A stretch of DNA of 64,000 nt from positions 2,666,001 through 2,730,000 of the forward strand of contig NZ_CP115396.1 of the NCBI RefSeq assembly GCF_027625995.1, given 5' to 3'. Both the position numbers and the translations under genes were made by a program. A model generated the notes under the pieces. That model did not search any database. It was given only the letters and a program-made list of their open reading frames with translations, and had not been told where the DNA came from. The stretch comes from Hymenobacter yonginensis. GTDB lineage: Bacteria; Bacteroidota; Bacteroidia; Cytophagales; Hymenobacteraceae. Below, piece by piece: positions 1 to 64,000 of the stretch (its first letter is position 1; every line of letters begins with the position of its first letter).

Positions 1-189
1 TTGGGCAAAACCGCCAGCGCCCTGGTGCAGGAGCGGGTGCTGCTGGAGGCGCGCCGCCTGCTCCACCACACCCCCGCCACCGTGGCCCAGGTAGCCGACG
101 CGCTGGGCTTCGAGGACGCCTCCTACTTTGGGCGCTACTTCCGCCGCCACACCGGCCGCACGCCCGAGGCCTTCCGCCAGCCGGCCTGA
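1..189 (+). CDS. AraC-family transcriptional regulator, C-terminal end (partial)
   Basis: Only the last 62 or so residues are in the window; the gene begins upstream. What remains is the second helix-turn-helix of an AraC/XylS DNA-binding domain: a helix rich in Arg and Leu (EARRLLHHT), then VAQVADALGFEDASYFGRYF, and the closing GRTPEAFRQ, which is the usual end of this family. The TTG at position 1 is in frame but is very unlikely to be the real start. The regulator's ligand and target cannot be inferred because the N-terminal domain is missing. The next gene, DUF983, lies about 100 bp downstream with its own promoter-like element, so the two need not be co-transcribed. Confidence 0.85.
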   Translation: MGKTASALVQERVLLEARRLLHHTPATVAQVADALGFEDASYFGRYFRRHTGRTPEAFRQPA

Positions 190-264
190 AGATGCAAGTC
201 AGGTGGCGTTGATTTGTACCGGATCTGCCCGCAGATGGGCCTTCCCGGGCGCGGCTGCGTAGAG

Positions 265-272
265 TAGCTTTG
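265..272 (+). promoter_or_regulatory. Bacteroidota -7 promoter element (TAGCTTTG)
   Basis: TAGCTTTG fits the Bacteroidota -7 consensus TAnnTTTG and lies 23 bp before the DUF983 start. No clear -33 TTTG is visible at the expected spacing, so this rests on one half of the promoter only. Confidence 0.4.
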
Positions 273-295
273 TATCCATATCTGCTCCGGTTGCC

Positions 296-724
296 ATGTC
301 CACTCCTGCCACTCCTCCTGCCACGCCCAACACCGACCACGACTCCACGCTGCTGGCCATGGTGCAGCAGCGCTGCCCCCGCTGCCACCAGGGCCCGCTG
401 TTCACGCATCCGGCCCTCAGCACCAAGTTCATGAGTATGCCCGCCCAATGTCCGGTCTGCAGCCAGGCCTACGAGCCCGAGCCGGGCTTCTACTGGGGCG
501 CCATGTACATCAGCTTCGTGTTTTCGACGGGCATCATGCTGGTGATTGGCTTCGCAGTGTACTTCCTGCTCAACGACCCCGATACGTGGGTGTACATTGT
601 CTGCGTGGCGGTGGTGTCGCTGCTGTTCACGCCGCTGTCGTTGCGCTACTCGCGCACGCTGATGCTGTACCTGTTCGGCGGCATCCAATACCGCCCCGAC
701 CGGGCCCACACCAACGCCCGCTAA
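296..724 (+). CDS. DUF983 family membrane protein
   Basis: A 142-residue protein with the layout of the DUF983 family: an N-terminal zinc-ribbon-like segment with CPRCHQGPLF and a second CPVC pair (residues about 26 to 62), then two transmembrane segments (roughly residues 70 to 95 and 100 to 120), then a short basic tail ending near YRPDRAH. Length is normal for the family. The biochemical role of DUF983 is not established; the four cysteines suggest metal binding on one face of the membrane. It is a single gene, followed closely by a strong hairpin terminator. The ATG at 296 is the only reasonable start. Confidence 0.85.
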   Translation: MSTPATPPATPNTDHDSTLLAMVQQRCPRCHQGPLFTHPALSTKFMSMPAQCPVCSQAYEPEPGFYWGAMYISFVFSTGIMLVIGFAVYFLLNDPDTWVYIVCVAVVSLLFTPLSLRYSRTLMLYLFGGIQYRPDRAHTNAR

Positions 725-740
725 ACCGGCCATTTCCGGC

Positions 741-785
741 GGAGCATGTTGAAAAGTGGTACTTTTCGGCATGCTCCGTTTTTTT
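741..785 (+). terminator. Intrinsic terminator overlapping the next gene's start
   Basis: A long hairpin (outer arms GGAGCATG and CATGCTCC, inner arms GAAAAGT and ACTTTTC, loop GGT) is followed by G and seven T residues. It sits right after DUF983. The ATG of the following GH13 gene (771) is inside the 3' arm, and the T-run encodes its two Phe residues. Confidence 0.85.
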
Positions 786-2228
786 ACCCCTGGCCTGCTG
801 GTGCTGAGTTTGCTGGCCGGCTGCCAACCCAAGCAACCCGTCCTCGACCTCACGCCCAACGTCTGCGCGCCCGACGCCCCGGCCGCCTACACCGTCCGCC
901 ACCCCGCCTGGGCTGATTCGGCCAGCATCTACGAGGTCAATATCCGGCAGTACACGCCGGAGGGCACGTTTCGGGCCTTTGAAAAGCACCTGCCGCGCCT
1001 GGATAGCATGGGCGTGGGCATATTGTGGCTGATGCCGGTGCAGCCCATCGGGCAGCAAAACCGCAAGGGCACGCTCGGCAGCCAGTATTCCATCCGGGAT
1101 TATCGGGCCGTCAACCCCGAATTCGGGACCATGGACGACCTGCGCCACCTCACCGAGGCCGCCCACAAGCGCGGCATGCACGTGATTCTGGACTGGGTGG
1201 CCAACCACACCAGCTGGGACAGTGAGCTGGCGCAACAGCACCCCGACTGGTTCACGAAAGATGACCGCGGCCAGTTCGTGCCGCCCGTATCCGACTGGCA
1301 GGACGTTATCGACCTCGACTACAGCAAGCCGGAGCTGCGCGGTTACATGCAGCAAAGCATGGCGTTCTGGCTGCGCGAAGCCGGTTTCGACGGTTTCCGC
1401 TGCGACGTGGCCGGCCTCGTGCCCACCGACTTCTGGAACCAGACCCGGCCGCTGCTGGAGCAGGTGAAGCCCGTGTTTATGCTGGCCGAGTGGGATGAGC
1501 TGCACGCCCCGCCCTTCCTTGAAAAAGGCGAATTCAGCCCAAACACTAAGCTGCTGGAAAAGGCCTTCGATGCCACCTACGGCCTGCGCCTGCGCTACCT
1601 GCTCGACAGCATCAGCCGCCGGCAGCAGCCCACCGCCGCCCTCGATAAGTACTTCCAGGCAGAGCGCGCCAAATACCCGGCCAGCAGCTACCTGATGTAC
1701 TTCACCAGCAGCCACGACATCAACAGCTGGGACGGCACCGAGTACGAGCGGCTAGGCCAGACCGCCCAGGCCCAGGCCGTCCTCACGGCCCTGCTGCCCG
1801 GCATTCCGATGGTGTATTCGGGCCAGGAAGCCGCTCTGAAAAAGCGCCTGCGCTTCTTCGATAAGGACACGATTCCGTGGAACGGCTACCCGCTCCAGGA
1901 CTTCTATACCCGGCTGCTGCAGCTGAAAAAGCGCCATCCCGCCCTGCGCAACGGCGACCCGTGCAGTGAGTTTGAACGCGTAGAAAACAGCAGCCCCGAA
2001 GTCTACAGCTTCATCCGCCGCCGGGGCGAGGCCGCCGTGCTGACCGCCGTGAACCTGGGCCGCCAGCCCCACGAGGTGCGCCCCACTACGCTGGGACCGG
2101 GCATCTACCGGGAGCTGTTCAGTGGGCAGGTGCTCAAGCTGGGCTCCGGCTCGAAGCTGCTGGTGCCCGCCCACGGATACCGCGTGTATGAGCGCCTCCC
2201 CGACCTGCCCCGCAACGGCCTCTGGTAA
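771..2228 (+). CDS. GH13 alpha-amylase family glycosidase, lipoprotein
   Basis: Retaining alpha-glucan hydrolase or transferase of glycoside hydrolase family 13. The ATG at 771 gives a clean lipoprotein signal (MLRFFTPGLLVLSLLAGC, lipobox LAGC), so the enzyme is expected to be membrane anchored outside the cytoplasm; a GTG at 756 is a possible but less convincing start. The (beta/alpha)8 barrel motifs are all visible: the region-I-like DWVANHTSW, nucleophile Asp about residue 212 in DGFRCDVAG, acid/base Glu about 240 in MLAEWDEL and the stabilising Asp about 316 in SSHDINSW. A small beta domain follows to the end. It is a close paralogue of the gene at 2925. The exact substrate is not readable; a maltooligosaccharide is likely. 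The 1-bp gap to the DinB gene suggests translational coupling. Confidence 0.88.
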   Translation: MLRFFTPGLLVLSLLAGCQPKQPVLDLTPNVCAPDAPAAYTVRHPAWADSASIYEVNIRQYTPEGTFRAFEKHLPRLDSMGVGILWLMPVQPIGQQNRKGTLGSQYSIRDYRAVNPEFGTMDDLRHLTEAAHKRGMHVILDWVANHTSWDSELAQQHPDWFTKDDRGQFVPPVSDWQDVIDLDYSKPELRGYMQQSMAFWLREAGFDGFRCDVAGLVPTDFWNQTRPLLEQVKPVFMLAEWDELHAPPFLEKGEFSPNTKLLEKAFDATYGLRLRYLLDSISRRQQPTAALDKYFQAERAKYPASSYLMYFTSSHDINSWDGTEYERLGQTAQAQAVLTALLPGIPMVYSGQEAALKKRLRFFDKDTIPWNGYPLQDFYTRLLQLKKRHPALRNGDPCSEFERVENSSPEVYSFIRRRGEAAVLTAVNLGRQPHEVRPTTLGPGIYRELFSGQVLKLGSGSKLLVPAHGYRVYERLPDLPRNGLW

Positions 2229-2229
2229 T

Positions 2230-2712
2230 ATGGAAACTCCCCTCCTGACTGCCCAATATGCGCTGGTGCAAAGCAGCCGCGCCGTCCTGCTCGACCACTG
2301 CGCCACCTTCGCCCCCACCGACTTCACGGCGCCGGTGCCGGCCTTCAACCACAGCAGCCTCCGCGACCTGCTGGTGCACGTGGCCAACTGCTATCGGCAC
2401 TGGCTGGGCATCATCGGCCTAGGCCAGCCCCTCGTCTATTCCGACCCGGCCACCCTGCCCGACGTGGACGCTGTGCGCCGGCTTTTCCAACAGATTGATG
2501 CCCTGATGGCCGACTTCCTCGCGCAGCCTGCGCCACACTGGCAAACCCCACGCTCCTACCACGCCCCCAACCGCCCGGAGCCGCTGGTTCTCACGCCTCT
2601 GGCACTGTTCACCCACACGCTCACTCACGAATTCCACCACAAAGGCCAACTGCTGAGCATGGCCCGCCACCTCGGCTACACGCCTATTGATACCGATGTT
2701 ATCCGAACCTGA
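2230..2712 (+). CDS. DinB-family four-helix metal-binding protein
   Basis: A 160-residue DinB/YfiT-type protein. The three conserved metal-binding histidines are visible: one in the second-helix region (LVHVANCYRHWL) and two in the closing HEFHHKGQLL motif. Members are predicted metal-dependent enzymes, in some lineages thiol-dependent transferases; the specific reaction here is unknown. The ATG at 2230 is chosen because it starts one base after the TAA of the upstream GH13 gene and gives the family's normal N-terminus; the same frame is open further upstream only as a shadow of GH13. It is probably co-translated with the GH13 gene. Confidence 0.85.
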   Translation: METPLLTAQYALVQSSRAVLLDHCATFAPTDFTAPVPAFNHSSLRDLLVHVANCYRHWLGIIGLGQPLVYSDPATLPDVDAVRRLFQQIDALMADFLAQPAPHWQTPRSYHAPNRPEPLVLTPLALFTHTLTHEFHHKGQLLSMARHLGYTPIDTDVIRT

Positions 2713-2789
2713 TGCCCACCCGGCCGCTTTTGGCGGGCTAATGGGTTGGAGCACACTGACGTTGTTTCAAGCGACTGTTCTCGCGGAAA

Positions 2790-2823
2790 CCAGCCCGACG
2801 GCTCCAAGAGGCCGCCGGGCTGG
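2790..2823 (+). terminator. Hairpin in the DinB to GH13 gap, possible terminator
   Basis: Arms CCAGCCCGACGG and CCGCCGGGCTGG form a near-perfect stem with a 10-base loop, 78 bp after the DinB stop. There is no good T-run, so termination is uncertain. The rest of the 212-bp gap (2713 to 2924) shows nothing else I can name. Confidence 0.4.
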
Positions 2824-2924
2824 AGTAGACGCCTTATTAATCGTTAGCATCCCTAAGGGTCCGAGGGTTAGGTGCCCCAAAGTCCTCCTTTTCCGTACAC
2901 GGCCTTCCACCACTGCCGTAGCCC

Positions 2925-4271
2925 GTGCCCGATTCCGCCGTTCATCCCGATGCCCACTTATTCCAGGTTCGTCACCCGGAGTGGGCCGCCAATGCCACTA
3001 TCTACGAAGTCAACCTGCGCAATTTCACGCCCGAAGGCACTTTTCGGGCCTTTGCCGAGCACCTGCCGCGGCTGGCGGCCATGGGCATCAGTATCGTGTG
3101 GCTGATGCCGATTCACCCGATTGGGGCCGTGGAGCGCAAGGGCACGCTGGGCAGCCAGTACGCCGTACAGGACTATTTCGGGGTGAACCCGGAGTTCGGC
3201 ACCCTCGATGATCTGCGCTACCTCGTGCAGACGGCCCACGCCCTGGGCCTACGCGTGCTACTCGACTGGGTGGCCAACCACACCAGTTGGGACAACCCAC
3301 TGGTGCAGCAGCACCCCGACTGGTACCAGCACGACGAATATGGCCGCCTCGTGCCGCCCGTGCCCGACTGGACCGACGTAGTAGCCTTCGACTACACCCA
3401 GCCCGGCCTGCGTCGCTACATGACCGACGCCCTGCTCTACTGGCTGCGCGAGGCCGACATCGACGGCTACCGCTGCGACGTGGCCGGCCTTGTGCCCACC
3501 GATTTCTGGGACGAGGCGCGCCTGGAGCTGGACGAGGTGAAGCCCCTGTTTATGCTGGCCGAGTGGGACGAACTCTATCCCAGCGGCGGCCTCACCTGGG
3601 AGCAGTTCAACTCCGACACCAAGTTGCTGGAGCGGGCCTTCAACATGACCTTCGGCCTGCGCCTGCACTACCTGCTCGACCACATTGCCGAAGGCAAAGC
3701 CCCGCTGGCCGACATCGACGTTTACCTGGCTGCCGAGCGGGCCAAATATCCGCCCTCAGTGTACCTGATGCACTTCACCAGCAACCACGACGTGAACAGC
3801 TGGGACGGCACCGAGTACGAGCGACTGGGGCCGCTGGCCCTGCCGTTTGCGGTGCTCACGGTGCTGCTGCCCGGCATGCCGCTGCTCTACACCGGCCAAG
3901 AAGCCGCCCTCAACCGCCGCCTGCTGTTCTTCGACCGCGACACCATCGACTGGACCGAGCTGCCGCTGGAAAGCTTTTACACCAAACTGCTGCAACTCAA
4001 GCGCCGCCACCCGGCCCTGCGCAACGGCGACGTGCTCAGCCGCCTGCGCCGCCTCCCCGGCCCCGCCAGCCTCTATGGCTTCCTGCGCGAAAAAGACGGC
4101 GCGGCCGTGCTCTGCGTCATCAATATCTCCGAAGAGCCCACGCCGCTCCAGTTCCCCGCCGAGGCCGCCGGTACGTGGCTGGACGTATTCAGCCAGGTAC
4201 AGCTGACGCTGGAAGAAGGCGCCACGCTGACCGTGCAGGCCCACGGCTGGCGCGTGCTGGAACGGATGTAG
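2925..4271 (+). CDS. GH13 alpha-amylase family glycosidase, cytoplasmic paralogue
   Basis: A 448-residue GH13 enzyme closely similar to the product of 771-2228 along its whole length, but without a signal peptide: it starts MPDSAVHPDAHLFQVRHPEW, directly at the catalytic domain. The start is a GTG at 2925; no suitable ATG precedes the conserved IYEVNLRNFTPEGTF. Catalytic residues are intact: Asp about 185 in DGYRCDVAG, Glu about 213 in MLAEWDEL, Asp about 289 in SNHDVNSW. The pair looks like a duplication with one copy exported and one cytosolic, which would suit stepwise degradation of an alpha-glucan outside and inside the cell. That division of labour is inferred. A 29-bp inverted repeat follows the gene. 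Confidence 0.87.
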   Translation: MPDSAVHPDAHLFQVRHPEWAANATIYEVNLRNFTPEGTFRAFAEHLPRLAAMGISIVWLMPIHPIGAVERKGTLGSQYAVQDYFGVNPEFGTLDDLRYLVQTAHALGLRVLLDWVANHTSWDNPLVQQHPDWYQHDEYGRLVPPVPDWTDVVAFDYTQPGLRRYMTDALLYWLREADIDGYRCDVAGLVPTDFWDEARLELDEVKPLFMLAEWDELYPSGGLTWEQFNSDTKLLERAFNMTFGLRLHYLLDHIAEGKAPLADIDVYLAAERAKYPPSVYLMHFTSNHDVNSWDGTEYERLGPLALPFAVLTVLLPGMPLLYTGQEAALNRRLLFFDRDTIDWTELPLESFYTKLLQLKRRHPALRNGDVLSRLRRLPGPASLYGFLREKDGAAVLCVINISEEPTPLQFPAEAAGTWLDVFSQVQLTLEEGATLTVQAHGWRVLERM

Positions 4272-4276
4272 CGCCG

Positions 4277-4394
4277 TAGAGACGCAATATTTTGCGTCTC
4301 GTCGTTGAACGACCGATATCGAACGGCCGGAAGCACACTAGGTATTGCGAACTGACCAGCATCAGCAACGACGAGACGCAAAATATTGCGTCTC
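4277..4394. repeat. Paired palindrome element (GTAGAGACGC type)
   Basis: Two perfect inverted 29-bp arms at 4279-4307 and 4366-4394 enclose about 58 bp. Each arm contains its own palindrome (GAGACGCAA facing TTGCGTCTC), so the element can fold as one long hairpin or as two short ones. It lies between the convergent GH13 and amidohydrolase genes. The bases after the left palindrome (CGTTGAAC) recur in the element at 61369. Confidence 0.8.
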
Positions 4395-4401
4395 CATGGC
4401 C

Positions 4402-5967
4402 CTACTTACGCAATACCTGGCCGCTGCGGGCGCCGGTGTGGCGGCCGTCGCGCACGGTCAGGCGGCCGTTTACCAGCACGTATTTCATGCCCTCCGAATA
4501 CTGATGCGGCTGCTCGAAGGTGGAGCGGTCCTGCACGGTGGCGGGGTCGAACACCACGATATCGGCCACGAAACCGGGGCGCAGCAGGCCGCGGTCCGCA
4601 AAGCCGAAGGTTTGGGCGGGCAGGCTGGTCATGCGCCGGATGGCTTCTTCCAGGGTCAGCACGTGCAGCTCGCGCACGTAGCGGCCCAGCACGCGGGCGT
4701 TGGAGCCGTAGCCGCGCGGGTGCGGCACGCCCTCCTGCCACACCCGGATGCTGGCGTCGGAGGCCACCATGTTCTGCGGGTAGCGCATAATGTTCTGCAC
4801 GTCGGTTTCACTCATGCCGTGGAACACCATGCCGGCGTCGTGCTGCAATACTAGGTCCAGCACGGTGGCGGCTTCAGCGCGGGCGTTGTGCGGGCTGCCA
4901 CGCCGCTGGTTTATCTGCTCGATGCTGAGGCCGTTGTAGCTGGTGTCGGGCGGGAAGCTGGCCACCACGGCGTAGCTGAAGTGCTTGAGCTGGCGACGTT
5001 TCAGGCGCTCCAGCAAGCTGGCTTCCACGGTGCGGCGCACGGCCGGCCGGGCCAGACGGGCGCGCAGCGAGTCGCGGCCGTCGGCCTGCACGGCATCGGG
5101 CAGCAGGGTGCTGAGGCTGGTGGAGCTGGCCGTGTACGGGTACTGGTCGATGGTGACGGCCTGGCCGCTTTGCCGCGCGGTTTCGATGAGGCTAAGCAGG
5201 TTTTCGGTGCGGCCCCAGTTCTGCTGCCCGCCCAGCTTGAGGTGCGAAATCTGCACCGGCAGACTGGCCTCACGACCGATGCGCAGGGCCTCCTCAATGG
5301 AAAAGGTCACACTGTCGGTTTCGTTGCGCATGTGGGTGGCGTAGAGGCCGCCGGCCCGGCCCGCCACCCGCGCCAGCCGCACCAGCTCCGGCGTGCGCGA
5401 GTACGTGCCGGGCACGTAAATCAGCCCCGACGACAAGCCCACTGCCCCGGCCCGCATGGCGCTGTCTACCAAGGCCTCCATGCGCAGCAACTCCGCCTCC
5501 GACGGCGCCCGCCGCGCCCGGCCCATCACGGCCTTGCGCACCGTGCCGTGCCCGATCAGCGAGGCCACGTTCACGGATAGCCGGGCGCTGTCGAGCGAGT
5601 GAAAGTAGCGGCGCAGGTCGGGCCGGGAGGAGCCGCAGTTCCCGGTTACCACGGTCGTTACGCCGTCATAAAGGAAGTTGTCGGCGGTGGGCTGGCGCAT
5701 TTCGTCGTCTTCGATGTGGGTGTGCACGTCGATGAAGCCGGGGGCCACGGCCAGGCCGCGGGCGTCGAGCACGGTATCGGCGGGGTAGCTGGCCGGCAGG
5801 CGGCCCACGGCCACGATGCGGCCGTGGCGCACGGCCACGTCGGCCTGCATCCAGGTGTTGCCGGTGCCGTCGTAGAGGCGGCCGTTGCGGATGAGGAAGT
5901 CGGCTTTAGGCGGCGTTTGGGCCAGCGTGGTGTGAGCAAGCAGCAGAAGCAGAAAGGCGAGGCGCAT
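4402..5967 (-). CDS. N-acyl-D-amino-acid deacylase-type amidohydrolase
   Basis: A zinc-dependent amidohydrolase of the D-aminoacylase/dihydroorotase-like group, expected to remove acyl groups from N-acyl-D-amino acids. The ATG at 5967 is chosen because it gives a Sec signal peptide (MRLAFLLLLLAHTTLAQ); the longer frame lacks one. Visible motifs are the metal-binding GFIDVHTHIEDD, the internal GNCGSSRPD, GLSSGLIYVPG (typical of D-aminoacylases), YATHMRNETDSV, QISHLKLGG and the late VASDASIRVW with the catalytic-type Asp. Length (about 521 aa) is typical. Its stop is 7 bp from the repeat element at 4394. The precise acyl and amino acid specificity cannot be read. Confidence 0.85.
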   Translation of the reverse strand: MRLAFLLLLLAHTTLAQTPPKADFLIRNGRLYDGTGNTWMQADVAVRHGRIVAVGRLPASYPADTVLDARGLAVAPGFIDVHTHIEDDEMRQPTADNFLYDGVTTVVTGNCGSSRPDLRRYFHSLDSARLSVNVASLIGHGTVRKAVMGRARRAPSEAELLRMEALVDSAMRAGAVGLSSGLIYVPGTYSRTPELVRLARVAGRAGGLYATHMRNETDSVTFSIEEALRIGREASLPVQISHLKLGGQQNWGRTENLLSLIETARQSGQAVTIDQYPYTASSTSLSTLLPDAVQADGRDSLRARLARPAVRRTVEASLLERLKRRQLKHFSYAVVASFPPDTSYNGLSIEQINQRRGSPHNARAEAATVLDLVLQHDAGMVFHGMSETDVQNIMRYPQNMVASDASIRVWQEGVPHPRGYGSNARVLGRYVRELHVLTLEEAIRRMTSLPAQTFGFADRGLLRPGFVADIVVFDPATVQDRSTFEQPHQYSEGMKYVLVNGRLTVRDGRHTGARSGQVLRK

Positions 5968-6163
5968 ACGGCGAATGTAGCCCGAACCATTGGCTTCGCG
6001 TAGGTGTAACGGCACAACCGGCAAAGCGCTGCCCCTGCCGGACTGATATCAGCTTTCAAAATAACATAACCGGACTACAAACGCCGGGCCATTGGGCGAT
6101 TATGAATAGCATTGCAACGAAGCGGCAGAGATGCTTCGGCAAGTTCATTCTCCCATTCCCCGT

Positions 6164-6238
6164 CACCCCATAACCCCATAACCCCATCACCCCATCACCT
6201 GTCACGATTCACCCCATCACCCCATCACCCCATCACCT
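6164..6238. repeat. Octamer tandem repeat (CACCCCAT) before a start codon
   Basis: About seven imperfect copies of CACCCCAT or AACCCCAT in two blocks end six bases before the ATG at 6245. The block is purine-poor on the coding strand and has no recognisable ribosome-binding site. A 13-base stretch at 6128-6140 (GAGATGCTTCGGC) matches the right arm of the GTCAT-type repeat at 52971 and may be a remnant of one. Confidence 0.75.
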
Positions 6239-6244
6239 AAAAAT

Positions 6245-7198
6245 ATGCAACACCGTGAACTGGGCCGCTCCGGCCTGCAGCTCGCCCCGCTCGTGCTGGG
6301 CGGCAACGTGTTTGGCTGGACAGCCGACGAAGCCGCGTCCTTCCGCGTGCTCGACGCCTTTGTGGCCGGCGGCGGCAACGCCATCGACACGGCCAATATG
6401 TACTCGGCCTGGGTGCCCGGCCACCAGGGCGGCGAGTCGGAAACCGTTATCGGAAAGTGGCTGCAGCAGCGCGGCCGCCGCGACGACGTGCTCATCTGCA
6501 CGAAGGTGGGCATGCAGATGGGCGACGGCTCGAAGGGCCTGGCCAAAGACTACATCCGCCGCTCGGTGGAAGCCTCCCTGCAGCGCCTGAAAACCGACTA
6601 CATCGACCTGTACCAGAGCCACCAGGACGACGAAACGCTGCCCGTCACGGAGCCGCTGGAAGCCTACGCCGACCTCATCAAAGAAGGTAAGGTGCGCGCC
6701 ATCGGGGCCAGCAACTTCTCGGCCAGCCGCCTGCGCGAGGCCTTGGAGGCCAGCACCCAGCACAACCTGCCCCGCTACGAAAGCCTGCAGCCCGAATACA
6801 ACCTCTACGAGCGCGCCAAGCTGGAAACCGACGTGCTGCCACTCTGCCAGGAGCACGGCTTGGGCGTGATTCCGTACTTCGGGCTGGCCTCGGGCTTCCT
6901 TACGGGCAAGTACCGCACCGACGCCGACCTCGCCAAGAGCGTCCGCGGCAGCAGCATCGGCCCCAAATACCTCAACGACCGGGGCCGCGGCATCCTGGCC
7001 GCCCTCGACGCCGTGGTGGCCCGCCACGCTGGCGCCACGCCCGCCCAGGTGGCGCTGGCTTGGATTATGGCCCGCCCCGGCCTCACGGCCCCCATTGCCA
7101 GCGCCACTACCGCCGAACAGGTGCAGGAGTTGCTCGGCGCCACGGCCCTTCACCTGAGCGAGGAGGACATGCGCGCTCTGAACGAGGCCAGCGCGTAG
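6245..7198 (+). CDS. Aldo/keto reductase
   Basis: NADP-dependent oxidoreductase of the aldo/keto reductase superfamily, 317 aa, cytoplasmic. It begins MQHRELGRSGLQLAPLVLGG, the usual first strand and cofactor loop. The catalytic tetrad can be placed: Asp and Tyr in DTANMYSAW, Lys in CTKVGMQMG and His in DLYQSHQDD. Later conserved parts are AIGASNFSASRL, LQPEYNLYER and GVIPYFGLASGFLTGKY, close to the YajO/Tas-like subgroup. The natural substrate is unknown. It appears to be a single-gene unit; the octamer repeat lies directly upstream and a small palindrome 33 bp downstream. Confidence 0.9.
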   Translation: MQHRELGRSGLQLAPLVLGGNVFGWTADEAASFRVLDAFVAGGGNAIDTANMYSAWVPGHQGGESETVIGKWLQQRGRRDDVLICTKVGMQMGDGSKGLAKDYIRRSVEASLQRLKTDYIDLYQSHQDDETLPVTEPLEAYADLIKEGKVRAIGASNFSASRLREALEASTQHNLPRYESLQPEYNLYERAKLETDVLPLCQEHGLGVIPYFGLASGFLTGKYRTDADLAKSVRGSSIGPKYLNDRGRGILAALDAVVARHAGATPAQVALAWIMARPGLTAPIASATTAEQVQELLGATALHLSEEDMRALNEASA

Positions 7199-7230
7199 TC
7201 CAGTGAGTGGTTGGAACTGCGGGGCCGACA

Positions 7231-7258
7231 GTAGCGCGAACTACAAAGTTCGCGCTAC
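7231..7258. repeat. Single GTAGCGCGAA palindrome in a 306-bp gap
   Basis: Perfect 12-bp arms (GTAGCGCGAACT and AGTTCGCGCTAC) with a 4-base loop. It is a solo copy of the palindrome that occurs in pairs at 29441 and 61369. The rest of the gap from 7199 to 7504 holds no gene I can support; the short frame across it is made partly of this repeat. Confidence 0.75.
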
Positions 7259-7504
7259 AGCCGACAACGGCAGCGCCCCTAATGCAGCCTTTCCACTTCG
7301 GTCAACGGCCTGCTGCCTCTCTGGAGGCGGTGGGCCGTTTTGCTGGCGGGGTTTCTGAACAGGTGGCCGGCTGCCGCCGGGAAGTGGGCTAGGGCCAGCA
7401 GTCAGTTTTTTGCAGTGGTAGCGTAGGATTGCCTATTTTTCCCCCGCTTATTCTTTCCACTGCTGTTTTCGCACCTATCGGCACCCTCTCTCCCCGGTTT
7501 TTCT

Positions 7505-8770
7505 ATGGCTGCTCCCATCACCTCCTCCTTCCCTACCCCCACCGACACGCCACCCGGCCAGCAGGCCCCGCGCTATACCTCGGCGCTGGCCTCGCTCACG
7601 GTGCTGTTTTTCATGATGGGGTTTATTACCTGTCTGAACGACATTCTGATTCCGTATCTGAAGGCCATTTTCAGCCTCTCCTACACCCAGGCCAACTTTA
7701 TTAACCTCTGCTTTTTCGGCGCTTACTTCGTGATGGGCATTCCGGCCGGTAAGGCCGTGGAGCGCCTGGGCTACAAGGGCGGCATGCTGCTGGGCTTTCT
7801 GGTAGCGGCCCTGGGCGCCTTTCTGTTTTATCCGGCCGCCGAAAGCCGCTCCTACGGTCTATTTCTGGGCGCGCTGTTCGTACTGGCTACGGGCGTGGTG
7901 CTGCTGCAGGTAGCCGGCAACCCCTACGTAGCCATTCTGGGCCCAGCCAAGTCGGCCCCGGCCCGCCTCACGCTCACGCAGGCCTTCAACTCGCTGGGTA
8001 CCACAGTGGCCCCGCTGCTGGGCTCGGCCCTGATCCTGTCGAACCTGCCCGACCTAAATACGGCTACGTCGGCCGCCGCCATTGATGTGCGCGCCGTGCA
8101 GGTGCCCTACCTGGCCATCGGCGGCGTCCTGATCCTGATCAGCATCCTGCTGGGCATGCTGAAGCTGCCAGTTATCTCACACGCCCAGACCGAAGACGTA
8201 CCCGGCCGCCACGCCTGGCACTACCGCCATCTGGTGCTGGGCATGGTGGGCATTTTCGCCTACGTAGGCGGCGAAGTGGCCATCGGCTCGCACATCGTGA
8301 GCTACCTGCACTTGCCCGACGTAATGAACCTGGCTCCAAAAGTAGCCGGCGACAAAGTAGCCTATTACTGGGGCGGCGCCATGGTAGGCCGTTTCCTGGG
8401 CGCGTATTTGCTCAACAAGTTCAACCCCGGCCGCCTGCTGGCCTTCAACGCGCTGGGCGCCGTGCTGCTGGTGCTGATTTCGGTAAGCACCACCGGCGAA
8501 GTGGCCATGTGGAGTTTGCTGGCTGTGGGTCTAATGAACTCCATCATGTTTGCCACCATCTTCACGCTGGCCGTGGCCGGCCTGGGCCGCCACACCGAGG
8601 AGGCCTCGGGCCTGCTGAACGTGGCCATTGTGGGCGGCGCCGTGGTGCCACTGCTGTTTGGTTTGGTGGCCGATGCCAGCACCCTGCGGTGGGCCTTCAT
8701 CCTGCCCGTACTGTGCTACGCCTACATTCTGTGGTACGGCATCTCAGGCCACAAAACCACAGAAGCGTAA
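7505..8770 (+). CDS. Sugar MFS transporter, FucP family
   Basis: A 421-residue inner-membrane proton-coupled sugar importer of the major facilitator superfamily, fucose/glucose/galactose permease branch. About 12 hydrophobic segments are visible. Diagnostic stretches are LFFMMGFITCLNDILIPYLK in TM1, INLCFFGAYFVMGIPAGK in TM2 with the following ERLGYKGG loop, and VAGNPYVAILGP in TM5, all typical of FucP-like proteins. The start at 7505 gives a short hydrophilic N-terminus before TM1. It is followed by a strong hairpin. Substrate is not determined; neighbours (GH13 enzymes, sialate esterase) fit glycan use, but only loosely. Confidence 0.9.
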   Translation: MAAPITSSFPTPTDTPPGQQAPRYTSALASLTVLFFMMGFITCLNDILIPYLKAIFSLSYTQANFINLCFFGAYFVMGIPAGKAVERLGYKGGMLLGFLVAALGAFLFYPAAESRSYGLFLGALFVLATGVVLLQVAGNPYVAILGPAKSAPARLTLTQAFNSLGTTVAPLLGSALILSNLPDLNTATSAAAIDVRAVQVPYLAIGGVLILISILLGMLKLPVISHAQTEDVPGRHAWHYRHLVLGMVGIFAYVGGEVAIGSHIVSYLHLPDVMNLAPKVAGDKVAYYWGGAMVGRFLGAYLLNKFNPGRLLAFNALGAVLLVLISVSTTGEVAMWSLLAVGLMNSIMFATIFTLAVAGLGRHTEEASGLLNVAIVGGAVVPLLFGLVADASTLRWAFILPVLCYAYILWYGISGHKTTEA

Positions 8771-8790
8771 GAGCTTCGGTTTTTTCAGTA

Positions 8791-8837
8791 AAACACTCCG
8801 GGTTGGCGGCTTTTCAGGCAGCCGGCCCGGAGTGTTT
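8791..8837 (+). terminator. Hairpin terminator after the sugar transporter
   Basis: Arms AAACACTCCGGG and CCCGGAGTGTTT are perfect 12-mers enclosing a 23-base loop that can pair further. The A and T ends make it potentially bidirectional. Confidence 0.75.
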
Positions 8838-8905
8838 GCGTATTTGGGTACGATTGAACTTTAGAGTCGGCACTTTCTGCATCCGACCAGGCAGGCCTGC
8901 CTTAT

Positions 8906-10891
8906 ATGCCATCCATCATGCTTCTACGCCGCTTTTCTCCTCTCCTGATTCCGAGCCTGCTGCTGGCTTTGCTGACCTTGCCAGCCCGGGCTGCCGTGCG
9001 GCTGCCGCGGCTGGTGGGCTCGCACATGGTGCTGCAGCGCAATGTGCCGCTGCCGCTCTGGGGCTGGGCCGAGCCGGGCGAAGTGGTGCGCGTAGCGTTC
9101 CGGGCAGCGCAGGCCCATGCCACCGCCGGCCCCGACGGCCGCTGGCAGCTCACGCTGCCGGCCCAGGCCCCCGGCGGGCCGTTCGAGCTGACGGTGCAGG
9201 CCTCCAACACCCTGCGCCTCACCGATGTGCTGGTCGGCGACGTGTGGCTGGCCTCGGGGCAGTCGAATATGGAGTGGACGCTGCTCCGCGCCGCCAACGG
9301 CCCCGCCGAAACCGCCGCCGCCCGCTTCCCCAACCTGCGGCTGTTTGCGGTGCCCAACCGCCCCGAGCTGCGCCCCCAGGCCGAGCTGGCCGGTGGCGAG
9401 TGGCAGCCCTGCACCCCGGAGTCGGCCGCGGAGTTTTCGGCCGTGGCCTACTACTTCGGGCGCGACCTGCTGCGGCGCTACAACGTGCCGGTGGGGCTGA
9501 TTGCGGCCGACTGGGGCGGTACCGTGGCCGAAGCCTGGGTTAGCGCCGAAGCGTTGCAGCAGCTGCCCGATTTCCGGGCATCGGTGGCGGCGCTGCAGCA
9601 ACAGAGCAGCTCGTTTGCCGAGCAGGAAGCTGCCTACGCCGCGCGCCTCAACGCCTGGCAGCAAAGCCCCGCCGGCCAGGACCAGGGCCTGCTGCCGGGC
9701 CGCCCGTCGTGGGCCGACCCAGCCCTTTCCACCACCGACTGGCCCACGATGCCGCTGCCGGGCTACTGGGAAAATCTGGTGCCGGCCCTGCACGACCTCG
9801 ACGGTATTGTGTGGCTGCGCCGCGACCTGACGCTGCCCGCCACGGCCGCCGGCCAGCCGCTCACGCTCACCCTGGCCAAAGTCGATGACCAGGATAGTAC
9901 TTTCTTTAACGGCGTCGCCATCGGAGGCACGCGCGGCTACGACCAGCTGCGGCGCTACACAGTGCCGGCCGAGCTGGTACGGGCCGGCCGCAACGTAGTG
10001 GCCGTGCGCGTTACCGACAACGGCGGCGGGGGCGGCCTCTGGGGTCAGCCTGCGGATATGTCGGCCGTGGTGGGCGGCCTCACGGTGCCGCTGGCCGGCG
10101 CCTGGCACTACCGCCTGGCCCAGGACCCCGCCACCCGCCCACCCAACCCGCTGGCCGGCGGCCCCAACAACGCGCCCACGGCCCTCTTCAACGGTATGAT
10201 TGCGCCGCTGCTGCCCTACGCGCTGAAAGGCATCATCTGGTACCAGGGCGAAAGCAACGCCGACCGCGCCACCCAATACCGCACGCTATTCCCGGCCCTG
10301 ATTCAGGACTGGCGCCAGCGCTGGCAGCAGCCGGCCCTGCCGTTTCTGTTCGTGCAGCTGGCCGCCTACCAGCCCGACCCGCCGGAGCCTGCCACTTCTG
10401 CCTGGGCCGAACTGCGCGAGGCTCAGCGCTACGTGAGCCGCACGGTGCCGCGCACAGCCATGGCCGTCGCCTTGGATCTGGGCAACGTCAACGACATTCA
10501 CCCGCTCAATAAGTTGGACGTAGGCCGCCGCCTGGCGCTGGCCGCCCGCCGCCTGGCCTACGGCGAAACCACGCTGGTGGCCTCGGGCCCCACCGTGGCG
10601 GGCGTCACGCCGGGCCGCGGCAGCCTCACGGTGCGCTTCGATAACGTCGGCGGCGGCCTAGTGCTGAAGCCAGCCGCGGTGGCCGGGGCCGGACGCAGCA
10701 GCTTCGCCATAGCCGGGCCCGACCGGCGGTTTGTGTGGGCTACCGCCGAAGTGCAGGGCAGCGCCCTCGTGTTGCGGGCAGCCGGCGTGCCAAATCCGGT
10801 GGCCGTGCGCTATGCCTGGGGTAATAGTCGCTCGGCCACGCTTTACAACAAGCAGGGTCTGCCGGCCCCGCCGTTCCGCGCCGGGGAGTAA
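8906..10891 (+). CDS. Sialate O-acetylesterase family protein
   Basis: A 661-residue secreted esterase of the SASA/SGNH type that removes O-acetyl groups from sialic acids or other acetylated glycans. The N-terminus carries a Sec signal (LLIPSLLLALLTLPARA); an ATG at 8918 would serve equally well. The catalytic Ser sits in WLASGQSNMEW. A jelly-roll insert (about residues 290 to 400) of the GH2 sugar-binding type follows, then IIWYQGESNA, and the catalytic Asp-His pair is in NDIHPLNK. This order (SGNH, beta domain, SGNH, end beta domain) is normal for Bacteroidota members. No sialidase or aldolase genes are nearby, so the substrate may be plant acetylated glycan rather than sialate. Confidence 0.88.
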   Translation: MPSIMLLRRFSPLLIPSLLLALLTLPARAAVRLPRLVGSHMVLQRNVPLPLWGWAEPGEVVRVAFRAAQAHATAGPDGRWQLTLPAQAPGGPFELTVQASNTLRLTDVLVGDVWLASGQSNMEWTLLRAANGPAETAAARFPNLRLFAVPNRPELRPQAELAGGEWQPCTPESAAEFSAVAYYFGRDLLRRYNVPVGLIAADWGGTVAEAWVSAEALQQLPDFRASVAALQQQSSSFAEQEAAYAARLNAWQQSPAGQDQGLLPGRPSWADPALSTTDWPTMPLPGYWENLVPALHDLDGIVWLRRDLTLPATAAGQPLTLTLAKVDDQDSTFFNGVAIGGTRGYDQLRRYTVPAELVRAGRNVVAVRVTDNGGGGGLWGQPADMSAVVGGLTVPLAGAWHYRLAQDPATRPPNPLAGGPNNAPTALFNGMIAPLLPYALKGIIWYQGESNADRATQYRTLFPALIQDWRQRWQQPALPFLFVQLAAYQPDPPEPATSAWAELREAQRYVSRTVPRTAMAVALDLGNVNDIHPLNKLDVGRRLALAARRLAYGETTLVASGPTVAGVTPGRGSLTVRFDNVGGGLVLKPAAVAGAGRSSFAIAGPDRRFVWATAEVQGSALVLRAAGVPNPVAVRYAWGNSRSATLYNKQGLPAPPFRAGE

Positions 10892-10931
10892 GGCCGATTC
10901 AGCGGAAAATATAGGCCCGGGGACACGACGA

Positions 10932-10978
10932 CCACAAGGCGCGTCGGCTGCGCTACCCACCACCGTAGCGCCTTGTGG
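10932..10978. repeat. Intergenic hairpin
   Basis: Arms CCACAAGGCG and CGCCTTGTGG with partly paired interior. It lies 41 bp after the esterase gene and may end its transcript, though it has no T-run. A 16-base palindrome of the form AAAACCGG/CCGGTTTT follows at about 11038. Confidence 0.5.
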
Positions 10979-11122
10979 CCGCTGTGGCGGGGCCCAAACA
11001 TCCCGGCGGGCCGGGGGTTAGCAGCAGACTCCTTCCGAAAAACCGGCCGGTTTTCCGGCCCCGAGGCCTTTAATTCCGGCATTTCTCTGGCAACTTGCCG
11101 CTTTTACGTCCTGTTCGACTGC

Positions 11123-11620
11123 ATGATTATCCGCCCGGCCACCCGCTCCGACCTGCACGCTGTGTACCGCCTCTGGTGCGAGCTGATGGACGCGCACGCC
11201 CCCTACCACCCCGTGTTCGGGTACCACCGCCGGGCCGAGGTGGAGCTGAAGCAGGTGCTGCTGGGCCGCCTGCGCGAGCCCCAAACGCGGTTTTTCGTGG
11301 CCGAAGCGCCCGACGGGTTGGCCGGCCTACTTATTGCCCTCTACCAGCCCGGCAACCCCGCCCTGCACTACAAGCGGCGCGGCTATATCGCCGAAACCAT
11401 GGTGCGCCCGCCCTTCCGGCGGCTGGGCATCGGGCGGGAGCTGTTTCTGGCGGCCCGCGAGTGGCTGCAGCAGCAGGGCGCCGACCATCTGGAACTGCAG
11501 GTAGCCGTGCCCAACGAGGGCGGCCAGCGGTTCTGGGCGGCCATGGGCTTCGCACCAACCACCTACCACCTCATGCTGCCCCTACAGCCCCCGCCCGGCC
11601 CCCACGACTGGCCCGAATAG
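11123..11620 (+). CDS. GNAT family N-acetyltransferase
   Basis: A 165-residue acetyltransferase of the GCN5-related superfamily. It starts MIIRPATRSDLHAVYRLW, the classic first strand and helix, at the ATG 11123; the frame is open upstream but that part is intergenic hairpin sequence. The acetyl-CoA binding loop is visible as PPFRRLGIGRELFLAAREW (motif A, Q/RxxGxG/A), followed by LQVAVPNEGGQRFWAAMGF, the motif B region. Upstream, YKRRGYIAETMV is the strand preceding motif A. The acceptor substrate cannot be predicted. It lies alone between two hairpins. Confidence 0.88.
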   Translation: MIIRPATRSDLHAVYRLWCELMDAHAPYHPVFGYHRRAEVELKQVLLGRLREPQTRFFVAEAPDGLAGLLIALYQPGNPALHYKRRGYIAETMVRPPFRRLGIGRELFLAAREWLQQQGADHLELQVAVPNEGGQRFWAAMGFAPTTYHLMLPLQPPPGPHDWPE

Positions 11621-11670
11621 CCGCGCCGGCCCAACTACCGGGCCGGGCCTTGCGTTAGACCGGTTGCGTG

Positions 11671-11703
11671 CCCCGGCCCGATGGCACCCCCATCGGGCCG
11701 GGG
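11671..11703. repeat. Perfect 14-bp-stem hairpin upstream of DUF421
   Basis: Arms CCCCGGCCCGATGG and CCATCGGGCCGGGG are perfectly complementary with a 5-base loop, 46 bp before the DUF421 start and 50 bp after the acetyltransferase stop. No T-run follows. It could act as a terminator of the upstream gene or as a leader structure. Confidence 0.6.
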
Positions 11704-11749
11704 TGCCGATACGCTATCCGCTTTTATCCGGCCCCGCTGCCTTCTGCCC

Positions 11750-12466
11750 ATGCCCCTGTTTGCCGCCGATATCCAGCCCTTCGACTGGAACCGTATTCTG
11801 CTTTCCGACGAAGCTCCGCCGCTGTTCCTGCTGGAAGTGGTGGTGCGCTGCGTGCTGACTTATCTGATGATTATCGGGGCGCTACGCGTAACCGGCCGGC
11901 GCGGGGTGCGGCAGCTGTCCATCTTCGAGCTGAGCATCATCCTGGCCCTGGGCTCGGCCGCCGGCGACGCCATGCTCTACCACGATACGCCGCTACTGCA
12001 CGCGGCCGTAGTGTTTGTGGTCATTTCCGGACTGTATCTGCTGTTCAACCGCCTCACCGAGCGGTTTCCGAAGTTTTCCGACTGGCTGGAAGGAGCACCC
12101 GTGCTGCTGGTGGAGGATGGCGAAATCAACCTACCCAACTTCACCAAGCAAAACCTCACCCAGAAGGAGCTGTTTGGGGAGCTGCGGCTGCGCCAGGTGG
12201 AGCACCTGGGCCAGGTGCGCCGCGCCTACATCGAGGCCACCGGCGAGGTCAGCATCTATTTCTTTGCCGATGAGGACGTGCGCCCCGGCCTACCCATCTG
12301 GCCTGAGCGCAAAACCGACAAGCGCCACCGCGTGGAGCAGGCCGGCCAGCACGCCTGCGCCTGCTGCGCCCATATCCAGACGCTGGCCAAAGGCGAGCTG
12401 GCCCGCTGCACCAGCTGCCACCAGGACCAGTGGATTCCGGCCTGCGACGCCAAGCGCATTGCGTAA
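11750..12466 (+). CDS. DUF421 (YetF-type) membrane protein with Cys-rich tail
   Basis: About 238 residues. Three transmembrane segments near the N-terminus (LFLLEVVVRCVLTYLMIIGA, then the segments around FELSIILALGSAAGDAM and AVVFVVISGLYLLF) are followed by the soluble DUF421 domain (VLLVEDGEINLPNF, LRLRQVEHLGQVRRAYIEATGEVSIY). The ATG at 11750 gives MPLFAADIQPFDW, the usual start; the longer frame reads through a hairpin. Unusual is the last third: a tail after the domain contains CACCAH and, about 20 residues on, CTSCH, a spacing that looks like a zinc ribbon or rubredoxin-like knuckle. Function of DUF421 is not established beyond a membrane role. Its stop is 9 bp from the convergent serine hydrolase stop. 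Confidence 0.85.
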   Translation: MPLFAADIQPFDWNRILLSDEAPPLFLLEVVVRCVLTYLMIIGALRVTGRRGVRQLSIFELSIILALGSAAGDAMLYHDTPLLHAAVVFVVISGLYLLFNRLTERFPKFSDWLEGAPVLLVEDGEINLPNFTKQNLTQKELFGELRLRQVEHLGQVRRAYIEATGEVSIYFFADEDVRPGLPIWPERKTDKRHRVEQAGQHACACCAHIQTLAKGELARCTSCHQDQWIPACDAKRIA

Positions 12467-12475
12467 GCGGCCAGA

Positions 12476-13651
12476 TTATTTTTCTGTGTAGTTGTACGGC
12501 ACGTAGTTTTCCCACTGCCAGGGCGTAGCTGTGTCACCAAGCAACTGCATTAGCAGCGGCCGGAATAGTTTGTCGGCATTGGAACTGTTGCCCATCAGGA
12601 GCAGCGCTTTTTTCTGCTGTGGAAACACCACGCTGTGGTTTTCCCAGCCGTCATCGTGGCCTTCCTTGAAATAGGCTGGTCCGTATGCAGTCTGAAAAAC
12701 ACCCCACCCCAGCCCATAGGCCAGCTGAATGGTGCGGTTGCTGTCCGGGGCGGCCACCGTAGCCAGCGGCCCAAACTGCGCCCGGAAAGGAATTAGGACT
12801 TGGGGGCGGATCATTTCGGCCAACGCGGCGGGCGGCAGTACCCGGCCCTGCATAAGAGCGGCTAGAAACGCGGCGTAGTCGGCGGGGGTAGTTTCGAGCG
12901 AACCGGCGGCCTGGGCTTTGGCGCGGCGGCGCTTTTCCAACGGTTGGCCCTGTTCGTCGTAGCCCAGCGCATAGTTGGCCTCGAAGGCAGGCTGCCACAC
13001 GTAGCTGGTGCGTGCGAGGCCCAACGGCTTCCATAACCGTTCTTCACTGAGCTGCAGCAGGCTTTTGCCAGCAATGGTTTCCACCGCTACTTGCAGTAGT
13101 TGCAGGCCCTCGCCGGAGTAGCCGTAGCGGGCCCCGGGCTCGAATTTAAACCGCAGCTTTTTGTCGGGCTCAATCCAGCGCCAGTTGGGCAGGCCGGTGG
13201 TGTGGCTGAGGGCCATGCGGGCCGTTAGTTTGCGCCATCTCTCATCACCAGCCAGATCCTGCCAGCCAGGTAGCTCCGGAATCGGCCGGCCCACATACTC
13301 GTGCAACGGCTTGTCGAGGTCGAGCTGGCCGGCCTGCACCAACTGCATAACCAAGCAAGCAAATACGGCTTTGCTCAAAGACGCCCCATACATAGCCGTA
13401 TAGGGCTCCATCGGAGCTTTTTCAGCAGCGTTGCGGTAGCCAAATGTGCGCAGATAGCGTACCTGGTTGTTTTCCAGTAGGGCCACCGCCAGCCCCGTTA
13501 CCCGGGCCGAATCCAGGAGTTTCTGCACGGTGCGGTCCATATCGGCGGGGCGGAGCGTGCGGCCGTCGAGGGTGTGAAACGGCCGGGCCGGTTGCGCCGC
13601 CAAAGGCTGGGTTGCCGCCAGAACTCCCGCAAGGAGGAAAAGTGCTTTCAT
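12476..13651 (-). CDS. Serine hydrolase, class C beta-lactamase-like family
   Basis: A 391-residue exported protein of the beta-lactamase/transpeptidase-like superfamily (COG1680). ATG at 13651 gives a signal peptide ending LAAQ; the TTG at 13660 adds three residues only. The active-site SxxK is Ser about 91 to Lys about 94 in YGASLSKAVF. The second motif appears as RYGYSGEGLQLLQ, with Tyr in the place of the class C YxN but Ser-Gly after it, which is common in esterase-type members. The third motif is probably near KEGHDDGWENHSV. It is therefore more likely an esterase or peptidase than a true beta-lactamase. It is divergent from the VOC gene with 76 bp between starts. Confidence 0.86.
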   Translation of the reverse strand: MKALFLLAGVLAATQPLAAQPARPFHTLDGRTLRPADMDRTVQKLLDSARVTGLAVALLENNQVRYLRTFGYRNAAEKAPMEPYTAMYGASLSKAVFACLVMQLVQAGQLDLDKPLHEYVGRPIPELPGWQDLAGDERWRKLTARMALSHTTGLPNWRWIEPDKKLRFKFEPGARYGYSGEGLQLLQVAVETIAGKSLLQLSEERLWKPLGLARTSYVWQPAFEANYALGYDEQGQPLEKRRRAKAQAAGSLETTPADYAAFLAALMQGRVLPPAALAEMIRPQVLIPFRAQFGPLATVAAPDSNRTIQLAYGLGWGVFQTAYGPAYFKEGHDDGWENHSVVFPQQKKALLLMGNSSNADKLFRPLLMQLLGDTATPWQWENYVPYNYTEK

Positions 13652-13727
13652 GCTGCCCAAACTGATTGATTACCAAACGAAGAAAAGATTTTCCATCAAT
13701 ATTGCCCTACTGAACGTTCCGCACTTC

Positions 13728-14117
13728 ATGATCCCCTTACTTCACATCCACCACATTGCCATTATCAGCGCCGACTACGCCCGCTCCAAACGGTTTTACA
13801 CCGAGGTGCTGGGGCTGCGCGTCCTGCGGGAGGTGTACCGCGAGGCCCGGCAGTCGTGGAAGCTGGACCTGGCTTTGGGCGAGCAGTACGTCATCGAGCT
13901 GTTTTCCTTCCCCGAGCCGCCGCCCCGCCCTACCCGGCCCGAGGCCGCCGGCCTGCGCCACTTGGCCTTTGCCGTGTCGGACATTGAAGCCACCGTGCGC
14001 CACCTCACCACCCACGGCGTGGCCTCGGAACCCATCCGGACGGACGAGTTTACGGGCCGGCGCTTCACCTTTATTGAGGACCCCGACGGCCTGCCGCTGG
14101 AGTTTTACGAGGTCTGA
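13728..14117 (+). CDS. VOC family (glyoxalase I-like) protein
   Basis: A 129-residue vicinal-oxygen-chelate protein, two beta-alpha-beta-beta-beta modules. It begins MIPLLHIHHIAIISADYARS with the first metal-ligand His, continues with SKRFYTEVLGLRVLREVYRE, and has the second half LRHLAFAVSDIEATVRHL and FIEDPDGLPLEFYEV with the C-terminal Glu ligand. This is the pattern of the SMU1112c/YaeR-like subgroup, of unknown substrate. The ATG at 13728 is chosen because the upstream part of the frame overlaps the divergent gene's promoter and shows no conservation. Confidence 0.87.
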   Translation: MIPLLHIHHIAIISADYARSKRFYTEVLGLRVLREVYREARQSWKLDLALGEQYVIELFSFPEPPPRPTRPEAAGLRHLAFAVSDIEATVRHLTTHGVASEPIRTDEFTGRRFTFIEDPDGLPLEFYEV

Positions 14118-14201
14118 ACCGGGCCGCGGTGGGTTGGGAAATCGTAGAATGGGCTGGGGCCGACTTGTGCGCTATTGCCCGCCGCCCCCTACCTTGCCCC
14201 C

Positions 14202-16106
14202 ATGATACCCGACAACCCCGCACCACTCCCCTACCTCATCATTGATTTCGACAGTACGTTTACCCAGGTGGAAGGCCTCGACGAGCTGGCCGACATTGCC
14301 CTCACCGGCCAGCCCAACCGGGCGGAAGTAGTAGCCGCCATCCGCGCCCTCACCGACCGGGGCATGAGCGGGGAGCTGAAGTTTTCGGAGTCGCTGCGGC
14401 AGCGACTGGCTTTGCTGCCGGCCCAGCGCGAGCATATCGGGCTGCTGGTGGAGCGGCTGAAGGGCAAGGTGTCGGAGAGCATCCGCCGCAACCGGGGCTT
14501 CTTCGAGCAGTTTCCGGGCCGGGTGTACATCGTGAGCAGCGGCTTCCGCGAGTTCATTGAGCCGGTGGTGGCCGAGTTCGGCATCGACGCCGACCACGTG
14601 CTGGCCAACACCTTCACCTTCGACGCCGAGGGCCGCATTACGGGCTTCGACGCCACCAACCCGCTCAGCCAGGACGGCGGCAAAATCCTGCAGTTGCGCC
14701 AGCTTGATTTGCACGGCCCCGTGTACGCCCTCGGCGACGGCTACACCGACTACCAGATCCGGGAAGCCGGCTTGGCCGACCGCTTCTACGCCTTCACCGA
14801 AAACGTGACCCGCGACGCCGTGGTGGCCCGCGCCGATGAAGTGCTGCCCTCCTTCGACGAATTTCTCTACCAGAACAAGCTCCCGATGACCCTTTCGTAT
14901 CCCAAGAACCGCATCAAAGTCCTGCTCCTCGAAAACCCCGACCCGCGCGCCGCCGAGCTGTTCCGCCAGGAAGGCTACCAGGTGGAAAGCGTGCCCGGCG
15001 GCCTCGACGAGGACGAAATGGCCGCCCGCATCGAGGGCGTGAGCATCCTGGGCATCCGGAGCAAAACCCAGGTGACACCGCGGGTGCTGGAGGCCGCCAA
15101 CCGCCTCATTGCGGTGGGCGCGTTCTGCATCGGCACCAACCAGATTGACCTCACCGGCTGCATGAAAAAAGGCATTGCCGTGTTCAACGCCCCGTTCAGC
15201 AACACCCGCTCGGTGGTGGAGCTGGCCCTGGGCGAAATCATCATGCTGGCCCGCCGCATCCCCGAGAAAAACCCCAAGATGCACCGCGGCGAGTGGGATA
15301 AGTCGGCCGGGGGCTCGTTTGAGGTGCGTGGCAAGAAGCTGGGCATCGTGGGCTACGGCAACATCGGCTCGCAGCTGTCGGTGGTGGCCGAGGCCATCGG
15401 CCTGCAGGTGCTCTACTACGACGTGGCCGAAAAGCTGCAGCTGGGCAACGCCGTGAAGTGCCGCACCCTCGACGAGCTGCTGCAGCAGGCCGACATCGTG
15501 ACCCTGCACGTGGACGGCCGCCGGGAAAACACCAACCTCATCGGGGCACGCGAGCTGGCCCTGATGAAGCCCGGCGCGCTGCTGCTCAACAATGCACGCG
15601 GCCACGTGGTGGACGTGCCGGCCCTGGCCGCCGTGCTCCGCTCAGGCCACCTGGGCGGGGCCGCCGTGGATGTGTTTCCCTACGAGCCCAAAACCAACCA
15701 GGAAGCCTTCGAGAGCGAGCTGCGGGGCCTGCCCAACGTACTGCTCACGCCCCACATCGGGGGCAGCACCGCCGAGGCCCAGCGCAACATCGCCGAGTTT
15801 GTACCCGAGCGGATTATGCAGTACGTGAACACCGGCAACACCCAGCAGAGCGTCAACTTCCCCAACATTCAGCTGCCCGAGCAGCAGGCCCACCGCCTCA
15901 TCCACATTCACCACAACGTGCCCGGCGTGCTGGCCCGCATCAACAACGTGCTGGCCCAGCACCACGTCAACATCCTGGGCCAGTACCTGAAAACCAACGA
16001 GCACATCGGCTACGTCATCACCGACATCGACAAGCAGTACGCCCCCGAAGTCATCCAGGCCCTGCGCGACGTGGAGCATACCATCAAGTTCCGGGTGCTG
16101 TATTAA
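14202..16106 (+). CDS. serA: Fused phosphoserine phosphatase-like HAD / 3-phosphoglycerate dehydrogenase
   Basis: A 634-residue fusion. Residues about 1 to 225 are a HAD phosphatase of the SerB kind: DFDSTFTQVEGLDELA with both catalytic Asp (15 and 17), IVSSGF and GDGYTDYQIREAG. Residues about 235 to 540 are D-3-phosphoglycerate dehydrogenase: GIRSKTQVTPRVLEAA, the NAD loop GYGNIGSQL, NNARGHVVD and LTPHIGGSTAEAQ with the catalytic His. A C-terminal ACT domain (about 555 to 634, HNVPGVLARINNVL) is the usual serine-feedback site. One chain would thus do the first and third steps of serine synthesis; the aminotransferase serC is not in the window. The ATG at 14202 is preferred over a TTG at 14175. 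A shared terminator follows. Confidence 0.88.
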   Translation: MIPDNPAPLPYLIIDFDSTFTQVEGLDELADIALTGQPNRAEVVAAIRALTDRGMSGELKFSESLRQRLALLPAQREHIGLLVERLKGKVSESIRRNRGFFEQFPGRVYIVSSGFREFIEPVVAEFGIDADHVLANTFTFDAEGRITGFDATNPLSQDGGKILQLRQLDLHGPVYALGDGYTDYQIREAGLADRFYAFTENVTRDAVVARADEVLPSFDEFLYQNKLPMTLSYPKNRIKVLLLENPDPRAAELFRQEGYQVESVPGGLDEDEMAARIEGVSILGIRSKTQVTPRVLEAANRLIAVGAFCIGTNQIDLTGCMKKGIAVFNAPFSNTRSVVELALGEIIMLARRIPEKNPKMHRGEWDKSAGGSFEVRGKKLGIVGYGNIGSQLSVVAEAIGLQVLYYDVAEKLQLGNAVKCRTLDELLQQADIVTLHVDGRRENTNLIGARELALMKPGALLLNNARGHVVDVPALAAVLRSGHLGGAAVDVFPYEPKTNQEAFESELRGLPNVLLTPHIGGSTAEAQRNIAEFVPERIMQYVNTGNTQQSVNFPNIQLPEQQAHRLIHIHHNVPGVLARINNVLAQHHVNILGQYLKTNEHIGYVITDIDKQYAPEVIQALRDVEHTIKFRVLY

Positions 16107-16164
16107 AAAGTGTGGGGTCGTTCGATATTAGTAGCGAGTAATCAATACTCAATCCTTCTGGCTG

Positions 16165-16214
16165 AAAAAACGCCAAACGGCCGCTCCGAAGCTCGGAGCG
16201 GCCGTTTGGCGTTT
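16165..16214. terminator. Bidirectional terminator between convergent genes
   Basis: A 41-bp hairpin (16171-16211) with 19-bp perfect arms beginning CGCCAAACGGCCGCTCCGA and a 3-base loop, preceded by an A-run and followed by GTTTG. It serves both the serine-synthesis fusion and the minus-strand gene at 16227. Confidence 0.85.
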
Positions 16215-16226
16215 GAGAAAGTACTG

Positions 16227-18071
16227 CTATTGCCGCACTACACGTTGCGTGGTGCTCTTGGTAGCCGTGGTGAGCTGCAGCAGATACAGGCCGCTTTTCA
16301 GCTCCGGCAGGGCCGGCAGCAATTGCGGGCTTGCCGACAGCAGCAGCTTGGCCGAGTATACCGTGGCCCCGGTCAGCGTGGTCAGTGTTACCTGCGTGGG
16401 CTGCGGCTCAGTGCCGGCCGGCAGGGCCACGTACAGCTCCTGGCTGAATGGGTTCGGCGATGCCGTACCAACTGCCTGCGTGCTGCCCGAGCGGCGCACC
16501 ACCACCACCGGCGAAACAGTAACGGTACCGTCCAGGTCCTGCTGCTGCAGGCGGTAGTAGCTGGTAGTCAGGCTCCGGGCCTCAGCTGAAGCATCCTCGT
16601 ACTGGTAGCTGCGCGTCGCCGTGCTGTTGCCGGCGGCTGGCAACTGGGCTACCGGCTGGAAGGTGCGGCCGTCGGCCGAGCGCTCCAGCGTGAAGTTGTC
16701 GCTGTTCACTTCCTGCGCCGTGCTCCAGCGCAGCAGCGCACCTTCGGCCGTGGCCTGGCCGCCAAAGGATTTCAGCACGACGGGTAGCGGGGCCGTGATG
16801 GTGGGGCTGGTGGCGGAGGTGCTCTGCTCATAGCGGAACACAGAGCCATTAGCGTTGCCGATAAACAAATCCAGCAGGCCGTCGCCGTCCAGGTCCGTGA
16901 CGGCGGGGGCCGCGTAGCCGTTCACATTGCTGGGATTGGTACCGGAGTTGCCCATATTAATAACCGTGGCATCCGTGCCGGCCGTGCTCAGGTCGCGCAC
17001 AAAGGTGAACGTGGCGCGGTTCACGGCGGTCTGCGTGTACAGCTTCACGGCACCGGCCAGCGTGCCTACCACCAGGTCCAGCTTGCCGTCGCCGTCGTAG
17101 TCGGTCACCAGCGGCTTGCTCACGCTGCCCGCATCCAGCGGGGTGCCGTCGCCGAGCTTGATGCTGCCCAGGTCGGTGAAGCCCGCCGTGGTATTGGCGC
17201 GGAGCGTGTTCTGCTCGTAGCGCCGGATGGTGCCGTCGTTGGCGCCCACCAGAATGTCAATCCGGCCGTCGCCGTCGAAGTCCGTGATGGTGGGCCGGGC
17301 ATAGGAGCCGGCGTTGGCGCTGGCCGTGCCCGCGGTTGTCACCACGCCATAAGGATTAGGGAACAGCGTGGACCCCGCGTCGAAGGTGAGAGCCCCGGCG
17401 CCGGTGCGTGCGGTCTGCTCATAAATCTGCACTTTCCCCAGCTCCTCGCCTACCAGAATTTCCTGCAGGCCGTCGCTGTCCAGGTCCGTGACGGTAGGCT
17501 TGGCGAAGTTCCCCACGTCGATAGTACCACTAGGGGAAAGGGTGAGCAGGGTGCCGGTGGTGCTGAACGCGCCGTTTGCGGCCGTCTGCTCATACACTAT
17601 CATAGTGCCGTTACCCTGCCCGACCAGCAGCTCCAGCCGGCCGTCGGCGTCTAGGTCGCAGACTACGGGCGTGGAAAAGTTGCCGGTAGCAGTCGTGCCA
17701 GTTGTCGAAGGAGTAGCCTGGGGGTAGTTCTGCGACGACGACGTGCGCGTGATGCCCAGCTTGGTGGCGCTGACGGCCGTGCCGGCAGCCGTGGTGATGG
17801 CGAAGCTGCCCGAGCCGGCGGCAATCGGCACCACGAAGGTCAGGCTGGAGGCCGGCAGCAGCAGGCTGGACGTAGCCGACACCCGCTGGCCGTTCAGTTG
17901 CACGGCCGTAAACCCGTTCAGGTTGGTGCCGGTGACGGTCACGGTAGAACCGGGGGCCGCCGTAGCGGGCGTGAAACTGGTGATGGTGGGGGCCTGGGCC
18001 TGGGCCGCGGCCGGCAAGCCGAGCGTGGCTAGGGTCAGCAGTGAGCAACCAGAGAGTAAAGCGAAGCGCAT
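16227..18071 (-). CDS. T9SS-exported FG-GAP repeat protein with IPT/TIG domain
   Basis: A 614-residue secreted protein. A signal peptide ends near AAAQAQA; an IPT/TIG immunoglobulin-like domain follows (about residues 28 to 105, APTITSFTPATAAPGSTVTV). Five FG-GAP/VCBS-type repeats with calcium-binding DxDxDG loops then form a likely beta-propeller (CDLDADGRLELLVG, TDLDSDGLQEILVG, TDFDGDGRIDILVG, TDYDGDGKLDLVVG, TDLDGDGLLDLFIG). After a fibronectin-like region (VVLKSFGGQATAEGALLRW) the C-terminus is a type A type IX sorting domain (SPNPFSQELYV to LYLLQLTT), marking export through the T9SS and surface attachment or release. Ligand unknown; an adhesin or carbohydrate-binding role is plausible. 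Confidence 0.88.
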   Translation of the reverse strand: MRFALLSGCSLLTLATLGLPAAAQAQAPTITSFTPATAAPGSTVTVTGTNLNGFTAVQLNGQRVSATSSLLLPASSLTFVVPIAAGSGSFAITTAAGTAVSATKLGITRTSSSQNYPQATPSTTGTTATGNFSTPVVCDLDADGRLELLVGQGNGTMIVYEQTAANGAFSTTGTLLTLSPSGTIDVGNFAKPTVTDLDSDGLQEILVGEELGKVQIYEQTARTGAGALTFDAGSTLFPNPYGVVTTAGTASANAGSYARPTITDFDGDGRIDILVGANDGTIRRYEQNTLRANTTAGFTDLGSIKLGDGTPLDAGSVSKPLVTDYDGDGKLDLVVGTLAGAVKLYTQTAVNRATFTFVRDLSTAGTDATVINMGNSGTNPSNVNGYAAPAVTDLDGDGLLDLFIGNANGSVFRYEQSTSATSPTITAPLPVVLKSFGGQATAEGALLRWSTAQEVNSDNFTLERSADGRTFQPVAQLPAAGNSTATRSYQYEDASAEARSLTTSYYRLQQQDLDGTVTVSPVVVVRRSGSTQAVGTASPNPFSQELYVALPAGTEPQPTQVTLTTLTGATVYSAKLLLSASPQLLPALPELKSGLYLLQLTTATKSTTQRVVRQ

Positions 18072-18381
18072 AGGAGCAGGAAAAGAAGAGCGAAATCAGA
18101 GCAAAGCCGCCGTTACACTATGGTCGGCTGGTGTCTCATTGTGACAAAGCTATTCCCACTATGAGCCTCCGCCCGAATGGTTTCGCCCAACGCAGCTGTT
18201 TTGCAGTTGAACGCTATTCTTTTTCCGTACCAACCATGCGGGTGTCAGGCAGACATTCCCATTCTGGGTTTATTCTTATAGCCAGCACGCCCGGGCCGCA
18301 TCTAGGCCGCGCACTGGCCTTTCCACATCCTGGCAACTGTTTCTATCTTAGCCCGCGCAACGTTATTTTCTTACCACATCC
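18072..18381. other. 310-bp divergent intergenic region
   Basis: This separates the minus-strand T9SS gene from the plus-strand broken TlpA gene and must hold both promoters. It is somewhat richer in A and T than its surroundings. I cannot identify a complete -33/-7 pair, an operator, or an RNA gene in it. Confidence 0.5.
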
Positions 18382-19542
18382 ATGTATCGTATTCCCCTGT
18401 TATTGGCGCTGCTGCTGGGCGGCGGCGCCCTCGCCCGGGCGCAGGCCCAGGCACCCGCCACGTTCGTGCTCAAAGGCCAGCTGGGCCCGCTTAGCGGTCC
18501 GGCCAAGGTATTCTTGCGGCGCGAAGGACCCTACCAAGGCGCCATCACCGATTCGGCCATCGTGAAAAACGGCGCCTTCCAGCTACGGGGCACCCTGCTG
18601 CTGCCCTCCCGCGGCCGGCTGGTGCTGGTGCAGCAGGGCAAGCGCCGGCGCCTGCTCACCGGCCAGGCCGACAACTGCCTCTTCTACCTGGAAAAAGGCC
18701 AGATCAGCTTCACCAGCCCCGACTCGCTGGGCAACGCGACTATCGCAGGCGGGCCGCTCAACACCGATTTCCAGCAGCTGTAGCGGCAAATTCGGCCGCT
18801 GCGGGCTCCGCTGGACGCTTTGCTGCGCGAGTATTACGCCACACCGCCCGAGAAGCGTCAGGCGTCCGGCATTGTGCAGCGGCTGGATGCGCAGCAGAAA
18901 ACCACCGAGCCGGCCATACAGGCGCTGCAGGTCAGCTTCATCAAAACGCACCCCGGCAGTCTTGTCAGCCTCGACGCGGTGGAGGAAATCGGTGGCCCCA
19001 TCCCGAGCTACACCGTGGTGGCCCCACTGTTTGCCGGCCTCGACGAGGCCCTGAAAGCCACGGCGCAGGGCCAGGCCTACGGCGAGCAGGTAGCGGCCCT
19101 GAAGCGGGTGGCGGTGGGCGCCGCCGCCCCCGACTTCAGCCTACCTACACCTGAAGGTAAGCTCGTGACGCTGGCCGAATACCGTGGCAAATACGTGCTG
19201 GTGGACTTCTGGGCCAGCTGGTGCGGCCCCTGCCGCCGCGACAACCCCAATCTGATTCAGTATTACAACCAGTTCAAAGCCCGCAACTTCGAGGTGGTGG
19301 GCATCTCGCTGGACGAGGTCCGCGGCCGCGCTTCTTGGCTGAAGGCCGTGCTGGACGACCACCTGCCCTGGCAGCAGCTCTGGACGCCGGGCGGCTGGCA
19401 GCAGGGCGTGGCCCCGCTCTACAACGTGCGGGCCATCCCGCAAAACTTCCTCCTCGACCCAAACGGCACCATTGTGGCCACCAACCTACACGGCGAAGAG
19501 CTGCGCGCGACACTGGCCCGCCTGCTGCCGGTCGCGCCGTAG
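18382..19542 (+). pseudogene. DUF4369/TlpA thiol-disulfide oxidoreductase, interrupted by in-frame TAG
   Basis: Two reading frames in the same phase (18382-18783 and 18784-19542) read as one gene of about 386 codons broken by a single amber codon at 18781-18783. The first part has a signal peptide (YRIPLLLALLLGGGALARAQ) and a DUF4369 domain; the second continues directly (RQIRPLRAPLDALLREYY) into a thioredoxin-fold TlpA/AhpC domain with the redox motif WASWCGPCRRDNP and the cis-Pro region VRAIPQNFLLD. Such proteins reduce periplasmic disulfides, often for cytochrome maturation. The TAG is one C-to-T change from CAG (Gln). Nothing else in the frame is decayed, so the break is recent, a sequencing error, or read through. 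A downstream restart at 18820 would lack a signal. Confidence 0.8.
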
Positions 19543-19594
19543 CTAACCCAAGTGGCGGACGATATGGCGGCCATTGGCAAGGGCTCCGGTCCGG

Positions 19595-19699
19595 CGGCTC
19601 TTTAGCCGTCGGACCGGTCTTCGTTGGCGCATCGGGCACGTGTTGCCAGCCTCGGCCGCCTCGTGCACCCCGCTACCGGTCCGACGACTGAAAGAGCCG
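19595..19699. repeat. Imperfect 25-bp inverted repeat
   Basis: The left arm (19595-19618, starting CGGCTCTTTAGCCGTCGG) and the right arm (19675-19699) are nearly complementary and enclose about 56 bp. It lies between the convergent TlpA pseudogene and PBP4 gene and may be a decayed mobile palindrome or a long terminator stem. Confidence 0.6.
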
Positions 19700-19796
19700 C
19701 AGGGCCTGCTCTGCAACTTGGCTCAAGTAGTCAGCCACTCTGATTTTTGCCAGCTGCCGGTAGCATCCGACGGCGGCAGGAGTCTGGCACGCTCCC

Positions 19797-23003
<3,207 letters not shown>

Positions 23004-23025
23004 GCCGGGGAGGCGTAAGCTAAAC

Positions 23026-23119
23026 GCACGTCATGCAGAGCGGAGCGAAGCATCTCGCCAGTGTGGTAGAATCAGTTACCACACTGGCGAGATGCTTCGC
23101 TCCGCTCTGCATGACGTGC
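23026..23119. repeat. GTCAT-type hairpin, perfect 43-bp arms
   Basis: Arms 23026-23068 and 23077-23119 are perfect reverse complements over 43 bp with an 8-base loop; outer bases are GCACGTCATGCAGAGCGGAG. It lies between pyrG and yidC. The inner bases ACCACACTGGCGAGAT are shared with the element at 59598, whose outer arm is different. Confidence 0.9.
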
Positions 23120-23258
23120 TTTTTCACTCATTTCTCCTGCCAAAAACGCCGACCGGCAAATATTAACCTGACAAGTCCGACCTTTGCGGCAGCGTTGCCG
23201 GATTTTTGCGGGCGGCGCCCACTCACGCATTCCTCTTTTTGCCCTCATCTTTACCTGA

Positions 23259-25154
23259 ATGGACAGAAATTCAGCAACCGGCCTGTTTTTGATAGCGGCC
23301 TTGCTCCTTGTCTACCTGTATTTCTTCAAGCCGGAGGCCCCGAAGGAAACACCTGCCGACAAGCCCACCACCGCCGCCGCTGCCCGGCCCGGCACCCCTG
23401 CCGCCGCCGTAGCCGCTCCGCTTGATTCGGCTGCTGCCGCCCGCACGCTGGGTGCCTTTGCCGGCGCCGCTATGGGCACCGCCCAGCAGACCCAGCTGCA
23501 GAACGGCAACCTCACCGTAACCTTCTCCTCGAAGGGTGGCCGCGTGGAGGCCGTACGCCTCAACAAGTACAAGACGTTCTTCGGCAAGCCCCTGGATTTG
23601 CTCGACGCCCAGAGCGCCCAGATTGACACCAAGTTCCGCACCACCACGGGCCAGACCGTGCGGCTGTCGGATCTGTACTTCCAGCCGACTGCCGCCCAGC
23701 CGTTTGCTGAAGGCGACAAGAAAGGCCAGCGCCTGAGCTTCGTGGCCAGCGCGGCCGGCGGCCAGATCGAGCAGGTATATACGCTGCTTGACAACTCCTA
23801 CGAAATGGCCTACGACCTGCGGTTTACGGGCCTGCAGCAGGTAATGTCGCAGGAGCCGCTCACGTACACGTTCGTGGACCGCGTGCGCCAGACCGAGCAA
23901 GACATAAAGCAAAACCGCAACCACACCACCATCAACCACTACCTCGTGGACGATGAGCACGGCGCCCTGACCGAAGCCTCGGAGAAACCCGAGGAACTGG
24001 ACATTGCGGAGCCGCTGAAGTGGGCCGCCCACAAGCACGACTTCTTCGTGGCCGGCATCATCGCCCAGGACAAGTTCTCGAACGGCAAGTTCAACGCCAC
24101 GGTAGACCTGGCCGATACCACGTTCATCAAAACCCTAAGCACCACGCTCAGCATCCCGGCCGCCGACGTGCAGCAGGACAAAGCCAGCTTCCGCTACTAC
24201 TTCGGGCCCAATTCGCTGCCCATCCTGCAGGACGTGACGCCCGGCTTTGACCGCAACGTGTATCTGGGCTGGGGCTTGTTCCGCTGGGTGAACCAGTTCG
24301 TGATTCTGCCCGTGTTCCATACGCTGGAGAAATTCATCAGCTCCTACGGCATCATCATCGCACTGCTGGTAATCCTGATCAAGCTCGTTACCTGGCCGCT
24401 GACCTACAAATCGTATGTGTCGCAGGCTAAGATGAAGGTGCTGAAACCGGAAATCGACGCCATCAAGGAAAAGGCCGGCGATGACCAGATGAAGGTGCAG
24501 CAGGAAACCATGAAGCTCTATTCCAGCTTCGGGGTGAGCCCACTGGGCGGCTGCGTGCCTCAGCTGCTCACGCTGCCGATTCTGTTTGCCATGTTCCAGT
24601 TTTTCCCCAACGCCATTGAGCTGCGGCAAGAACATTTCCTGTGGGCCAAAGACCTGAGCACCTACGACGACTTGATCAAGCTACCGTTTATGGTGCCGTT
24701 CCTGGGCAACCACATCAGCCTGTTCACGGTGCTGATGACCCTATCTACGCTGCTCATGACTTGGCAGAGCAACCAGATGAACCCAGCCGCCATGCAGGGC
24801 CCGATGAAGTTCTACAGCTACCTGATGCCGGTGGTGTTCATGTTCGTGCTCAACAGCTTCGCCTCGGGCCTGACTTGGTACTACCTGGTGTCCAACCTTG
24901 CCACGCTGGGCCAGCAGGCCCTCACGCGCAGCTTCGTGGACGACACCAAGATCCGGGCGCAGCTAGAAGCCAACAAGGTGAAAAACAAGGACAAGAAGCC
25001 CTCCGGCTTCGGTGCCCGCCTCCAGGACGCCATGCGCGCCGCCCAAGAGCGCGACACCGCTACCAACCGCTCCGCCAGTTCCGACTCGGATGCTGACGCC
25101 GGCACCTCGGCCACGGTAGTCCCCAAGCCGAAAAAGCCAACCCGCCGTTCGTAG
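23259..25154 (+). CDS. yidC: Membrane protein insertase YidC
   Basis: YidC/Oxa1-type insertase, 631 aa, which places and folds inner-membrane proteins with or without SecYEG. It starts MDRNSATGLFLIAALLLVYLYFF, the characteristic first membrane segment, followed by an Ala/Pro-rich linker (residues about 28 to 65), a large periplasmic beta domain (about 70 to 330) and the conserved five-segment core: LVTWPLTYKSYVSQAKMKVL with the conserved Arg/Lys-rich coiled loop, GGCVPQLLTLPILFAMFQFF, and two later segments around FYSYLMPVVFMFVLNSFASG. The tail is charged and ends KKPTRRS. This is the expected Bacteroidota form. A terminator follows at 25177. Confidence 0.95.
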   Translation: MDRNSATGLFLIAALLLVYLYFFKPEAPKETPADKPTTAAAARPGTPAAAVAAPLDSAAAARTLGAFAGAAMGTAQQTQLQNGNLTVTFSSKGGRVEAVRLNKYKTFFGKPLDLLDAQSAQIDTKFRTTTGQTVRLSDLYFQPTAAQPFAEGDKKGQRLSFVASAAGGQIEQVYTLLDNSYEMAYDLRFTGLQQVMSQEPLTYTFVDRVRQTEQDIKQNRNHTTINHYLVDDEHGALTEASEKPEELDIAEPLKWAAHKHDFFVAGIIAQDKFSNGKFNATVDLADTTFIKTLSTTLSIPAADVQQDKASFRYYFGPNSLPILQDVTPGFDRNVYLGWGLFRWVNQFVILPVFHTLEKFISSYGIIIALLVILIKLVTWPLTYKSYVSQAKMKVLKPEIDAIKEKAGDDQMKVQQETMKLYSSFGVSPLGGCVPQLLTLPILFAMFQFFPNAIELRQEHFLWAKDLSTYDDLIKLPFMVPFLGNHISLFTVLMTLSTLLMTWQSNQMNPAAMQGPMKFYSYLMPVVFMFVLNSFASGLTWYYLVSNLATLGQQALTRSFVDDTKIRAQLEANKVKNKDKKPSGFGARLQDAMRAAQERDTATNRSASSDSDADAGTSATVVPKPKKPTRRS

Positions 25155-25176
25155 TCTGACCTGACTCCGGCAGCCC

Positions 25177-25209
25177 AAAAGGCCTTCTGCTCCATGCAGA
25201 AGGCCTTTT
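25177..25209 (+). terminator. Intrinsic terminator after yidC
   Basis: Arms AAAAGGCCTTCTGC and GCAGAAGGCCTTTT are perfect with a 5-base loop, beginning 22 bp after the yidC stop; the stem ends in TTTTC. Confidence 0.85.
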
Positions 25210-25293
25210 CGCTTGTTCAGGAAGGTTGGCTGGCGAATTGGTGCGCTTTTTGGAACTTGCCCCGCAGCAACTCTTCCTCTTTTCTTTACCTCC

Positions 25294-25818
25294 ATGCGCC
25301 ATTTCCTTACGCTCCTGCTGGCCGCTTCGCTTTGCGGCTGCGCTGCCCAGGCCCAGCAAGCTCCCAAGCCCGCCAAAAAGGCTACGGCCGCCAAAAAGCC
25401 TAAAAAGCAGAAGTCCAAAGCCGCCGCGCCGGTTGCAGCGGCCCCGGCCATCATCTTCAGCCGCACGCCCTGCCTGGGCCGCTGCCCGCACTACACCGCC
25501 TCCATCTACCCTGACGGCCGCGTGCAGTACGAAGGGTTCCAGCATGCCCCGCTGGAGGGCAAGCGAGAGTTCAAAATCTCGGTTTCCACGGTGAACACCA
25601 TCCTATTTCAGGCGCGGGAGATGAATTTCGCCAAGCTGCCCGCCACCTACTCCGACGGCGCCACCGACCTGCCCGCCACCAGTCTCAGCATCCGGCAGGC
25701 CGAAGGCCCCGCCACCGCCGTAACCATCGAGTCGGGCGCCCCCGCCGAGCTCACCAACCTGCTGCGCTACGTCGAGAAGCAGATTACCGACGGCCTGGGC
25801 GTCACGGCCGACCAGTAG
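25294..25818 (+). CDS. DUF6438 domain lipoprotein or exported protein
   Basis: A 174-residue exported protein. MRHFLTLLLAASLCGCAAQA is a signal with a possible lipobox LCGC. A basic Lys/Ala/Pro linker (residues about 26 to 50) leads to a domain of the DUF6438 kind, recognised by TPCLGRCPHYTASIYPDGRV. The function of the domain is unknown; the paired cysteines in CLGRC may be redox active or metal binding, which is inference. The ATG at 25294 is chosen because it starts the signal peptide. It stands alone between the yidC terminator and the nested repeat at 25830. Confidence 0.75.
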   Translation: MRHFLTLLLAASLCGCAAQAQQAPKPAKKATAAKKPKKQKSKAAAPVAAAPAIIFSRTPCLGRCPHYTASIYPDGRVQYEGFQHAPLEGKREFKISVSTVNTILFQAREMNFAKLPATYSDGATDLPATSLSIRQAEGPATAVTIESGAPAELTNLLRYVEKQITDGLGVTADQ

Positions 25819-25829
25819 AATAGGCCTTT

Positions 25830-26022
25830 CATTGCGAGGACGAAGGACGAAGCAATTCTTCCTCTCGTGGCAGACACTTTCCTTAAAGCAAAGCCCTCCG
25901 GCAATAGTGTAGTACACTAACGCCAGAGGGCTTTCTGCTTAATTCACGATTCATGCTTAGAGCACGGAGAGGAAGGAGTAGCTGCGCTGCCCTTCGATTG
26001 CTTCGCTCTGTTCGTAATGACA
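25830..26022. repeat. Nested palindromic element, copy A
   Basis: Outer arms begin CATTGCGAGGACGAAGGACG and end with a matching CGTAATGACAG. Inside is a second palindrome, AGCAAAGCCCTCCGGC facing GCCAGAGGGCTTTCTGCT, around TAGTGTAGTACACTA. A 33-base block (25870-25902) matches copy B (33496-33528) with one mismatch. Copy A is longer and more decayed on its right side. It sits between convergent genes, ending one base before the SBP gene stop region. Confidence 0.85.
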
Positions 26023-26023
26023 G

Positions 26024-27697
26024 CTAGTGCTTGCGCACGCGCTCCAGCACCAGCTGGTTCATGGGGTTGGGCGTGAGGCCGCGCACGTTGTTTTGGGTGA
26101 GGCGCACCACTTCGTCGTAGTATACGGCCACCACTGGGCATTCTTCCACAATGAGGCGGTCCATCTGGCGGTAAAGCTCGTAGCGCTTTTCGGTGTTCTG
26201 CTCCAGCTTGGCCTGCTCGTAGAGGCGGTCGTAGGCGGAGCTTTTGAAATGGGTTTTGTTGGGGCCGGCGGGCGCGAAGTTCTTGCTGTAGAACAGGGCT
26301 AGGTAGTTTTCCGCGTCGGGATAGTCGCCGAGCCAGCTGCGGGTGAAGAAGGCGGCGCGGCCGTTGTCGATCAGCTCGCCGTGGGCCGCGCCCTGGTTCA
26401 CGTCGATTTCCACCTGCACGCCCACTTCGGCCCACTTTTTCTGGTAGTACTCGCAGTATTCCTTGGTTTCGGCCACGGTGCTCAGGCGCAGCTTCAGCGG
26501 CTTGCCGGGCCCGTAGCCGGCGGCCTTCAGCAGCGCCCGCGCCTTCTCGGGTTGGTAGGTGTAGCCGGGCACCAGCGCGGCGCTGAACGAGGGCAGCGAG
26601 GCCGGCACGAAGCCCGAGTTGCCGGGCTTGCCCACGTTGTTGAGGAAGTAGGCCAGAAACTCCGGCTTGTTGAGGGCATAGTTTAGGGCTTGGCGCACGC
26701 GCTTGTCGCGCAGGGCGCGGCCGGTTTCGGCGTTGTCGCCGCGCAGGTTGGCGGGGTCCTGCTGCATGCCCAGGTATTCGGTGTTGAGGTAAGGCACTTT
26801 CTGCAGCTGAAACTTGCCCTGGAAGTCTTCCCGCACCGTGCCGTCGGGGTACATAATTAGGTCGCGGGAGCCGCTGCGGATTCCGCTCAGGAAGTCCAGC
26901 TTGCCCTGCATAAAGGTCAGGAATTCGGTTTTGCGGTCCTGAATGAAGCTGATCTGCACGGCATCCAGGTACGGCAGCGGCTGGCCCTGGGCGTCTTTCT
27001 TCCAGTAGTTGGGGTTGCGGTGGTAGATGATGGCGTTGCCCTCGTCCCACTGCTTGAACACAAACGGTCCCGTGCCCACCGGATGCTCGCGGAAGTCCTT
27101 GCCGTACTTCTGCACGGCCTCGCGCGGCACCACGTAGGCGTACGGCATCGTCAGGATACCCAGAAACGGAATGAATGGCTCCCGCAGGTGAATGCGTAGC
27201 GTGGAGTCGTTCACGGCCACAAACGCCGTATCCGAGGGCTCGCCAGGGCTGGTTTCCAGCACCTTGCCCCGGAAAATCCAGCCGCCGGGGCTGGCCGTGG
27301 GCCCATCCAGCAGGCGCTTGAAGCTATACACAAAATCCTGGGCCAGCACGCGCCGGCCCTTGCCGCCGGCAAACACCGCGTCGTCGTGAAAACGCACTTC
27401 GGGCCGCAGCCAGAACGTGTAGGTTTTACCGTCGGGCGATATTTCGTAGCGCCGGGCCACGCTGGGGCTGGGCCGCAGGCTGTCGTCGAGGGCGACGAGG
27501 CCATTGTAGAGCTGGGTGACGGCCCAGGTGTTGGCCTGGTTGCGGGCAAAGGCCGGGTCCAGCGAGGTCAGGCTCTCGGGCTGATTGTAGCGGAAGACGC
27601 GGCGCGCATCGGTGGGCGGGGCCTGCTCGGCGCAGGAACTCAGCAGGCTAAGCAGAAGCGGGGCAAAACCAACGGCACGGCGCGAAAACGGAAACAT
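26024..27697 (-). CDS. ABC transporter substrate-binding lipoprotein, peptide family (SBP family 5)
   Basis: A 557-residue extracytoplasmic solute-binding protein of the DppA/OppA family. The N-terminus is a lipoprotein signal (FAPLLLSLLSSCAEQ, lipobox LSSC). Family markers are SLTSLDPAFARNQANTWAVT, LYNGLVALDDSLRPSPSVAR, SPDGKTYTFWLRPEVRFHDD and YVVPREAVQKYG; the C-terminal half has VRQALNYALNKPEF and YSKNFAPAGPNKTHF. Permease and ATPase genes are not adjacent, so it must act with components encoded elsewhere; orphan copies like this are common in Bacteroidota. It is divergent from the UPF0173 gene with 85 bp between starts. Confidence 0.9.
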   Translation of the reverse strand: MFPFSRRAVGFAPLLLSLLSSCAEQAPPTDARRVFRYNQPESLTSLDPAFARNQANTWAVTQLYNGLVALDDSLRPSPSVARRYEISPDGKTYTFWLRPEVRFHDDAVFAGGKGRRVLAQDFVYSFKRLLDGPTASPGGWIFRGKVLETSPGEPSDTAFVAVNDSTLRIHLREPFIPFLGILTMPYAYVVPREAVQKYGKDFREHPVGTGPFVFKQWDEGNAIIYHRNPNYWKKDAQGQPLPYLDAVQISFIQDRKTEFLTFMQGKLDFLSGIRSGSRDLIMYPDGTVREDFQGKFQLQKVPYLNTEYLGMQQDPANLRGDNAETGRALRDKRVRQALNYALNKPEFLAYFLNNVGKPGNSGFVPASLPSFSAALVPGYTYQPEKARALLKAAGYGPGKPLKLRLSTVAETKEYCEYYQKKWAEVGVQVEIDVNQGAAHGELIDNGRAAFFTRSWLGDYPDAENYLALFYSKNFAPAGPNKTHFKSSAYDRLYEQAKLEQNTEKRYELYRQMDRLIVEECPVVAVYYDEVVRLTQNNVRGLTPNPMNQLVLERVRKH

Positions 27698-27715
27698 GGG
27701 AACGGCGAAACAGTG

Positions 27716-27723
27716 TATATTTG
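27716..27723 (+). promoter_or_regulatory. -7 element in divergent promoter (TATATTTG)
   Basis: TATATTTG fits TAnnTTTG and lies 59 bp before the UPF0173 gene in the short divergent region. No -33 partner is obvious. Confidence 0.4.
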
Positions 27724-27782
27724 CAAAGGTATCCCATCCTAGGTTTGCGGCCCTATTGCCGTTTTGCCAGCCATTTCCTCCT

Positions 27783-28463
27783 ATGAACCTGACCTACTAC
27801 GGCCATTCCTGCTTCCTGCTCGAAGCCGGTGGCAGCAAAGTACTCTTCGACCCCTTCATTCGGCCCAACCCGCTGGCCAAAGACGTGGACGTGGACAGCA
27901 TCGAAGCCGATTTCATCCTGCTCAGCCACGGCCACGGCGACCATGTGGCTGATGTGGAGGAGATTGGCAAGCGCACCGGCGCCGAGCTGGTGGGCATGTA
28001 CGAGGTGCTGGCCTGGTTTGAAGCCAAAGGCCTGAAAGCCGATACCAAGATGAACCTGGGCGGCACCGTGCAGCTGCCCTTCGGCACGGTGCAGATGGTG
28101 GCCGCGGCCCACTCCAGCTCCATGCCCGATGGCTCCTATGGCGGGCTGGCGGCCGGCTTCGTGGTGAAAGCCGAAGGCAAGACCTTCTACTTCGCCGGCG
28201 ACACCGCCCTGACCTACGACATGAAGCTCATCGGGGAGCGGCACACGCTCGACTTTGCCATCCTGCCCGTAGGCGACCATTTCACGATGGGCGTAGACGA
28301 TGCCCTGGTAGCCGCCGACTGGACCGGTGCCAGCAAAGTCATCGGCATGCACTTCGACACCTTCCCGCCCCTGGCCGTCAACCACGACGAAGCCAAGGCC
28401 AAGGCTACGGCCGCCGGCAAGGAGTTGCTGCTGCTGGCCGTGGGCGAAACCATTTCCTTTTAA
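27783..28463 (+). CDS. UPF0173 metal-dependent hydrolase (MBL fold)
   Basis: A 226-residue metallo-beta-lactamase-fold protein of the UPF0173/UlaG-like group, cytoplasmic. It starts MNLTYYGHSCFLLEAGGSKV with the first conserved His, then has the zinc motif LLSHGHGDHVADVEE, the acidic FYFAGDTALTYDM and the final MHFDTFPPLA with a ligand His. Length is standard. The natural substrate of UPF0173 is not known. The ATG at 27783 is clear; the upstream frame belongs to the divergent promoter. The gene ends just before an AT-rich repeat block that separates it from parA. Confidence 0.9.
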   Translation: MNLTYYGHSCFLLEAGGSKVLFDPFIRPNPLAKDVDVDSIEADFILLSHGHGDHVADVEEIGKRTGAELVGMYEVLAWFEAKGLKADTKMNLGGTVQLPFGTVQMVAAAHSSSMPDGSYGGLAAGFVVKAEGKTFYFAGDTALTYDMKLIGERHTLDFAILPVGDHFTMGVDDALVAADWTGASKVIGMHFDTFPPLAVNHDEAKAKATAAGKELLLLAVGETISF

Positions 28464-28466
28464 AAA

Positions 28467-28558
28467 ATTATGAATTATGAATTATGAGAGCTGAATTGGA
28501 CTGCCCAGGCACCCGGTTTTCAACTCATCATTCATAACTCATACTTCATAATTCTCTC
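28467..28558. repeat. AT-rich heptamer repeat block before parA
   Basis: Three copies of ATTATGA on the left and a looser set (CATTCATAACTCATACTTCA) on the right, ending AATTCTCTC, form an imperfect inverted repeat across the whole gap. It ends seven bases before the parA ATG and contrasts sharply with the GC-rich surroundings. Confidence 0.7.
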
Positions 28559-28564
28559 AACCAC

Positions 28565-29374
28565 ATGGGTAAAATTATTGCGGTAGCCAACCAGAAGGGC
28601 GGGGTGGGCAAAACCACCTCTTCGATCAACCTGGCGGCCTCGCTGGCCGCGCTGGAATATCGGACCCTGCTGGTAGATGCCGACCCGCAGGCCAACGCCA
28701 CTTCCGGCGTGGGCTTCGACCCGAAGGATATCCAGAACAGCATCTACGAGTGCATGGTGGATGGCATCAATGCCCAGGATATTATCCTGCAAACCAACAT
28801 CCTGCCCCACCTCGACCTGATGCCCTCCCACATCGACCTGGTAGGCGCCGAGGTGGAGATGATCAACCTGCCCAACCGGGAGGAGAAGATGAAGGACGCC
28901 CTGCGCCCGCTGGCTGATCAGTACGACTTCATCATCATCGACTGCTCGCCGTCGCTGGGCCTCATCACGGTGAATGCCCTCACGGCCGCTCACTCCGTGA
29001 TAATCCCGGTTCAGTGCGAGTACTTCGCCCTGGAGGGCCTGGGCAAGCTGCTCAACACCGTCAAGATCATCCAGAGCCGCCTCAACGAAAACCTGGAAAT
29101 CGAGGGCATCCTGCTCACGATGTACGACGTGCGTTTGCGCCTCAGCAACCAGGTGGTAGAGGAAGTGAAGCTGCATTTCCAGCAGTTGGTGTTCGATACC
29201 ATCATCCCGCGCAACGTGAAACTGAGCGAGTCGCCGAGCTTCGGCATCCCGGTCATTCTGCACGACGCCGAAAGCAAAGGCTCCATCAGCTACCTCAACC
29301 TGGCCCGCGAAATCGTGGAAAAGAACGTGGAAGCTGCCGGCACCTCCGAAGCCGCCGAAGACGCGGCAGCGTAG
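28565..29374 (+). CDS. parA: Chromosome partitioning ATPase ParA (Soj)
   Basis: ParA-type deviant Walker ATPase, 269 aa, which works with ParB and parS to segregate the chromosome origin. The Walker A box is [18 protein letters not shown] with the signature Lys 11 and Lys 16; the Walker A' is [15 protein letters not shown] and the Walker B is [16 protein letters not shown]. Further conserved are [13 protein letters not shown] and [12 protein letters not shown]. The N-terminus has no extra HTH, so this is the chromosomal Soj kind. It is followed by a terminator-like hairpin and 301 bp before parB, which is unusually far for this pair. Confidence 0.95.
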
Positions 29375-29397
29375 CGTTGGGAACAGTAGTTTGAGAG

Positions 29398-29424
29398 CGG
29401 CCGGTGAGTTTCACCGGCCGTTTT
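29398..29424 (+). terminator. Terminator-like hairpin after parA
   Basis: Arms CGGCCGGTGA and TCACCGGCCG with a 3-base loop, then TTTTC. It lies 23 bp after the parA stop and suggests that parB has its own promoter. Confidence 0.8.
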
Positions 29425-29440
29425 CGTTTGGTTGATGCCC

Positions 29441-29540
29441 GTAGCGCGAAGCTTTTGCTTCGCGTATCGCTGCGCAGCAAACATTGGGCTGGCGTAATGC
29501 TACCCGCTTGGCAACACACGAAGCTAAAGCTTCGCGCTAT
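29441..29540. repeat. Paired GTAGCGCGAAGC palindromes
   Basis: The left unit GTAGCGCGAAGCttttGCTTCGCG and the right unit CGAAGCtaaaGCTTCGCGCTAT are each palindromic, and together they make a larger inverted repeat with about 55 bases between. It is the same family as 7231 and 61369 and fills much of the parA-parB gap. Confidence 0.8.
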
Positions 29541-29566
29541 GGACATACTTTGCAGAGCAGCTGAGC

Positions 29567-29594
29567 GTTCCACGATTTTTACGGGGCGTGGAAC
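29567..29594. promoter_or_regulatory. Split parS-like palindrome between parA and parB
   Basis: GTTCCACG and CGTGGAAC, 12 bases apart. Joined directly they would give GTTCCACGTGGAAC, close to the parS consensus (TGTTTCACGTGAAACA and its CC/GG variants). The position between parA and parB, 82 bp before the parB start, supports a ParB-related role, but the gap is not canonical. Confidence 0.4.
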
Positions 29595-29624
29595 ATTTTT
29601 CTGTCGCCTTCCCCCGCGTTTGTG

Positions 29625-29632
29625 TATTTTTG
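29625..29632 (+). promoter_or_regulatory. Possible parB -7 element (TATTTTTG)
   Basis: TATTTTTG fits TAnnTTTG 43 bp before the parB start. With the terminator after parA it suggests separate transcription of parB. No -33 element is clear. Confidence 0.4.
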
Positions 29633-29675
29633 AATCCCGCTGCCTGGCGCCTGTGCCGGGAAGCACTTTGCAGGT

Positions 29676-30641
29676 ATGTCAGAGAAGCAAGAAGAGAAAT
29701 CCGTTCCGGCTGCGCTTCCCGCAGCGGTAAAGCGCAAAGTCGGGGGCTTAGGCCGCGGCCTCAACGCCCTGATTGAAGGCAGCTACGAGAAAAAGAGCGA
29801 CCGGCTGGGCTTGGTGCCGCACCCTGTGAACTCCGTCGGGCTGATTCCGGTGGGCCACATCGAGGCCAACCCCTACCAGCCCCGCACGCACTTCGACCAA
29901 GAGGCGCTGCAGGAGCTGGCCGAGAGCATCAAGGTGCAGGGCATCATCCAGCCCGTGACGGTACGCCAGATCGGGACCAACGCCTACCAGCTCATTTCGG
30001 GGGAGCGGCGTCTGCAGGCTTCCAAGCTGGCTGGCCTTGATACTATTCCAGCGTACATCCGGAAGGCCGACGACCAGCAGATGCTGGAAATGGCCCTCAT
30101 CGAGAACATCCAGCGTGAAAACCTCAACGCCATTGAAATTGCGTTGAGCTACCAGCGCCTCGTGAGCGAATGCAACCTCAAGCAGGAAGAGCTGGGCGAC
30201 CGGGTGGGCAAAAACCGCTCGACCGTAACCAACTACCTGCGCCTGCTCAAGCTGCCGCCCGACATCCAGATCGGGCTGCGCGACACGGCCATCAGCATGG
30301 GCCACGCCCGCGCCCTGATCAGCGTGGACAACCCCGAGCAGCAGCTGGACTTGTTCCACCGCATCGTGGCCGAGGAGCTGTCGGTGCGGCGCGTGGAGCA
30401 GCTGGTGCGCGCCGGCCTCAACCCCGCCACCAAGCCCGACGCCGCCGACGCCAAAGCCCCGCAGGACGCCACGCCGCAGGTGCCGGTAGCCGAGCTGCGC
30501 CGCACCGAGCGCCACCTCACGGAGCGTTTCGGCAGCCGCGTACTGGTGAAGCCCGGCCCCCAGGGGCGCGGCGAAATCAAGATTGCCTTCGACTCGGTGG
30601 AAGATATGCAGCGCATCCTGCACATCCTGCAGCCGGCTTAA
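29676..30641 (+). CDS. parB: Chromosome partitioning protein ParB
   Basis: ParB/Spo0J family CTPase and DNA-binding protein, 321 aa. After a short basic N-terminal tail (KRKVGGLGRGLNALIEG, the ParA-contact region) comes the ParB/Srx domain: IPVGHIEANPYQPRTHFD, GIIQPVTVRQIG, LISGERRLQASKLAGL (the CTP-binding GERR box) and MALIENIQRENLNAIE. The HTH follows (LGDRVGKNRSTVTNYLRLLK), and a basic C-terminal dimerisation domain closes the protein. It binds parS near the origin, so this window may be near oriC. The DUF5683 gene starts 10 bp after its stop. Confidence 0.95.
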   Translation: MSEKQEEKSVPAALPAAVKRKVGGLGRGLNALIEGSYEKKSDRLGLVPHPVNSVGLIPVGHIEANPYQPRTHFDQEALQELAESIKVQGIIQPVTVRQIGTNAYQLISGERRLQASKLAGLDTIPAYIRKADDQQMLEMALIENIQRENLNAIEIALSYQRLVSECNLKQEELGDRVGKNRSTVTNYLRLLKLPPDIQIGLRDTAISMGHARALISVDNPEQQLDLFHRIVAEELSVRRVEQLVRAGLNPATKPDAADAKAPQDATPQVPVAELRRTERHLTERFGSRVLVKPGPQGRGEIKIAFDSVEDMQRILHILQPA

Positions 30642-30651
30642 CCCCACGGGC

Positions 30652-31311
30652 ATGACCTCGCGTTTTCGTACTCTGGCCCTGGCCGCTGCTGCGCTCCTTC
30701 TGCCGCTGCTGGCCTCTGAGGCGCATGCCCAAACCTCCGGCACCGATGTGGCCCCGACGGCCGTCACGGCTGGGCCGGACTCGGCGCAGGTCAGCACCAT
30801 TGTGGTGCCGGACTCGGTGCGGCGGACGGCGCGGCTGTTTGGGCTGAAGATGACCAAGCCCACCAAGGCCGGGCTGCTGTCGGCGCTGCTGCCGGGCGCG
30901 GGCCAGCTCTACAATGGGCGCTGGTGGAAGGTGCCGCTGGCTGTGGGCGCCGTGGGCGGCACCGTGTACGGCGAAATCTTTTATCAGCAGCGCTACACCG
31001 AGTTTGCCGACGGCTTCAATGCCCGCACCGACGGCGACCCCAACACCGTGGACAACGGCCCGCGCTCCAGCCTCCTGCGCTCGTCGGATGAGGTGAAGCG
31101 CAGCCTGAACTTCTACCGCCGCCAGCGCGACTCCTTCCTGGCCTACATTGCGCTGGCCCACGCCGTGCAGATTCTCGACGCCGTAGTGGACGCCCATTTG
31201 CGCGACTTCGACATCAGCGACGACCTGAGTCTGCAGTGGGAGCCCTCCGTGCTGCGGATGCCTACGCTGGCCGCCGCCCCCGGCGTCAGCCTGACTTTAA
31301 CCTTTAAATAA
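30652..31311 (+). CDS. DUF5683 domain exported/membrane protein
   Basis: About 219 residues. A signal peptide (LALAAAALLLPLLASEAHAQ) is followed by the DUF5683 core: KAGLLSALLPGAGQLYNGRW and WKVPLAVGAVGGTVYGEIFY, a region with two short hydrophobic segments, and a C-terminus predicted to be soluble (LAHAVQILDAVVDAHLRDFD). The domain's biochemical role is unknown. The ATG at 30652 is chosen for the signal peptide and for its 10-bp distance from the parB stop. The gene regularly lies between parB and dapB in Cytophagales, so a link to growth or envelope assembly is plausible. Confidence 0.85.
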   Translation: MTSRFRTLALAAAALLLPLLASEAHAQTSGTDVAPTAVTAGPDSAQVSTIVVPDSVRRTARLFGLKMTKPTKAGLLSALLPGAGQLYNGRWWKVPLAVGAVGGTVYGEIFYQQRYTEFADGFNARTDGDPNTVDNGPRSSLLRSSDEVKRSLNFYRRQRDSFLAYIALAHAVQILDAVVDAHLRDFDISDDLSLQWEPSVLRMPTLAAAPGVSLTLTFK

Positions 31312-31387
31312 ATGGCCAAACGGCTGGACGACTGACTGGCTGATTGTGGGGGCCGCTGTGTTCACCCTGTCACCTATCCAGTAAATC

Positions 31388-31418
31388 ATCCATCCGGTAA
31401 GCCATTCAACCATTCAAC
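31388..31418. repeat. Short AT-rich repeat before dapB
   Basis: Two copies of CATTCAAC in a row (31402-31418) stand directly before the dapB ATG and resemble the right arm of the inverted repeat at 61036. It belongs to the same class of start-proximal repeats as 6164, 28467 and 62273. Confidence 0.55.
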
Positions 31419-32138
31419 ATGAGACTTCTGCTGATCGGCTACGGCAAAATGGGCCGCGCTATTGAAGCCCGCGCGGTGGCCCGTGGCCACGAGGTGGTGG
31501 GCATCATCGACCCCTCCAACCCCAAGCTGAGCATTACCGACTTCACTCCCGCTACCGTTGATGCGGCCATCGAGTTTACGCACCCCGACGCGGCCTTTGC
31601 CAACGTGCAAGCCTGCCTGCGCCAGCGGATTCCGGTGGTGTGCGGCTCTACGGGCTGGCTGCACCACTTCCAGGAGGCCGTGGAGCTGTGCCAGCAAACC
31701 GACGGCTCGCTGTTCTACGCCTCCAACTACAGCGTGGGCGTGAATCTGTTCTTCCACTTCAACGAGTACATCGCCACCAAAATGCATCAGTTCGGTGGCT
31801 ACGATGTACAGGTGCGCGAAATCCACCACACCCAGAAGGTGGACCAGCCCAGCGGCACGGCCCTGACGGCTGCTGAGGCTATTCTGCGCCACTTCCCCAG
31901 CAAAACCATCTGGCGCAACGAGCCCGCCCAGCAGCCCGAGGAGCTGGCCGTGCTCAGCGAGCGTACCGGCGCGGTGGTGGGCACCCACATCGTTACGTAT
32001 TCTTCCGAAGCCGATACGCTGGAGCTCAAGCACGAAGCCCATACCCGCGACGGGTTCGTGGACGGCGCGTTGCTGGCGGCCGAGTGGCTGCCGGGCCATC
32101 AGGGCGTGTTCGGGATGAAGGATCTGCTGGGGCTGTAG
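31419..32138 (+). CDS. dapB: 4-hydroxy-tetrahydrodipicolinate reductase
   Basis: DapB reduces HTPA with NAD(P)H in the lysine and diaminopimelate pathway, needed for peptidoglycan. The N-terminal Rossmann fold begins MRLLLIGYGKMGRAIEARAV; the catalytic region is REIHHTQKVDQPSGTALTAA with the conserved His-His-x-x-K and the substrate-binding SGTA. Other landmarks are CGSTGWLHHF and ASNYSVGVNLFF. At 239 aa it is shorter than the enterobacterial enzyme but normal for Bacteroidota. The placement between DUF5683 and lepB is a conserved arrangement in the group. Confidence 0.95.
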   Translation: MRLLLIGYGKMGRAIEARAVARGHEVVGIIDPSNPKLSITDFTPATVDAAIEFTHPDAAFANVQACLRQRIPVVCGSTGWLHHFQEAVELCQQTDGSLFYASNYSVGVNLFFHFNEYIATKMHQFGGYDVQVREIHHTQKVDQPSGTALTAAEAILRHFPSKTIWRNEPAQQPEELAVLSERTGAVVGTHIVTYSSEADTLELKHEAHTRDGFVDGALLAAEWLPGHQGVFGMKDLLGL

Positions 32139-32143
32139 AAAAT

Positions 32144-32167
32144 GTAGCATAAGCTTTAGCTTGTGCC
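32144..32167. repeat. Solo half of the TAGCATAGGCTTTAGCC family
   Basis: GTAGCATAAGCTTTAGCTTG stands 6 bp after dapB. It matches one arm of the paired elements at 36703 and 53577, but I see no partner arm here. Confidence 0.6.
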
Positions 32168-32213
32168 GCCGTTCCAACTTTCCGGCAGCTCTTCCACGGC
32201 TTCCAGCATCCCC

Positions 32214-32221
32214 TATCTTTA
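32214..32221 (+). promoter_or_regulatory. Possible lepB -7 element (TATCTTTA)
   Basis: TATCTTTA, one base off TAnnTTTG, lies 49 bp before the lepB ATG. Weak evidence alone. Confidence 0.3.
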
Positions 32222-32270
32222 CCTTTCCGGCACGGGCTGCTGCCTTTGCTCCATTTCTCGCTTCACTATC

Positions 32271-33455
32271 ATGGCCATACAACAGTCCTGGGAAGAACGC
32301 ATGAAAGCGGCTTCCGCTTCCAGCAAACCCGTTAATGCCCGCAAAAAAGGCTTCTTCCGGGAGTGGGGCGACGCCATTCTGTTTGCGGTGGTGGCCGCCA
32401 CCCTTATCCGCTGGGCTACTTTCGAAGCCTACACCATCCCGACGCCCTCCATGGAGGACTCGCTGCTGGTGGGCGACTACCTGTTTGTGAGCAAGCTGCA
32501 CTACGGCGCCCGCACGCCCCAGACGCCGCTGCAGATTCCGCTCACGCACCAGACGCTGTGGGGCTCCGGCATCAAGAGCTACTCCGACGCCATTCAGCTG
32601 CCCAGCTACCGCCTGCCGGGCTTTTCGGAAGTGAAGCGCGGCGACGTGGTGGTGTTCAACGTGCCCTTCGAGAGCCAGCACCCCGCCGACCTGCGCACCA
32701 ACTACATCAAGCGGTGCGTGGCCGTGGCCGGCGACGTGCTCGAAATCAAGGATACGCAGGTGTTCATCAACGGCAAGCCGATGACCAACCCGCCGCAAAG
32801 CCAGAACCGCTACTTCCTGCAGGTGCCCCAGCCCAACGACGACCTGTACAAGGCCTTCCAGGACCAGCACGTGACCAACTTCAACCGGCCCGATGGCAAG
32901 CCGGAACCGATTTTCGGCACCCAGGAGCCCACGTTCATGATTGACGCCACGCCCGCCACCGCCGACTTCTTCCGCAAGCAGCCCTACGTGAAGGCCGTGG
33001 TGCAGGACAAGGCCGAAGCCGGCCAGCCCGAAGCCGACGTGTTCCCGAACAATCCCGACTATCCGCAGAGCACGCCCCAGCCCCTCAACCTCTGGAACAA
33101 GGACAACTACGGCCCGCTGCAGCTGCCCAAAGCCGGCCAGACCGTGCAGCTGACGCCCCAGAACACGCCCATGTACCAGAAGATCATCATGCGCTACGAG
33201 CACAACGAGGGCGTGACGATGGCCAACGGCGTGCTGCTGCAGAACGGCCAGCCGCTGAAAAGCTACACGTTCAAGCAGGACTACTACTTTATGATGGGCG
33301 ACAACCGCCACGACTCGCTGGACTCGCGCTACTGGGGCTTCGTGCCCGCCGACCACATCGTGGGCAAGGCCGTGCTGATCTGGATGTCGGTTGACCCCTA
33401 CGCCGACTTCCTGCACAAAATCCGCTGGAGCCGCCTGTTCAGCACCGTCGACTAA
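32271..33455 (+). CDS. lepB: Signal peptidase I
   Basis: Type I signal peptidase, 394 aa, which cleaves Sec and Tat signal peptides at the outer face of the inner membrane. After a short basic N-terminus there is one transmembrane helix (DAILFAVVAATLIRWATF), then the catalytic Ser about residue 60 in TIPTPSMEDSLLVGDYLFV and the catalytic Lys about residue 147 in TNYIKRCVAVAGD. The signature MMGDNRHDSLDSRYWGFVP is near the C-terminus. A long insertion of roughly 130 residues between the Lys box and this signature makes it larger than the E. coli enzyme; such inserts occur in Bacteroidota. The ATG at 32271 is chosen over an upstream frame that crosses the intergenic repeat. Confidence 0.94.
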   Translation: MAIQQSWEERMKAASASSKPVNARKKGFFREWGDAILFAVVAATLIRWATFEAYTIPTPSMEDSLLVGDYLFVSKLHYGARTPQTPLQIPLTHQTLWGSGIKSYSDAIQLPSYRLPGFSEVKRGDVVVFNVPFESQHPADLRTNYIKRCVAVAGDVLEIKDTQVFINGKPMTNPPQSQNRYFLQVPQPNDDLYKAFQDQHVTNFNRPDGKPEPIFGTQEPTFMIDATPATADFFRKQPYVKAVVQDKAEAGQPEADVFPNNPDYPQSTPQPLNLWNKDNYGPLQLPKAGQTVQLTPQNTPMYQKIIMRYEHNEGVTMANGVLLQNGQPLKSYTFKQDYYFMMGDNRHDSLDSRYWGFVPADHIVGKAVLIWMSVDPYADFLHKIRWSRLFSTVD

Positions 33456-33457
33456 CT

Positions 33458-33620
33458 GTCATTGCGAGCAGAGCGAAGCAATCCTTCCTCTAGTAGCAGA
33501 CACTTTCCTTACAGCAAAGCCCTCCGGCGTTAGTGTGCTACACTACTGCCGGAGGGCTTTCTGCTTAGGGTTGCTTAGCTCAAAAGAGAGGAAGGATTGC
33601 TTCGCTTCGCTCGCAATGAC
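33458..33620. repeat. Nested palindromic element, copy B
   Basis: Outer arms 33458-33491 and 33587-33620 are 34 bp with two mismatches and begin GTCATTGCGAGCAGAGCGAA. The inner palindrome (AGCAAAGCCCTCCGGC facing GCCGGAGGGCTTTCTGCT) surrounds a TAGTGTgcTACACTA centre. It lies between the convergent lepB and ung genes, two bases after the lepB stop and six before the ung stop. Confidence 0.9.
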
Positions 33621-33626
33621 AAGGGT

Positions 33627-34292
33627 TTACCACTTAATCGGTTCCAGGCCGTGCTGCTGGAGGTAGGCGTTGGTTTTGCTGAAGGGACGGGAGCCGAAGA
33701 AGCCGCGGTCGGCGGCGTAGGGCGAGGGGTGGGCCGATTTAAGGATGAGGTGCTTGCGGGCGTCGATCAGCTCGGCTTTCTTCTGAGCATAGGCGCCCCA
33801 CAGAATGAACACCACGTGCTCTTTTTCCTCGGATACCTTCTGAATAACAGCATCGGTGAACTGCTCCCAGCCGCGCTTCTGGTGGCTGGCGGGCTCGCCG
33901 GCGCGCACCGTGAGGGTGGCGTTGAGCAGCAGCACGCCCTGCTCGGCCCAGCGGTCGAGGTTGCCGTTGGGCGCCGGGGGTGTTTCCGGGATGTCGGCCT
34001 GCAGCTCCTTGAAAATATTCTGCAGCGAAGGCGGCGTCCGGATGCCGTCGGCCACGGAGAAGCTAAGGCCGTGGGCCTGGCCCTTGCCGTGGTAGGGGTC
34101 CTGGCCCAGAATCACCACCTTCACCTGCGGCAGCGGGCAGGCATCGAAGGCGTGGAAGATCTGCGGGCCGGGCGGATACACAGTGGCCGTGGCGTACTCG
34201 CCTCGCACAAAGGCAATAAGATGCGGAAAGTACGGTTTCTCAAATTCGGGCTGTAATACTTTGCGCCAGCTCTCTTCTATCTTTACATTCAT
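33627..34292 (-). CDS. ung: Uracil-DNA glycosylase
   Basis: Family 1 uracil-DNA glycosylase, 221 aa, which removes uracil from DNA to start base-excision repair. The water-activating motif is [20 protein letters not shown] with Asp about residue 65, the uracil-binding Phe is in GLSFSV, and the minor-groove loop with catalytic His is [19 protein letters not shown]. The ATG at 34292 is the clear start. It is a single gene whose 3' end abuts the nested repeat. Its neighbour apaG is divergent with 111 bp between the starts. Confidence 0.96.
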
Positions 34293-34403
34293 CCTCTGGA
34301 AAAATTATTTTGCGGGGTAAGTACGCCATCCTGGTGGCCGGCTGCGTAAATAAACCAATTTCTGTCCTCGTCTGTTAGTCTCACCCACACCCGCACAGCA
34401 GCC

Positions 34404-34790
34404 ATGAATACGACCACTACGCAGGGCGTCACCGTGAGCGTCACGACCAACTACCTGCCCGACTACTCTAGCCCTAGCCAGGAGCATTACGTATTTGCCT
34501 ACAAGATTGATATTCGCAACAACAGCGAGTACACCGTGAAACTGCTGCGCCGCCACTGGTACATCTACGACGCCAACGGCGTGGTGCGCGAAGTGGAGGG
34601 CGACGGCGTGGTAGGCCAGCAGCCCGTGCTTGAGCCCGGCGAGGCCCACCAGTACGTATCGGGCTGCAACCTGAAGTCGGGGCTGGGCAAGATGCGCGGC
34701 ACCTACGACATGGAGCGGCTGGCCGATGGCAGCACCTTCGAGGTGGAAATCCCGGAATTCACGCTTGTGGTGCCGTACCGCCTGAACTAG
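34404..34790 (+). CDS. apaG: ApaG domain protein
   Basis: A 128-residue ApaG protein, a fibronectin-like beta sandwich. The family hallmarks are HYVFAYKIDIRNNSEYTVKL, LLRRHWYIYDANG, EVEGDGVVGQQPVLEPGE and YVSGCNLKSGLGKMRGTY. ApaG is linked genetically to cobalt and magnesium tolerance and to nucleoside tetraphosphate levels in enterobacteria, but its biochemical activity is uncertain. Length is standard. It is followed by a tandem 16-bp duplication (about 34795-34826) and a GTCAT-type hairpin. Confidence 0.94.
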   Translation: MNTTTTQGVTVSVTTNYLPDYSSPSQEHYVFAYKIDIRNNSEYTVKLLRRHWYIYDANGVVREVEGDGVVGQQPVLEPGEAHQYVSGCNLKSGLGKMRGTYDMERLADGSTFEVEIPEFTLVVPYRLN

Positions 34791-34828
34791 CGCTTGCTGA
34801 CTGAATAACTTGCTGACTGAATAAGTAG

Positions 34829-34921
34829 AACGTCATTCCGAACGGAATGAGGACTCTCGCTGGTCTGGTAGAAGCATTTACCCAGCCTGTAAGATTCCTC
34901 ACTCCGTTCGGAATGACGTTC
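34829..34921. repeat. GTCAT-type hairpin (TCCGAACG subtype)
   Basis: Outer arms GAACGTCATTCCGAACGGAA and TTCGGAATGACGTTC, with a more degenerate middle. The same outer arm occurs at 59598. It lies between apaG and the next plus-strand gene. Confidence 0.85.
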
Positions 34922-34950
34922 TTTGCCTTTGGTATCAACTACACTCTGTT

Positions 34951-35781
34951 TTGGTCTTTCAGGCTCTCAGCTACCTTCGGTTTCTCGCGCGCTCCGGCAA
35001 CACCCACGGCCTGCACTCGCCCTTCGTGTTCGGGCTCTACGCCTACGTTATCAACCACACCGGGCAGTTTGCGGCGTTTGAGGCCATTGAGCAGCGGCGC
35101 CAGGAGCTGCAGCGCAGCCCCCAGACCATTCAGGTGCGCGACTTTGGGGCGGGCTCGCACACCGGCGCGGGCCGGCAGCGCCGCCTACAGGACATTGCCC
35201 GCACGGCCGCCAAGCCGCGCCCACTGGCGCAGCTGCTGTTCCGGCTGGTCAATCACTTCCAGCCGCGCACCATTCTGGAGCTGGGCACCTCGCTGGGCCT
35301 AACCACCGCCTACCTGGCCGCGGCCGACTCGCGCAGCCGCGTGCTGACGTTTGAGGGCTGCCCGGCCACGGCCACCGTGGCCCGCGAAACCTTCGCCCAG
35401 CTGGAGCTGCGCAACATCGAGCTGGTGGAAGGCAACCTCGACGACACCCTCGCCCCTGCCCTGGCGGCGCTGCCGGCCCCGCTGGATTTCGCCTTCTTCG
35501 ACGGCAACCACCGCTACGAGCCCACGCTGCGCTACTTCGAGCAGTGCCTGCCCCACCGCACCGAGCGGAGCGTGTTTGTGCTCGACGATATTCACTGGTC
35601 GCGGGACATGGAGCGGGCCTGGAACGTCATCCGCAAACACCCAGAGGTGCGCCTGACTATCGACCTGTTCTTTATCGGCCTCGTGTTCTTCCGCCGCAAC
35701 CAGCCCCGCCAGCACTTCCGCCTGCGCTTCAACAACACCCTGGACAAGCTGCTGGAACGCACCCGCCGGCTGGGGGCTTGA
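34951..35781 (+). CDS. Class I SAM-dependent O-methyltransferase-like protein
   Basis: A 276-residue Rossmann-fold methyltransferase. The N-terminal part (ALSYLRFLARSGNTHGLHSP) is shared by a Bacteroidota-specific subgroup. Motif I is TILELGTSLGLTTAYLAAA; the acidic loop is VLTFEGCPATATVARE; motif II and the metal-binding region are DFAFFDGNHRYEPTLRYF and FVLDDIHWSRDMERAW, as in catechol-type O-methyltransferases. The start is a TTG at 34951; no ATG precedes the conserved N-terminus. Substrate unknown. It converges with kdsA over a shared inverted repeat. Confidence 0.85.
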   Translation: MVFQALSYLRFLARSGNTHGLHSPFVFGLYAYVINHTGQFAAFEAIEQRRQELQRSPQTIQVRDFGAGSHTGAGRQRRLQDIARTAAKPRPLAQLLFRLVNHFQPRTILELGTSLGLTTAYLAAADSRSRVLTFEGCPATATVARETFAQLELRNIELVEGNLDDTLAPALAALPAPLDFAFFDGNHRYEPTLRYFEQCLPHRTERSVFVLDDIHWSRDMERAWNVIRKHPEVRLTIDLFFIGLVFFRRNQPRQHFRLRFNNTLDKLLERTRRLGA

Positions 35782-35787
35782 TTTCGA

Positions 35788-35870
35788 TTTTCGGGATTCG
35801 GTTTTCGTAGTTCGTTTTCTATGAGCCGTTTTCAGTGCAATCCAGAACCCCGAAAACCGAATCCCGAAAA
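35788..35870. terminator. Inverted repeat between convergent genes
   Basis: Perfect 20-bp arms at 35788-35807 and 35851-35870 (TTTTCGGGATTCGGTTTTCG and its complement) with a 43-base loop. T-rich and A-rich ends suit termination in both directions. It fills the gap between the methyltransferase and kdsA. Confidence 0.6.
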
Positions 35871-35876
35871 ACGGAC

Positions 35877-36701
35877 TTACCGAATGGCCTCCCGCACGCG
35901 GGTCAGCTTGATGAGCAGGTCTTCCAGCTGGTCGAGGGCCAGCATGTTGGCGCCGTCGGACTTAGCCGTGGCGGGCGTGGGGTGGGTTTCGATGAACAAG
36001 CCGTCGGCGCCGACGGCAATGGCGGCTTTGGCAATGGTTTCGATGAGGGCCGGCTGGCCGCCCGTCACGCCGCTGCTCTGGTTGGGGCGCTGCAACGAGT
36101 GGGTCACGTCCATCACCACGGGCACGCCAAACGCCTGCATGGCGGGCAGGTTGCGGAAGTCCACCACTAGGTCGGAGTAGCCGAACGAGTTGCCACGGTC
36201 CGTGAGGATGACGTTTTCGTTGCCGGACTGGCGCACTTTATCCACGGCAAACTGCATGGCCTCGCCGTTCAGGAACTGACCTTTTTTCACGTTCACCACC
36301 TTGCCGGTTTTCGCGGCCGCAATCAGCAGATCGGTCTGGCGGCACAGGAAGGCCGGAATCTGCAGCACGTCCACGTACTCAGCCGCCAGCGCCGCCTCGT
36401 CCGATTCGTGAATGTCCGTCACGGTAGGCACCCCGATTTCGCGGCCCACCTTCTGCAGAATGCGCAGCGCCGTTTCGTCGCCGATGCCGGTGAACGAGTC
36501 GAGGCGGCTGCGGTTGGCTTTGCGGTACGAGCCCTTGAAGATGTAAGGAATCTGCAGCTTGTCAGTCAGGTGCTTCACCTTCTCGGCGATGCGCAGGGCC
36601 ATGTCTTCGCCTTCGATTACGCAGGGGCCCGCCATCAGGAAAAACTGGCCGGAGTTGGTGTTGCGGAAGTGGGGCAGCGCGTTGGCGAGTTGGTTGATCA
36701 T
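35877..36701 (-). CDS. kdsA: 3-deoxy-8-phosphooctulonate synthase
   Basis: KDO-8-phosphate synthase, 274 aa, condenses PEP with arabinose 5-phosphate to make KDO-8-P for lipopolysaccharide. Markers are FFLMAGPCVIEGED, YIFKGSYRKANRSRLDSF, VPTVTDIHESDEAALAAEYV, QIPAFLCRQTDLL, VNVKKGQFLN and VMDVTHSLQRPN. The Cys in AGPCVIEG could ligate metal in the metal-dependent form; whether this is the metal type cannot be settled by eye. It confirms a Gram-negative envelope. Upstream there is a paired TAGCATAGG repeat beginning two bases from its start. Confidence 0.95.
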   Translation of the reverse strand: MINQLANALPHFRNTNSGQFFLMAGPCVIEGEDMALRIAEKVKHLTDKLQIPYIFKGSYRKANRSRLDSFTGIGDETALRILQKVGREIGVPTVTDIHESDEAALAAEYVDVLQIPAFLCRQTDLLIAAAKTGKVVNVKKGQFLNGEAMQFAVDKVRQSGNENVILTDRGNSFGYSDLVVDFRNLPAMQAFGVPVVMDVTHSLQRPNQSSGVTGGQPALIETIAKAAIAVGADGLFIETHPTPATAKSDGANMLALDQLEDLLIKLTRVREAIR

Positions 36702-36702
36702 A

Positions 36703-36844
36703 TAGCGTAGGCTTTAGCCTGTGCCAAACAGCGCACAAGCAGGTGAAACAGCCGCAAAGGTAAACGGAAGCCCCGGTTGCGCACCGACTGCACCAACCAA
36801 GTGCTTTCGGCACCCTAGCCGGCACAGGCTGAAGCCTATGCTAC
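36703..36844. repeat. Paired TAGCATAGGCTTTAGCC element
   Basis: The left arm 36703-36725 and the right arm 36821-36844 are inverted copies of TAGCGTAGGCTTTAGCCTGT with a few mismatches, about 95 bases apart. The right arm supplies the stop codon of the next minus-strand gene. The same family is seen at 32144 and 53577. Confidence 0.8.
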
Positions 36845-37470
36845 AGCACCAGCTTGCGCCGCAAACTGATGAACAGTTCCCGCCCCTGTCGGGGCCGCAG
36901 CGAGTTGGTGGCCGTATCGAAATGCACGAAATCAAAATACGGCTCGAAATACGCCCGGTATTCCTCGCGCGTGCCCCCGAAGGGCGGCTCCGTAGCGGGC
37001 CCGAAGTCGGTATCGAAGAGCAGGCCGGCCAGCGTGCCGCCGGGCCGAAGCAGGTGGGCGCACTGGCGGGCGTAGGCGGGGCGCAGGTGCGGGGCCAGGG
37101 CGCAGAAGAAGGTTTGCTCCACTATCAGGTCGTAGGGCGGGGCGGCCGGCAACTCAAAAAAATCCTGCTGCAGCAGGTGGGCCGCCGGAAACCCGGGTAC
37201 GCGCTGTTGCAGGGCCGCCAGCGGCTCCGGCGCCAGATCGGCCACGAACACCTGCGAGAAGCCCAGACCATGCAGGTACTCAGCCTCGTAGGCGTTGCCG
37301 GCCCCCGGAATGAGGATACGGCGGGCATAATCGGGCTCCAGCTGATTGAAATAATCGCGCAAAGGCGGCGTTACGGCTCCGGCATCCCAGCCAGTGCGCC
37401 CCGTGGCGTAGCGGCCGCGCCAGTAGTTTTCGTCGAAGGAAACGGCAGATTTCATAGGCGTTCCGTACAT
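36841..37470 (-). CDS. TPMT-family SAM methyltransferase
   Basis: A 209-residue methyltransferase of the thiopurine S-methyltransferase family. It shows DENYWRGRYATGRTGWDAG, the usual opening of this group, motif I as RILIPGAGNAYEAEYLHGLG, VFVADLAPEPLAAL for the acidic loop, and EQTFFCALAPHLRPAYARQ. Related bacterial proteins methylate thiols, selenium or tellurium compounds or halides; which applies is not readable. The start may be 37470 or an ATG at 37455 (MKSAVSF). Its final codons and stop lie inside a repeat arm, which suggests the element inserted at or over the original 3' end. Confidence 0.86.
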   Translation of the reverse strand: MYGTPMKSAVSFDENYWRGRYATGRTGWDAGAVTPPLRDYFNQLEPDYARRILIPGAGNAYEAEYLHGLGFSQVFVADLAPEPLAALQQRVPGFPAAHLLQQDFFELPAAPPYDLIVEQTFFCALAPHLRPAYARQCAHLLRPGGTLAGLLFDTDFGPATEPPFGGTREEYRAYFEPYFDFVHFDTATNSLRPRQGRELFISLRRKLVL

Positions 37471-37584
37471 TTTGGGGCACTGCTGGCCGGCAGCAAAACC
37501 GGTTTTGTTTTAAATTTTCGTTTGTTTGTGCGTAAAGGTAACGCACGCACCGGCCCAGCCGGTCTTCATTTAACCCCGCTCGCA

Positions 37585-38532
37585 ATGGAACCAACCCAAA
37601 GCCCTGAACCCCGCAACAACAGTCGTATCCTGCTCATTGCCGCCCTGTTTCTGGTCTTGCTGGGCATCAACGGCGTATTGTACTGGATGAACCGGCAGAA
37701 AAGCGCGGAGAATGAGCAGCTCACCACGCAGGTAGCAGAAAAGGACGATCGGCTGAAAACGCAAATCGCCGAGTACGAGAAGCTGAAGGCCGATTTCGAG
37801 CGCCAAAGCCAGGAAGTGCAGAGCATGGGCCTGTCGAACGACTCGCTGGAAGCTAAAATCGCCTCTATCAACGCCGACCTGCTGAAGCTGCGCTCATTCA
37901 AGTCGAGCAGCTTCTCGGTGGCCGAGCAGCGCCGCTTCAAGGCCCGCGCCCAGAATCTGGAGTCGCAACTGCGCAAAAAGGACGACGAAATTGCCCAGCT
38001 GAAAGCCGACAACGAGGCCCTCTACACCGAGGCTACCACGCTGAAGGAGCGCCAGAACAAGCTCACCGATACCATCACGACCATCGCCCGCACCAACCAG
38101 GAGCTGACCGAGAAAGTGGCCGTGGCCTCGCGCCTGCAGGCCGAGAACATCCGGGTGGGCGTGGTGAACTCGCGCAACAAGGAGAAGGACGACGACGACA
38201 ACGAGTTCAAGGCTAAGCGCGTCGAGAAAATCAAAATCAGCTTCAACCTGGCCCGCAACGACGTATCGCCGAAGGAAACCAAGCAGATCATGCTGCGCCT
38301 GATTGAGCCCGACGGCGCCGCGCTCTACAACCTGAGCACCGGCGGCGGCACGTTCATGATCGACGGCTCGGAAGCTTTCTACACCGCCAAGCAGGACCTC
38401 GTGTACGACAACACCCGCCAGCCTGTGCAATTCCTGTACGCCAAAGGTGCCGCCTACAAAGTGGGCCTGCACACCATCGAGCTGTACGAAGGTGGCGTGA
38501 TGATCGGCAAGACGACGTTCACGCTGAAATAG
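37585..38532 (+). CDS. Membrane-anchored coiled-coil protein
   Basis: A 315-residue protein with one N-terminal membrane segment (RILLIAALFLVLLGINGVLYW), a long coiled coil (about residues 40 to 195) made of heptads rich in Lys, Glu, Gln and Leu (LTTQVAEKDDRLKTQIAEYE), and a C-terminal beta-rich domain of about 110 residues (IKISFNLARNDVSPKETKQI to the end). Similar Bacteroidota proteins are annotated as chromosome segregation-like or simply hypothetical. A gliding, cell-shape or envelope role is possible but not shown. The ATG at 37585 fits the membrane segment; the long upstream frame is antisense to the TPMT gene. A terminator follows. Confidence 0.8.
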   Translation: MEPTQSPEPRNNSRILLIAALFLVLLGINGVLYWMNRQKSAENEQLTTQVAEKDDRLKTQIAEYEKLKADFERQSQEVQSMGLSNDSLEAKIASINADLLKLRSFKSSSFSVAEQRRFKARAQNLESQLRKKDDEIAQLKADNEALYTEATTLKERQNKLTDTITTIARTNQELTEKVAVASRLQAENIRVGVVNSRNKEKDDDDNEFKAKRVEKIKISFNLARNDVSPKETKQIMLRLIEPDGAALYNLSTGGGTFMIDGSEAFYTAKQDLVYDNTRQPVQFLYAKGAAYKVGLHTIELYEGGVMIGKTTFTLK

Positions 38533-38562
38533 GCAGCCACGAGCCGCTACCACGCGTTTTTC

Positions 38563-38595
38563 AAAAGCGCCGGTCTACTGGCCGGCGCTTTTTCG
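38563..38595 (+). terminator. Intrinsic terminator
   Basis: Arms AAAAGCGCCGG and CCGGCGCTTTT with a short loop, followed by TTTCG, 30 bp after the coiled-coil gene. Confidence 0.85.
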
Positions 38596-38678
38596 TTTCA
38601 GAAAGCGCCCGGTTTCAGCCGCCGGCAACTGGCCGGCCGTGACACTTCGCCCACCATTCCAAGCAGATACGTTGCCCC

Positions 38679-39230
38679 ATGACGACGCCCTTTTCCCTGC
38701 AGCCCACGCTGGAAACCGACTCCCTGCGGCTGCTCCCGCTGCAGGAAGCTGATTTTGCCGAGTTGTACGCCGTTGCCGCCGACCCCAGAGTGTGGGAGCA
38801 GCACCCCAACAAAGACCGGTGGCAGCGGCCGGTGTTTCTAAACTTCTTCGAAGGCGCCATCCAGAGCCAGGGCGCTTTCAAAATCGTGAACAAGGCCAAT
38901 GGGGCCACTCTGGGCAGCACCCGCCTCTACGACTACAGCGCCGAAGACAACAGTCTCCTCATCGGCTACACCTTCTACGGCACCCAATCCTGGGGCAAGG
39001 GCATCAATCTGGCCGTGAAAAGGCTGCTTCTGGATTACGCGTTTCAATTCGTGGATACCGTCCGCTTTCATATCGGGGCCGAAAACGTTCGCTCGCAGAT
39101 TGCCATCCAGCGCCTGGGGGCCCGCAAAGTTGCCGAGCAGGAAGTGGCGTACTACGGGGAGCCATCCAAGCTGAACTTCGTGTTTGAAATCACGAAGCAG
39201 GAATGGGCAGCTCATCCCGTCGGCTCGTAA
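38679..39230 (+). CDS. GNAT acetyltransferase, RimJ/RimL type
   Basis: A 183-residue acetyltransferase. It opens QPTLETDSLRLLPLQEADFA, the pattern of the RimJ/RimL-like group (acetyltransf_3), with GSTRLYDYSAEDNSLLIGYT, the CoA loop SWGKGINLAVKRLLLDYAF and VRFHIGAENVRSQIAIQRLGA. These enzymes acetylate N-terminal amines of proteins or small amines; the target here is unknown. It is a single-gene unit with terminators on both sides. Confidence 0.88.
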   Translation: MTTPFSLQPTLETDSLRLLPLQEADFAELYAVAADPRVWEQHPNKDRWQRPVFLNFFEGAIQSQGAFKIVNKANGATLGSTRLYDYSAEDNSLLIGYTFYGTQSWGKGINLAVKRLLLDYAFQFVDTVRFHIGAENVRSQIAIQRLGARKVAEQEVAYYGEPSKLNFVFEITKQEWAAHPVGS

Positions 39231-39267
39231 GTACCTGGTTATAATCAAGTGCCTTATTCGCATGAAT

Positions 39268-39305
39268 AAAAAAGAGCGCCGACCATCAGGTCGGCGCTCT
39301 TTTTT
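39268..39305. terminator. Bidirectional terminator between convergent genes
   Basis: Arms AAAAAAGAGCGCCGAC and GTCGGCGCTCTTTTTT with a 6-base loop. Serves the acetyltransferase and the minus-strand cphA. Confidence 0.9.
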
Positions 39306-39336
39306 CTGCTGCCAGAGGCAGACTGCGCGGGTCAGG

Positions 39337-41967
39337 CTATTGCGCCAGCGAAGCCTCGAAATCATCCAGCTTTTTCAGGGTGGCCTTGATGTTCTCGGTG
39401 AACATCACGACTACCGAGCCCGGCTTTGCGGTGGCCAGCACGTGGTCGATGGCGTCCATCTCGTTTTCGATGTAGGTGATGGGCAGGTCCGGCGTATCGA
39501 GGCGCAGGCCGCGCTCCATGATTTCCTTCAGCTGCTCCGCCGTTTTGCCGCGCAGGTCGCGGTCCTGGCGCAGCACAATCTCATCGAAGATGCGGCCGGC
39601 GATGCGCGCAAAGCCCAGCGTGTCTTCGTCGCGCCGGTCGCCAAGGCCCGAGATGACACCCACTTTGTGGGTGGCCTCGGTGGCGTCCAGGAACTGGGCG
39701 AATTTCTCGATGCCGTGGGTGTTGTGGGCGTAGTCCACAATCACCTCGAAGGTCGGGAACTTGTACACGTTCATGCGGCCCGGCGTTTTGGTAGCCGAGG
39801 GAACAAACGTGCGCAGGGCCAGCTTGATGTCGTCTTTATCGAAGCCGTAGCAGTAGCAGGCCAGGGCCGCCGCCAGCGAGTTTTCGATGTTGAATGTAGC
39901 GCGGCCGCCCAGCGTAATCGGGAACTCCGCGGCCCGGTCGATGCGGAGCTTGTAGCTGTTCTTGTAGATGGTGATGTAGCCTTCCTCGTACACGGCCGCC
40001 AGCCCGCCGTTTTCGGCGTGCTCCCGGATGCGGGGGCTGTGCTCGTTCATGCTGAACAAAGCCACGCGGCACTCCAGCTTCTCGCGCATGGCGTACACCA
40101 GGTCGTCGTCGGCGTTGAGCACGGCCCAGCCATTTTTACGCACCGTGCGGGGCAGCACGCCCTTCACGGCGGCCATTTCCTCCACCGTGTAGATGTCGCG
40201 CATACCCAGGTGGTCGGCCGCCACGTTGGTTACCACGGCCACGTCGCAGGTATGGAAGCCCAGGCCCGAGCGGAGCATGCCGCCGCGGGCCGTTTCCAGC
40301 ACTGCGAAGTTCACGGTCGGGTCTTTCAGCACAAACTCGGCGCTCTGGCCGCCGGTGCAGTCACCGCTTTGCAGCTGCACGCCCTGGATGTAGATGCCAT
40401 TGGTGGTGGTGTGGCCCACTTTGTAGCCTTTGGAGGCCACAATGTGCGCCAGCAGCTGCGTGGTGGTGGTTTTGCCGTTGGTGCCGGTCACGGCAAAAAT
40501 CGGAATCCGGGCGGTGCTGCCCTGCGGAAACAGCATGTCCACTACCGGAGCGGCCACATTGCGCGGCAGGCCCTCGGTGGGCGAAATATGCATCCGGAAG
40601 CCGGGCGCAGCATTCACCTCAATCACCGCGCCGCGGGTTTCGTTGAGCGGAATGGCAATATCAGAGGTCAGCAGATCGATGCCACAGATGTCGAGGCCCA
40701 CGATGCCGGCCACGCGCTCCGCGAGCAGCAGGTTGTAGGGGTGCACCAGGTCGGTCACGTCGGTGGCGGTGCCACCGGTGCTGATGTTGGCGGTGCTTTT
40801 CAGGTACAGCTCCTGGCCGGCTGGCAGCACGCTGTCCAGCGTCAGGGCCTGGTTTTTGAGCAGGTCGATGGTGTGCTGGTCGGCTTTGATGCTGGTGAGC
40901 ACCTTTTCGTGGCCGAAGCCGCGGCGCGGATCTTCGTTGACCTTATCAATCAGCTGCTGGATGGTGCTACTGCCGTCGCCGCGCACGGCGGCTGGGGTGC
41001 GCTTGGCCACGGCTATAAGCTTGCCGGCCACTACCAGCATGCGGTAGTCGTCGCCCTGGATGAACTGCTCCACGATAACGGCGCGGGAGTACTTCTGGGC
41101 CGCCTTGAAGCCTTCTACGGCATCGTCCCAGTTCATGATGCGGATGGTGGCGCCCTTGCCGTGGTTGCCGTCGAGCGGCTTGGTCACGATGGGGAAGCCC
41201 AGCTCCTCCACGGCGTCGCGCAGGCCATCCTCGGAGTAAACGGTGGTGCCGTTAGGCACGGGCACGCCCGCATCCTTGAGCATGGCCTTGGTGCGGTTCT
41301 TATTGCCGGCTACCTCCACCCCGGCGTGCGAGGTGTAGCTGGTGGTCGTGGCCCAGATGCGCTTCTGGTTGACGCCGTAGCCGAGCTGGATGATGCTGCT
41401 GTTTTTGAGCTGGATGTACGGGATGTTGCGCGAAGCCGCCTCCGATACAATGCTCCAGGTGCTGGGCCCGAAAAACTCTTCTTCCCGGATTTCGTGCAGT
41501 TCGTCCACAATGGCCTTCACGTTCACGTCGCGGCCCTCGCAGAGGTCTTCCACCAGCTGCACGGCTGCCTCAGCGGCCATGCGGCCGGCGCGCTCCTCCT
41601 GGTAGCTGAACACCACAAACTCCACCCCTTCCTGATGCGCCGGGTACGACTTGCCCCAGTACACGGGCATGCCCGCCATGCGCTGCAGCGCCAGCGCCAC
41701 GTGCTGAATTACGTGGCCCAGCGGTTCACCGTCCTGTAGCTGCTCGGCCGTGAGAGGCGGGTGCTTGTGGGCGGCTTTGCCGGCCTCGTTGGGCTGGGGC
41801 TGGCCCAGTTCGGGCAGCAGCTGTGGCAGTCGCTCCGCCAGGGCCGGAAAATTGTTCGACCAGGAGTCGGCCAGCTCCTGCATATCTACTTTCAGAACAA
41901 TCAGCTTGTAGTGCTTGACGGACCAAAAGCTGGGCCCGCGCATGGTGCGGAGGTCAATAATCTTCAT
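39337..41967 (-). CDS. cphA: Cyanophycin synthetase
   Basis: CphA, 876 aa, polymerises aspartate and arginine into cyanophycin, a nitrogen and carbon reserve. The order is an N-terminal domain (about 1 to 160), an ATP-grasp domain (about 210 to 475: HAGVEVAGNKNRTKAMLKDA, PIVTKPLDGNHGKGATIRI, VIEVNAAPGFRMH) and a Mur-ligase-like domain (about 485 to 876: IFAVTGTNGKTTTTQLLAHI, DYAHNTHGIEKF). Both catalytic P-loop regions are intact. The ATG at 41967 gives MKIIDLRTMRGPSFW, the usual start; the longer frame reaches into intergenic DNA. No cyanophycinase (cphB) lies beside it in the window. A moonlighting or different dipeptide product cannot be excluded. Confidence 0.92.
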   Translation of the reverse strand: MKIIDLRTMRGPSFWSVKHYKLIVLKVDMQELADSWSNNFPALAERLPQLLPELGQPQPNEAGKAAHKHPPLTAEQLQDGEPLGHVIQHVALALQRMAGMPVYWGKSYPAHQEGVEFVVFSYQEERAGRMAAEAAVQLVEDLCEGRDVNVKAIVDELHEIREEEFFGPSTWSIVSEAASRNIPYIQLKNSSIIQLGYGVNQKRIWATTTSYTSHAGVEVAGNKNRTKAMLKDAGVPVPNGTTVYSEDGLRDAVEELGFPIVTKPLDGNHGKGATIRIMNWDDAVEGFKAAQKYSRAVIVEQFIQGDDYRMLVVAGKLIAVAKRTPAAVRGDGSSTIQQLIDKVNEDPRRGFGHEKVLTSIKADQHTIDLLKNQALTLDSVLPAGQELYLKSTANISTGGTATDVTDLVHPYNLLLAERVAGIVGLDICGIDLLTSDIAIPLNETRGAVIEVNAAPGFRMHISPTEGLPRNVAAPVVDMLFPQGSTARIPIFAVTGTNGKTTTTQLLAHIVASKGYKVGHTTTNGIYIQGVQLQSGDCTGGQSAEFVLKDPTVNFAVLETARGGMLRSGLGFHTCDVAVVTNVAADHLGMRDIYTVEEMAAVKGVLPRTVRKNGWAVLNADDDLVYAMREKLECRVALFSMNEHSPRIREHAENGGLAAVYEEGYITIYKNSYKLRIDRAAEFPITLGGRATFNIENSLAAALACYCYGFDKDDIKLALRTFVPSATKTPGRMNVYKFPTFEVIVDYAHNTHGIEKFAQFLDATEATHKVGVISGLGDRRDEDTLGFARIAGRIFDEIVLRQDRDLRGKTAEQLKEIMERGLRLDTPDLPITYIENEMDAIDHVLATAKPGSVVVMFTENIKATLKKLDDFEASLAQ

Positions 41968-42214
41968 AAAAACGAAAGGGGTGGAAACAGAGTCGAGCGG
42001 ATTGTACGCTGGAGTTAAATGTAGGGATTTGAGCCTGCAATGCCAGCACCCACCGGTTTTTACCCCCAGCACGCCTCCGCCGGGCTTACCAACAGGTTAT
42101 CAATCACTTGCCCTATATAGCAAGAATTCAACGCAGGATAAAAAAATGCACCCTCTACCCCACCCGACCCGGGCAGCGCCGTCGGAGGCCGTGCCGGATC
42201 AGGCTCCCGGCGCA

Positions 42215-42631
42215 TCACTTCAGAATCAGGACCAGCGTACCCGCCACTATCAGGCCCGCTCCCAGCCCGGTCTGCCACGTCAGCTTTTCGCCCAGAAACA
42301 GCACCGACAGCCCGATGGCCAGCGCCACGCTCAGCTTGTCTACCGGCGCCACCTGCGACACGCTGCCGAGCTGCAACGCCCGGAAGTAAAACATCCACGA
42401 CAGCCCGGTAGCCAGCCCCGACAGTCCCAGGAACAGCAGATTGGTACGGGTGAGCGTGTGCACTTCGGCCAGCCCACCGCGGAAATACACCACGCCCCAG
42501 GCCAGCACCAGCACTACCGCCGTGCGCACCGCCGTAGCCAGGTTGGAGTCGACGCCCCGAATCCCGATTTTAGCCAGCACGGCCGTCAGGGCCGCGAAGA
42601 AGGCCGATAGTAACGCGTAGATCCACCACAT
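42215..42631 (-). CDS. EamA-family membrane protein, single module
   Basis: A 138-residue protein with four or five membrane segments forming one EamA module, half the size of usual drug/metabolite transporters. It begins MWWIYALLSAFFAALTAVLA and contains IGIRGVDSNLATAVRTAVVL, ALQLGSVSQVAPVDKLSVAL and a final GLIVAGTLVLIL. Such half-size members are thought to work as dimers. Substrate unknown. It lies 247 bp from the cphA start on the same strand, too far to argue for an operon. Confidence 0.85.
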   Translation of the reverse strand: MWWIYALLSAFFAALTAVLAKIGIRGVDSNLATAVRTAVVLVLAWGVVYFRGGLAEVHTLTRTNLLFLGLSGLATGLSWMFYFRALQLGSVSQVAPVDKLSVALAIGLSVLFLGEKLTWQTGLGAGLIVAGTLVLILK

Positions 42632-42756
42632 GACGCCAGCAAAGAAAGTCCAGAGCTTTCTACGCGGCCATCTGCCATTCGTGCAGGCGTATCGGCATCA
42701 ATAGCAAGGTGTCAAACACGTATTTCTGGCCGATGCGCGGTACGGCCATTTGAGGG

Positions 42757-43566
42757 CTATTGCAGGTTCCAGACCATACCCATACCCATCCCGCCCCCGG
42801 GCTGCCACGTTGGCGTCAGGCTCATGCCTTTGGGCAGGCCCGGCTTGCGGCCCCAGCGGTTGCGGTGCGTGAGGTAGCCTACGTGCGCCGCCAGAATGCC
42901 GAAGCCGGCCCCCGCTACCACGTCGCTCTGCCAGTGCTTGTTGTTGATCATGCGCAGGGCCGCCACGCTGGTCGCAATAGTGTAGGCGCCCACCCCGTAC
43001 CACTGACTTTTGTCGCGGAACTCGGTGTGCACAATGCTTGCGGCCAGAAACGCCTGCGCCGTGTGCCCCGACGGAAACGACTGGTTGTCGGAGCCATCAG
43101 GGCGGGGGTTGCGGGTGATATTTTTGACGGCGAAGACCGTTCCGAGCATGAACAGCTCGCTCTTGAGCACCACCAGCCCCACGTTCAGCCGGTCGTTGCG
43201 CGACTCCACGCCGGCCAGCGCCACCACGCCCAGCTCCACGTACGGCGCCAGAATCAGGATGTCATCGAGGCGGGTGCGGTAGGTCGGGAACAGGCGTTGA
43301 ATGTCGCGGCGGGCTTCCTGGTTGGTGTAGAAGCCGCCGCCCCCGGCCGTGTAGGCGCCATAGCCGATCAGCACAGCCGGCACGATGGTGGCTTTCACCA
43401 GCTTGCCTTTGTACCAGGGCTGCTTCACGACGGCCGGCACGCCGCCGGGGTTTTCAAACTTGCGGGTAGTGTCGACCGGTACTGGTGCCACTTGGGCTAC
43501 CGTTTGGGCAAGCGGAGCCGTAGCCAGCGCAGCCACCAGCGCCCAGCGAGAAAAGACTGCTTTCAT
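42757..43566 (-). CDS. PAP2-family phosphatase
   Basis: A 269-residue membrane or exported phosphatase of the type 2 phosphatidic acid phosphatase superfamily. A signal-like N-terminus (MKAVFSRWALVAALATAPLA) is followed by the three catalytic blocks: KNITRNPRP, SFPSGHTAQAF and the ALRMINNKHWQSDVVAG block with the final His and Asp. Likely substrates are lipid phosphates, for example undecaprenyl diphosphate or phosphatidic acid. The ATG at 43566 is chosen since upstream codons precede the signal peptide without conservation. The end is Gly/Met-rich (GGGMGMGMVWNLQ). Confidence 0.88.
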   Translation of the reverse strand: MKAVFSRWALVAALATAPLAQTVAQVAPVPVDTTRKFENPGGVPAVVKQPWYKGKLVKATIVPAVLIGYGAYTAGGGGFYTNQEARRDIQRLFPTYRTRLDDILILAPYVELGVVALAGVESRNDRLNVGLVVLKSELFMLGTVFAVKNITRNPRPDGSDNQSFPSGHTAQAFLAASIVHTEFRDKSQWYGVGAYTIATSVAALRMINNKHWQSDVVAGAGFGILAAHVGYLTHRNRWGRKPGLPKGMSLTPTWQPGGGMGMGMVWNLQ

Positions 43567-43698
43567 TGAATACGAAGTAATGCCTGAGGTCTGCTTGAAG
43601 TCTGAATCCAGCGCCAGTAGCTGGCTGCGGGCGGGTAAGCCGGCAGGATACGCAACGATTCTGTGGAAACAATAAGTTGCGCCTTCGCCATAACGAAA

Positions 43699-43737
43699 CA
43701 ACCCCCGCTACCAGCCGGATGGCTATAGCGGGGGTTG
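43699..43737 (-). terminator. Terminator downstream of tRNA-Cys
   Basis: On the minus strand, arms CAACCCCCGCTA and TAGCGGGGGTTG with a further CC/GG pairing, followed by TTTCG. It starts 10 bp after the 3' end of the tRNA. Confidence 0.75.
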
Positions 43738-43746
43738 CTGAACTAG

Positions 43747-43817
43747 AGGTGACGAGCGGATTCGAACCGCTGTACGAGGTTTTGCAGACCTCTACCTAGC
43801 CGCTCGGTCACGTCACC
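43747..43817 (-). tRNA. tRNA-Cys (anticodon GCA)
   Basis: The minus strand folds as a 71-nt tRNA: acceptor stem GGTGACG pairing with CGTCACC, anticodon stem GAGGT/ACCTC around loop CTGCAAA (anticodon GCA), and T arm with GGTTCGAATCC. The discriminator base is U, the identity base for cysteine. CCA is not encoded. Confidence 0.93.
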
Positions 43818-43832
43818 AGGGCTTTGAGGATG

Positions 43833-43863
43833 CAAACATACAGCATATTCCGGCTTCTGCCAA
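43833..43863 (-). promoter_or_regulatory. Promoter of tRNA-Cys (TTG-N20-TATGTTTG)
   Basis: On the minus strand TTG (43863-43861) is followed by 20 bases and TATGTTTG (43840-43833), an almost ideal Bacteroidota -33/-7 pair. It predicts a start just before the tRNA 5' end at 43817. This is the clearest full promoter in the window. Confidence 0.75.
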
Positions 43864-44013
43864 GGTTAGGCGCCAGGTTTTCGCAATCAGCGCGGTAAGT
43901 GGCTGGCATCGTGCGGAAAATTTTCTACAGACCACCTGCTTTGCAGCTGCCCAATTGGGCAAACACCCGGCCCGGCCCCAAGCCACAGCCGAAGCGCTAG
44001 GGCGGCCGGCCAC

Positions 44014-44046
44014 AAAAAAAGGGCCCCAGCTTGCGCCGGGGCCCTT
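44014..44046 (-). terminator. Intrinsic terminator of rpsA
   Basis: Arms AAGGGCCCC and GGGGCCCTT with a 10-base loop, ending on the minus strand in a run of seven T residues (the A-run 44014-44020). It lies 23 bp after the rpsA stop. Confidence 0.9.
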
Positions 44047-44068
44047 CTTAAGCTAACGGGGGAGAAGC

Positions 44069-46105
44069 TTAGGCTTTCTCCTCGTTTTTCTTGTCAGCAG
44101 CTTCGTCGCTCGACAGGGCGCTTTTCACCGAGTCAACTACGTCACCGGCAACTTCTTTGGCTTTGTCGAGGGCCGCCGAAGCCGCACCCGTTACGCTGGC
44201 CAGGATACCACCTTCGGCCGGAGCCTCAGCAGCGTCGGCAGCCTCAGCTTTCGGAGCAGCCTTGCCCGAGAGCTTCTGCTCACCAGCCTGACGCTCGTTG
44301 CCCATCATCTTGTCGCGCAGAGCGCTCAGAGCGTCCAGGTCACCGAGGGTCGACTTCTCAGCCGTTGCGGGCTTCTTGAGGTCGCTCAGTTTACCTTCGC
44401 CTTGTGCCGAAGCACCGGCAGCGCCGGCTGGCTTCTTCTTCGTGAACTTCGAAGCGCGGCCTTCTTCTTCAGCCTGCTGGTTGTACACAGCGTTGTGCGA
44501 CAGCACGATGCGGCGATCCTCTTTCGAGAATTCTACCACACGGAAGTCCAGCGATTCGCCGTTTTCAGCCTGCGAGCCATCTTCCTTCTGCAGCGACTTA
44601 GGATAGGCGAAGCCTTCGATGCCGTATGGCAGCTCGAGCACGGCACCACGGTCGGTTTTCTCGGTGATGGTGGCTTTGTGAACCGAGCCGGGGGTGAACA
44701 CCGTCTGGAACGTATCCCATGGGTTTTCTTCCAGCTGCTTGTGGCCCAGGGCCAGACGACGGTTGTTCACGTCGAGCTCCAGTACCACTACGTCCAGACG
44801 GTCGCCAACTTTCACGACTTCCGAAGGATGCTTCACTTTCTTGGTCCACGACAGGTCCGACACGTGCACCAGGCCGTCTACACCCTCTTCCAGTTCTACG
44901 AACAGGCCGAAGTTGGTCAGGTTGCGCACCAGGCCGTTGTGCTTGCTGCCGATGGCATACTTCTCGGAGAAGTCACCACGAGTCCATGGATCTTCGCTGA
45001 GTTGCTTGATGCCGAGGCTCATCTTGCGGTCTTCGCGGTCGAGGGTCAGGATCTGAGCCTCTACTACGTCGCCCTGCTTGATGAAGTCCTGCGGGTTGCG
45101 CAGGTGCTGGCTCCAGGACATCTCCGAAACGTGGATCAGGCCTTCTACGCCGGGGATGATTTCCATGAACGCGCCATAGTCAGCTACGTTCACGATGCGG
45201 CCTTTCACTTTCGAGCCAACGCCCATGTCGGCGCCGAGCGAATCCCATGGGTGAGGAGTCAGCTGCTTCAGGCCGAGGCTGATACGCTTCTTGGCTTCGT
45301 CGAAGTCCAGAACTACGATGTTCAGCTTCTGATCGAGTTGCAGTACTTCGCTCGGGTGAGCGATACGGCCCCACGAAATGTCGGTGATGTGCAGCAGGCC
45401 GTCTACGCCGCCGAGGTCGATGAACACACCGAAGTTGGTCATGTTCTTGATAACGCCCTCCAGGATCTGGCCTTTCTCCAGGTTGTTGAGGATGGCTTCG
45501 CGCTGCTTCTCGAGGTCTTTCTCGATCAGGACTTTGTGCGAAACTACCACGTTGTCGAAAGCGGCGTTGATTTTCACCACTTTCACTTCCATGCGACGAC
45601 CAACATAGATGTCGAAGTCACGGATTGGCTTCACGTCGATCTGCGAGCCGGGCAGGAAGGCTTCTACGCCGTCCAGGTCCATGATCAGGCCGCCTTTCGT
45701 GCGACGCTTTACTACGCCTTCCAGAACGGTGTCGTTCTCCAGAGCGTCGTAGATGGACTTCCAGGCCTGCTTGATTTTGGCTTTCTTACGGCTCAGGATC
45801 AGCTGGCCGTTGGCATCCTCCTGGTCTTCGATGAACACCTCTACCTCGTCACCGATTTTGAGGTCGGTCAGGTCGCGGAATTCCGACAGGGGCACCAAAC
45901 CATCGGATTTGAAGCCGATGTTCAGGATTACGTCGCGGTCGGTGATGCCTACCACGGTGCCTTTGATTACTTCTTCCTCCTGGACAGTGGTCAGCGTGTC
46001 GCTGTACATCTGCTCCATTTCGGCGCGCTGCTCAGCGGTATAGTTACCACCGAAGCCGCTGGCTCCAACGTTGTCCCAGTCGAAATTGTCTACTACTTCT
46101 GCCAT
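44069..46105 (-). CDS. rpsA: 30S ribosomal protein S1
   Basis: Ribosomal protein S1, 678 aa, binds mRNA during initiation. Six S1/OB repeats run from about residue 60 to 565; examples are GTVVGITDRDVILNIGFKSD, GVIKNMTNFGVFIDLGGVDG, GRIVNVADYGAFMEIIPGVE and GLVRNLTNFGLFVELEEGVD. The fourth and fifth repeats have the best RNA-binding surfaces. A long Ala/Lys/Glu-rich tail of about 110 residues (from FTKKKPAGAAGAS) follows, a low-complexity extension that other phyla lack. The N-terminus up to residue about 50 is acidic. In Bacteroidota, which make little use of Shine-Dalgarno pairing, S1 is important. Codon use here is notably different from neighbours, with fewer G+C third positions, as expected for a highly expressed gene. 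Confidence 0.95.
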   Translation of the reverse strand: MAEVVDNFDWDNVGASGFGGNYTAEQRAEMEQMYSDTLTTVQEEEVIKGTVVGITDRDVILNIGFKSDGLVPLSEFRDLTDLKIGDEVEVFIEDQEDANGQLILSRKKAKIKQAWKSIYDALENDTVLEGVVKRRTKGGLIMDLDGVEAFLPGSQIDVKPIRDFDIYVGRRMEVKVVKINAAFDNVVVSHKVLIEKDLEKQREAILNNLEKGQILEGVIKNMTNFGVFIDLGGVDGLLHITDISWGRIAHPSEVLQLDQKLNIVVLDFDEAKKRISLGLKQLTPHPWDSLGADMGVGSKVKGRIVNVADYGAFMEIIPGVEGLIHVSEMSWSQHLRNPQDFIKQGDVVEAQILTLDREDRKMSLGIKQLSEDPWTRGDFSEKYAIGSKHNGLVRNLTNFGLFVELEEGVDGLVHVSDLSWTKKVKHPSEVVKVGDRLDVVVLELDVNNRRLALGHKQLEENPWDTFQTVFTPGSVHKATITEKTDRGAVLELPYGIEGFAYPKSLQKEDGSQAENGESLDFRVVEFSKEDRRIVLSHNAVYNQQAEEEGRASKFTKKKPAGAAGASAQGEGKLSDLKKPATAEKSTLGDLDALSALRDKMMGNERQAGEQKLSGKAAPKAEAADAAEAPAEGGILASVTGAASAALDKAKEVAGDVVDSVKSALSSDEAADKKNEEKA

Positions 46106-46159
46106 AGTGTTGTGCAGTGGCCCTCATGTACACGTCCGGCGCAGGGCCCGCCTCCGGAA

Positions 46160-46191
46160 CGCGTTTTTGTTTGATACACAGCGCAAACGCG
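46160..46191 (-). promoter_or_regulatory. Hairpin in the rpsA leader
   Basis: CGCGTTT and AAACGCG, 18 bases apart, lie in the transcribed leader of rpsA between the -7-like element and the ATG, with more pairing possible on either side. A self-binding site for S1 is a reasonable guess but not shown. Confidence 0.35.
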
Positions 46192-46216
46192 CCGGCCCAC
46201 CACCCTGGCGGGGCGG

Positions 46217-46224
46217 CAAAGATA
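46217..46224 (-). promoter_or_regulatory. rpsA -7 element (TATCTTTG)
   Basis: On the minus strand TATCTTTG matches TAnnTTTG, 111 bp before the rpsA ATG. No clean -33 TTTG is visible. The surrounding DNA is A+T richer than average. Confidence 0.5.
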
Positions 46225-46302
46225 CGGAGTTTGGAGCGAGTTTGTACTGAACACCACCTATATTGAATACCAAATCCTAGTTAAAACAGTCTGTCTTCCA
46301 AA

Positions 46303-46845
46303 ATGAAGTTCTCTCTTCTACTCACTCCTATTGTTATTGCTACATTGTCGGGATGCGCCGCGCTAGGCTCGAAATCCAATTTCAACGCATCTGTTCCGAT
46401 TACCGGTATTACCGACGTTGCGCTGACCACTTCTTCGGTATCGCTGCCTACTGGTGTCTCTGCTCAGCAAGCTGATTCCGTATTCGTGAAGGAGCTAGCC
46501 ACCAAGCTCGCCACGGCAACTGGTTGGCGCGTCACATACATTGGCGAAGCAGAAGCTGTCTTGAAAAATGCGAACGAGTTCTTTCAGAATAGTAGATACC
46601 AAGCTATAGTACATGCCGAACTAATGCTTAAAAGCTATGGCACGCTACGAGGAACGCCGCGTTATAATGCGTGGACAAGACTTCAGATATTCAAAATTCC
46701 GGAGAAGCAACTAATAGGTGAAAGTCATTTTAATACCCTGATAGGCAAATCATACGCTTTGCACCCTGAGCTAACATTAGCCATCCAGGACGGTACGACT
46801 GGCCTGGTGGCGCCTTGGCAAAAAAGAACTCATCCGACTCAGTAA
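46303..46845 (+). CDS. Hypothetical lipoprotein of lower GC content
   Basis: A 180-residue protein with a lipoprotein signal (SLLLTPIVIATLSGCAAL, lipobox LSGC). I do not recognise a family. The middle reads as a mixed alpha/beta domain (QADSVFVKELATKLATATGW, GEAEAVLKNANEFFQNSRYQ) with a beta-rich end (YGTLRGTPRYNAWTRLQIFK). Its third codon positions carry far more A and T than its neighbours, which hints at recent acquisition. The ATG at 46303 starts the signal peptide directly. A well-formed terminator follows, so it is an intact transcription unit. Confidence 0.7.
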   Translation: MKFSLLLTPIVIATLSGCAALGSKSNFNASVPITGITDVALTTSSVSLPTGVSAQQADSVFVKELATKLATATGWRVTYIGEAEAVLKNANEFFQNSRYQAIVHAELMLKSYGTLRGTPRYNAWTRLQIFKIPEKQLIGESHFNTLIGKSYALHPELTLAIQDGTTGLVAPWQKRTHPTQ

Positions 46846-46850
46846 TGAAC

Positions 46851-46883
46851 AGAAAAGGCCTACTGTAGAAGTAGGCCTTTTCT
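46851..46883. terminator. Bidirectional terminator
   Basis: Perfect 13-bp arms AGAAAAGGCCTAC and GTAGGCCTTTTCT with a 7-base loop, between the lipoprotein gene and the minus-strand desaturase. Confidence 0.9.
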
Positions 46884-46910
46884 GTTATGATTATGCTGTA
46901 GGTGTCAGCT

Positions 46911-47975
46911 CTACGCCCGGCCCATCTCGCGCAGGTGCGCCACGTGGGAGGCTACGGCGTAGCGCATCTTGGGGTACTCGTTGTACTCCACGCCGAACTC
47001 CAAGCAGGCCTGGCGGATGATTTTGTTGAGGGCGGGATAGTGTACGTGCGAGATGGTGGGGAACAGGTGGTGCTCTACCTGGAAGTTGAGGCCGCCTACC
47101 AGCCAGCTGATGACTTTGCTATCGGTAGCAAAGTTGGCGGTGGTTTTGATCTGGTGGATGGCCCACTCGTCTTCCAGCTTGTTGGTGATTTCGTGAGGCA
47201 CGGGGAAGGCCGCGTGCTCGACGGTGTGCGCCAGCTGGAACACGATGCTCATGGTGAAGCCCACTACCGTGGCAAACACTAGGAAGCCCAGAATCCAGGC
47301 CACGAAGCCCACGGTGTAGATGGGCAGGGCTACGAACAGGAACAAGTGCAGGGCCTTGAAGCCCCAGAATACGCCCTGGTCGGTGGCCGTCATTTTCTTG
47401 ATGGGCATCTCCCCGATTTTGCCTTTAAAGTACTTCTGGTAGTCCATGAAGAAAATCCAGGCAATGAAGAGCAGGGCGTAGAAAAACCAGAAGTACAGAT
47501 GCTGGAACCGGTGGAAACGGTGGCGCGTCTGGGTACTGCTCAGGCGCAGCCAGGGCTGGGCGTCGAGGTCGTCGTCCACGCCATCCACGTTGGTGTACAT
47601 GTGGTGGATAAGGTTGTGCTTCACGTTCCACATGAAGCTGTTGCCGCCCAGCACGTTCAGGGTGAAGGAGGCAAACTGATTGATCCACTTGGATTTGCTG
47701 AACGAGCCGTGGGCGCCGTCGTGCATGACGTTGAAGCCGATGGCCGAGCCGACGAGGCCCAACAGAGCGCATTCGGCCAGTGCCAGCCACGTGGGCGGTG
47801 TCAGGAACACGAGGTGCAGATACACGGCCACGAAGGCTACCGTGAGGATGATGGCTTTGGCGAACAGGCGGGAATCGCCGGTGGTGTCTTTGCCGGCTTC
47901 GGCGAAGTAGGCGTTGGTGCGAAGCTTCAGCTCTTTATGAAAGGAGCGGGAAGCAGCAAATTTAGGTGCGTGCAT
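46911..47975 (-). CDS. Acyl-CoA/acyl-lipid fatty acid desaturase
   Basis: A 354-residue integral membrane di-iron desaturase. Three His boxes are clear: NVMHDGAHGSF (HxxxH), VKHNLIHHMYTNVDGVDDDL (HxxHH) and LNFQVEHHLFPTISH (QxxHH). The Q in the third box marks the front-end (delta-5/6-like) or linoleoyl-CoA desaturase branch; there is no fused cytochrome b5 domain. It introduces double bases in acyl chains, affecting membrane fluidity. About four membrane segments are visible between the boxes. The ATG at 47975 is chosen (MHAPKFAASRSFHKELKLRT); another ATG nine bases earlier adds three residues. Confidence 0.92.
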   Translation of the reverse strand: MHAPKFAASRSFHKELKLRTNAYFAEAGKDTTGDSRLFAKAIILTVAFVAVYLHLVFLTPPTWLALAECALLGLVGSAIGFNVMHDGAHGSFSKSKWINQFASFTLNVLGGNSFMWNVKHNLIHHMYTNVDGVDDDLDAQPWLRLSSTQTRHRFHRFQHLYFWFFYALLFIAWIFFMDYQKYFKGKIGEMPIKKMTATDQGVFWGFKALHLFLFVALPIYTVGFVAWILGFLVFATVVGFTMSIVFQLAHTVEHAAFPVPHEITNKLEDEWAIHQIKTTANFATDSKVISWLVGGLNFQVEHHLFPTISHVHYPALNKIIRQACLEFGVEYNEYPKMRYAVASHVAHLREMGRA

Positions 47976-48074
47976 GAAGAGCAAGGAATAGAACGTGGTA
48001 AATATACCGCTTCATAACCCGCGGCACCCGACGAACGGTCCATATCCCGGGATTATGTACACTTGAGCTTGCAG

Positions 48075-49316
48075 CTAGGGCCGGGTCACCTCGCCCCCAC
48101 CCGCTACCGGCAGCCCCGGCCGCAGCAACGGCCGCAGCTCCGCCAATGGCACGAACACCCGGATTTCGCCCTGCGCATACGAGGCTATTTCATACGGTGA
48201 GTAAATAAACACGGCTCCACCGCTGGTCAGGAAGACGTTGCGGGTGGCGGGCAGGTGTTTCACGAACAGCGGGCCTTCCAGCGAGGCGCCGGGCGCCAGA
48301 CCCAGCATACGACGGGCGGCCTGGTCGAGCAGAGCCACCAGCTGGGGCTGTGTGCCGGCCCGGAAGATGTCGTCGTAGCGGAGGCGGCGGCCCGTGCGGG
48401 TGTCGAAGGTGGCGGCGCTGGTGCCGTACATGCCGTGCGCGCCGCCGGTGTAGCTGTAGCTGAAATAGCCGATGCTCAGCAGCGGGGCCTGGTTCCAGAG
48501 CACGTGCATCAGCTGCTGCTCATCATAGCGGAGGCCGATGCCGAAGGCCGGCGAGGAGGTGTCTCCGGGCTCGGGGCGGCTGCCGGCGGCATCCTGGCGG
48601 TAGTCGTCGGTGAATTGCCGGAGGCGCTGCTGCCAGAGCTTCGGCAACGTGGGAGCCGGCTGGGTATCCACGGTATCGGCACGCAGGCCGCGCAACAGAT
48701 TGTCCTGCAGGGTGCCGGAGGTGCTGGCCGAAGCGGGTAGCACCGCCAGCAGGCGCTGCTGGGCGTAGGGCGTGCCGGGCGTTTCGGGGAAAGCCGCCAC
48801 GGAATCCTGGAAAAAGCGCGACACCAGCTGGAGGCTACCGGCGGGCCGGGCTTGCCGCAGTTGCACGGGGCGGCCGCCTACGGTGCCCGTAAGCACGCTG
48901 CCCTGCTGCCGGAGCCGCCACACGATTGGCTGGCTACCATTAACGCCATGCTCGGGCGCGTAGTCCTGCAACGTGAGGCTGTCGGCGGGGCCGGCCGTGC
49001 CGCTCAGGTCGAACGGGTGGCCGTCGGGGCCGGCGTAGCTGGCGGCCAGGCCGCCAAACTCAGTTCCGGCGGGCCACACCTGCAGGTGCAGCGTGATGGT
49101 ATCGGTGGGCTGGCCGGGCAGCACGCCCCGGTACTGCCGGTACCAGGCGCCCGGCGAGTCGGGCGCGGCGGTGGTGGCGGCAGCAACGTCGGCGGCGGGT
49201 TTGCTGTCGGTGGTGGCTTTATCGGAGGAGTTGGGCTGGCAGGCGGCCAGGCCGGCCCCGAGCAGCAGGCCCGCCAGGCGGGCAGCCGGCAAAGCAGAGG
49301 AGTGGAAGTAGCGCAT
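48075..49316 (-). CDS. RsiV/DUF3298-like lipoprotein
   Basis: About 413 residues. The ATG at 49316 gives a lipoprotein signal (ARLAGLLLGAGLAACQPN, lipobox LAAC). A low-complexity Ala/Thr/Asp linker precedes an N-terminal beta domain (WYRQYRGVLPGQPTDTITLH). The C-terminal half resembles the DUF3298/RsiV domain: FSYSYTGGAHGMYGTSAATF, DTRTGRRLRYDDIF and IYSPYEIASYAQGEIRVFVP. In Bacillus the RsiV version is a lysozyme-binding anti-sigma factor, but most Bacteroidota members are simple exported proteins of unknown role and no sigma gene is adjacent here. Confidence 0.75.
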   Translation of the reverse strand: MRYFHSSALPAARLAGLLLGAGLAACQPNSSDKATTDSKPAADVAAATTAAPDSPGAWYRQYRGVLPGQPTDTITLHLQVWPAGTEFGGLAASYAGPDGHPFDLSGTAGPADSLTLQDYAPEHGVNGSQPIVWRLRQQGSVLTGTVGGRPVQLRQARPAGSLQLVSRFFQDSVAAFPETPGTPYAQQRLLAVLPASASTSGTLQDNLLRGLRADTVDTQPAPTLPKLWQQRLRQFTDDYRQDAAGSRPEPGDTSSPAFGIGLRYDEQQLMHVLWNQAPLLSIGYFSYSYTGGAHGMYGTSAATFDTRTGRRLRYDDIFRAGTQPQLVALLDQAARRMLGLAPGASLEGPLFVKHLPATRNVFLTSGGAVFIYSPYEIASYAQGEIRVFVPLAELRPLLRPGLPVAGGGEVTRP

Positions 49317-49433
49317 CAGGTCAAAGGAAGCACATTCGGCGGCGGCGTACAAAATCTTGGCGAGCCCCTATCCAATGGCCCGATCCGGCGTATGTACAAA
49401 CATTAATCTCTCAACCACGCCAATCTTACTCGT

Positions 49434-50297
49434 ATGAGCTACATCAAAGCCGGCCAGGACGCCAACGGCAACGACATCAAACTGCACTACACCGACCAGG
49501 GCACCGGCCAGCCGGTAGTCCTGATTCATGGCTGGCCCCAGAACCACGAGGCCTGGAACTACCAGCTCGGCGAACTGCCTAAGCACGGCCTGCGCGTGGT
49601 GGCCTACACCCGCCGCGGCTTCGGCAACTCCAGCAAGCCGTTTGAAGGCTACGACTACGACACCCTGGCCGACGACCTGAAGGCCGTGCTCGACGAGCTG
49701 GACCTGCAGAACGTAACGCTGGTGGGCTTCTCGATGGGCGGCGGCGAAGTGGCCCGCTACATGAGCCGTCACGGTGGGGCCCGCGTAGCCAAAGTGGTAT
49801 TCGTGTCGGCCGTAACGCCCTTCCTGCTCAAAACTGACGACAACCCCGACGGCGTTGACAAGTCGGTGTTCGAGGACATGACTCAGCAGATGAAAGACGA
49901 CCGGTTCGGCTTCCTGCAGGCCTTCGGCAAAGACTTCTACGGCGTAAGCACCCTGAGCCACCCCGTCAGCCAGGCCGTGCTCGACTGGTCGTTCAACATG
50001 GGCTCGCTGGGCTCGCAGCAGGCCACGCTGGGCTGCGCCAAGGCGTTTGCCGAAACCGACTTCCGCCGCGACCTGGAAACCATCAGCGTGCCCGCGCTGG
50101 TCATCCACGGCGACGACGACAAAACGGTTCCGATTAAAAACAGCGGCGACCGGATGAACCAACACCTCAAGCACGCCACGTACGTTACCTACGACGGCGC
50201 GCCCCACGGCCTGTTCATCACCGAGAAAGACAAGCTGAACCGCGACCTGATCGACTTTGCCGTCAGCGGCACCGTCCGCAGCGACGACAACCGGTAG
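49434..50297 (+). CDS. Alpha/beta hydrolase, cofactor-free haloperoxidase-like
   Basis: A 287-residue alpha/beta hydrolase. The oxyanion loop is VVLIHGWPQNHEAWNYQ, the nucleophile elbow is LVGFSMGGGEVARYMSRHG with Ser in G-x-S-x-G, the acidic residue is in IHGDDDKTVP and the catalytic His is in DGAPHGLFITEKD. The HGWP, RRGFG and FSMGGGE features match non-haem chloroperoxidase-like esterases and perhydrolases. Native substrate unknown; a general esterase is likely. The RRGFGNSSKPFEGYDYDTLA segment is typical of the subgroup. It ends at a bidirectional terminator. Confidence 0.88.
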   Translation: MSYIKAGQDANGNDIKLHYTDQGTGQPVVLIHGWPQNHEAWNYQLGELPKHGLRVVAYTRRGFGNSSKPFEGYDYDTLADDLKAVLDELDLQNVTLVGFSMGGGEVARYMSRHGGARVAKVVFVSAVTPFLLKTDDNPDGVDKSVFEDMTQQMKDDRFGFLQAFGKDFYGVSTLSHPVSQAVLDWSFNMGSLGSQQATLGCAKAFAETDFRRDLETISVPALVIHGDDDKTVPIKNSGDRMNQHLKHATYVTYDGAPHGLFITEKDKLNRDLIDFAVSGTVRSDDNR

Positions 50298-50319
50298 CCT
50301 ACCCGGCTACCGCTTAAGC

Positions 50320-50353
50320 AAAGGGCCCGGCTTCGTTGGAAGCCGGGCCCTTT
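50320..50353. terminator. Bidirectional terminator
   Basis: Arms AAAGGGCCCGGCTTC and GAAGCCGGGCCCTTT with a 4-base loop between convergent genes. Confidence 0.9.
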
Positions 50354-50366
50354 GTGTGTTGGGAGG

Positions 50367-50744
50367 TTAGTTTTTTTCGAGCTGAAAGCTGGTGCGGCGG
50401 TTGGCCAGGTCTTCGATGCCGAGCACGTAGGTGTAGCGCCCGATTTCCAGCTTCTTCTCCCCCACGTAGTCCATCGGCTGCCATACCACCGTCTGGCCGT
50501 TGATGATGACGCGGGCGTAAGCTAAGCGGTAAGCGCTGGCAAACAGCTTGTAGTCGCTGCTCTGCCCGGGGGCCAGCTGGCTGTAGGTGTTTTTGCCGTC
50601 GGAGGTGTCTACGTCCACGCTTTCGAATACGTATGGGCTGGCATTGCGCACCCGAATTCGTACGCCATCGGGCTCGGCATCTTCTTTTTTAGAACAGGCC
50701 GCACAGCTCAGGCCCAGGCTCATAATCAACAACCATTTTCTCAT
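50367..50744 (-). CDS. Small hypothetical lipoprotein
   Basis: A 125-residue protein with a short lipoprotein signal (MRKWLLIMSLGLSCAACSKK, lipobox CAAC). The mature part is probably a beta sandwich (VRIRVRNASPYVFESVDVDT, YSQLAPGQSSDYKLFASAYR). No family assigned. It is a single gene between a terminator and the HNH terminator. Confidence 0.75.
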   Translation of the reverse strand: MRKWLLIMSLGLSCAACSKKEDAEPDGVRIRVRNASPYVFESVDVDTSDGKNTYSQLAPGQSSDYKLFASAYRLAYARVIINGQTVVWQPMDYVGEKKLEIGRYTYVLGIEDLANRRTSFQLEKN

Positions 50745-50843
50745 AACAGGTAGCAGGTAAGTTCTCCGAAGAGAGCCTGACTACCGCTAAAACAGTTGCA
50801 TCATCCCGTGCCCGGCCGCCGCCGCCGGCTGGCGCTGGTGCAC

Positions 50844-50872
50844 AAAAAAGCCGGTAGCTGCTGCTACCGGCT
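50844..50872 (-). terminator. Intrinsic terminator of the HNH gene
   Basis: On the minus strand AGCCGGTAG and CTACCGGCT pair around a 6-base loop and run into six T residues. Its first base overlaps the last base of the HNH stop codon. Confidence 0.85.
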
Positions 50873-51369
50873 CAATGGGTAAGATAGGCGTGCCAGTTCT
50901 GGTCGATGGTGCCGGCACTCAGCCTGAGGAACCCGGATAAGGTGGGTTTTTTGGGCTGCTGCCGGATGGTGAGGCCGGCCTCCTGCGGCGTGCGGTGCCC
51001 TTTAGCATGGTTGCAGCGGGCGCAGGCCGTGAGCAGGTTGCCCCAGCTGCTGTCGCCGCCGCGGGAGCGGGGCAGCACGTGGTCGAGGGTGAGGTTTTTG
51101 GTGGCCCCACAATACTGGCACTCGAAATGGTCGCGCTTCATGATGTTGTGGCGGCTCAGGGCAATGCCTTTGTAGGGCACGCGCACGTAGCGCTGCAACC
51201 GGATGATGCTGGGCTTGGGATACGAGGTGCTCACGGTGCGCAATACGCCACTCTCCGACCGGGCTATCATCTCGGCTTTGTCGAGAAACAGCAGGACGAA
51301 GGCTTTCTGCACGCTGCACAGCGTTATGGCGGTATAGTCGCCATTCAGGACTAAGACTTTTTGATCCAT
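50872..51369 (-). CDS. HNH endonuclease
   Basis: A 165-residue HNH nuclease of the kind found as a lone gene in many Bacteroidota and Cyanobacteria. The N-terminal part (KVLVLNGDYTAITLCSVQKA) is a conserved accessory domain; the HNH core is FECQYCGATKNLTLDHVLPR, then SRGGDSSWGNLLTACARCNH with the two CxxC zinc pairs, catalytic His and Asn. It is neither next to a methylase nor inside a mobile element; housekeeping nucleic acid processing is possible. The ATG at 51369 (MDQKVLVLNG) is preferred to 51390. Confidence 0.88.
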   Translation of the reverse strand: MDQKVLVLNGDYTAITLCSVQKAFVLLFLDKAEMIARSESGVLRTVSTSYPKPSIIRLQRYVRVPYKGIALSRHNIMKRDHFECQYCGATKNLTLDHVLPRSRGGDSSWGNLLTACARCNHAKGHRTPQEAGLTIRQQPKKPTLSGFLRLSAGTIDQNWHAYLTH

Positions 51370-51672
51370 ACGCGCTTGGGGTGGAATCATCGGGTACAGC
51401 GAAAGCTAGATGATTCTTAGCGCATTAACAACAGCCCGGAAGTTTAGTTTCCGACACTTCGGGCTGGTTTCCGTTGGCCAGCGGAAGGCGAGCCGCGCGG
51501 GTGGGCAGGTGGCAATGGCCTCTTCTACCTAGCGGGCCCATGCGGTACTATTTACGGTTGAATTAGAATAATTCGACCCGATGGCAGTACATTTCTACCT
51601 TCTTGAGCGTCTTTATCTTGTCTATTTTCCCAATCTACCGTCTTTGCCTGCAGCAACACGCTGCCCCGGTGT
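51370..51672. other. 303-bp divergent intergenic region
   Basis: It separates the HNH gene from a small plus-strand gene. Around 51541-51650 it is A+T rich (TTGAATTAGAATAATTCGAC) and likely holds promoters, but no complete consensus can be named. No gene or RNA is supported here. Confidence 0.5.
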
Positions 51673-52110
51673 ATGCCACTTTTACCTGAACCTTCATCCT
51701 GCCGCTTTCCTGAATCAGCTCAACTGCTGTATGAAAACCGTTTCCTGCACCTGGCCATCGACGCGCACCAGCCATGGCTGTATGCCTGCTGGCTGGGCGA
51801 AATAGACCATGCCATGCTGTGTGCAGGCGCGGAAACGATAGTACGGACGGTGCGGGAGCACGGCATTGCCAAGCTCCTCAACGACAACCGGCCCCTAACG
51901 AACCTACAGATCGACCTGGCGGCCTGGCGCCAGATTGATTACCTCAGCCAACTGCATGCGGCCAGCCTGCACTACATTGCCTGGGTGTACAGCGACTGCG
52001 CCCAGATCCGCTTTCTGGTTGATGACTCCCTGGGGAGAAACCGCTGGCCACTCACTCTCACGTTTGAAGAATACGATGTGGCGCTGGACTGGCTCCGCAA
52101 TGTTGCCTGA
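51673..52110 (+). CDS. Hypothetical protein, possibly SpoIIAA/STAS-like fold
   Basis: A 145-residue soluble protein with alternating strands and helices (LYENRFLHLAIDAHQPWLYA, IVRTVREHGIAKLLNDNRPL, TLTFEEYDVALDWLRNVA). The pattern resembles the SpoIIAA-like proteins common in Hymenobacteraceae, which are often found as stand-alone genes. This is a weak fold-level guess only. The ATG at 51673 is used; no better start is visible. The gene ends 8 bp before the convergent NlpC/P60 stop. Confidence 0.65.
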   Translation: MPLLPEPSSCRFPESAQLLYENRFLHLAIDAHQPWLYACWLGEIDHAMLCAGAETIVRTVREHGIAKLLNDNRPLTNLQIDLAAWRQIDYLSQLHAASLHYIAWVYSDCAQIRFLVDDSLGRNRWPLTLTFEEYDVALDWLRNVA

Positions 52111-52118
52111 CTACCTTC

Positions 52119-52922
52119 CTACTCGGCCAGCAGGCGCTTGATGAGGCGCAGCTTGTGGGTGTACTTCTGCCGGTCGCGGTGGAAGATGCCGTTGTGGTCG
52201 AGCGGGTCGATGCGGACTTCGCCGCTGGCGTGCAGAATCTGCTGATCCTCGAGCAGCAGGCCTACGTGTACGATGTTGCCGTCGGCGTTGTCGAAGAAGG
52301 CCAGGTCGCCGGGCTGGGTCTGGGCCACGAAGTGCACGGGCTGGCCGAGGTGGATCTGCTGGCGGGCGTCGCGCGGGAGCTGCACCCCAATCAGGCCGTA
52401 GAGCTGCTGCATCAGCCCCGAGCAGTCGATGCCGAACAGGCTCTTGCCGCCCCACAGGTAGGGCGCTTTCAGGTACGTGAGGGCCATTTTCTGCAGCAGC
52501 CGCAGCCGCTGATCGATGGGGCCGTGCGGGCCGTGGCCGTTCTGCGGGTTGGTGGCCGCCCCGTTGTAGAACATCTGCCGCTCCCCTACGCGCAGGGTCA
52601 TGCCATCAAAAAACGGCAGCCGTGAGCCCAGCTGCACCGGAATGCGCGTATTGGGGCAGCTCACCATCTGCACCACGTCGAGCGTGCGTGGGTGGTCCTG
52701 GGTTTGCCAGGCCGCCAGATACTCCGCACTAACTGGCGTGTGCTGCTTGAGGTCCATCCAGCCCACGTACTGGTCGGCGGTGGTCCGGATCTGGATCCAC
52801 ATGCCCTGGGTGAGCTGAATGGAGTAGCACTCGCCGAAGATGAGCTGGGTAACGATTTCGGCTTTATCGGTGGCCTCAGCGCGCACCGGCACAACGCTCA
52901 GCGCGCAGATTCCGTGTTCCAA
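52119..52922 (-). CDS. NlpC/P60 (C40) peptidase with SH3-like domains
   Basis: A gamma-D-glutamyl-diamino acid endopeptidase that cuts peptidoglycan stem peptides. N-terminal SH3-like region (ALSVVPVRAEATDKAEIVTQ, WIQIRTTADQYVGWMDLKQH) is followed by the NlpC/P60 domain: YLKAPYLWGGKSLFGIDCSG with the catalytic Cys, HVGLLLEDQQILHASG with the catalytic His. No signal peptide is seen, so it may act on recycled muropeptides in the cytosol, as in related enzymes. The start is uncertain: TTG at 52922 gives the family's usual EHGICALSVVPVRAE start, and a TTG at 52967 would extend it by 15 residues. Confidence 0.85.
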   Translation of the reverse strand: MEHGICALSVVPVRAEATDKAEIVTQLIFGECYSIQLTQGMWIQIRTTADQYVGWMDLKQHTPVSAEYLAAWQTQDHPRTLDVVQMVSCPNTRIPVQLGSRLPFFDGMTLRVGERQMFYNGAATNPQNGHGPHGPIDQRLRLLQKMALTYLKAPYLWGGKSLFGIDCSGLMQQLYGLIGVQLPRDARQQIHLGQPVHFVAQTQPGDLAFFDNADGNIVHVGLLLEDQQILHASGEVRIDPLDHNGIFHRDRQKYTHKLRLIKRLLAE

Positions 52923-52970
52923 AGTGGTGGAGTGGTGGGTTAATGGATTCGTGGCTTGATAATACAAAGA

Positions 52971-53061
52971 ACGTCATGCTGAGCGAAGCCGAAGCATCTC
53001 TACTGCCAAACTAATTTTTGATTGGCTCACAGTAGAGATGCTTCGGCTTCGCGGACGTCAG
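52971..53061. repeat. GTCAT-type hairpin (GCTGAGCG subtype), decayed right arm
   Basis: The left arm starts ACGTCATGCTGAGCGAAGCC; the right arm CAGTAGAGATGCTTCGGCTT continues but lacks the CTCAGCAT portion before GACGTCA, so the outer stem is incomplete. It lies between two minus-strand genes. Confidence 0.8.
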
Positions 53062-53090
53062 ATCAGGCATAACACTCTATATACCCAGCG

Positions 53091-53564
53091 CTAGTAGTCA
53101 CGGGCGCGGTCCATTTCGCGCTTCTGGTCTTTGGCCTTGAGGTCGTCGCGCTTGTCGTAGAGCTTTTTGCCTTTGGCCAGCGCAATTTCCACCTTGGCAA
53201 AGCCCCGGTCGCTGACGTACATGCGCAGCGGGATGATTGTGAGGCCCTGTTCCTGGTTTTTGTGGGCCAGCTGCTTCAGCTCGCGCTTGTTGAGCAGCAG
53301 CTTGCGGGCGCGCATGGGCTCGTGGTTGTTGTAGGTGCCCTCGGTGTACTTGGCGATGGTGACCTGGTTGAGCCACAGGCTGCCGTCGGTGTGGAAGGTG
53401 CAGAAGCCGTCCTGCAGCTGCACGCTGCCCTCACGGATGCTCTTGATTTCGGTGCCCTGCAGCATGATGCCGGCGTCGTACTTCACCAGGAAAGCGTATT
53501 CGTGGCTGGCGCGGCGGTTCTGGATGTTAATGCGCTTGGGCGCGTCGTCTTTTTTGGAAGCCAT
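53091..53564 (-). CDS. smpB: SsrA-binding protein SmpB
   Basis: SmpB, 157 aa, binds tmRNA and carries it to stalled ribosomes for trans-translation. Landmarks are INIQNRRASHEYAFLVKYDA, GIMLQGTEIKSIREGSVQLQ, YTEGTYNNHEPMRARKLLLN and GLTIIPLRMYVSDRGFAKVE, with a basic C-terminal tail (KGKKLYDKRDDLKAKDQKRE) that enters the mRNA channel. Length is normal. The tmRNA gene ssrA was not recognised in the window. The gene ends 30 bp after the hairpin at 52971 and starts 13 bp from a TAGCATAGG repeat. Confidence 0.96.
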   Translation of the reverse strand: MASKKDDAPKRINIQNRRASHEYAFLVKYDAGIMLQGTEIKSIREGSVQLQDGFCTFHTDGSLWLNQVTIAKYTEGTYNNHEPMRARKLLLNKRELKQLAHKNQEQGLTIIPLRMYVSDRGFAKVEIALAKGKKLYDKRDDLKAKDQKREMDRARDY

Positions 53565-53576
53565 AGAACGGCAAAT

Positions 53577-53733
53577 GTAGCATAGGCTTTAGCCTGTGCC
53601 GGAAAGGAATAAGGGGTTTCTCGCACTGGTACGCAAAGAAGCCGGCGAGCGGCTGACCCGAATGGCCCGGGCCGGCAGGTCGGCGCGGTCACCAGGCCGC
53701 GTAGCTTAGGTCGGCAAAAGCTAAAGCGTATGC
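53577..53733. repeat. Paired TAGCATAGGCTTTAGCC element, partly decayed
   Basis: The left arm GTAGCATAGGCTTTAGCCTG (53577 onward) is well kept, the right arm (about 53708-53733, AAAGCTAAAGCGTATGC) is degenerate. It fills the smpB to tsaD gap. Confidence 0.7.
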
Positions 53734-53747
53734 TGCATGAACGGACG

Positions 53748-54758
53748 CTACATGAGCTTCAGGCGCGGGTCGGAGCTGACGAGCTGATCGGCGAAGTCGC
53801 CGGCCTGGTACTGAAACTCGGCGGTTTTGGCCACCATGCCGGCGTTGTCGGTGCAGAACTGGAAGGCCGGGATGAACACCTGCCATCCCTGGGCGGCGGC
53901 CTCGTCCTGCAGCGCCTGCCGCAAACCCGAGTTGGCGGCCACCCCGCCGGCCAGCGCAATCTGGGTCAGGCCCTGGTCGGCGGCGGCGCGGCGCAGCTGG
54001 CGCAGCAGCGTCTGGATAATGGTGTACTGGATGCTGGCGCAGAGGTCGGGCAGATTCTGCTGCACGAAATCGGGGTTCTGGGCGGTTTCCTTGCGCAGGA
54101 AGTACAGCACCGAGGTTTTCAGACCGCTGAAGCTGAAGTCGTAGCCGGGCATGGCGCCCACCGGGAACGGGAAGCGCGTGGGGTTGCCTTCGCGCGCCAG
54201 CTTATCGAGGTGCGGGCCGCCGGGATACGGCAGGCCCAGCAGCTTGGCGGTTTTGTCGAAGGCTTCGCCGGCGGCATCGTCGATGGTCTGGCCGATGATG
54301 TCCATTTCCAGCGCCGACTTCACCACCACCAGCTGGGTGTGGCCGCCGCTCACGGTGAGGCACAAAAACGGAAACACCGGCCGCGGCTCCTCGATGAAGT
54401 GTGCCAGAATGTGGGCCCGCATGTGGTTGACGGCAATCAGCGGCTTGTTCAGGGCCAGGGCCAGGGTTTTGGCGAACATACCCCCTACTAATAAAGAGCC
54501 CAGCAGCCCCGGCCCCTGCGTGAAGGCCACGGCATCGAGGTCTTGCTTGCGGATGCCGGCCTTTTGCAGGGCGGCATTCACCACCGGAATGAGGTGCTGC
54601 TGATGGGCGCGTGAGGCCAGCTCGGGCACCACGCCGCCGTATTGCTCGTGTACCTGCTGGGTGGCCACCACGTTGGCCCGGATTTCGCCGGCCACCAGCA
54701 CGGCTGCGGAAGTGTCGTCGCAGGAAGATTCGATGGCGAGGATGGTAGGCTGCTGCAT
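53748..54758 (-). CDS. tsaD: tRNA N6-adenosine threonylcarbamoyltransferase TsaD
   Basis: TsaD, 336 aa, transfers threonylcarbamoyl to A37 of ANN-decoding tRNAs. It opens TILAIESSCDDTSAAVLVAG, has the metal-binding His 112 and His 116 in VNHMRAHILAHF, LTVSGGHTQLVVV, DDAAGEAFDKTAKLLGLPYP and ALAGGVAANSGLRQAL. The ATG at 54758 gives the family N-terminus; the frame is open another 79 codons upstream but this crosses the promoter region shared with the large divergent gene. Length is standard. Confidence 0.96.
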   Translation of the reverse strand: MQQPTILAIESSCDDTSAAVLVAGEIRANVVATQQVHEQYGGVVPELASRAHQQHLIPVVNAALQKAGIRKQDLDAVAFTQGPGLLGSLLVGGMFAKTLALALNKPLIAVNHMRAHILAHFIEEPRPVFPFLCLTVSGGHTQLVVVKSALEMDIIGQTIDDAAGEAFDKTAKLLGLPYPGGPHLDKLAREGNPTRFPFPVGAMPGYDFSFSGLKTSVLYFLRKETAQNPDFVQQNLPDLCASIQYTIIQTLLRQLRRAAADQGLTQIALAGGVAANSGLRQALQDEAAAQGWQVFIPAFQFCTDNAGMVAKTAEFQYQAGDFADQLVSSDPRLKLM

Positions 54759-55006
54759 ATAGACAAGGTAGTGCAAGGCGCCGGCTGAGCGAAGCGTTGG
54801 ACGAAGAAACTGAGCGGTACGGCCGCAACCGGAAGCGGATACCGGGCGCTTCGGCAGACGTAACCGGCCACAAAGTTCGTTAAAACTGCTAACCTGCACC
54901 CGCGCTGCTTCGTTGTTGCGGCAACGGTTGCCCGGCCGCCGGCGTCTGTCGGGCAACTGCCAACCCTGTATCTTCGCTCGGATATTCTCTTTCATCTCTG
55001 CCCGCC

Positions 55007-58000
55007 GTGCCCCGTTTCGTCTCCGTTCTGCTGAAAGTGCTGCTGGGCCTCGTGCTGGTGGTGGTGCTGGCCGTGGTGGGGGCGCTGGTGGCCCTGCGCG
55101 TGCCCAGCGTGCAGACGCGCCTCGCCCAGAAGGCCGCCCAGGTGCTCACCGACAAGCTGGGCCAGCGCGTGACCGTGGGCCGGGTGGACATCCGCCCGTT
55201 TTCGCGGGTGCTGCTGGAAGGCATCCGGGTGCTGGACCGCCGCGGCGACGAGCTGTTCAGCGTAGGCCGCGCCGACGCCGACATTACGCTGTTCAGCGTG
55301 CTGAGTCCCGACCGCCTGCACGTGGGCAAGCTCACGCTGGAAGAGCCACGCTTCGCCCTCGTCACCTACAAAGACCGGCCCGACACCACCAACCTCTCCG
55401 AGTTTCTGGCGGCCATCAAACGGCTGGTGGGGCCCTCTGATACCACCAAGGCCGGTAAGCCTTTCGATTTCAAGATTGAGGCCATCAGTTTGCGAAACGG
55501 GCGCTTTGTGCTGGACCGCCAGGACAAGCCCCGCGAGCCGTACTACGGCCGCTCCATGGACTACGGCCACATGCGCGTGGACAGCATCTACGGCGACTTT
55601 TCGCAGATCTGGCTGCGCGGCGACACCATTCACTCCCAGATTGATGGGCTGCGGGCCGTGGATCTGCCTTCCAAAACCCGCCTGCGCGAGCTGACGGCCA
55701 ACATGACCTACGCCGGCAAGTTCTGGGAATTCGGGGGCCTGAACCTGCGCGTGGGAGGCAGCCAGCTGCACGACTACCTGCGGTTTGAGTACCCGCGCTT
55801 CCTGGCCTTTACCAGCTTCAACGACTCGGTGCGGGTGGTGGCGCGCCTGCAGCCCTCGCGCATCTACTCCGACGACATTGCCCTGTTTGCGCCCCAGCCC
55901 TTCATGCGCGAGCTGAAGGAAACGGTGCTGGTTGCGGGCGAGGCCAAAGGCTACGTACGCAACTTCACCACCAAAAACCTCGACATCACCTACGGCCGCA
56001 ACACGCGGGTAGTGGGCAATATCAACGTCGAGGGTTTGCCCAACCTAAAGGAGAGCTTCGTGGAAATGCGCCTGCAGCCTTCGGTGGTGGACGGGCGCGA
56101 CATCCGCAAGTTCATTCCAGCCTCGGGCTGGCCCTACGTGCAGCGGCTGGGCATCGTGAAGCTGAAAGGCCAGTTTCTGGGCTTCTACAACGACTTTGTG
56201 GCCAACGGCTCGTTCCAGACGGCGCTGGGCTCGGTGGTATCTGACGTCAACCTGAAGTTCAAGGATGACCCGCGGTTTTCGTCTTATGAAGGCGACATCC
56301 GGACCACGGGCTTTCAGCTGGGCAAGCTGCTGGGGCAGGAAAACGTGGTGCGCGACGTGACCTTCAGCGGCCGGGTGGAAGGCGTGGGCTTCACGCCCGA
56401 AGGCGCCCGCCTCACGGCCAACGCCACCGTGCAAAGCATCTGGCTGAACGGCTACCGCTACCGCAACATCACCACCAACGGCCGCTTCAGCCGCGAGTCG
56501 TTTACGGGCAAGATTGCCGCCAACGACCCCAACCTGCAGTTCGACGCCGACGGCAGCATCGACCTCAACCGGCAGCGCCAGGCCTTCGACCTGCGGGCCC
56601 GCGTGCGCCGCGCCGACCTGCGCGCTCTGGGCCTCACCAAACAAAGCGTAGTGGTGGCCACTACCGCCGACGTGAAGTTCCGGGGCTTGCGCCTCGACGA
56701 TTTGATCGGGCGGATTCAGCTACGCAAGTCGCGGGTGGGCTACGCCGGCCGCACCGTGGCCGTGGATACGCTGGACGTGGTCAGCTCCCGCACGGCAACC
56801 CAGCGCCGGCTGGCGGTCCGCTCGGAGGCACTCAACCTGACGGCCACAGGCAACTTCGATTTCACGGAGGTTATCCGGAGCACGGAGGTGCTGCTGACCG
56901 AGTACCGCCTCAACTTCGAGAGCAACGACGCCGCCATTGCCGACTACTACCGCCGCAAGCGCCAGCGCCCCATTCCGGAGTACGCCATCGACCTGGATCT
57001 GTACCTGAAAAAGCCCAACCCGCTGTTGCGCCTGTTTATGCCGGGCCTGCAGGTGGCCAACTATTCGCGCATCGACGGCTCGTTTCGCAACGGGCAGACC
57101 TCGATTCTGCAGCTGGGCGGCAGCTTCGACACCCTGATTGTGGACAGCGTGCGCACCTACCGCACGGCCTTCGAATTCAACACCTCCAAGCTGCCCTACC
57201 GGCCCGAGGTGCTGGCCCAGGCCAACGTCACGTCGGAGCGGCAGGTGCTGCCGGGGCTGGGCCGCACCGAGGGTTTCTACGTGGAAGGCGTGTGGGACCA
57301 GGAGCGCATCAACTTCTCTACGGCTCTGGCCCAGACCAACACCACCAACAAGGCCCAGATCAACGGCGCGCTCAGCTTCCTGCCCGACGCGGTGCAGGTG
57401 GTGTTCCGGCAGTCGGGCGTGAATCTGCTGGGCAAGGACTGGACGATTGCGCAGGACAACTCGGTTATCATTTCCAAGCAGGGCAAAGAGTTTGATATTC
57501 AGAACCTGAGCCTCAGCAACGGGACCCAGAGCGTGAGTGCGCAGGGCTTCATCTCACAGAATCCGGCCAAGGAGCTGCAACTCACGGTGCGCGACCTGGA
57601 GCTGGCTACCCTCACGGCCCTCACCTCCCAGAACATGACCGGCCGCGTGAATGCCGCCGGCACCGTGAGCGGCGTGTACGGCCCGCTCTCTATCAGCTCC
57701 ACGCTCACCGTCGACTCCCTGACGCTGGATAAGGTGCTGATTGGCAACGTGGCCGGCAAAAGCAACTGGGACAACCGCGCCAAGCAGGCCCTCGTGGACC
57801 TGGACGTGCTGCGCGACGGTAGCCGCGTAGTGCGCGTGGCGGGCAGCATTGCGCCTTCGCGCGAAAACGAGCAGCTCAACCTCACGGCCACCCTCGATAA
57901 AGCGCCCGTGAAGCTGGCCGAGCCGTTTCTGAAGACGCTGTTCAAGGATATTGGCGGCACGGCCGTGGGCACGCTGCGCCTGGCAGGCCGCTTCAGCCAG

Positions 58001-59584
58001 CCCCACCTCACGGGCACCCTCGATGTGAGCGACGGGCAGCTGACGTTCATCTACCTGGGCACCACCTACACCTTCTCTGACCGAATCCGGTTTGCCGACG
58101 ACCGGATTGCGCTGCGCGACATCCGGATGAAGGACCCGCTGGGCAACACGGGCGTGATTACGGGCGACATTTTCCACGACGGATTCCAGAATATGCGGCT
58201 GGCGCTGGAGGCGTCGTTCCGTAAGCTACTGGTGCTCAACACCACCCGCAAAGACAACGAGCTGTATTTCGGCACGGCCTACGCCACCGGCTCGGCCCGC
58301 GTAAATGGGCCCGCCAACAACCTGGTGGTGAACGTGCAGGCCAAGTCGGAGCCCGGTACGCGCCTCTCGCTGCCGCTCGACAATGCCGCCCGCGCCGAAA
58401 AAGCCAGCTACATCCGATTCGTCAACCGCAACCTCACCGACACGGCCCGCACCCCGATTCCGGTGGGCGCGCAAGAAAAGGTGGACCTGTCGGGTATCCG
58501 GCTGAACATGAACCTGGAAGTGACGCCCGACGCCTACGTGGAGATTCTGCTGGACGAAAGCACCGGCGACGTTATCCGGGGCACGGCCGCCGGGCGGCTG
58601 CGCCTCAACATCGACACCCGCGGCGACTTCAACATGTTCGGGCAGATTGAGATTGTGCGCGGGGCCTACAATTTCACGCTGCAGGGCCTGGTGAACAAGG
58701 AGTTTGTGGTGCGGCCTGGCGGCACTATTGCCTGGAACGGCGACCCGCTGGCCGGCGAGATGAACGTGACGGCCGCCTACACTCAGCGCACTTCCCTGGC
58801 CCCCATTCTGGCCACCAACAACGCCGTGGTGCCCGTAACAGCCGTCATGAACCTGACCGGGCCGCTGCTGCTGCCTGTTATCAAGCTCAATTTGGAGTTC
58901 AACGACATTCCGTCGTCGCTGGAAAGCGACCTAGTGCCGTTCCTGTCGTCGTTGCGCAACGACGAGCAGGAGCTGAGTCGGCAGGTGTTCAGTCTGGTGG
59001 TGTTCCGGCAGCTGGCCCCGGCGGCTTCCTTGTCGTCGATTACCTCATTTCAGGGGCAGAATAACGCGTTTGGCAACAGCCTGGGCCAGATTATCAGTAC
59101 CCAGCTTGGCGCCCTCACCTCGCAGCTCGACCCCAACCTGGAAATCAGCTTCAACTTCAACGGGCTTTCAGCGGAACAGCTGCAGGCCCTGCAGGTGCGC
59201 CTGAGCTACTCGTTCCTGAACGGGCGGCTGCGTGTGACGCGCGAAGGCGGCTTCAACAACGGCGTGGTGACTGACGCCAATACCGGCACTACCACCACTG
59301 TGGCCAACAACTCGTCCATCATCGGCGACCTGACGCTGGAGTACTACCTGCGCGCCGACGGCAAGTTCCGGGCGAAGCTGCGCTACGAAACCACCCCGCG
59401 CGACCTGAGCGCCCTGAGCAACGGCCAGAACCAGGCCCGCGCCGGCATCTCGCTGCTGCACACCGAGCAGTTCGACTCGCTCACGGAGCTGTTTGCCCGC
59501 AAGCACCTCACGCGCAAGCAGCAGAACGCCCGCAAAGCCCGCGAAGTCCTCAACGTCGACGACGACCCGCGGACGAGTATGTGA
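55007..59584 (+). CDS. tamB: Giant TamB-like translocation/assembly protein (DUF490)
   Basis: A 1525-residue protein of the TamB/AsmA-like superfamily, expected to span the periplasm from an inner-membrane anchor (LLKVLLGLVLVVVLAVVGAL, residues about 8 to 30). Most of the chain is beta-rich, suited to the long hydrophobic groove that moves phospholipid between membranes. The C-terminal DUF490 domain is recognised from about residue 1100: ATGSARVNGPANNLVVNVQA, GTAAGRLRLNIDTRGDFNMF, GQIEIVRGAYNFTLQGLVNK and ILATNNAVVPVTAVMNLTG. It starts at a GTG (55007); this is the first start that keeps the anchor and no ATG is in range. It is divergent from tsaD. The partner Omp85 protein TamA is not in the window. 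Confidence 0.88.
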   Translation: MPRFVSVLLKVLLGLVLVVVLAVVGALVALRVPSVQTRLAQKAAQVLTDKLGQRVTVGRVDIRPFSRVLLEGIRVLDRRGDELFSVGRADADITLFSVLSPDRLHVGKLTLEEPRFALVTYKDRPDTTNLSEFLAAIKRLVGPSDTTKAGKPFDFKIEAISLRNGRFVLDRQDKPREPYYGRSMDYGHMRVDSIYGDFSQIWLRGDTIHSQIDGLRAVDLPSKTRLRELTANMTYAGKFWEFGGLNLRVGGSQLHDYLRFEYPRFLAFTSFNDSVRVVARLQPSRIYSDDIALFAPQPFMRELKETVLVAGEAKGYVRNFTTKNLDITYGRNTRVVGNINVEGLPNLKESFVEMRLQPSVVDGRDIRKFIPASGWPYVQRLGIVKLKGQFLGFYNDFVANGSFQTALGSVVSDVNLKFKDDPRFSSYEGDIRTTGFQLGKLLGQENVVRDVTFSGRVEGVGFTPEGARLTANATVQSIWLNGYRYRNITTNGRFSRESFTGKIAANDPNLQFDADGSIDLNRQRQAFDLRARVRRADLRALGLTKQSVVVATTADVKFRGLRLDDLIGRIQLRKSRVGYAGRTVAVDTLDVVSSRTATQRRLAVRSEALNLTATGNFDFTEVIRSTEVLLTEYRLNFESNDAAIADYYRRKRQRPIPEYAIDLDLYLKKPNPLLRLFMPGLQVANYSRIDGSFRNGQTSILQLGGSFDTLIVDSVRTYRTAFEFNTSKLPYRPEVLAQANVTSERQVLPGLGRTEGFYVEGVWDQERINFSTALAQTNTTNKAQINGALSFLPDAVQVVFRQSGVNLLGKDWTIAQDNSVIISKQGKEFDIQNLSLSNGTQSVSAQGFISQNPAKELQLTVRDLELATLTALTSQNMTGRVNAAGTVSGVYGPLSISSTLTVDSLTLDKVLIGNVAGKSNWDNRAKQALVDLDVLRDGSRVVRVAGSIAPSRENEQLNLTATLDKAPVKLAEPFLKTLFKDIGGTAVGTLRLAGRFSQPHLTGTLDVSDGQLTFIYLGTTYTFSDRIRFADDRIALRDIRMKDPLGNTGVITGDIFHDGFQNMRLALEASFRKLLVLNTTRKDNELYFGTAYATGSARVNGPANNLVVNVQAKSEPGTRLSLPLDNAARAEKASYIRFVNRNLTDTARTPIPVGAQEKVDLSGIRLNMNLEVTPDAYVEILLDESTGDVIRGTAAGRLRLNIDTRGDFNMFGQIEIVRGAYNFTLQGLVNKEFVVRPGGTIAWNGDPLAGEMNVTAAYTQRTSLAPILATNNAVVPVTAVMNLTGPLLLPVIKLNLEFNDIPSSLESDLVPFLSSLRNDEQELSRQVFSLVVFRQLAPAASLSSITSFQGQNNAFGNSLGQIISTQLGALTSQLDPNLEISFNFNGLSAEQLQALQVRLSYSFLNGRLRVTREGGFNNGVVTDANTGTTTTVANNSSIIGDLTLEYYLRADGKFRAKLRYETTPRDLSALSNGQNQARAGISLLHTEQFDSLTELFARKHLTRKQQNARKAREVLNVDDDPRTSM

Positions 59585-59597
59585 ATGAATAATGGCA

Positions 59598-59686
59598 GAA
59601 CGTCATTCCGAACGCAGTGAGGAATCTCGCCAGTATAGTAAATCACCACACTGGCGAGATTCCTCACTGTGTTCGGAATGACGTTC
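59598..59686. repeat. GTCAT-type hairpin (TCCGAACG subtype)
   Basis: Outer arms GAACGTCATTCCGAACGCAG and its complement ending GGAATGACGTTC, inner stem TCTCGCCAGT and ACACTGGCGAGA. Outer arm as in 34829, inner stem as in 23026. It lies between tamB and ftsX. Confidence 0.88.
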
Positions 59687-59697
59687 TTTCTCTGATT

Positions 59698-59722
59698 TAC
59701 CTTTGCGCCTTTATTACCTTTG
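59698..59722 (+). promoter_or_regulatory. Two -7-like elements before ftsX (TACCTTTG twice)
   Basis: TACCTTTG occurs at 59698-59705 and again at 59715-59722, seven bases before the ftsX ATG. Both fit TAnnTTTG. No -33 element is clear for either. Confidence 0.4.
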
Positions 59723-59728
59723 CCCTCT

Positions 59729-60622
59729 ATGGCCCAACCCCGCCCGACCCGCAAGAAGAAGCTAGGCAGCTACCCGCATACGATGGTAGTGTTCAGCATC
59801 ACGCTGGCGTTGCTGGTTATCGGGCTGTTCGGGCTGCTGCTGATTCATGCGCACAAGCTCTCCAACCTTGTGAAGGAGAACATCGAAATGCAGGTGTACC
59901 TGGACCGCGACCTGCCGCCCACCGAGCTGCTGCGGCTGCAGCAGGACTTTGCCCGCAAGCCCTACATCGCGCAGCGCGACGGCCAGGCTCAGGTGCGGTT
60001 CCTGAGCAAGGAAGAAGGCGCCAAGCAGTTTATCGAACAGACCGGCGAAGACTTCCAGCAGTTTCTCGGCGACAACCCGCTGCGCGACGCCTACATTCTG
60101 AAAATCAACGCCGAATATTCCGATTCGCTGCAGATGGGCCGCATTGAGCGGGAGCTGAAAGCCGAGCCGGGCGTACACGAGGTGCAGTACGTACAGAGCC
60201 TCATCAGCTCCATCAACCAGAACGTACGCAAGCTGAGCCTGGTGCTGCTGGGCTTTGCCGTGGTGCTGACATTCGTGGTGACGGTGCTCATCAACAATAC
60301 CATCAAGCTGGCCCTCTTCTCGCAGCGCTTCCTCATCCGGAGCATGCAGCTGGTGGGCGCTACCTCGTTTTTCATTCAGAGGCCCTTCCTGAACCGCGCC
60401 ACTTGGCAGGGCCTCGTGAGCGGTATTCTGGCGAGTTTGCTGCTGCTGGCGCTGCTCCAGTACGCCTACCTACAAGTAGCCGACCTGCGTGCCCTCCGCG
60501 ACGACCGCCTCATCGGGGGCCTGCTGCTGGTGATGGTGGCCCTGGGCTGCGGCATTGGCTTTTTGAGCTCCTACCGCGCCGTGCGCAAGTACTTGGGCAT
60601 GTCGTTGGATGAGCTTTACTAA
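59729..60622 (+). CDS. ftsX: Cell division protein FtsX
   Basis: FtsX, 297 aa, the permease-like half of the FtsEX complex that controls peptidoglycan hydrolases at the septum. After a basic cytoplasmic stretch (QPRPTRKKKLG) come TM1 (MVVFSITLALLVIGLFGLLL), the periplasmic loop (about residues 45 to 165, IEMQVYLDRDLPPTELLRLQ) and three further TM segments (VRKLSLVLLGFAVVLTFVVT, the AS-LLLLALLQYAYL region and LLLVMVALGCGIGFL). ATG 59729 is preferred to a TTG at 59720. ftsE is elsewhere. It stands first in the ftsX, DUF3098, uppP, truB, ribF order, with one insertion. Confidence 0.93.
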   Translation: MAQPRPTRKKKLGSYPHTMVVFSITLALLVIGLFGLLLIHAHKLSNLVKENIEMQVYLDRDLPPTELLRLQQDFARKPYIAQRDGQAQVRFLSKEEGAKQFIEQTGEDFQQFLGDNPLRDAYILKINAEYSDSLQMGRIERELKAEPGVHEVQYVQSLISSINQNVRKLSLVLLGFAVVLTFVVTVLINNTIKLALFSQRFLIRSMQLVGATSFFIQRPFLNRATWQGLVSGILASLLLLALLQYAYLQVADLRALRDDRLIGGLLLVMVALGCGIGFLSSYRAVRKYLGMSLDELY

Positions 60623-61065
60623 ATGGCTTAATTGTTTAATTGTTAAATGGTTGAGCCGAACGAAAATAACGAACGTAAATTTCTGCGGCTGGCAGACATT
60701 GAGTGTTACCGGATCAGCTTCGCGCTAAGCAATGCGGTGTGGGACTGCGTATTGGCGTGGCCGCCTCTCGCGCAACACACGGTTGGCGAGCAGTTTGTCC
60801 GGGCCGTAGACAGTATTTCGGCCAATATTGCGGAAGGTTTTGGGCGGTACAGCAAGAAAGACAAAATCAGATTTTACCGTATTGCACGTGGGTCGCTTTA
60901 TGAATCCTTGGACTGGAATGAAAAAGCCAGAGTGCGCCAGATTATCACATCAGAAACCTATACCTATCTGTTCACTGAGCTACAACGGCTACCAAAGTCC
61001 ATCAATTCGCTTATCAAATACACCGACTCTCACCTAACCATTTAACAATTCAACCATTAAGCCAT
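60623..61065. mobile_element. S23 cassette bounded by 30-bp inverted repeats
   Basis: The arms 60623-60652 and 61036-61065 are inverted and identical at 28 of 30 positions (ATGGCTTAAT and AATTGTTAAATGGTT are the constant parts). They begin immediately after the ftsX stop and end on the second base of the DUF3098 start codon. The left arm contains the S23 start ATG and the right arm its stop TAA. The arms are A+T rich in a GC-rich region and have internal 7-8 bp near-repeats. No transposase or target duplication is visible, so mobility is inferred. Confidence 0.55.
60647..61045 (+). CDS. Four-helix-bundle S23 family protein (23S rRNA intervening sequence type)
   Basis: A 132-residue basic protein of the S23/four-helix-bundle family (TIGR02436, pfam 23S_rRNA_IVP). 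The family signature is plain: FVRAVDSISANIAEGFGRYS, then KKDKIRFYRIARGSLYESLD, and a last helix near YTYLFTELQRLPKSINSLIK. Relatives are encoded in intervening sequences of 23S rRNA genes in Leptospira and Coxiella, and a related protein (Avd) partners diversity-generating retroelements; a stand-alone role is unknown. Here there is no rRNA gene or reverse transcriptase nearby. Codon use is A+T richer than the neighbours. Start and stop both lie within the flanking inverted repeats. Confidence 0.9.
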   Translation: MVEPNENNERKFLRLADIECYRISFALSNAVWDCVLAWPPLAQHTVGEQFVRAVDSISANIAEGFGRYSKKDKIRFYRIARGSLYESLDWNEKARVRQIITSETYTYLFTELQRLPKSINSLIKYTDSHLTI

Positions 61066-61369
61066 GCAAGAACCCCGCTTCGCCTTCGGGCCCCGCAACT
61101 ACCGCCTGATGTTCGTGGGCCTGGCCGTGCTGGCGGCCGGCTTCATCACGATGACGCTGGACACCGCCGACTACGGCGAAGGATTCCTGGGCATTACGCT
61201 CGGCCCCATTCTCCTGATAGTAGGCTTCCTGATTGAGTTCTGGGCCATTATGGCCAAGCCCGGCGGCCCTGCCCCGGTAGCGCAGGACGCTGCCACCCGC
61301 GAAACGCTGGCCCAGCAGCCTACGCCGGCCGCGCCGGCCACATACGTCGCTCCTACCTATAAGCGGTAG
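61064..61369 (+). CDS. DUF3098 membrane protein
   Basis: A 101-residue protein with two transmembrane helices (YRLMFVGLAVLAAGFITMTL and ILLIVGFLIEFWAIMAK) joined by a short loop with acidic residues (DTADYGEG), preceded by the FAFGPRNYR box typical of DUF3098. The C-terminal 35 residues are Pro/Ala rich. The family is restricted to Bacteroidota and regularly follows ftsX, so a division or envelope link is plausible; function is not known. Its ATG overlaps the right inverted-repeat arm of the S23 cassette, 18 bp after the S23 stop. Confidence 0.85.
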   Translation: MQEPRFAFGPRNYRLMFVGLAVLAAGFITMTLDTADYGEGFLGITLGPILLIVGFLIEFWAIMAKPGGPAPVAQDAATRETLAQQPTPAAPATYVAPTYKR

Positions 61370-61470
61370 TAGCGCCGCAAAGCACTTGCTTTGCGCTTCG
61401 TTGAACAGCCTTTTCGGGCCAGTTCTATTTACCTCGTGCAACTAGGCGCGAAGCAGAAGCTTCGCGCTAC
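61369..61470. repeat. Paired palindromes, GTAGCGCC/GTAGCGCGAA type
   Basis: Left unit GTAGCGCCGCAAAGC facing GCTTTGCGC, right unit GGCGCGAAGC facing GCTTCGCGCTAC. The two hairpins differ in sequence (CAAAG against CGAAG), so outer pairing is imperfect. CGTTGAAC follows the left unit, as at 4301. It starts within the DUF3098 stop codon. Confidence 0.75.
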
Positions 61471-61479
61471 TTTCTGCCC

Positions 61480-62268
61480 ATGAACTACTGGTACGCCCTG
61501 ATTCTGGCTATCGTCGAAGGCCTGACGGAATTTCTGCCGGTTTCCAGCACCGGGCACATGATTATCGTGGCCAACCTGCTCGGTATCGGGCAGCTGCCCT
61601 TCACCGAAACCTTCATCACCTCTATTCAGCTCGGCGCCATCCTGTCGGTGGTGGTGCTGTACTGGCGGCGCTTTCTGCAGAGCTTCGACTTTTACGTGAA
61701 GCTGCTGGTGGCCTTTCTGCCGTTTGGCGTGCTGGGCTTTCTGCTGAAAGACGTTATTCAGGAGCTACTGAAAAGCGTGACGGTGGTGGCCGTATCGTTG
61801 GTGGTGGGCGGCGTGATTCTGCTGTTCGTGGACCGCTGGTTTTCGGGCACGCGTAAGGCCGTTACCACGCCCAGCCTGGGCCAGGCGCTGCGCATCGGGC
61901 TGTTTCAGTGTCTGGCGCTGGTGCCCGGCGTGAGCCGCTCGGCCGCCACCATCGTGGGCGGCCTGGCCCAGGGCTTCGACCGCCGCTCGGCCGCCGACTT
62001 CTCGTTTCTGCTGGCCGTGCCGACTATGGTCGTCATCACGGCCTACCAGCTCTACAAAACCTACAAAGTTGACGCGCCCGGCGTTGAGGACCTCAAGCTG
62101 TTGCTGTTCGGCAACGTGGTGGCCTTTATTGTAGGGCTGCTGGCCGTGAAGTCGTTTGTGAATTTCGTGTCGCGCTTCGGCTTCCGGGCGTTCGGCTTCT
62201 ACCGCATCATCGTGGGCGTCATCATCTTGGTGATGATTGCGCTGGGCATTCCGATGCAGCTGATTTAA
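61480..62268 (+). CDS. uppP: Undecaprenyl-diphosphate phosphatase UppP (BacA)
   Basis: UppP, 262 aa, converts undecaprenyl diphosphate to the monophosphate to recycle the carrier for peptidoglycan and O-antigen, and gives bacitracin resistance. The two signature blocks are present: ILAIVEGLTEFLPVSSTGHM near the N-terminus (catalytic Glu and Ser) and LVPGVSRSAATIVGGLAQGF (catalytic Arg) in the second half. Seven to eight membrane segments are visible. Length is standard. It lies 10 bp after the repeat at 61369. Confidence 0.95.
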   Translation: MNYWYALILAIVEGLTEFLPVSSTGHMIIVANLLGIGQLPFTETFITSIQLGAILSVVVLYWRRFLQSFDFYVKLLVAFLPFGVLGFLLKDVIQELLKSVTVVAVSLVVGGVILLFVDRWFSGTRKAVTTPSLGQALRIGLFQCLALVPGVSRSAATIVGGLAQGFDRRSAADFSFLLAVPTMVVITAYQLYKTYKVDAPGVEDLKLLLFGNVVAFIVGLLAVKSFVNFVSRFGFRAFGFYRIIVGVIILVMIALGIPMQLI

Positions 62269-62272
62269 CTCA

Positions 62273-62411
62273 GTATAGAGTAGCAAGTAGTGAGTACTGA
62301 GTATTCTGACGCGAGTCGGCAACCCTAAATGCGGTGCTAGCACTCAACACCAACTTTTCAGTACCAGCCACCAAATACCGACTACTCAGTACCAAATACT
62401 TAATACTCCCT
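62273..62411. repeat. A+T-rich short-unit repeat before truB
   Basis: AGTAGTGAGTACTGAGTATT on the left and the loosely complementary AAATACCGACTACTCAGTAC and CAAATACTTAATACTCC on the right form an imperfect inverted repeat across the whole gap, ending at the truB start. It uses units of about seven bases (GAGTACT, AGTATT) and resembles 28467 in placement. Confidence 0.6.
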
Positions 62412-63224
62412 TTGGAAAATCCCCGCTCATTCGACTTTGAAGCCGGCGAAGTACTGCTGATGGACAAGCCGCTCACCTGGACGTCGTTCGACGTGGTGCG
62501 CAAGGTGAAGAACACGCTGCGCATCAAGAAGATCGGGCACGCCGGCACCCTCGACCCGCTGGCCACCGGCCTGCTGATTTTGTGCACTGGCAAGAAAACC
62601 AAGGAAATCGACCTGATTCAGGCCCAGGAAAAGGAGTACACCGGGACCTTCCGCCTCGGCCAGACCACACCCAGCTTCGACCTGGAAACGCCCGTGGACT
62701 CCGAGCTGTCCTACCAGCACCTTACCGAAGACGAAATCCGGGCGGCCACCGCGCAATTTTTAGGGCTGATTACCCAGACGCCGCCGCTGTTTTCGGCGGT
62801 GAAGGTGAACGGCGAACGGGCCTACGAAGTGGCCCGCCGCGGCGGTGAAGCCGAAATCAAGAGCAAGCAGGTCACCATCCGCGAGTTTGAATTCACGCGC
62901 ATTGAGCTGCCCGAGGTGGACTTCCGCGTGACCTGCTCCAAAGGCACCTACATCCGCAGCCTAGCCCGCGACTTTGGCCTGGCCCTGGGCTGCGGCGCCC
63001 ACCTCACCAAGCTGGTGCGCACCCGCATCGGTGAGTACCGCGTGCAGGACGCGCTGACCATGGAGGATGTGGAAGCCCTGCGCCCGCCGCGCCCCGAAGG
63101 CGAAACCGAGCGGCCCCGCCGCCAGCGCCAGCCCCGCCCAGAGCGCCGCGCCGGCCTGGAGTTCTTCTCGGCCAACCAAACCGACACCCCGCCACCCGCC
63201 GCCGCCACCGCCGCCACCGAGTAG
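62412..63224 (+). CDS. truB: tRNA pseudouridine(55) synthase TruB
   Basis: TruB, 270 aa, makes pseudouridine 55 in the T loop of tRNAs. The catalytic Asp is about residue 48 in KIGHAGTLDPLATGLLILCT; other landmarks are LLMDKPLTWTSFDVVRKVKN, YTGTFRLGQTTPSFDLETP, PPLFSAVKVNGERAYEVARR and VTCSKGTYIRSLARDFGLAL. The start is a TTG at 62412 (MENPRSFDFEAGEVLLMDKP): the frame is open to an ATG at 62334 but those codons consist of the start-proximal repeat and show no TruB features. After the usual end there is a low-complexity Arg/Pro/Glu and Ala tail of about 40 residues (RPPRPEGETERPRRQRQPRP). Confidence 0.93.
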   Translation: MENPRSFDFEAGEVLLMDKPLTWTSFDVVRKVKNTLRIKKIGHAGTLDPLATGLLILCTGKKTKEIDLIQAQEKEYTGTFRLGQTTPSFDLETPVDSELSYQHLTEDEIRAATAQFLGLITQTPPLFSAVKVNGERAYEVARRGGEAEIKSKQVTIREFEFTRIELPEVDFRVTCSKGTYIRSLARDFGLALGCGAHLTKLVRTRIGEYRVQDALTMEDVEALRPPRPEGETERPRRQRQPRPERRAGLEFFSANQTDTPPPAAATAATE

Positions 63225-63317
63225 CTGCGGCGGGCGACGAATGGCAGCCGGCAACCGCGCCGTATTCGCCGTCCGGCAATCAGCGAAACCAATTCCATCA
63301 GCGCAAATCAGCGAGTT

Positions 63318-64000
63318 ATGCACGTCATCCACGATCCGGCGCAATTCCCGCACCTCGGCAATGCCGTCGTGACCAGCGGCACCTTTGACGGCGTGCACAT
63401 CGGGCACCAGCAGATTCTGCGGCGGCTGTGCGAAGTGGCCCGCCACAGCGCCGGCCCGGCCGTGGTTATCACCTACTGGCCCCACCCGCGGCTGGTGCTG
63501 GGGCCGCCCCCCTCCCACCCCGAGCTGCTGGAGCTGCGCCTGCTCAGCACCCTGGAAGAGCGGGCCGCCAAGCTGGCCGAGTTCGGCGTCGACTACCTGC
63601 TGGTGGTGCCCTTCACCCGGGAGTTTGCGCAGTGGACGTCGGAAGAGTACATCCAGAACATTCTGCTGCGCACGGTGGGCACCCGCAAACTGGTCATCGG
63701 CTACGACCACCGTTTCGGCAAAAACCGGGAAGGCGGCTTCGACTACCTCAGCCTACACGCCGACCGATACGGCATGAGCGTGGAGGAAATTCCGCGCGAG
63801 GACGTGGACGCCGTGGGCGTGAGCAGCACCCGCATACGGCGGGCCCTGGAAAGCGGCGACGTGGCCACCGCCAACCGCTACCTTGGCTACCCCTACCCGC
63901 TGACCGGCCTGGTGGTGAAGGGCCGACAGCTGGGCCGCACCATCGGCTGGCCCACGGCTAATATTGTGTGTGAGGAGCCGCTGAAGCTGATTCCGGCGCG
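63318..64000 (+). CDS. ribF: Bifunctional riboflavin kinase/FAD synthetase RibF (partial)
   Basis: About 227 residues are present and the gene runs off the window end. It makes FMN from riboflavin and FAD from FMN. The N-terminal FAD synthetase domain starts MHVIHDPAQFPHLGNAVVTS and has the nucleotidyltransferase box GTFDGVHIGHQQIL (HxGH), VVITYWPHPRLVLG, LLVVPFTREFAQWTSEEYIQ, GYDHRFGKNREGG and SSTRIRRALESG. The riboflavin kinase domain then begins (GLVVKGRQLGRTIGWPTANI, the PTAN motif). The ATG at 63318 is the only start that keeps the domain complete. It follows truB by 93 bp, as is common in bacteria. Confidence 0.94.
   Translation, partial: MHVIHDPAQFPHLGNAVVTSGTFDGVHIGHQQILRRLCEVARHSAGPAVVITYWPHPRLVLGPPPSHPELLELRLLSTLEERAAKLAEFGVDYLLVVPFTREFAQWTSEEYIQNILLRTVGTRKLVIGYDHRFGKNREGGFDYLSLHADRYGMSVEEIPREDVDAVGVSSTRIRRALESGDVATANRYLGYPYPLTGLVVKGRQLGRTIGWPTANIVCEEPLKLIPA

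Follow-up and report, generated by a model that had tools for sequence, protein, structure and literature searches.

An S23 gene between inverted word arrays at an ftsX-DUF3098 junction in Hymenobacter: a probable small dispersed element

The cassette between ftsX and DUF3098

The window analyzed here is a 64,000-nt stretch of DNA from Hymenobacter yonginensis. Near its right end, the spacer between ftsX (59720..60622, plus strand, listed from the first TTG; PF18075 and PF02687) and a DUF3098 gene (61064..61369, plus strand; PF11297) is filled by a cassette occupying 60623..61065 on the plus strand, as delimited by its sequence and by alignment of its arms. The cassette contains an S23 gene (60647..61045, plus strand) for a four helix bundle protein of 132 amino acids, which scores 83.1 bits against PF05635 (cut-off 33.8) and 90.6 bits against TIGR02436, confirming the identity given in the initial annotation. 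The gene is enclosed by two arms of 30 nt each, complementary at 28 of 30 positions and separated by 383 nt. The left arm (60623..60652, plus strand) consists of the 8-nt words ATGGCTTA, ATTGTTTA and ATTGTTAA followed by ATGGTT, so that the words are spaced at 8 nt, and the right arm (61036..61065, minus strand) is its inverted copy.

The ftsX stop codon, TAA at 60620-60622, is followed at the next base by the left arm, which holds the S23 ATG (60647-60649), while the S23 TAA (61043-61045) lies within the right arm. These features, along with the 28 matches between the arms, had been described at the outset and hold by their coordinates. The right arm had also been said to carry the DUF3098 start codon; this is so only in part, as just the A and T of that ATG (61064-61066) fall in the arm, at its edge. 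The proposal of a protein-coding rather than an rRNA setting stands as well, since the cassette is located between the ftsX and DUF3098 ORFs and not in a 23S rRNA helix. Could the arms have arisen by chance? The 15-mer AATTGTTAAATGGTT, with up to two mismatches, has three matches in the 64-kb window, all of them in the cassette arms, where dinucleotide shuffles lead one to expect 0.01; the arms are therefore not a matter of chance.

A gene whose start and stop codons both lie inside complementary arms brings RNA processing or regulation to mind. In such a scheme the arms would pair in the operon transcript, and RNase III would cut the stem and so free or destroy the S23 message, or else S23 would regulate mRNAs through word hairpins. 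Words and protein would then co-evolve as site and regulator, and mobility would be secondary. The predicted RNA fold does pair the left and right arms of the window cassette; according to passages of PMC4990558, RNase III cuts out IVS RNA, whose ends lie in an inverted-repeat stem; and there are cassettes whose two neighbors, for example cas6 and cas4, are co-directed. Against the scheme, shuffled sequences are as stable in their predicted folds as the stretch taken whole (z -0.43), so that no exceptional RNA stability of the element was found, and some S23 genes are antisense to both neighbors. Moreover, word hairpins are found in spacers of a genome with no PF05635 match (see below), where regulation by S23 cannot explain them. 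We consider an RNA-level role unlikely as the main explanation.

Inverted arms and word families of S23 genes

Is the package peculiar to the ftsX-DUF3098 site, as first supposed? We examined 110 S23 loci, the window and 109 others of the genus, chosen mainly by score order among the matches listed (one, L158, was dropped because of a short flank), and took the best inverted match between the 300 nt upstream and the 300 nt downstream. The flanks match as inverted repeats at a score of at least 20 in 95 of the 110 loci, with a median of 25; some of the longest printed alignments extend into coding sequence and are partly spurious, for which the controls allow. Among these controls, non-cognate flank pairs reach the same score in 6.6% of 2717 cases (median 13), flanks that were reversed only in 3 of 110, DUF3098 genes in 2 of 30 and random windows in 26 of 399. 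Direct, as opposed to inverted, flank matches are also present, at 26 of the 110 loci. The printed arms are degenerate tandem words of 7-8 nt, and they fall into many word families. Thus the arrangement is not a peculiarity of one junction; the view that an S23 gene and its arms behave as a single package is upheld, both by these counts and by the way the words track the S23 subfamily.

That tracking was followed in a set of 142 loci, which includes Bacteroidota loci beyond the genus. An arm score of 14 is passed by 119 of these loci, with a median arm length of 32 nt, and the 119 arms have a self-identity of 0.66 at a lag of 7 and 0.65 at a lag of 14, whereas the value is 0.37 at a lag of 8 and stays within 0.21-0.31 for the rest of the lags between 3 and 13.

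Do related S23 genes carry related words? Pairs of loci were taken from different genomes and had no flank homology by blastn or blastp, and words were counted as shared at a score of at least 18. Sharing was found for 3.1% of 6169 pairs with S23 identity below 0.3, rose over the four bins between 0.3 and 0.7 (5.2% of 1018, 5.5% of 1409, 16% of 655 and 41% of 181 pairs), and reached 70% of 70 pairs at identities of 0.7 or more, a contrast attained by none of 2000 permutations. When each of the 47 site components was represented by a single locus (200 draws, score of at least 17), words were shared by 40% of pairs at an identity of at least 0.55 and by 7% below 0.4. S23 pairs from the same genome with less than 50% identity share words in 4 of 79 cases. 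In these sequence comparisons, then, related S23 copies tend to bring related words, a pattern suggesting that the gene and its words move together as one element.

One might suppose instead that S23 is simply an old operon gene inherited vertically with its neighbors, and that its arms belong to the host genome's own stock of spacer repeats. It is true that some sites retain S23 across many species, the largest site component comprising 28 of the 142 loci. The arms, however, track the protein and not the genome, similar words recur at unrelated sites, and S23 is absent from the junction in the closest relatives by FtsX, as detailed below. Ordinary vertical descent strikes us as very improbable.

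By eye, words of the AATTGTT/AATGGTT type can be recognized for the window's own subfamily in H. busanensis, in H. gummosus, in other Bacteroidota families and in H. caeli, whose locus is at a site other than ftsX-DUF3098. The automatic arm score is barely above, or is below, the reversed control in six of the eleven loci of this subfamily (L166, L171, L172, L173, L174 and L176); it clearly exceeds that control only in L168 and in L169, where the word is a variant. A word code common to different phyla was not found: 450 of 500 nulls reach the value observed for cyanobacteria versus Bacteroidota. Within 13 cyanobacterial loci there is no overall coupling (Spearman 0.098, p 0.39); their five closest pairs share words, and the sixth and seventh do not.

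Word counts over whole genomes (81 genomes) bear on the same issue. GGGTCTT occurs 4-71 times in genomes with the cognate S23 subfamily versus a median of 0 in those without it (p 1.4e-4), TTAGCTG 3-211 times versus 3 (p 2.0e-4), YAGTTGY 19-165 times versus 5 (p 3.6e-5) and GAATTAT 2-127 times versus 1 (p 6.1e-6), in tests that ignore kinship, use subfamily labels set after the arms had been seen, and count in the cassettes' own arms. For mismatched combinations of word and subfamily, ten of twelve gave p above 0.1 and two gave low values, 0.0027 and 0.024. There are also word-rich genomes without the cognate S23: G080, G032 and G049 have 42, 31 and 21 copies of GGGTCTT, and G017, G076 and G009 have 119, 116 and 102 copies of TTAGCTG.

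Junction history and hairpins without S23

How did the cassette come to occupy this junction? Searches by tblastn of about 1.5 kb on each side of DUF3098, with the window and H. busanensis as positive controls, found S23 at none of 30 loci from 30 of the 81 genus genomes. Two named species, H. busanensis and H. gummosus, do carry S23 at this ftsX-DUF3098 junction. The earlier statement that the gene cluster is normally without S23 is accordingly right for all 30 genus loci examined and wrong for these two species. Spacers at the other ftsX-DUF3098 junctions, about a dozen of them judged from their last 200 nt, hold other hairpins, including hairpins of TAGTTGTTAG words, or are short.

An FtsX tree of 33 rows groups the window with G001 and G003 (97/93). 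In the nearest rows, those of G001, G003 and G008, the junction is without S23. Far from the window in the tree, H. busanensis pairs with H. gummosus (100/99), the latter having a long branch and an unsure exact place. The tree requires the S23 label to have changed twice or more. The window FtsX protein is identical to that of G001 across 300 columns, and the flanking DNA of the two is 87-100% identical per block, mostly above 90%. The entire spacer and the first DUF3098 codons, including the start, differ, the G001 spacer being a different hairpin without S23. The spacer has been replaced with no target duplication seen, in a comparison that lacks a clean empty site. These relationships fit a recent gain of the cassette in the window lineage, at a spot that has been used elsewhere too; alternatively, S23 may have been lost from the junction in the relatives.

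Another site, next to a thiolase gene, has S23 by motif in 11 of the 70 genomes examined (of 81), with three word families among them, and one of the 11 S23 genes has a stop inside. Here G068 has a hairpin of TTAGAAC-type words and no S23, and the remaining genomes have other hairpins, short spacers or, in a few cases, longer unmatched spacers. At two conserved gene junctions (L315-L384 and L056-L085), unlike hairpin types alternate between close species, as if spacers had been swapped whole.

The arm word itself is not confined to S23 genes. With up to three mismatches the 30-nt window arm is found in 9 of the 81 genus genomes; the nearest genome, G001, has ten copies, whose printed stretches mostly look like short intergenic hairpins, and has no match to PF05635 at E 0.001. 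These ten copies rule out the arm word as an S23-only feature. The initial annotation had set the occurrence of arms without S23 at many loci against a cassette; such arms do occur, and the cassette idea stands all the same because the words follow the S23 subfamily. Word hairpins without S23 were also seen in an automatic survey that covered 400 kb of G004 and another 400 kb of G001, with a period filter that was too strict and a G001 count inflated by runs of N.

The window has further hairpins of its own. The uppP-truB spacer (62278-62400) holds inverted AGTAGTGAGTACTGAGTATT-like words without S23 (score 17), which resemble the words of another S23 subfamily, and a hairpin of GAATTATGAATTATGAATTAT-like words, again without S23, lies at 28459-28560. 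GC-richer palindromic hairpins of the type ACGTCAT...TCTCGC, a different repeat family, are located at 23022-23123, 34827-34922 and 59597-59687, and also occur in the G001 and G004 stretches.

Hairpins that do without S23 invite the thought that S23 is a mere passenger, sitting inside word hairpins that are generated by slippage and template switching during replication, or moved by other enzymes such as the RAYT-like Y1 transposases. Spacers do turn over among many unlike hairpins, and Y1_Tnp matches are present in 58 of the 81 genus genomes. Inverted flanks scoring at least 20 are seen at 16 of 23 Y1_Tnp loci (L391-L409), compared with 17.4% of mismatched pairs. The repeats printed for these loci, however, are REP-like palindromes rich in GC and not heptad words. 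RAYT-like transposases were rejected as movers of the words on the ground that their printed flanks carry these other palindromes. More generally, if S23 were a passenger, neither the word load nor the tracking of S23 subfamily by the words, at different sites and in different genomes, would be explained, except for a passenger that homes to a single word family. We think it a slim prospect, somewhat slimmer than RNA processing.

Known systems and a proposed element

The S23 protein itself offers few hints. A domain search recognized PF05635 alone, with no transposase, no Y1/HuH and no catalytic domain. Among solved structures, the chain closest to it in sequence is 2gsc (E 2.5e-6), which is XCC0516 of Xanthomonas campestris. 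A low-confidence model of the window protein (mean pLDDT 60), for which four sequences were used, consists entirely of helices. PF05635 matches occur in 67 of the 81 genus genomes by profile search. For 64 pairs from different genomes with at least 65% identity, a set that excludes pairs saturated at synonymous sites, including those of the window, the median dN/dS is 0.068 and none reaches 0.6, so the protein is under purifying selection. Avd of the diversity-generating retroelements belongs to the same protein fold family as S23; unlike those systems, the locus shows no reverse transcriptase in a scan of five ORFs, one of which is S23. The cassette likewise differs from an insertion sequence or MITE in that no transposase gene is recognized in its protein.

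By gene content, the 23S rRNA intervening sequences, e.g., those of Coxiella and Leptospira, are supported as the closest known relatives. In both cases an S23 gene lies between complementary ends able to form a stem; the present cassette differs in being outside rRNA, between protein genes, in its subfamily-linked words and in the existence of gene-less hairpins. Passages of PMC4990558 describe the Xanthomonas S23 protein as a homopentamer, report that tandem heptamers, two or three depending on the strain, precede the Coxiella S23 start, and record an older idea that the IVS ORF belongs to a mobile element.

Tandem 7-nt words in spacers, some of them in inverted pairs, are familiar from the cyanobacterial STRR, and the 119 arms, with their peaks at lags 7 and 14, are alike in this respect. 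They are unlike STRR-like heptamers in that the word families here are tied to S23 subfamilies, and the window's own words are at 8 nt. Portions of PMC4692102 and PMC4679880 describe intergenic heptamers, GGGAATC in Xanthomonas and TAACTGA in Beggiatoaceae, with 70 inverted pairs in Xcc and 75 in Xac and a preference for four units; PMC4692102 adds, in one such portion, that the Xanthomonas and Nostoc heptamers are generally not associated with mobile elements. The term S23 is absent from both texts, and "four helix" from that of PMC4679880. XCC0516, the 2gsc chain, belongs to a species for which PMC4692102 has a passage reporting heptamer repeats. Judged by title and abstract opening, none of the papers listed, which did not extend to those under subscription, connects an S23 gene with word repeats; the Coxiella heptamers of PMC4990558 are the one exception.

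A further parallel is the RAYT (TnpA-REP) system, where, according to sections of PMC8266576, the gene is flanked by inverted repeat copies, many copies are gene-less, and protein groups have co-evolved with repeats. The cassette gene, like a REPtron gene, sits between inverted copies of a dispersed repeat, and the repeat type follows the protein type, within Bacteroidota and not across phyla. The differences are a helical S23 with no Y1/HuH match and arrays of 7-8-nt words in place of one palindrome. By this analogy the S23 element would work like a RAYT/REP partnership without being a member of it.

On balance we think it probable, with appreciable room for doubt, that an S23 gene, together with the inverted word array on either side of it, makes up a single genetic element, which is small, dispersed and probably selfish. 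The sequence data support a unit of gene and arms that moves and co-evolves, and the best reading is of a small mobile element of which the gene-less word hairpins would be derivatives, with a RAYT/REP-like logic and no recognized transposase. Each S23 subfamily would have its own 7-8-nt word family, with about four to five words per array, in inverted orientation, marking both ends of the element; the gene-less hairpins of the same words would be its non-autonomous relatives in intergenic spacers. Why should words and subfamily be coupled? The simplest cause, we infer, is that S23 reads the words, binding its own as single-stranded DNA or RNA. It might then help copy or place word hairpins, and so would drive the spread of the words. 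One may speculate that a pentameric ring, given arrays of four to five words, wraps the single-stranded arrays.

A broader proposal, which we hold tentatively and put at somewhat below even chances, is that S23 proteins are partners and drivers of short-word repeats in several phyla. They would be helical proteins that form rings, are not nucleases and read words of 7-8 nt in tandem, and the rRNA intervening sequences would be a special, rRNA-dwelling form. The pertinent passages of PMC4990558, PMC4692102 and PMC4679880 leave open both the function of S23 (IVP) and the spread of heptamers. If each S23 subfamily reads its own words, the two become one directly testable question, and the rRNA intervening sequences would be one landing place of a much wider element.

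S23 genes are also found on plasmids. A search of plasmids with an S23 query gave 29 records, mostly cyanobacterial, and 15 of 16 regions from these have cognate flank scores of at least 18 (median 27), compared with 38 of 240 mismatched pairs; the Nostoc HK-01 plasmid locus (L304) has no arms. A seventeenth plasmid locus, from another search (Pseudanabaena PCC 7367, L437), also has none, so that 15 of the 17 plasmid loci tested have the inverted-arm layout. One plasmid S23 gene lies between nrdB and nrdA, antisense to both, and the window S23 itself matches two plasmid records. The single S23 type searched against phage records, that of L001, found no match. Viral contigs, of only putative viral origin, have 22 loci encoding S23 relatives, and inverted flanks scoring at least 20 occur in 14 of these 22 versus 3.8% of mismatched pairs; several of the loci are near-copies, and several of the matches look like coding sequence. 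In cyanobacteria, S23 genes between word arms also lie within CRISPR-Cas operons (L300, L303 and L305), in two records at cas6/cas4 and in one at cas10/cmr3.
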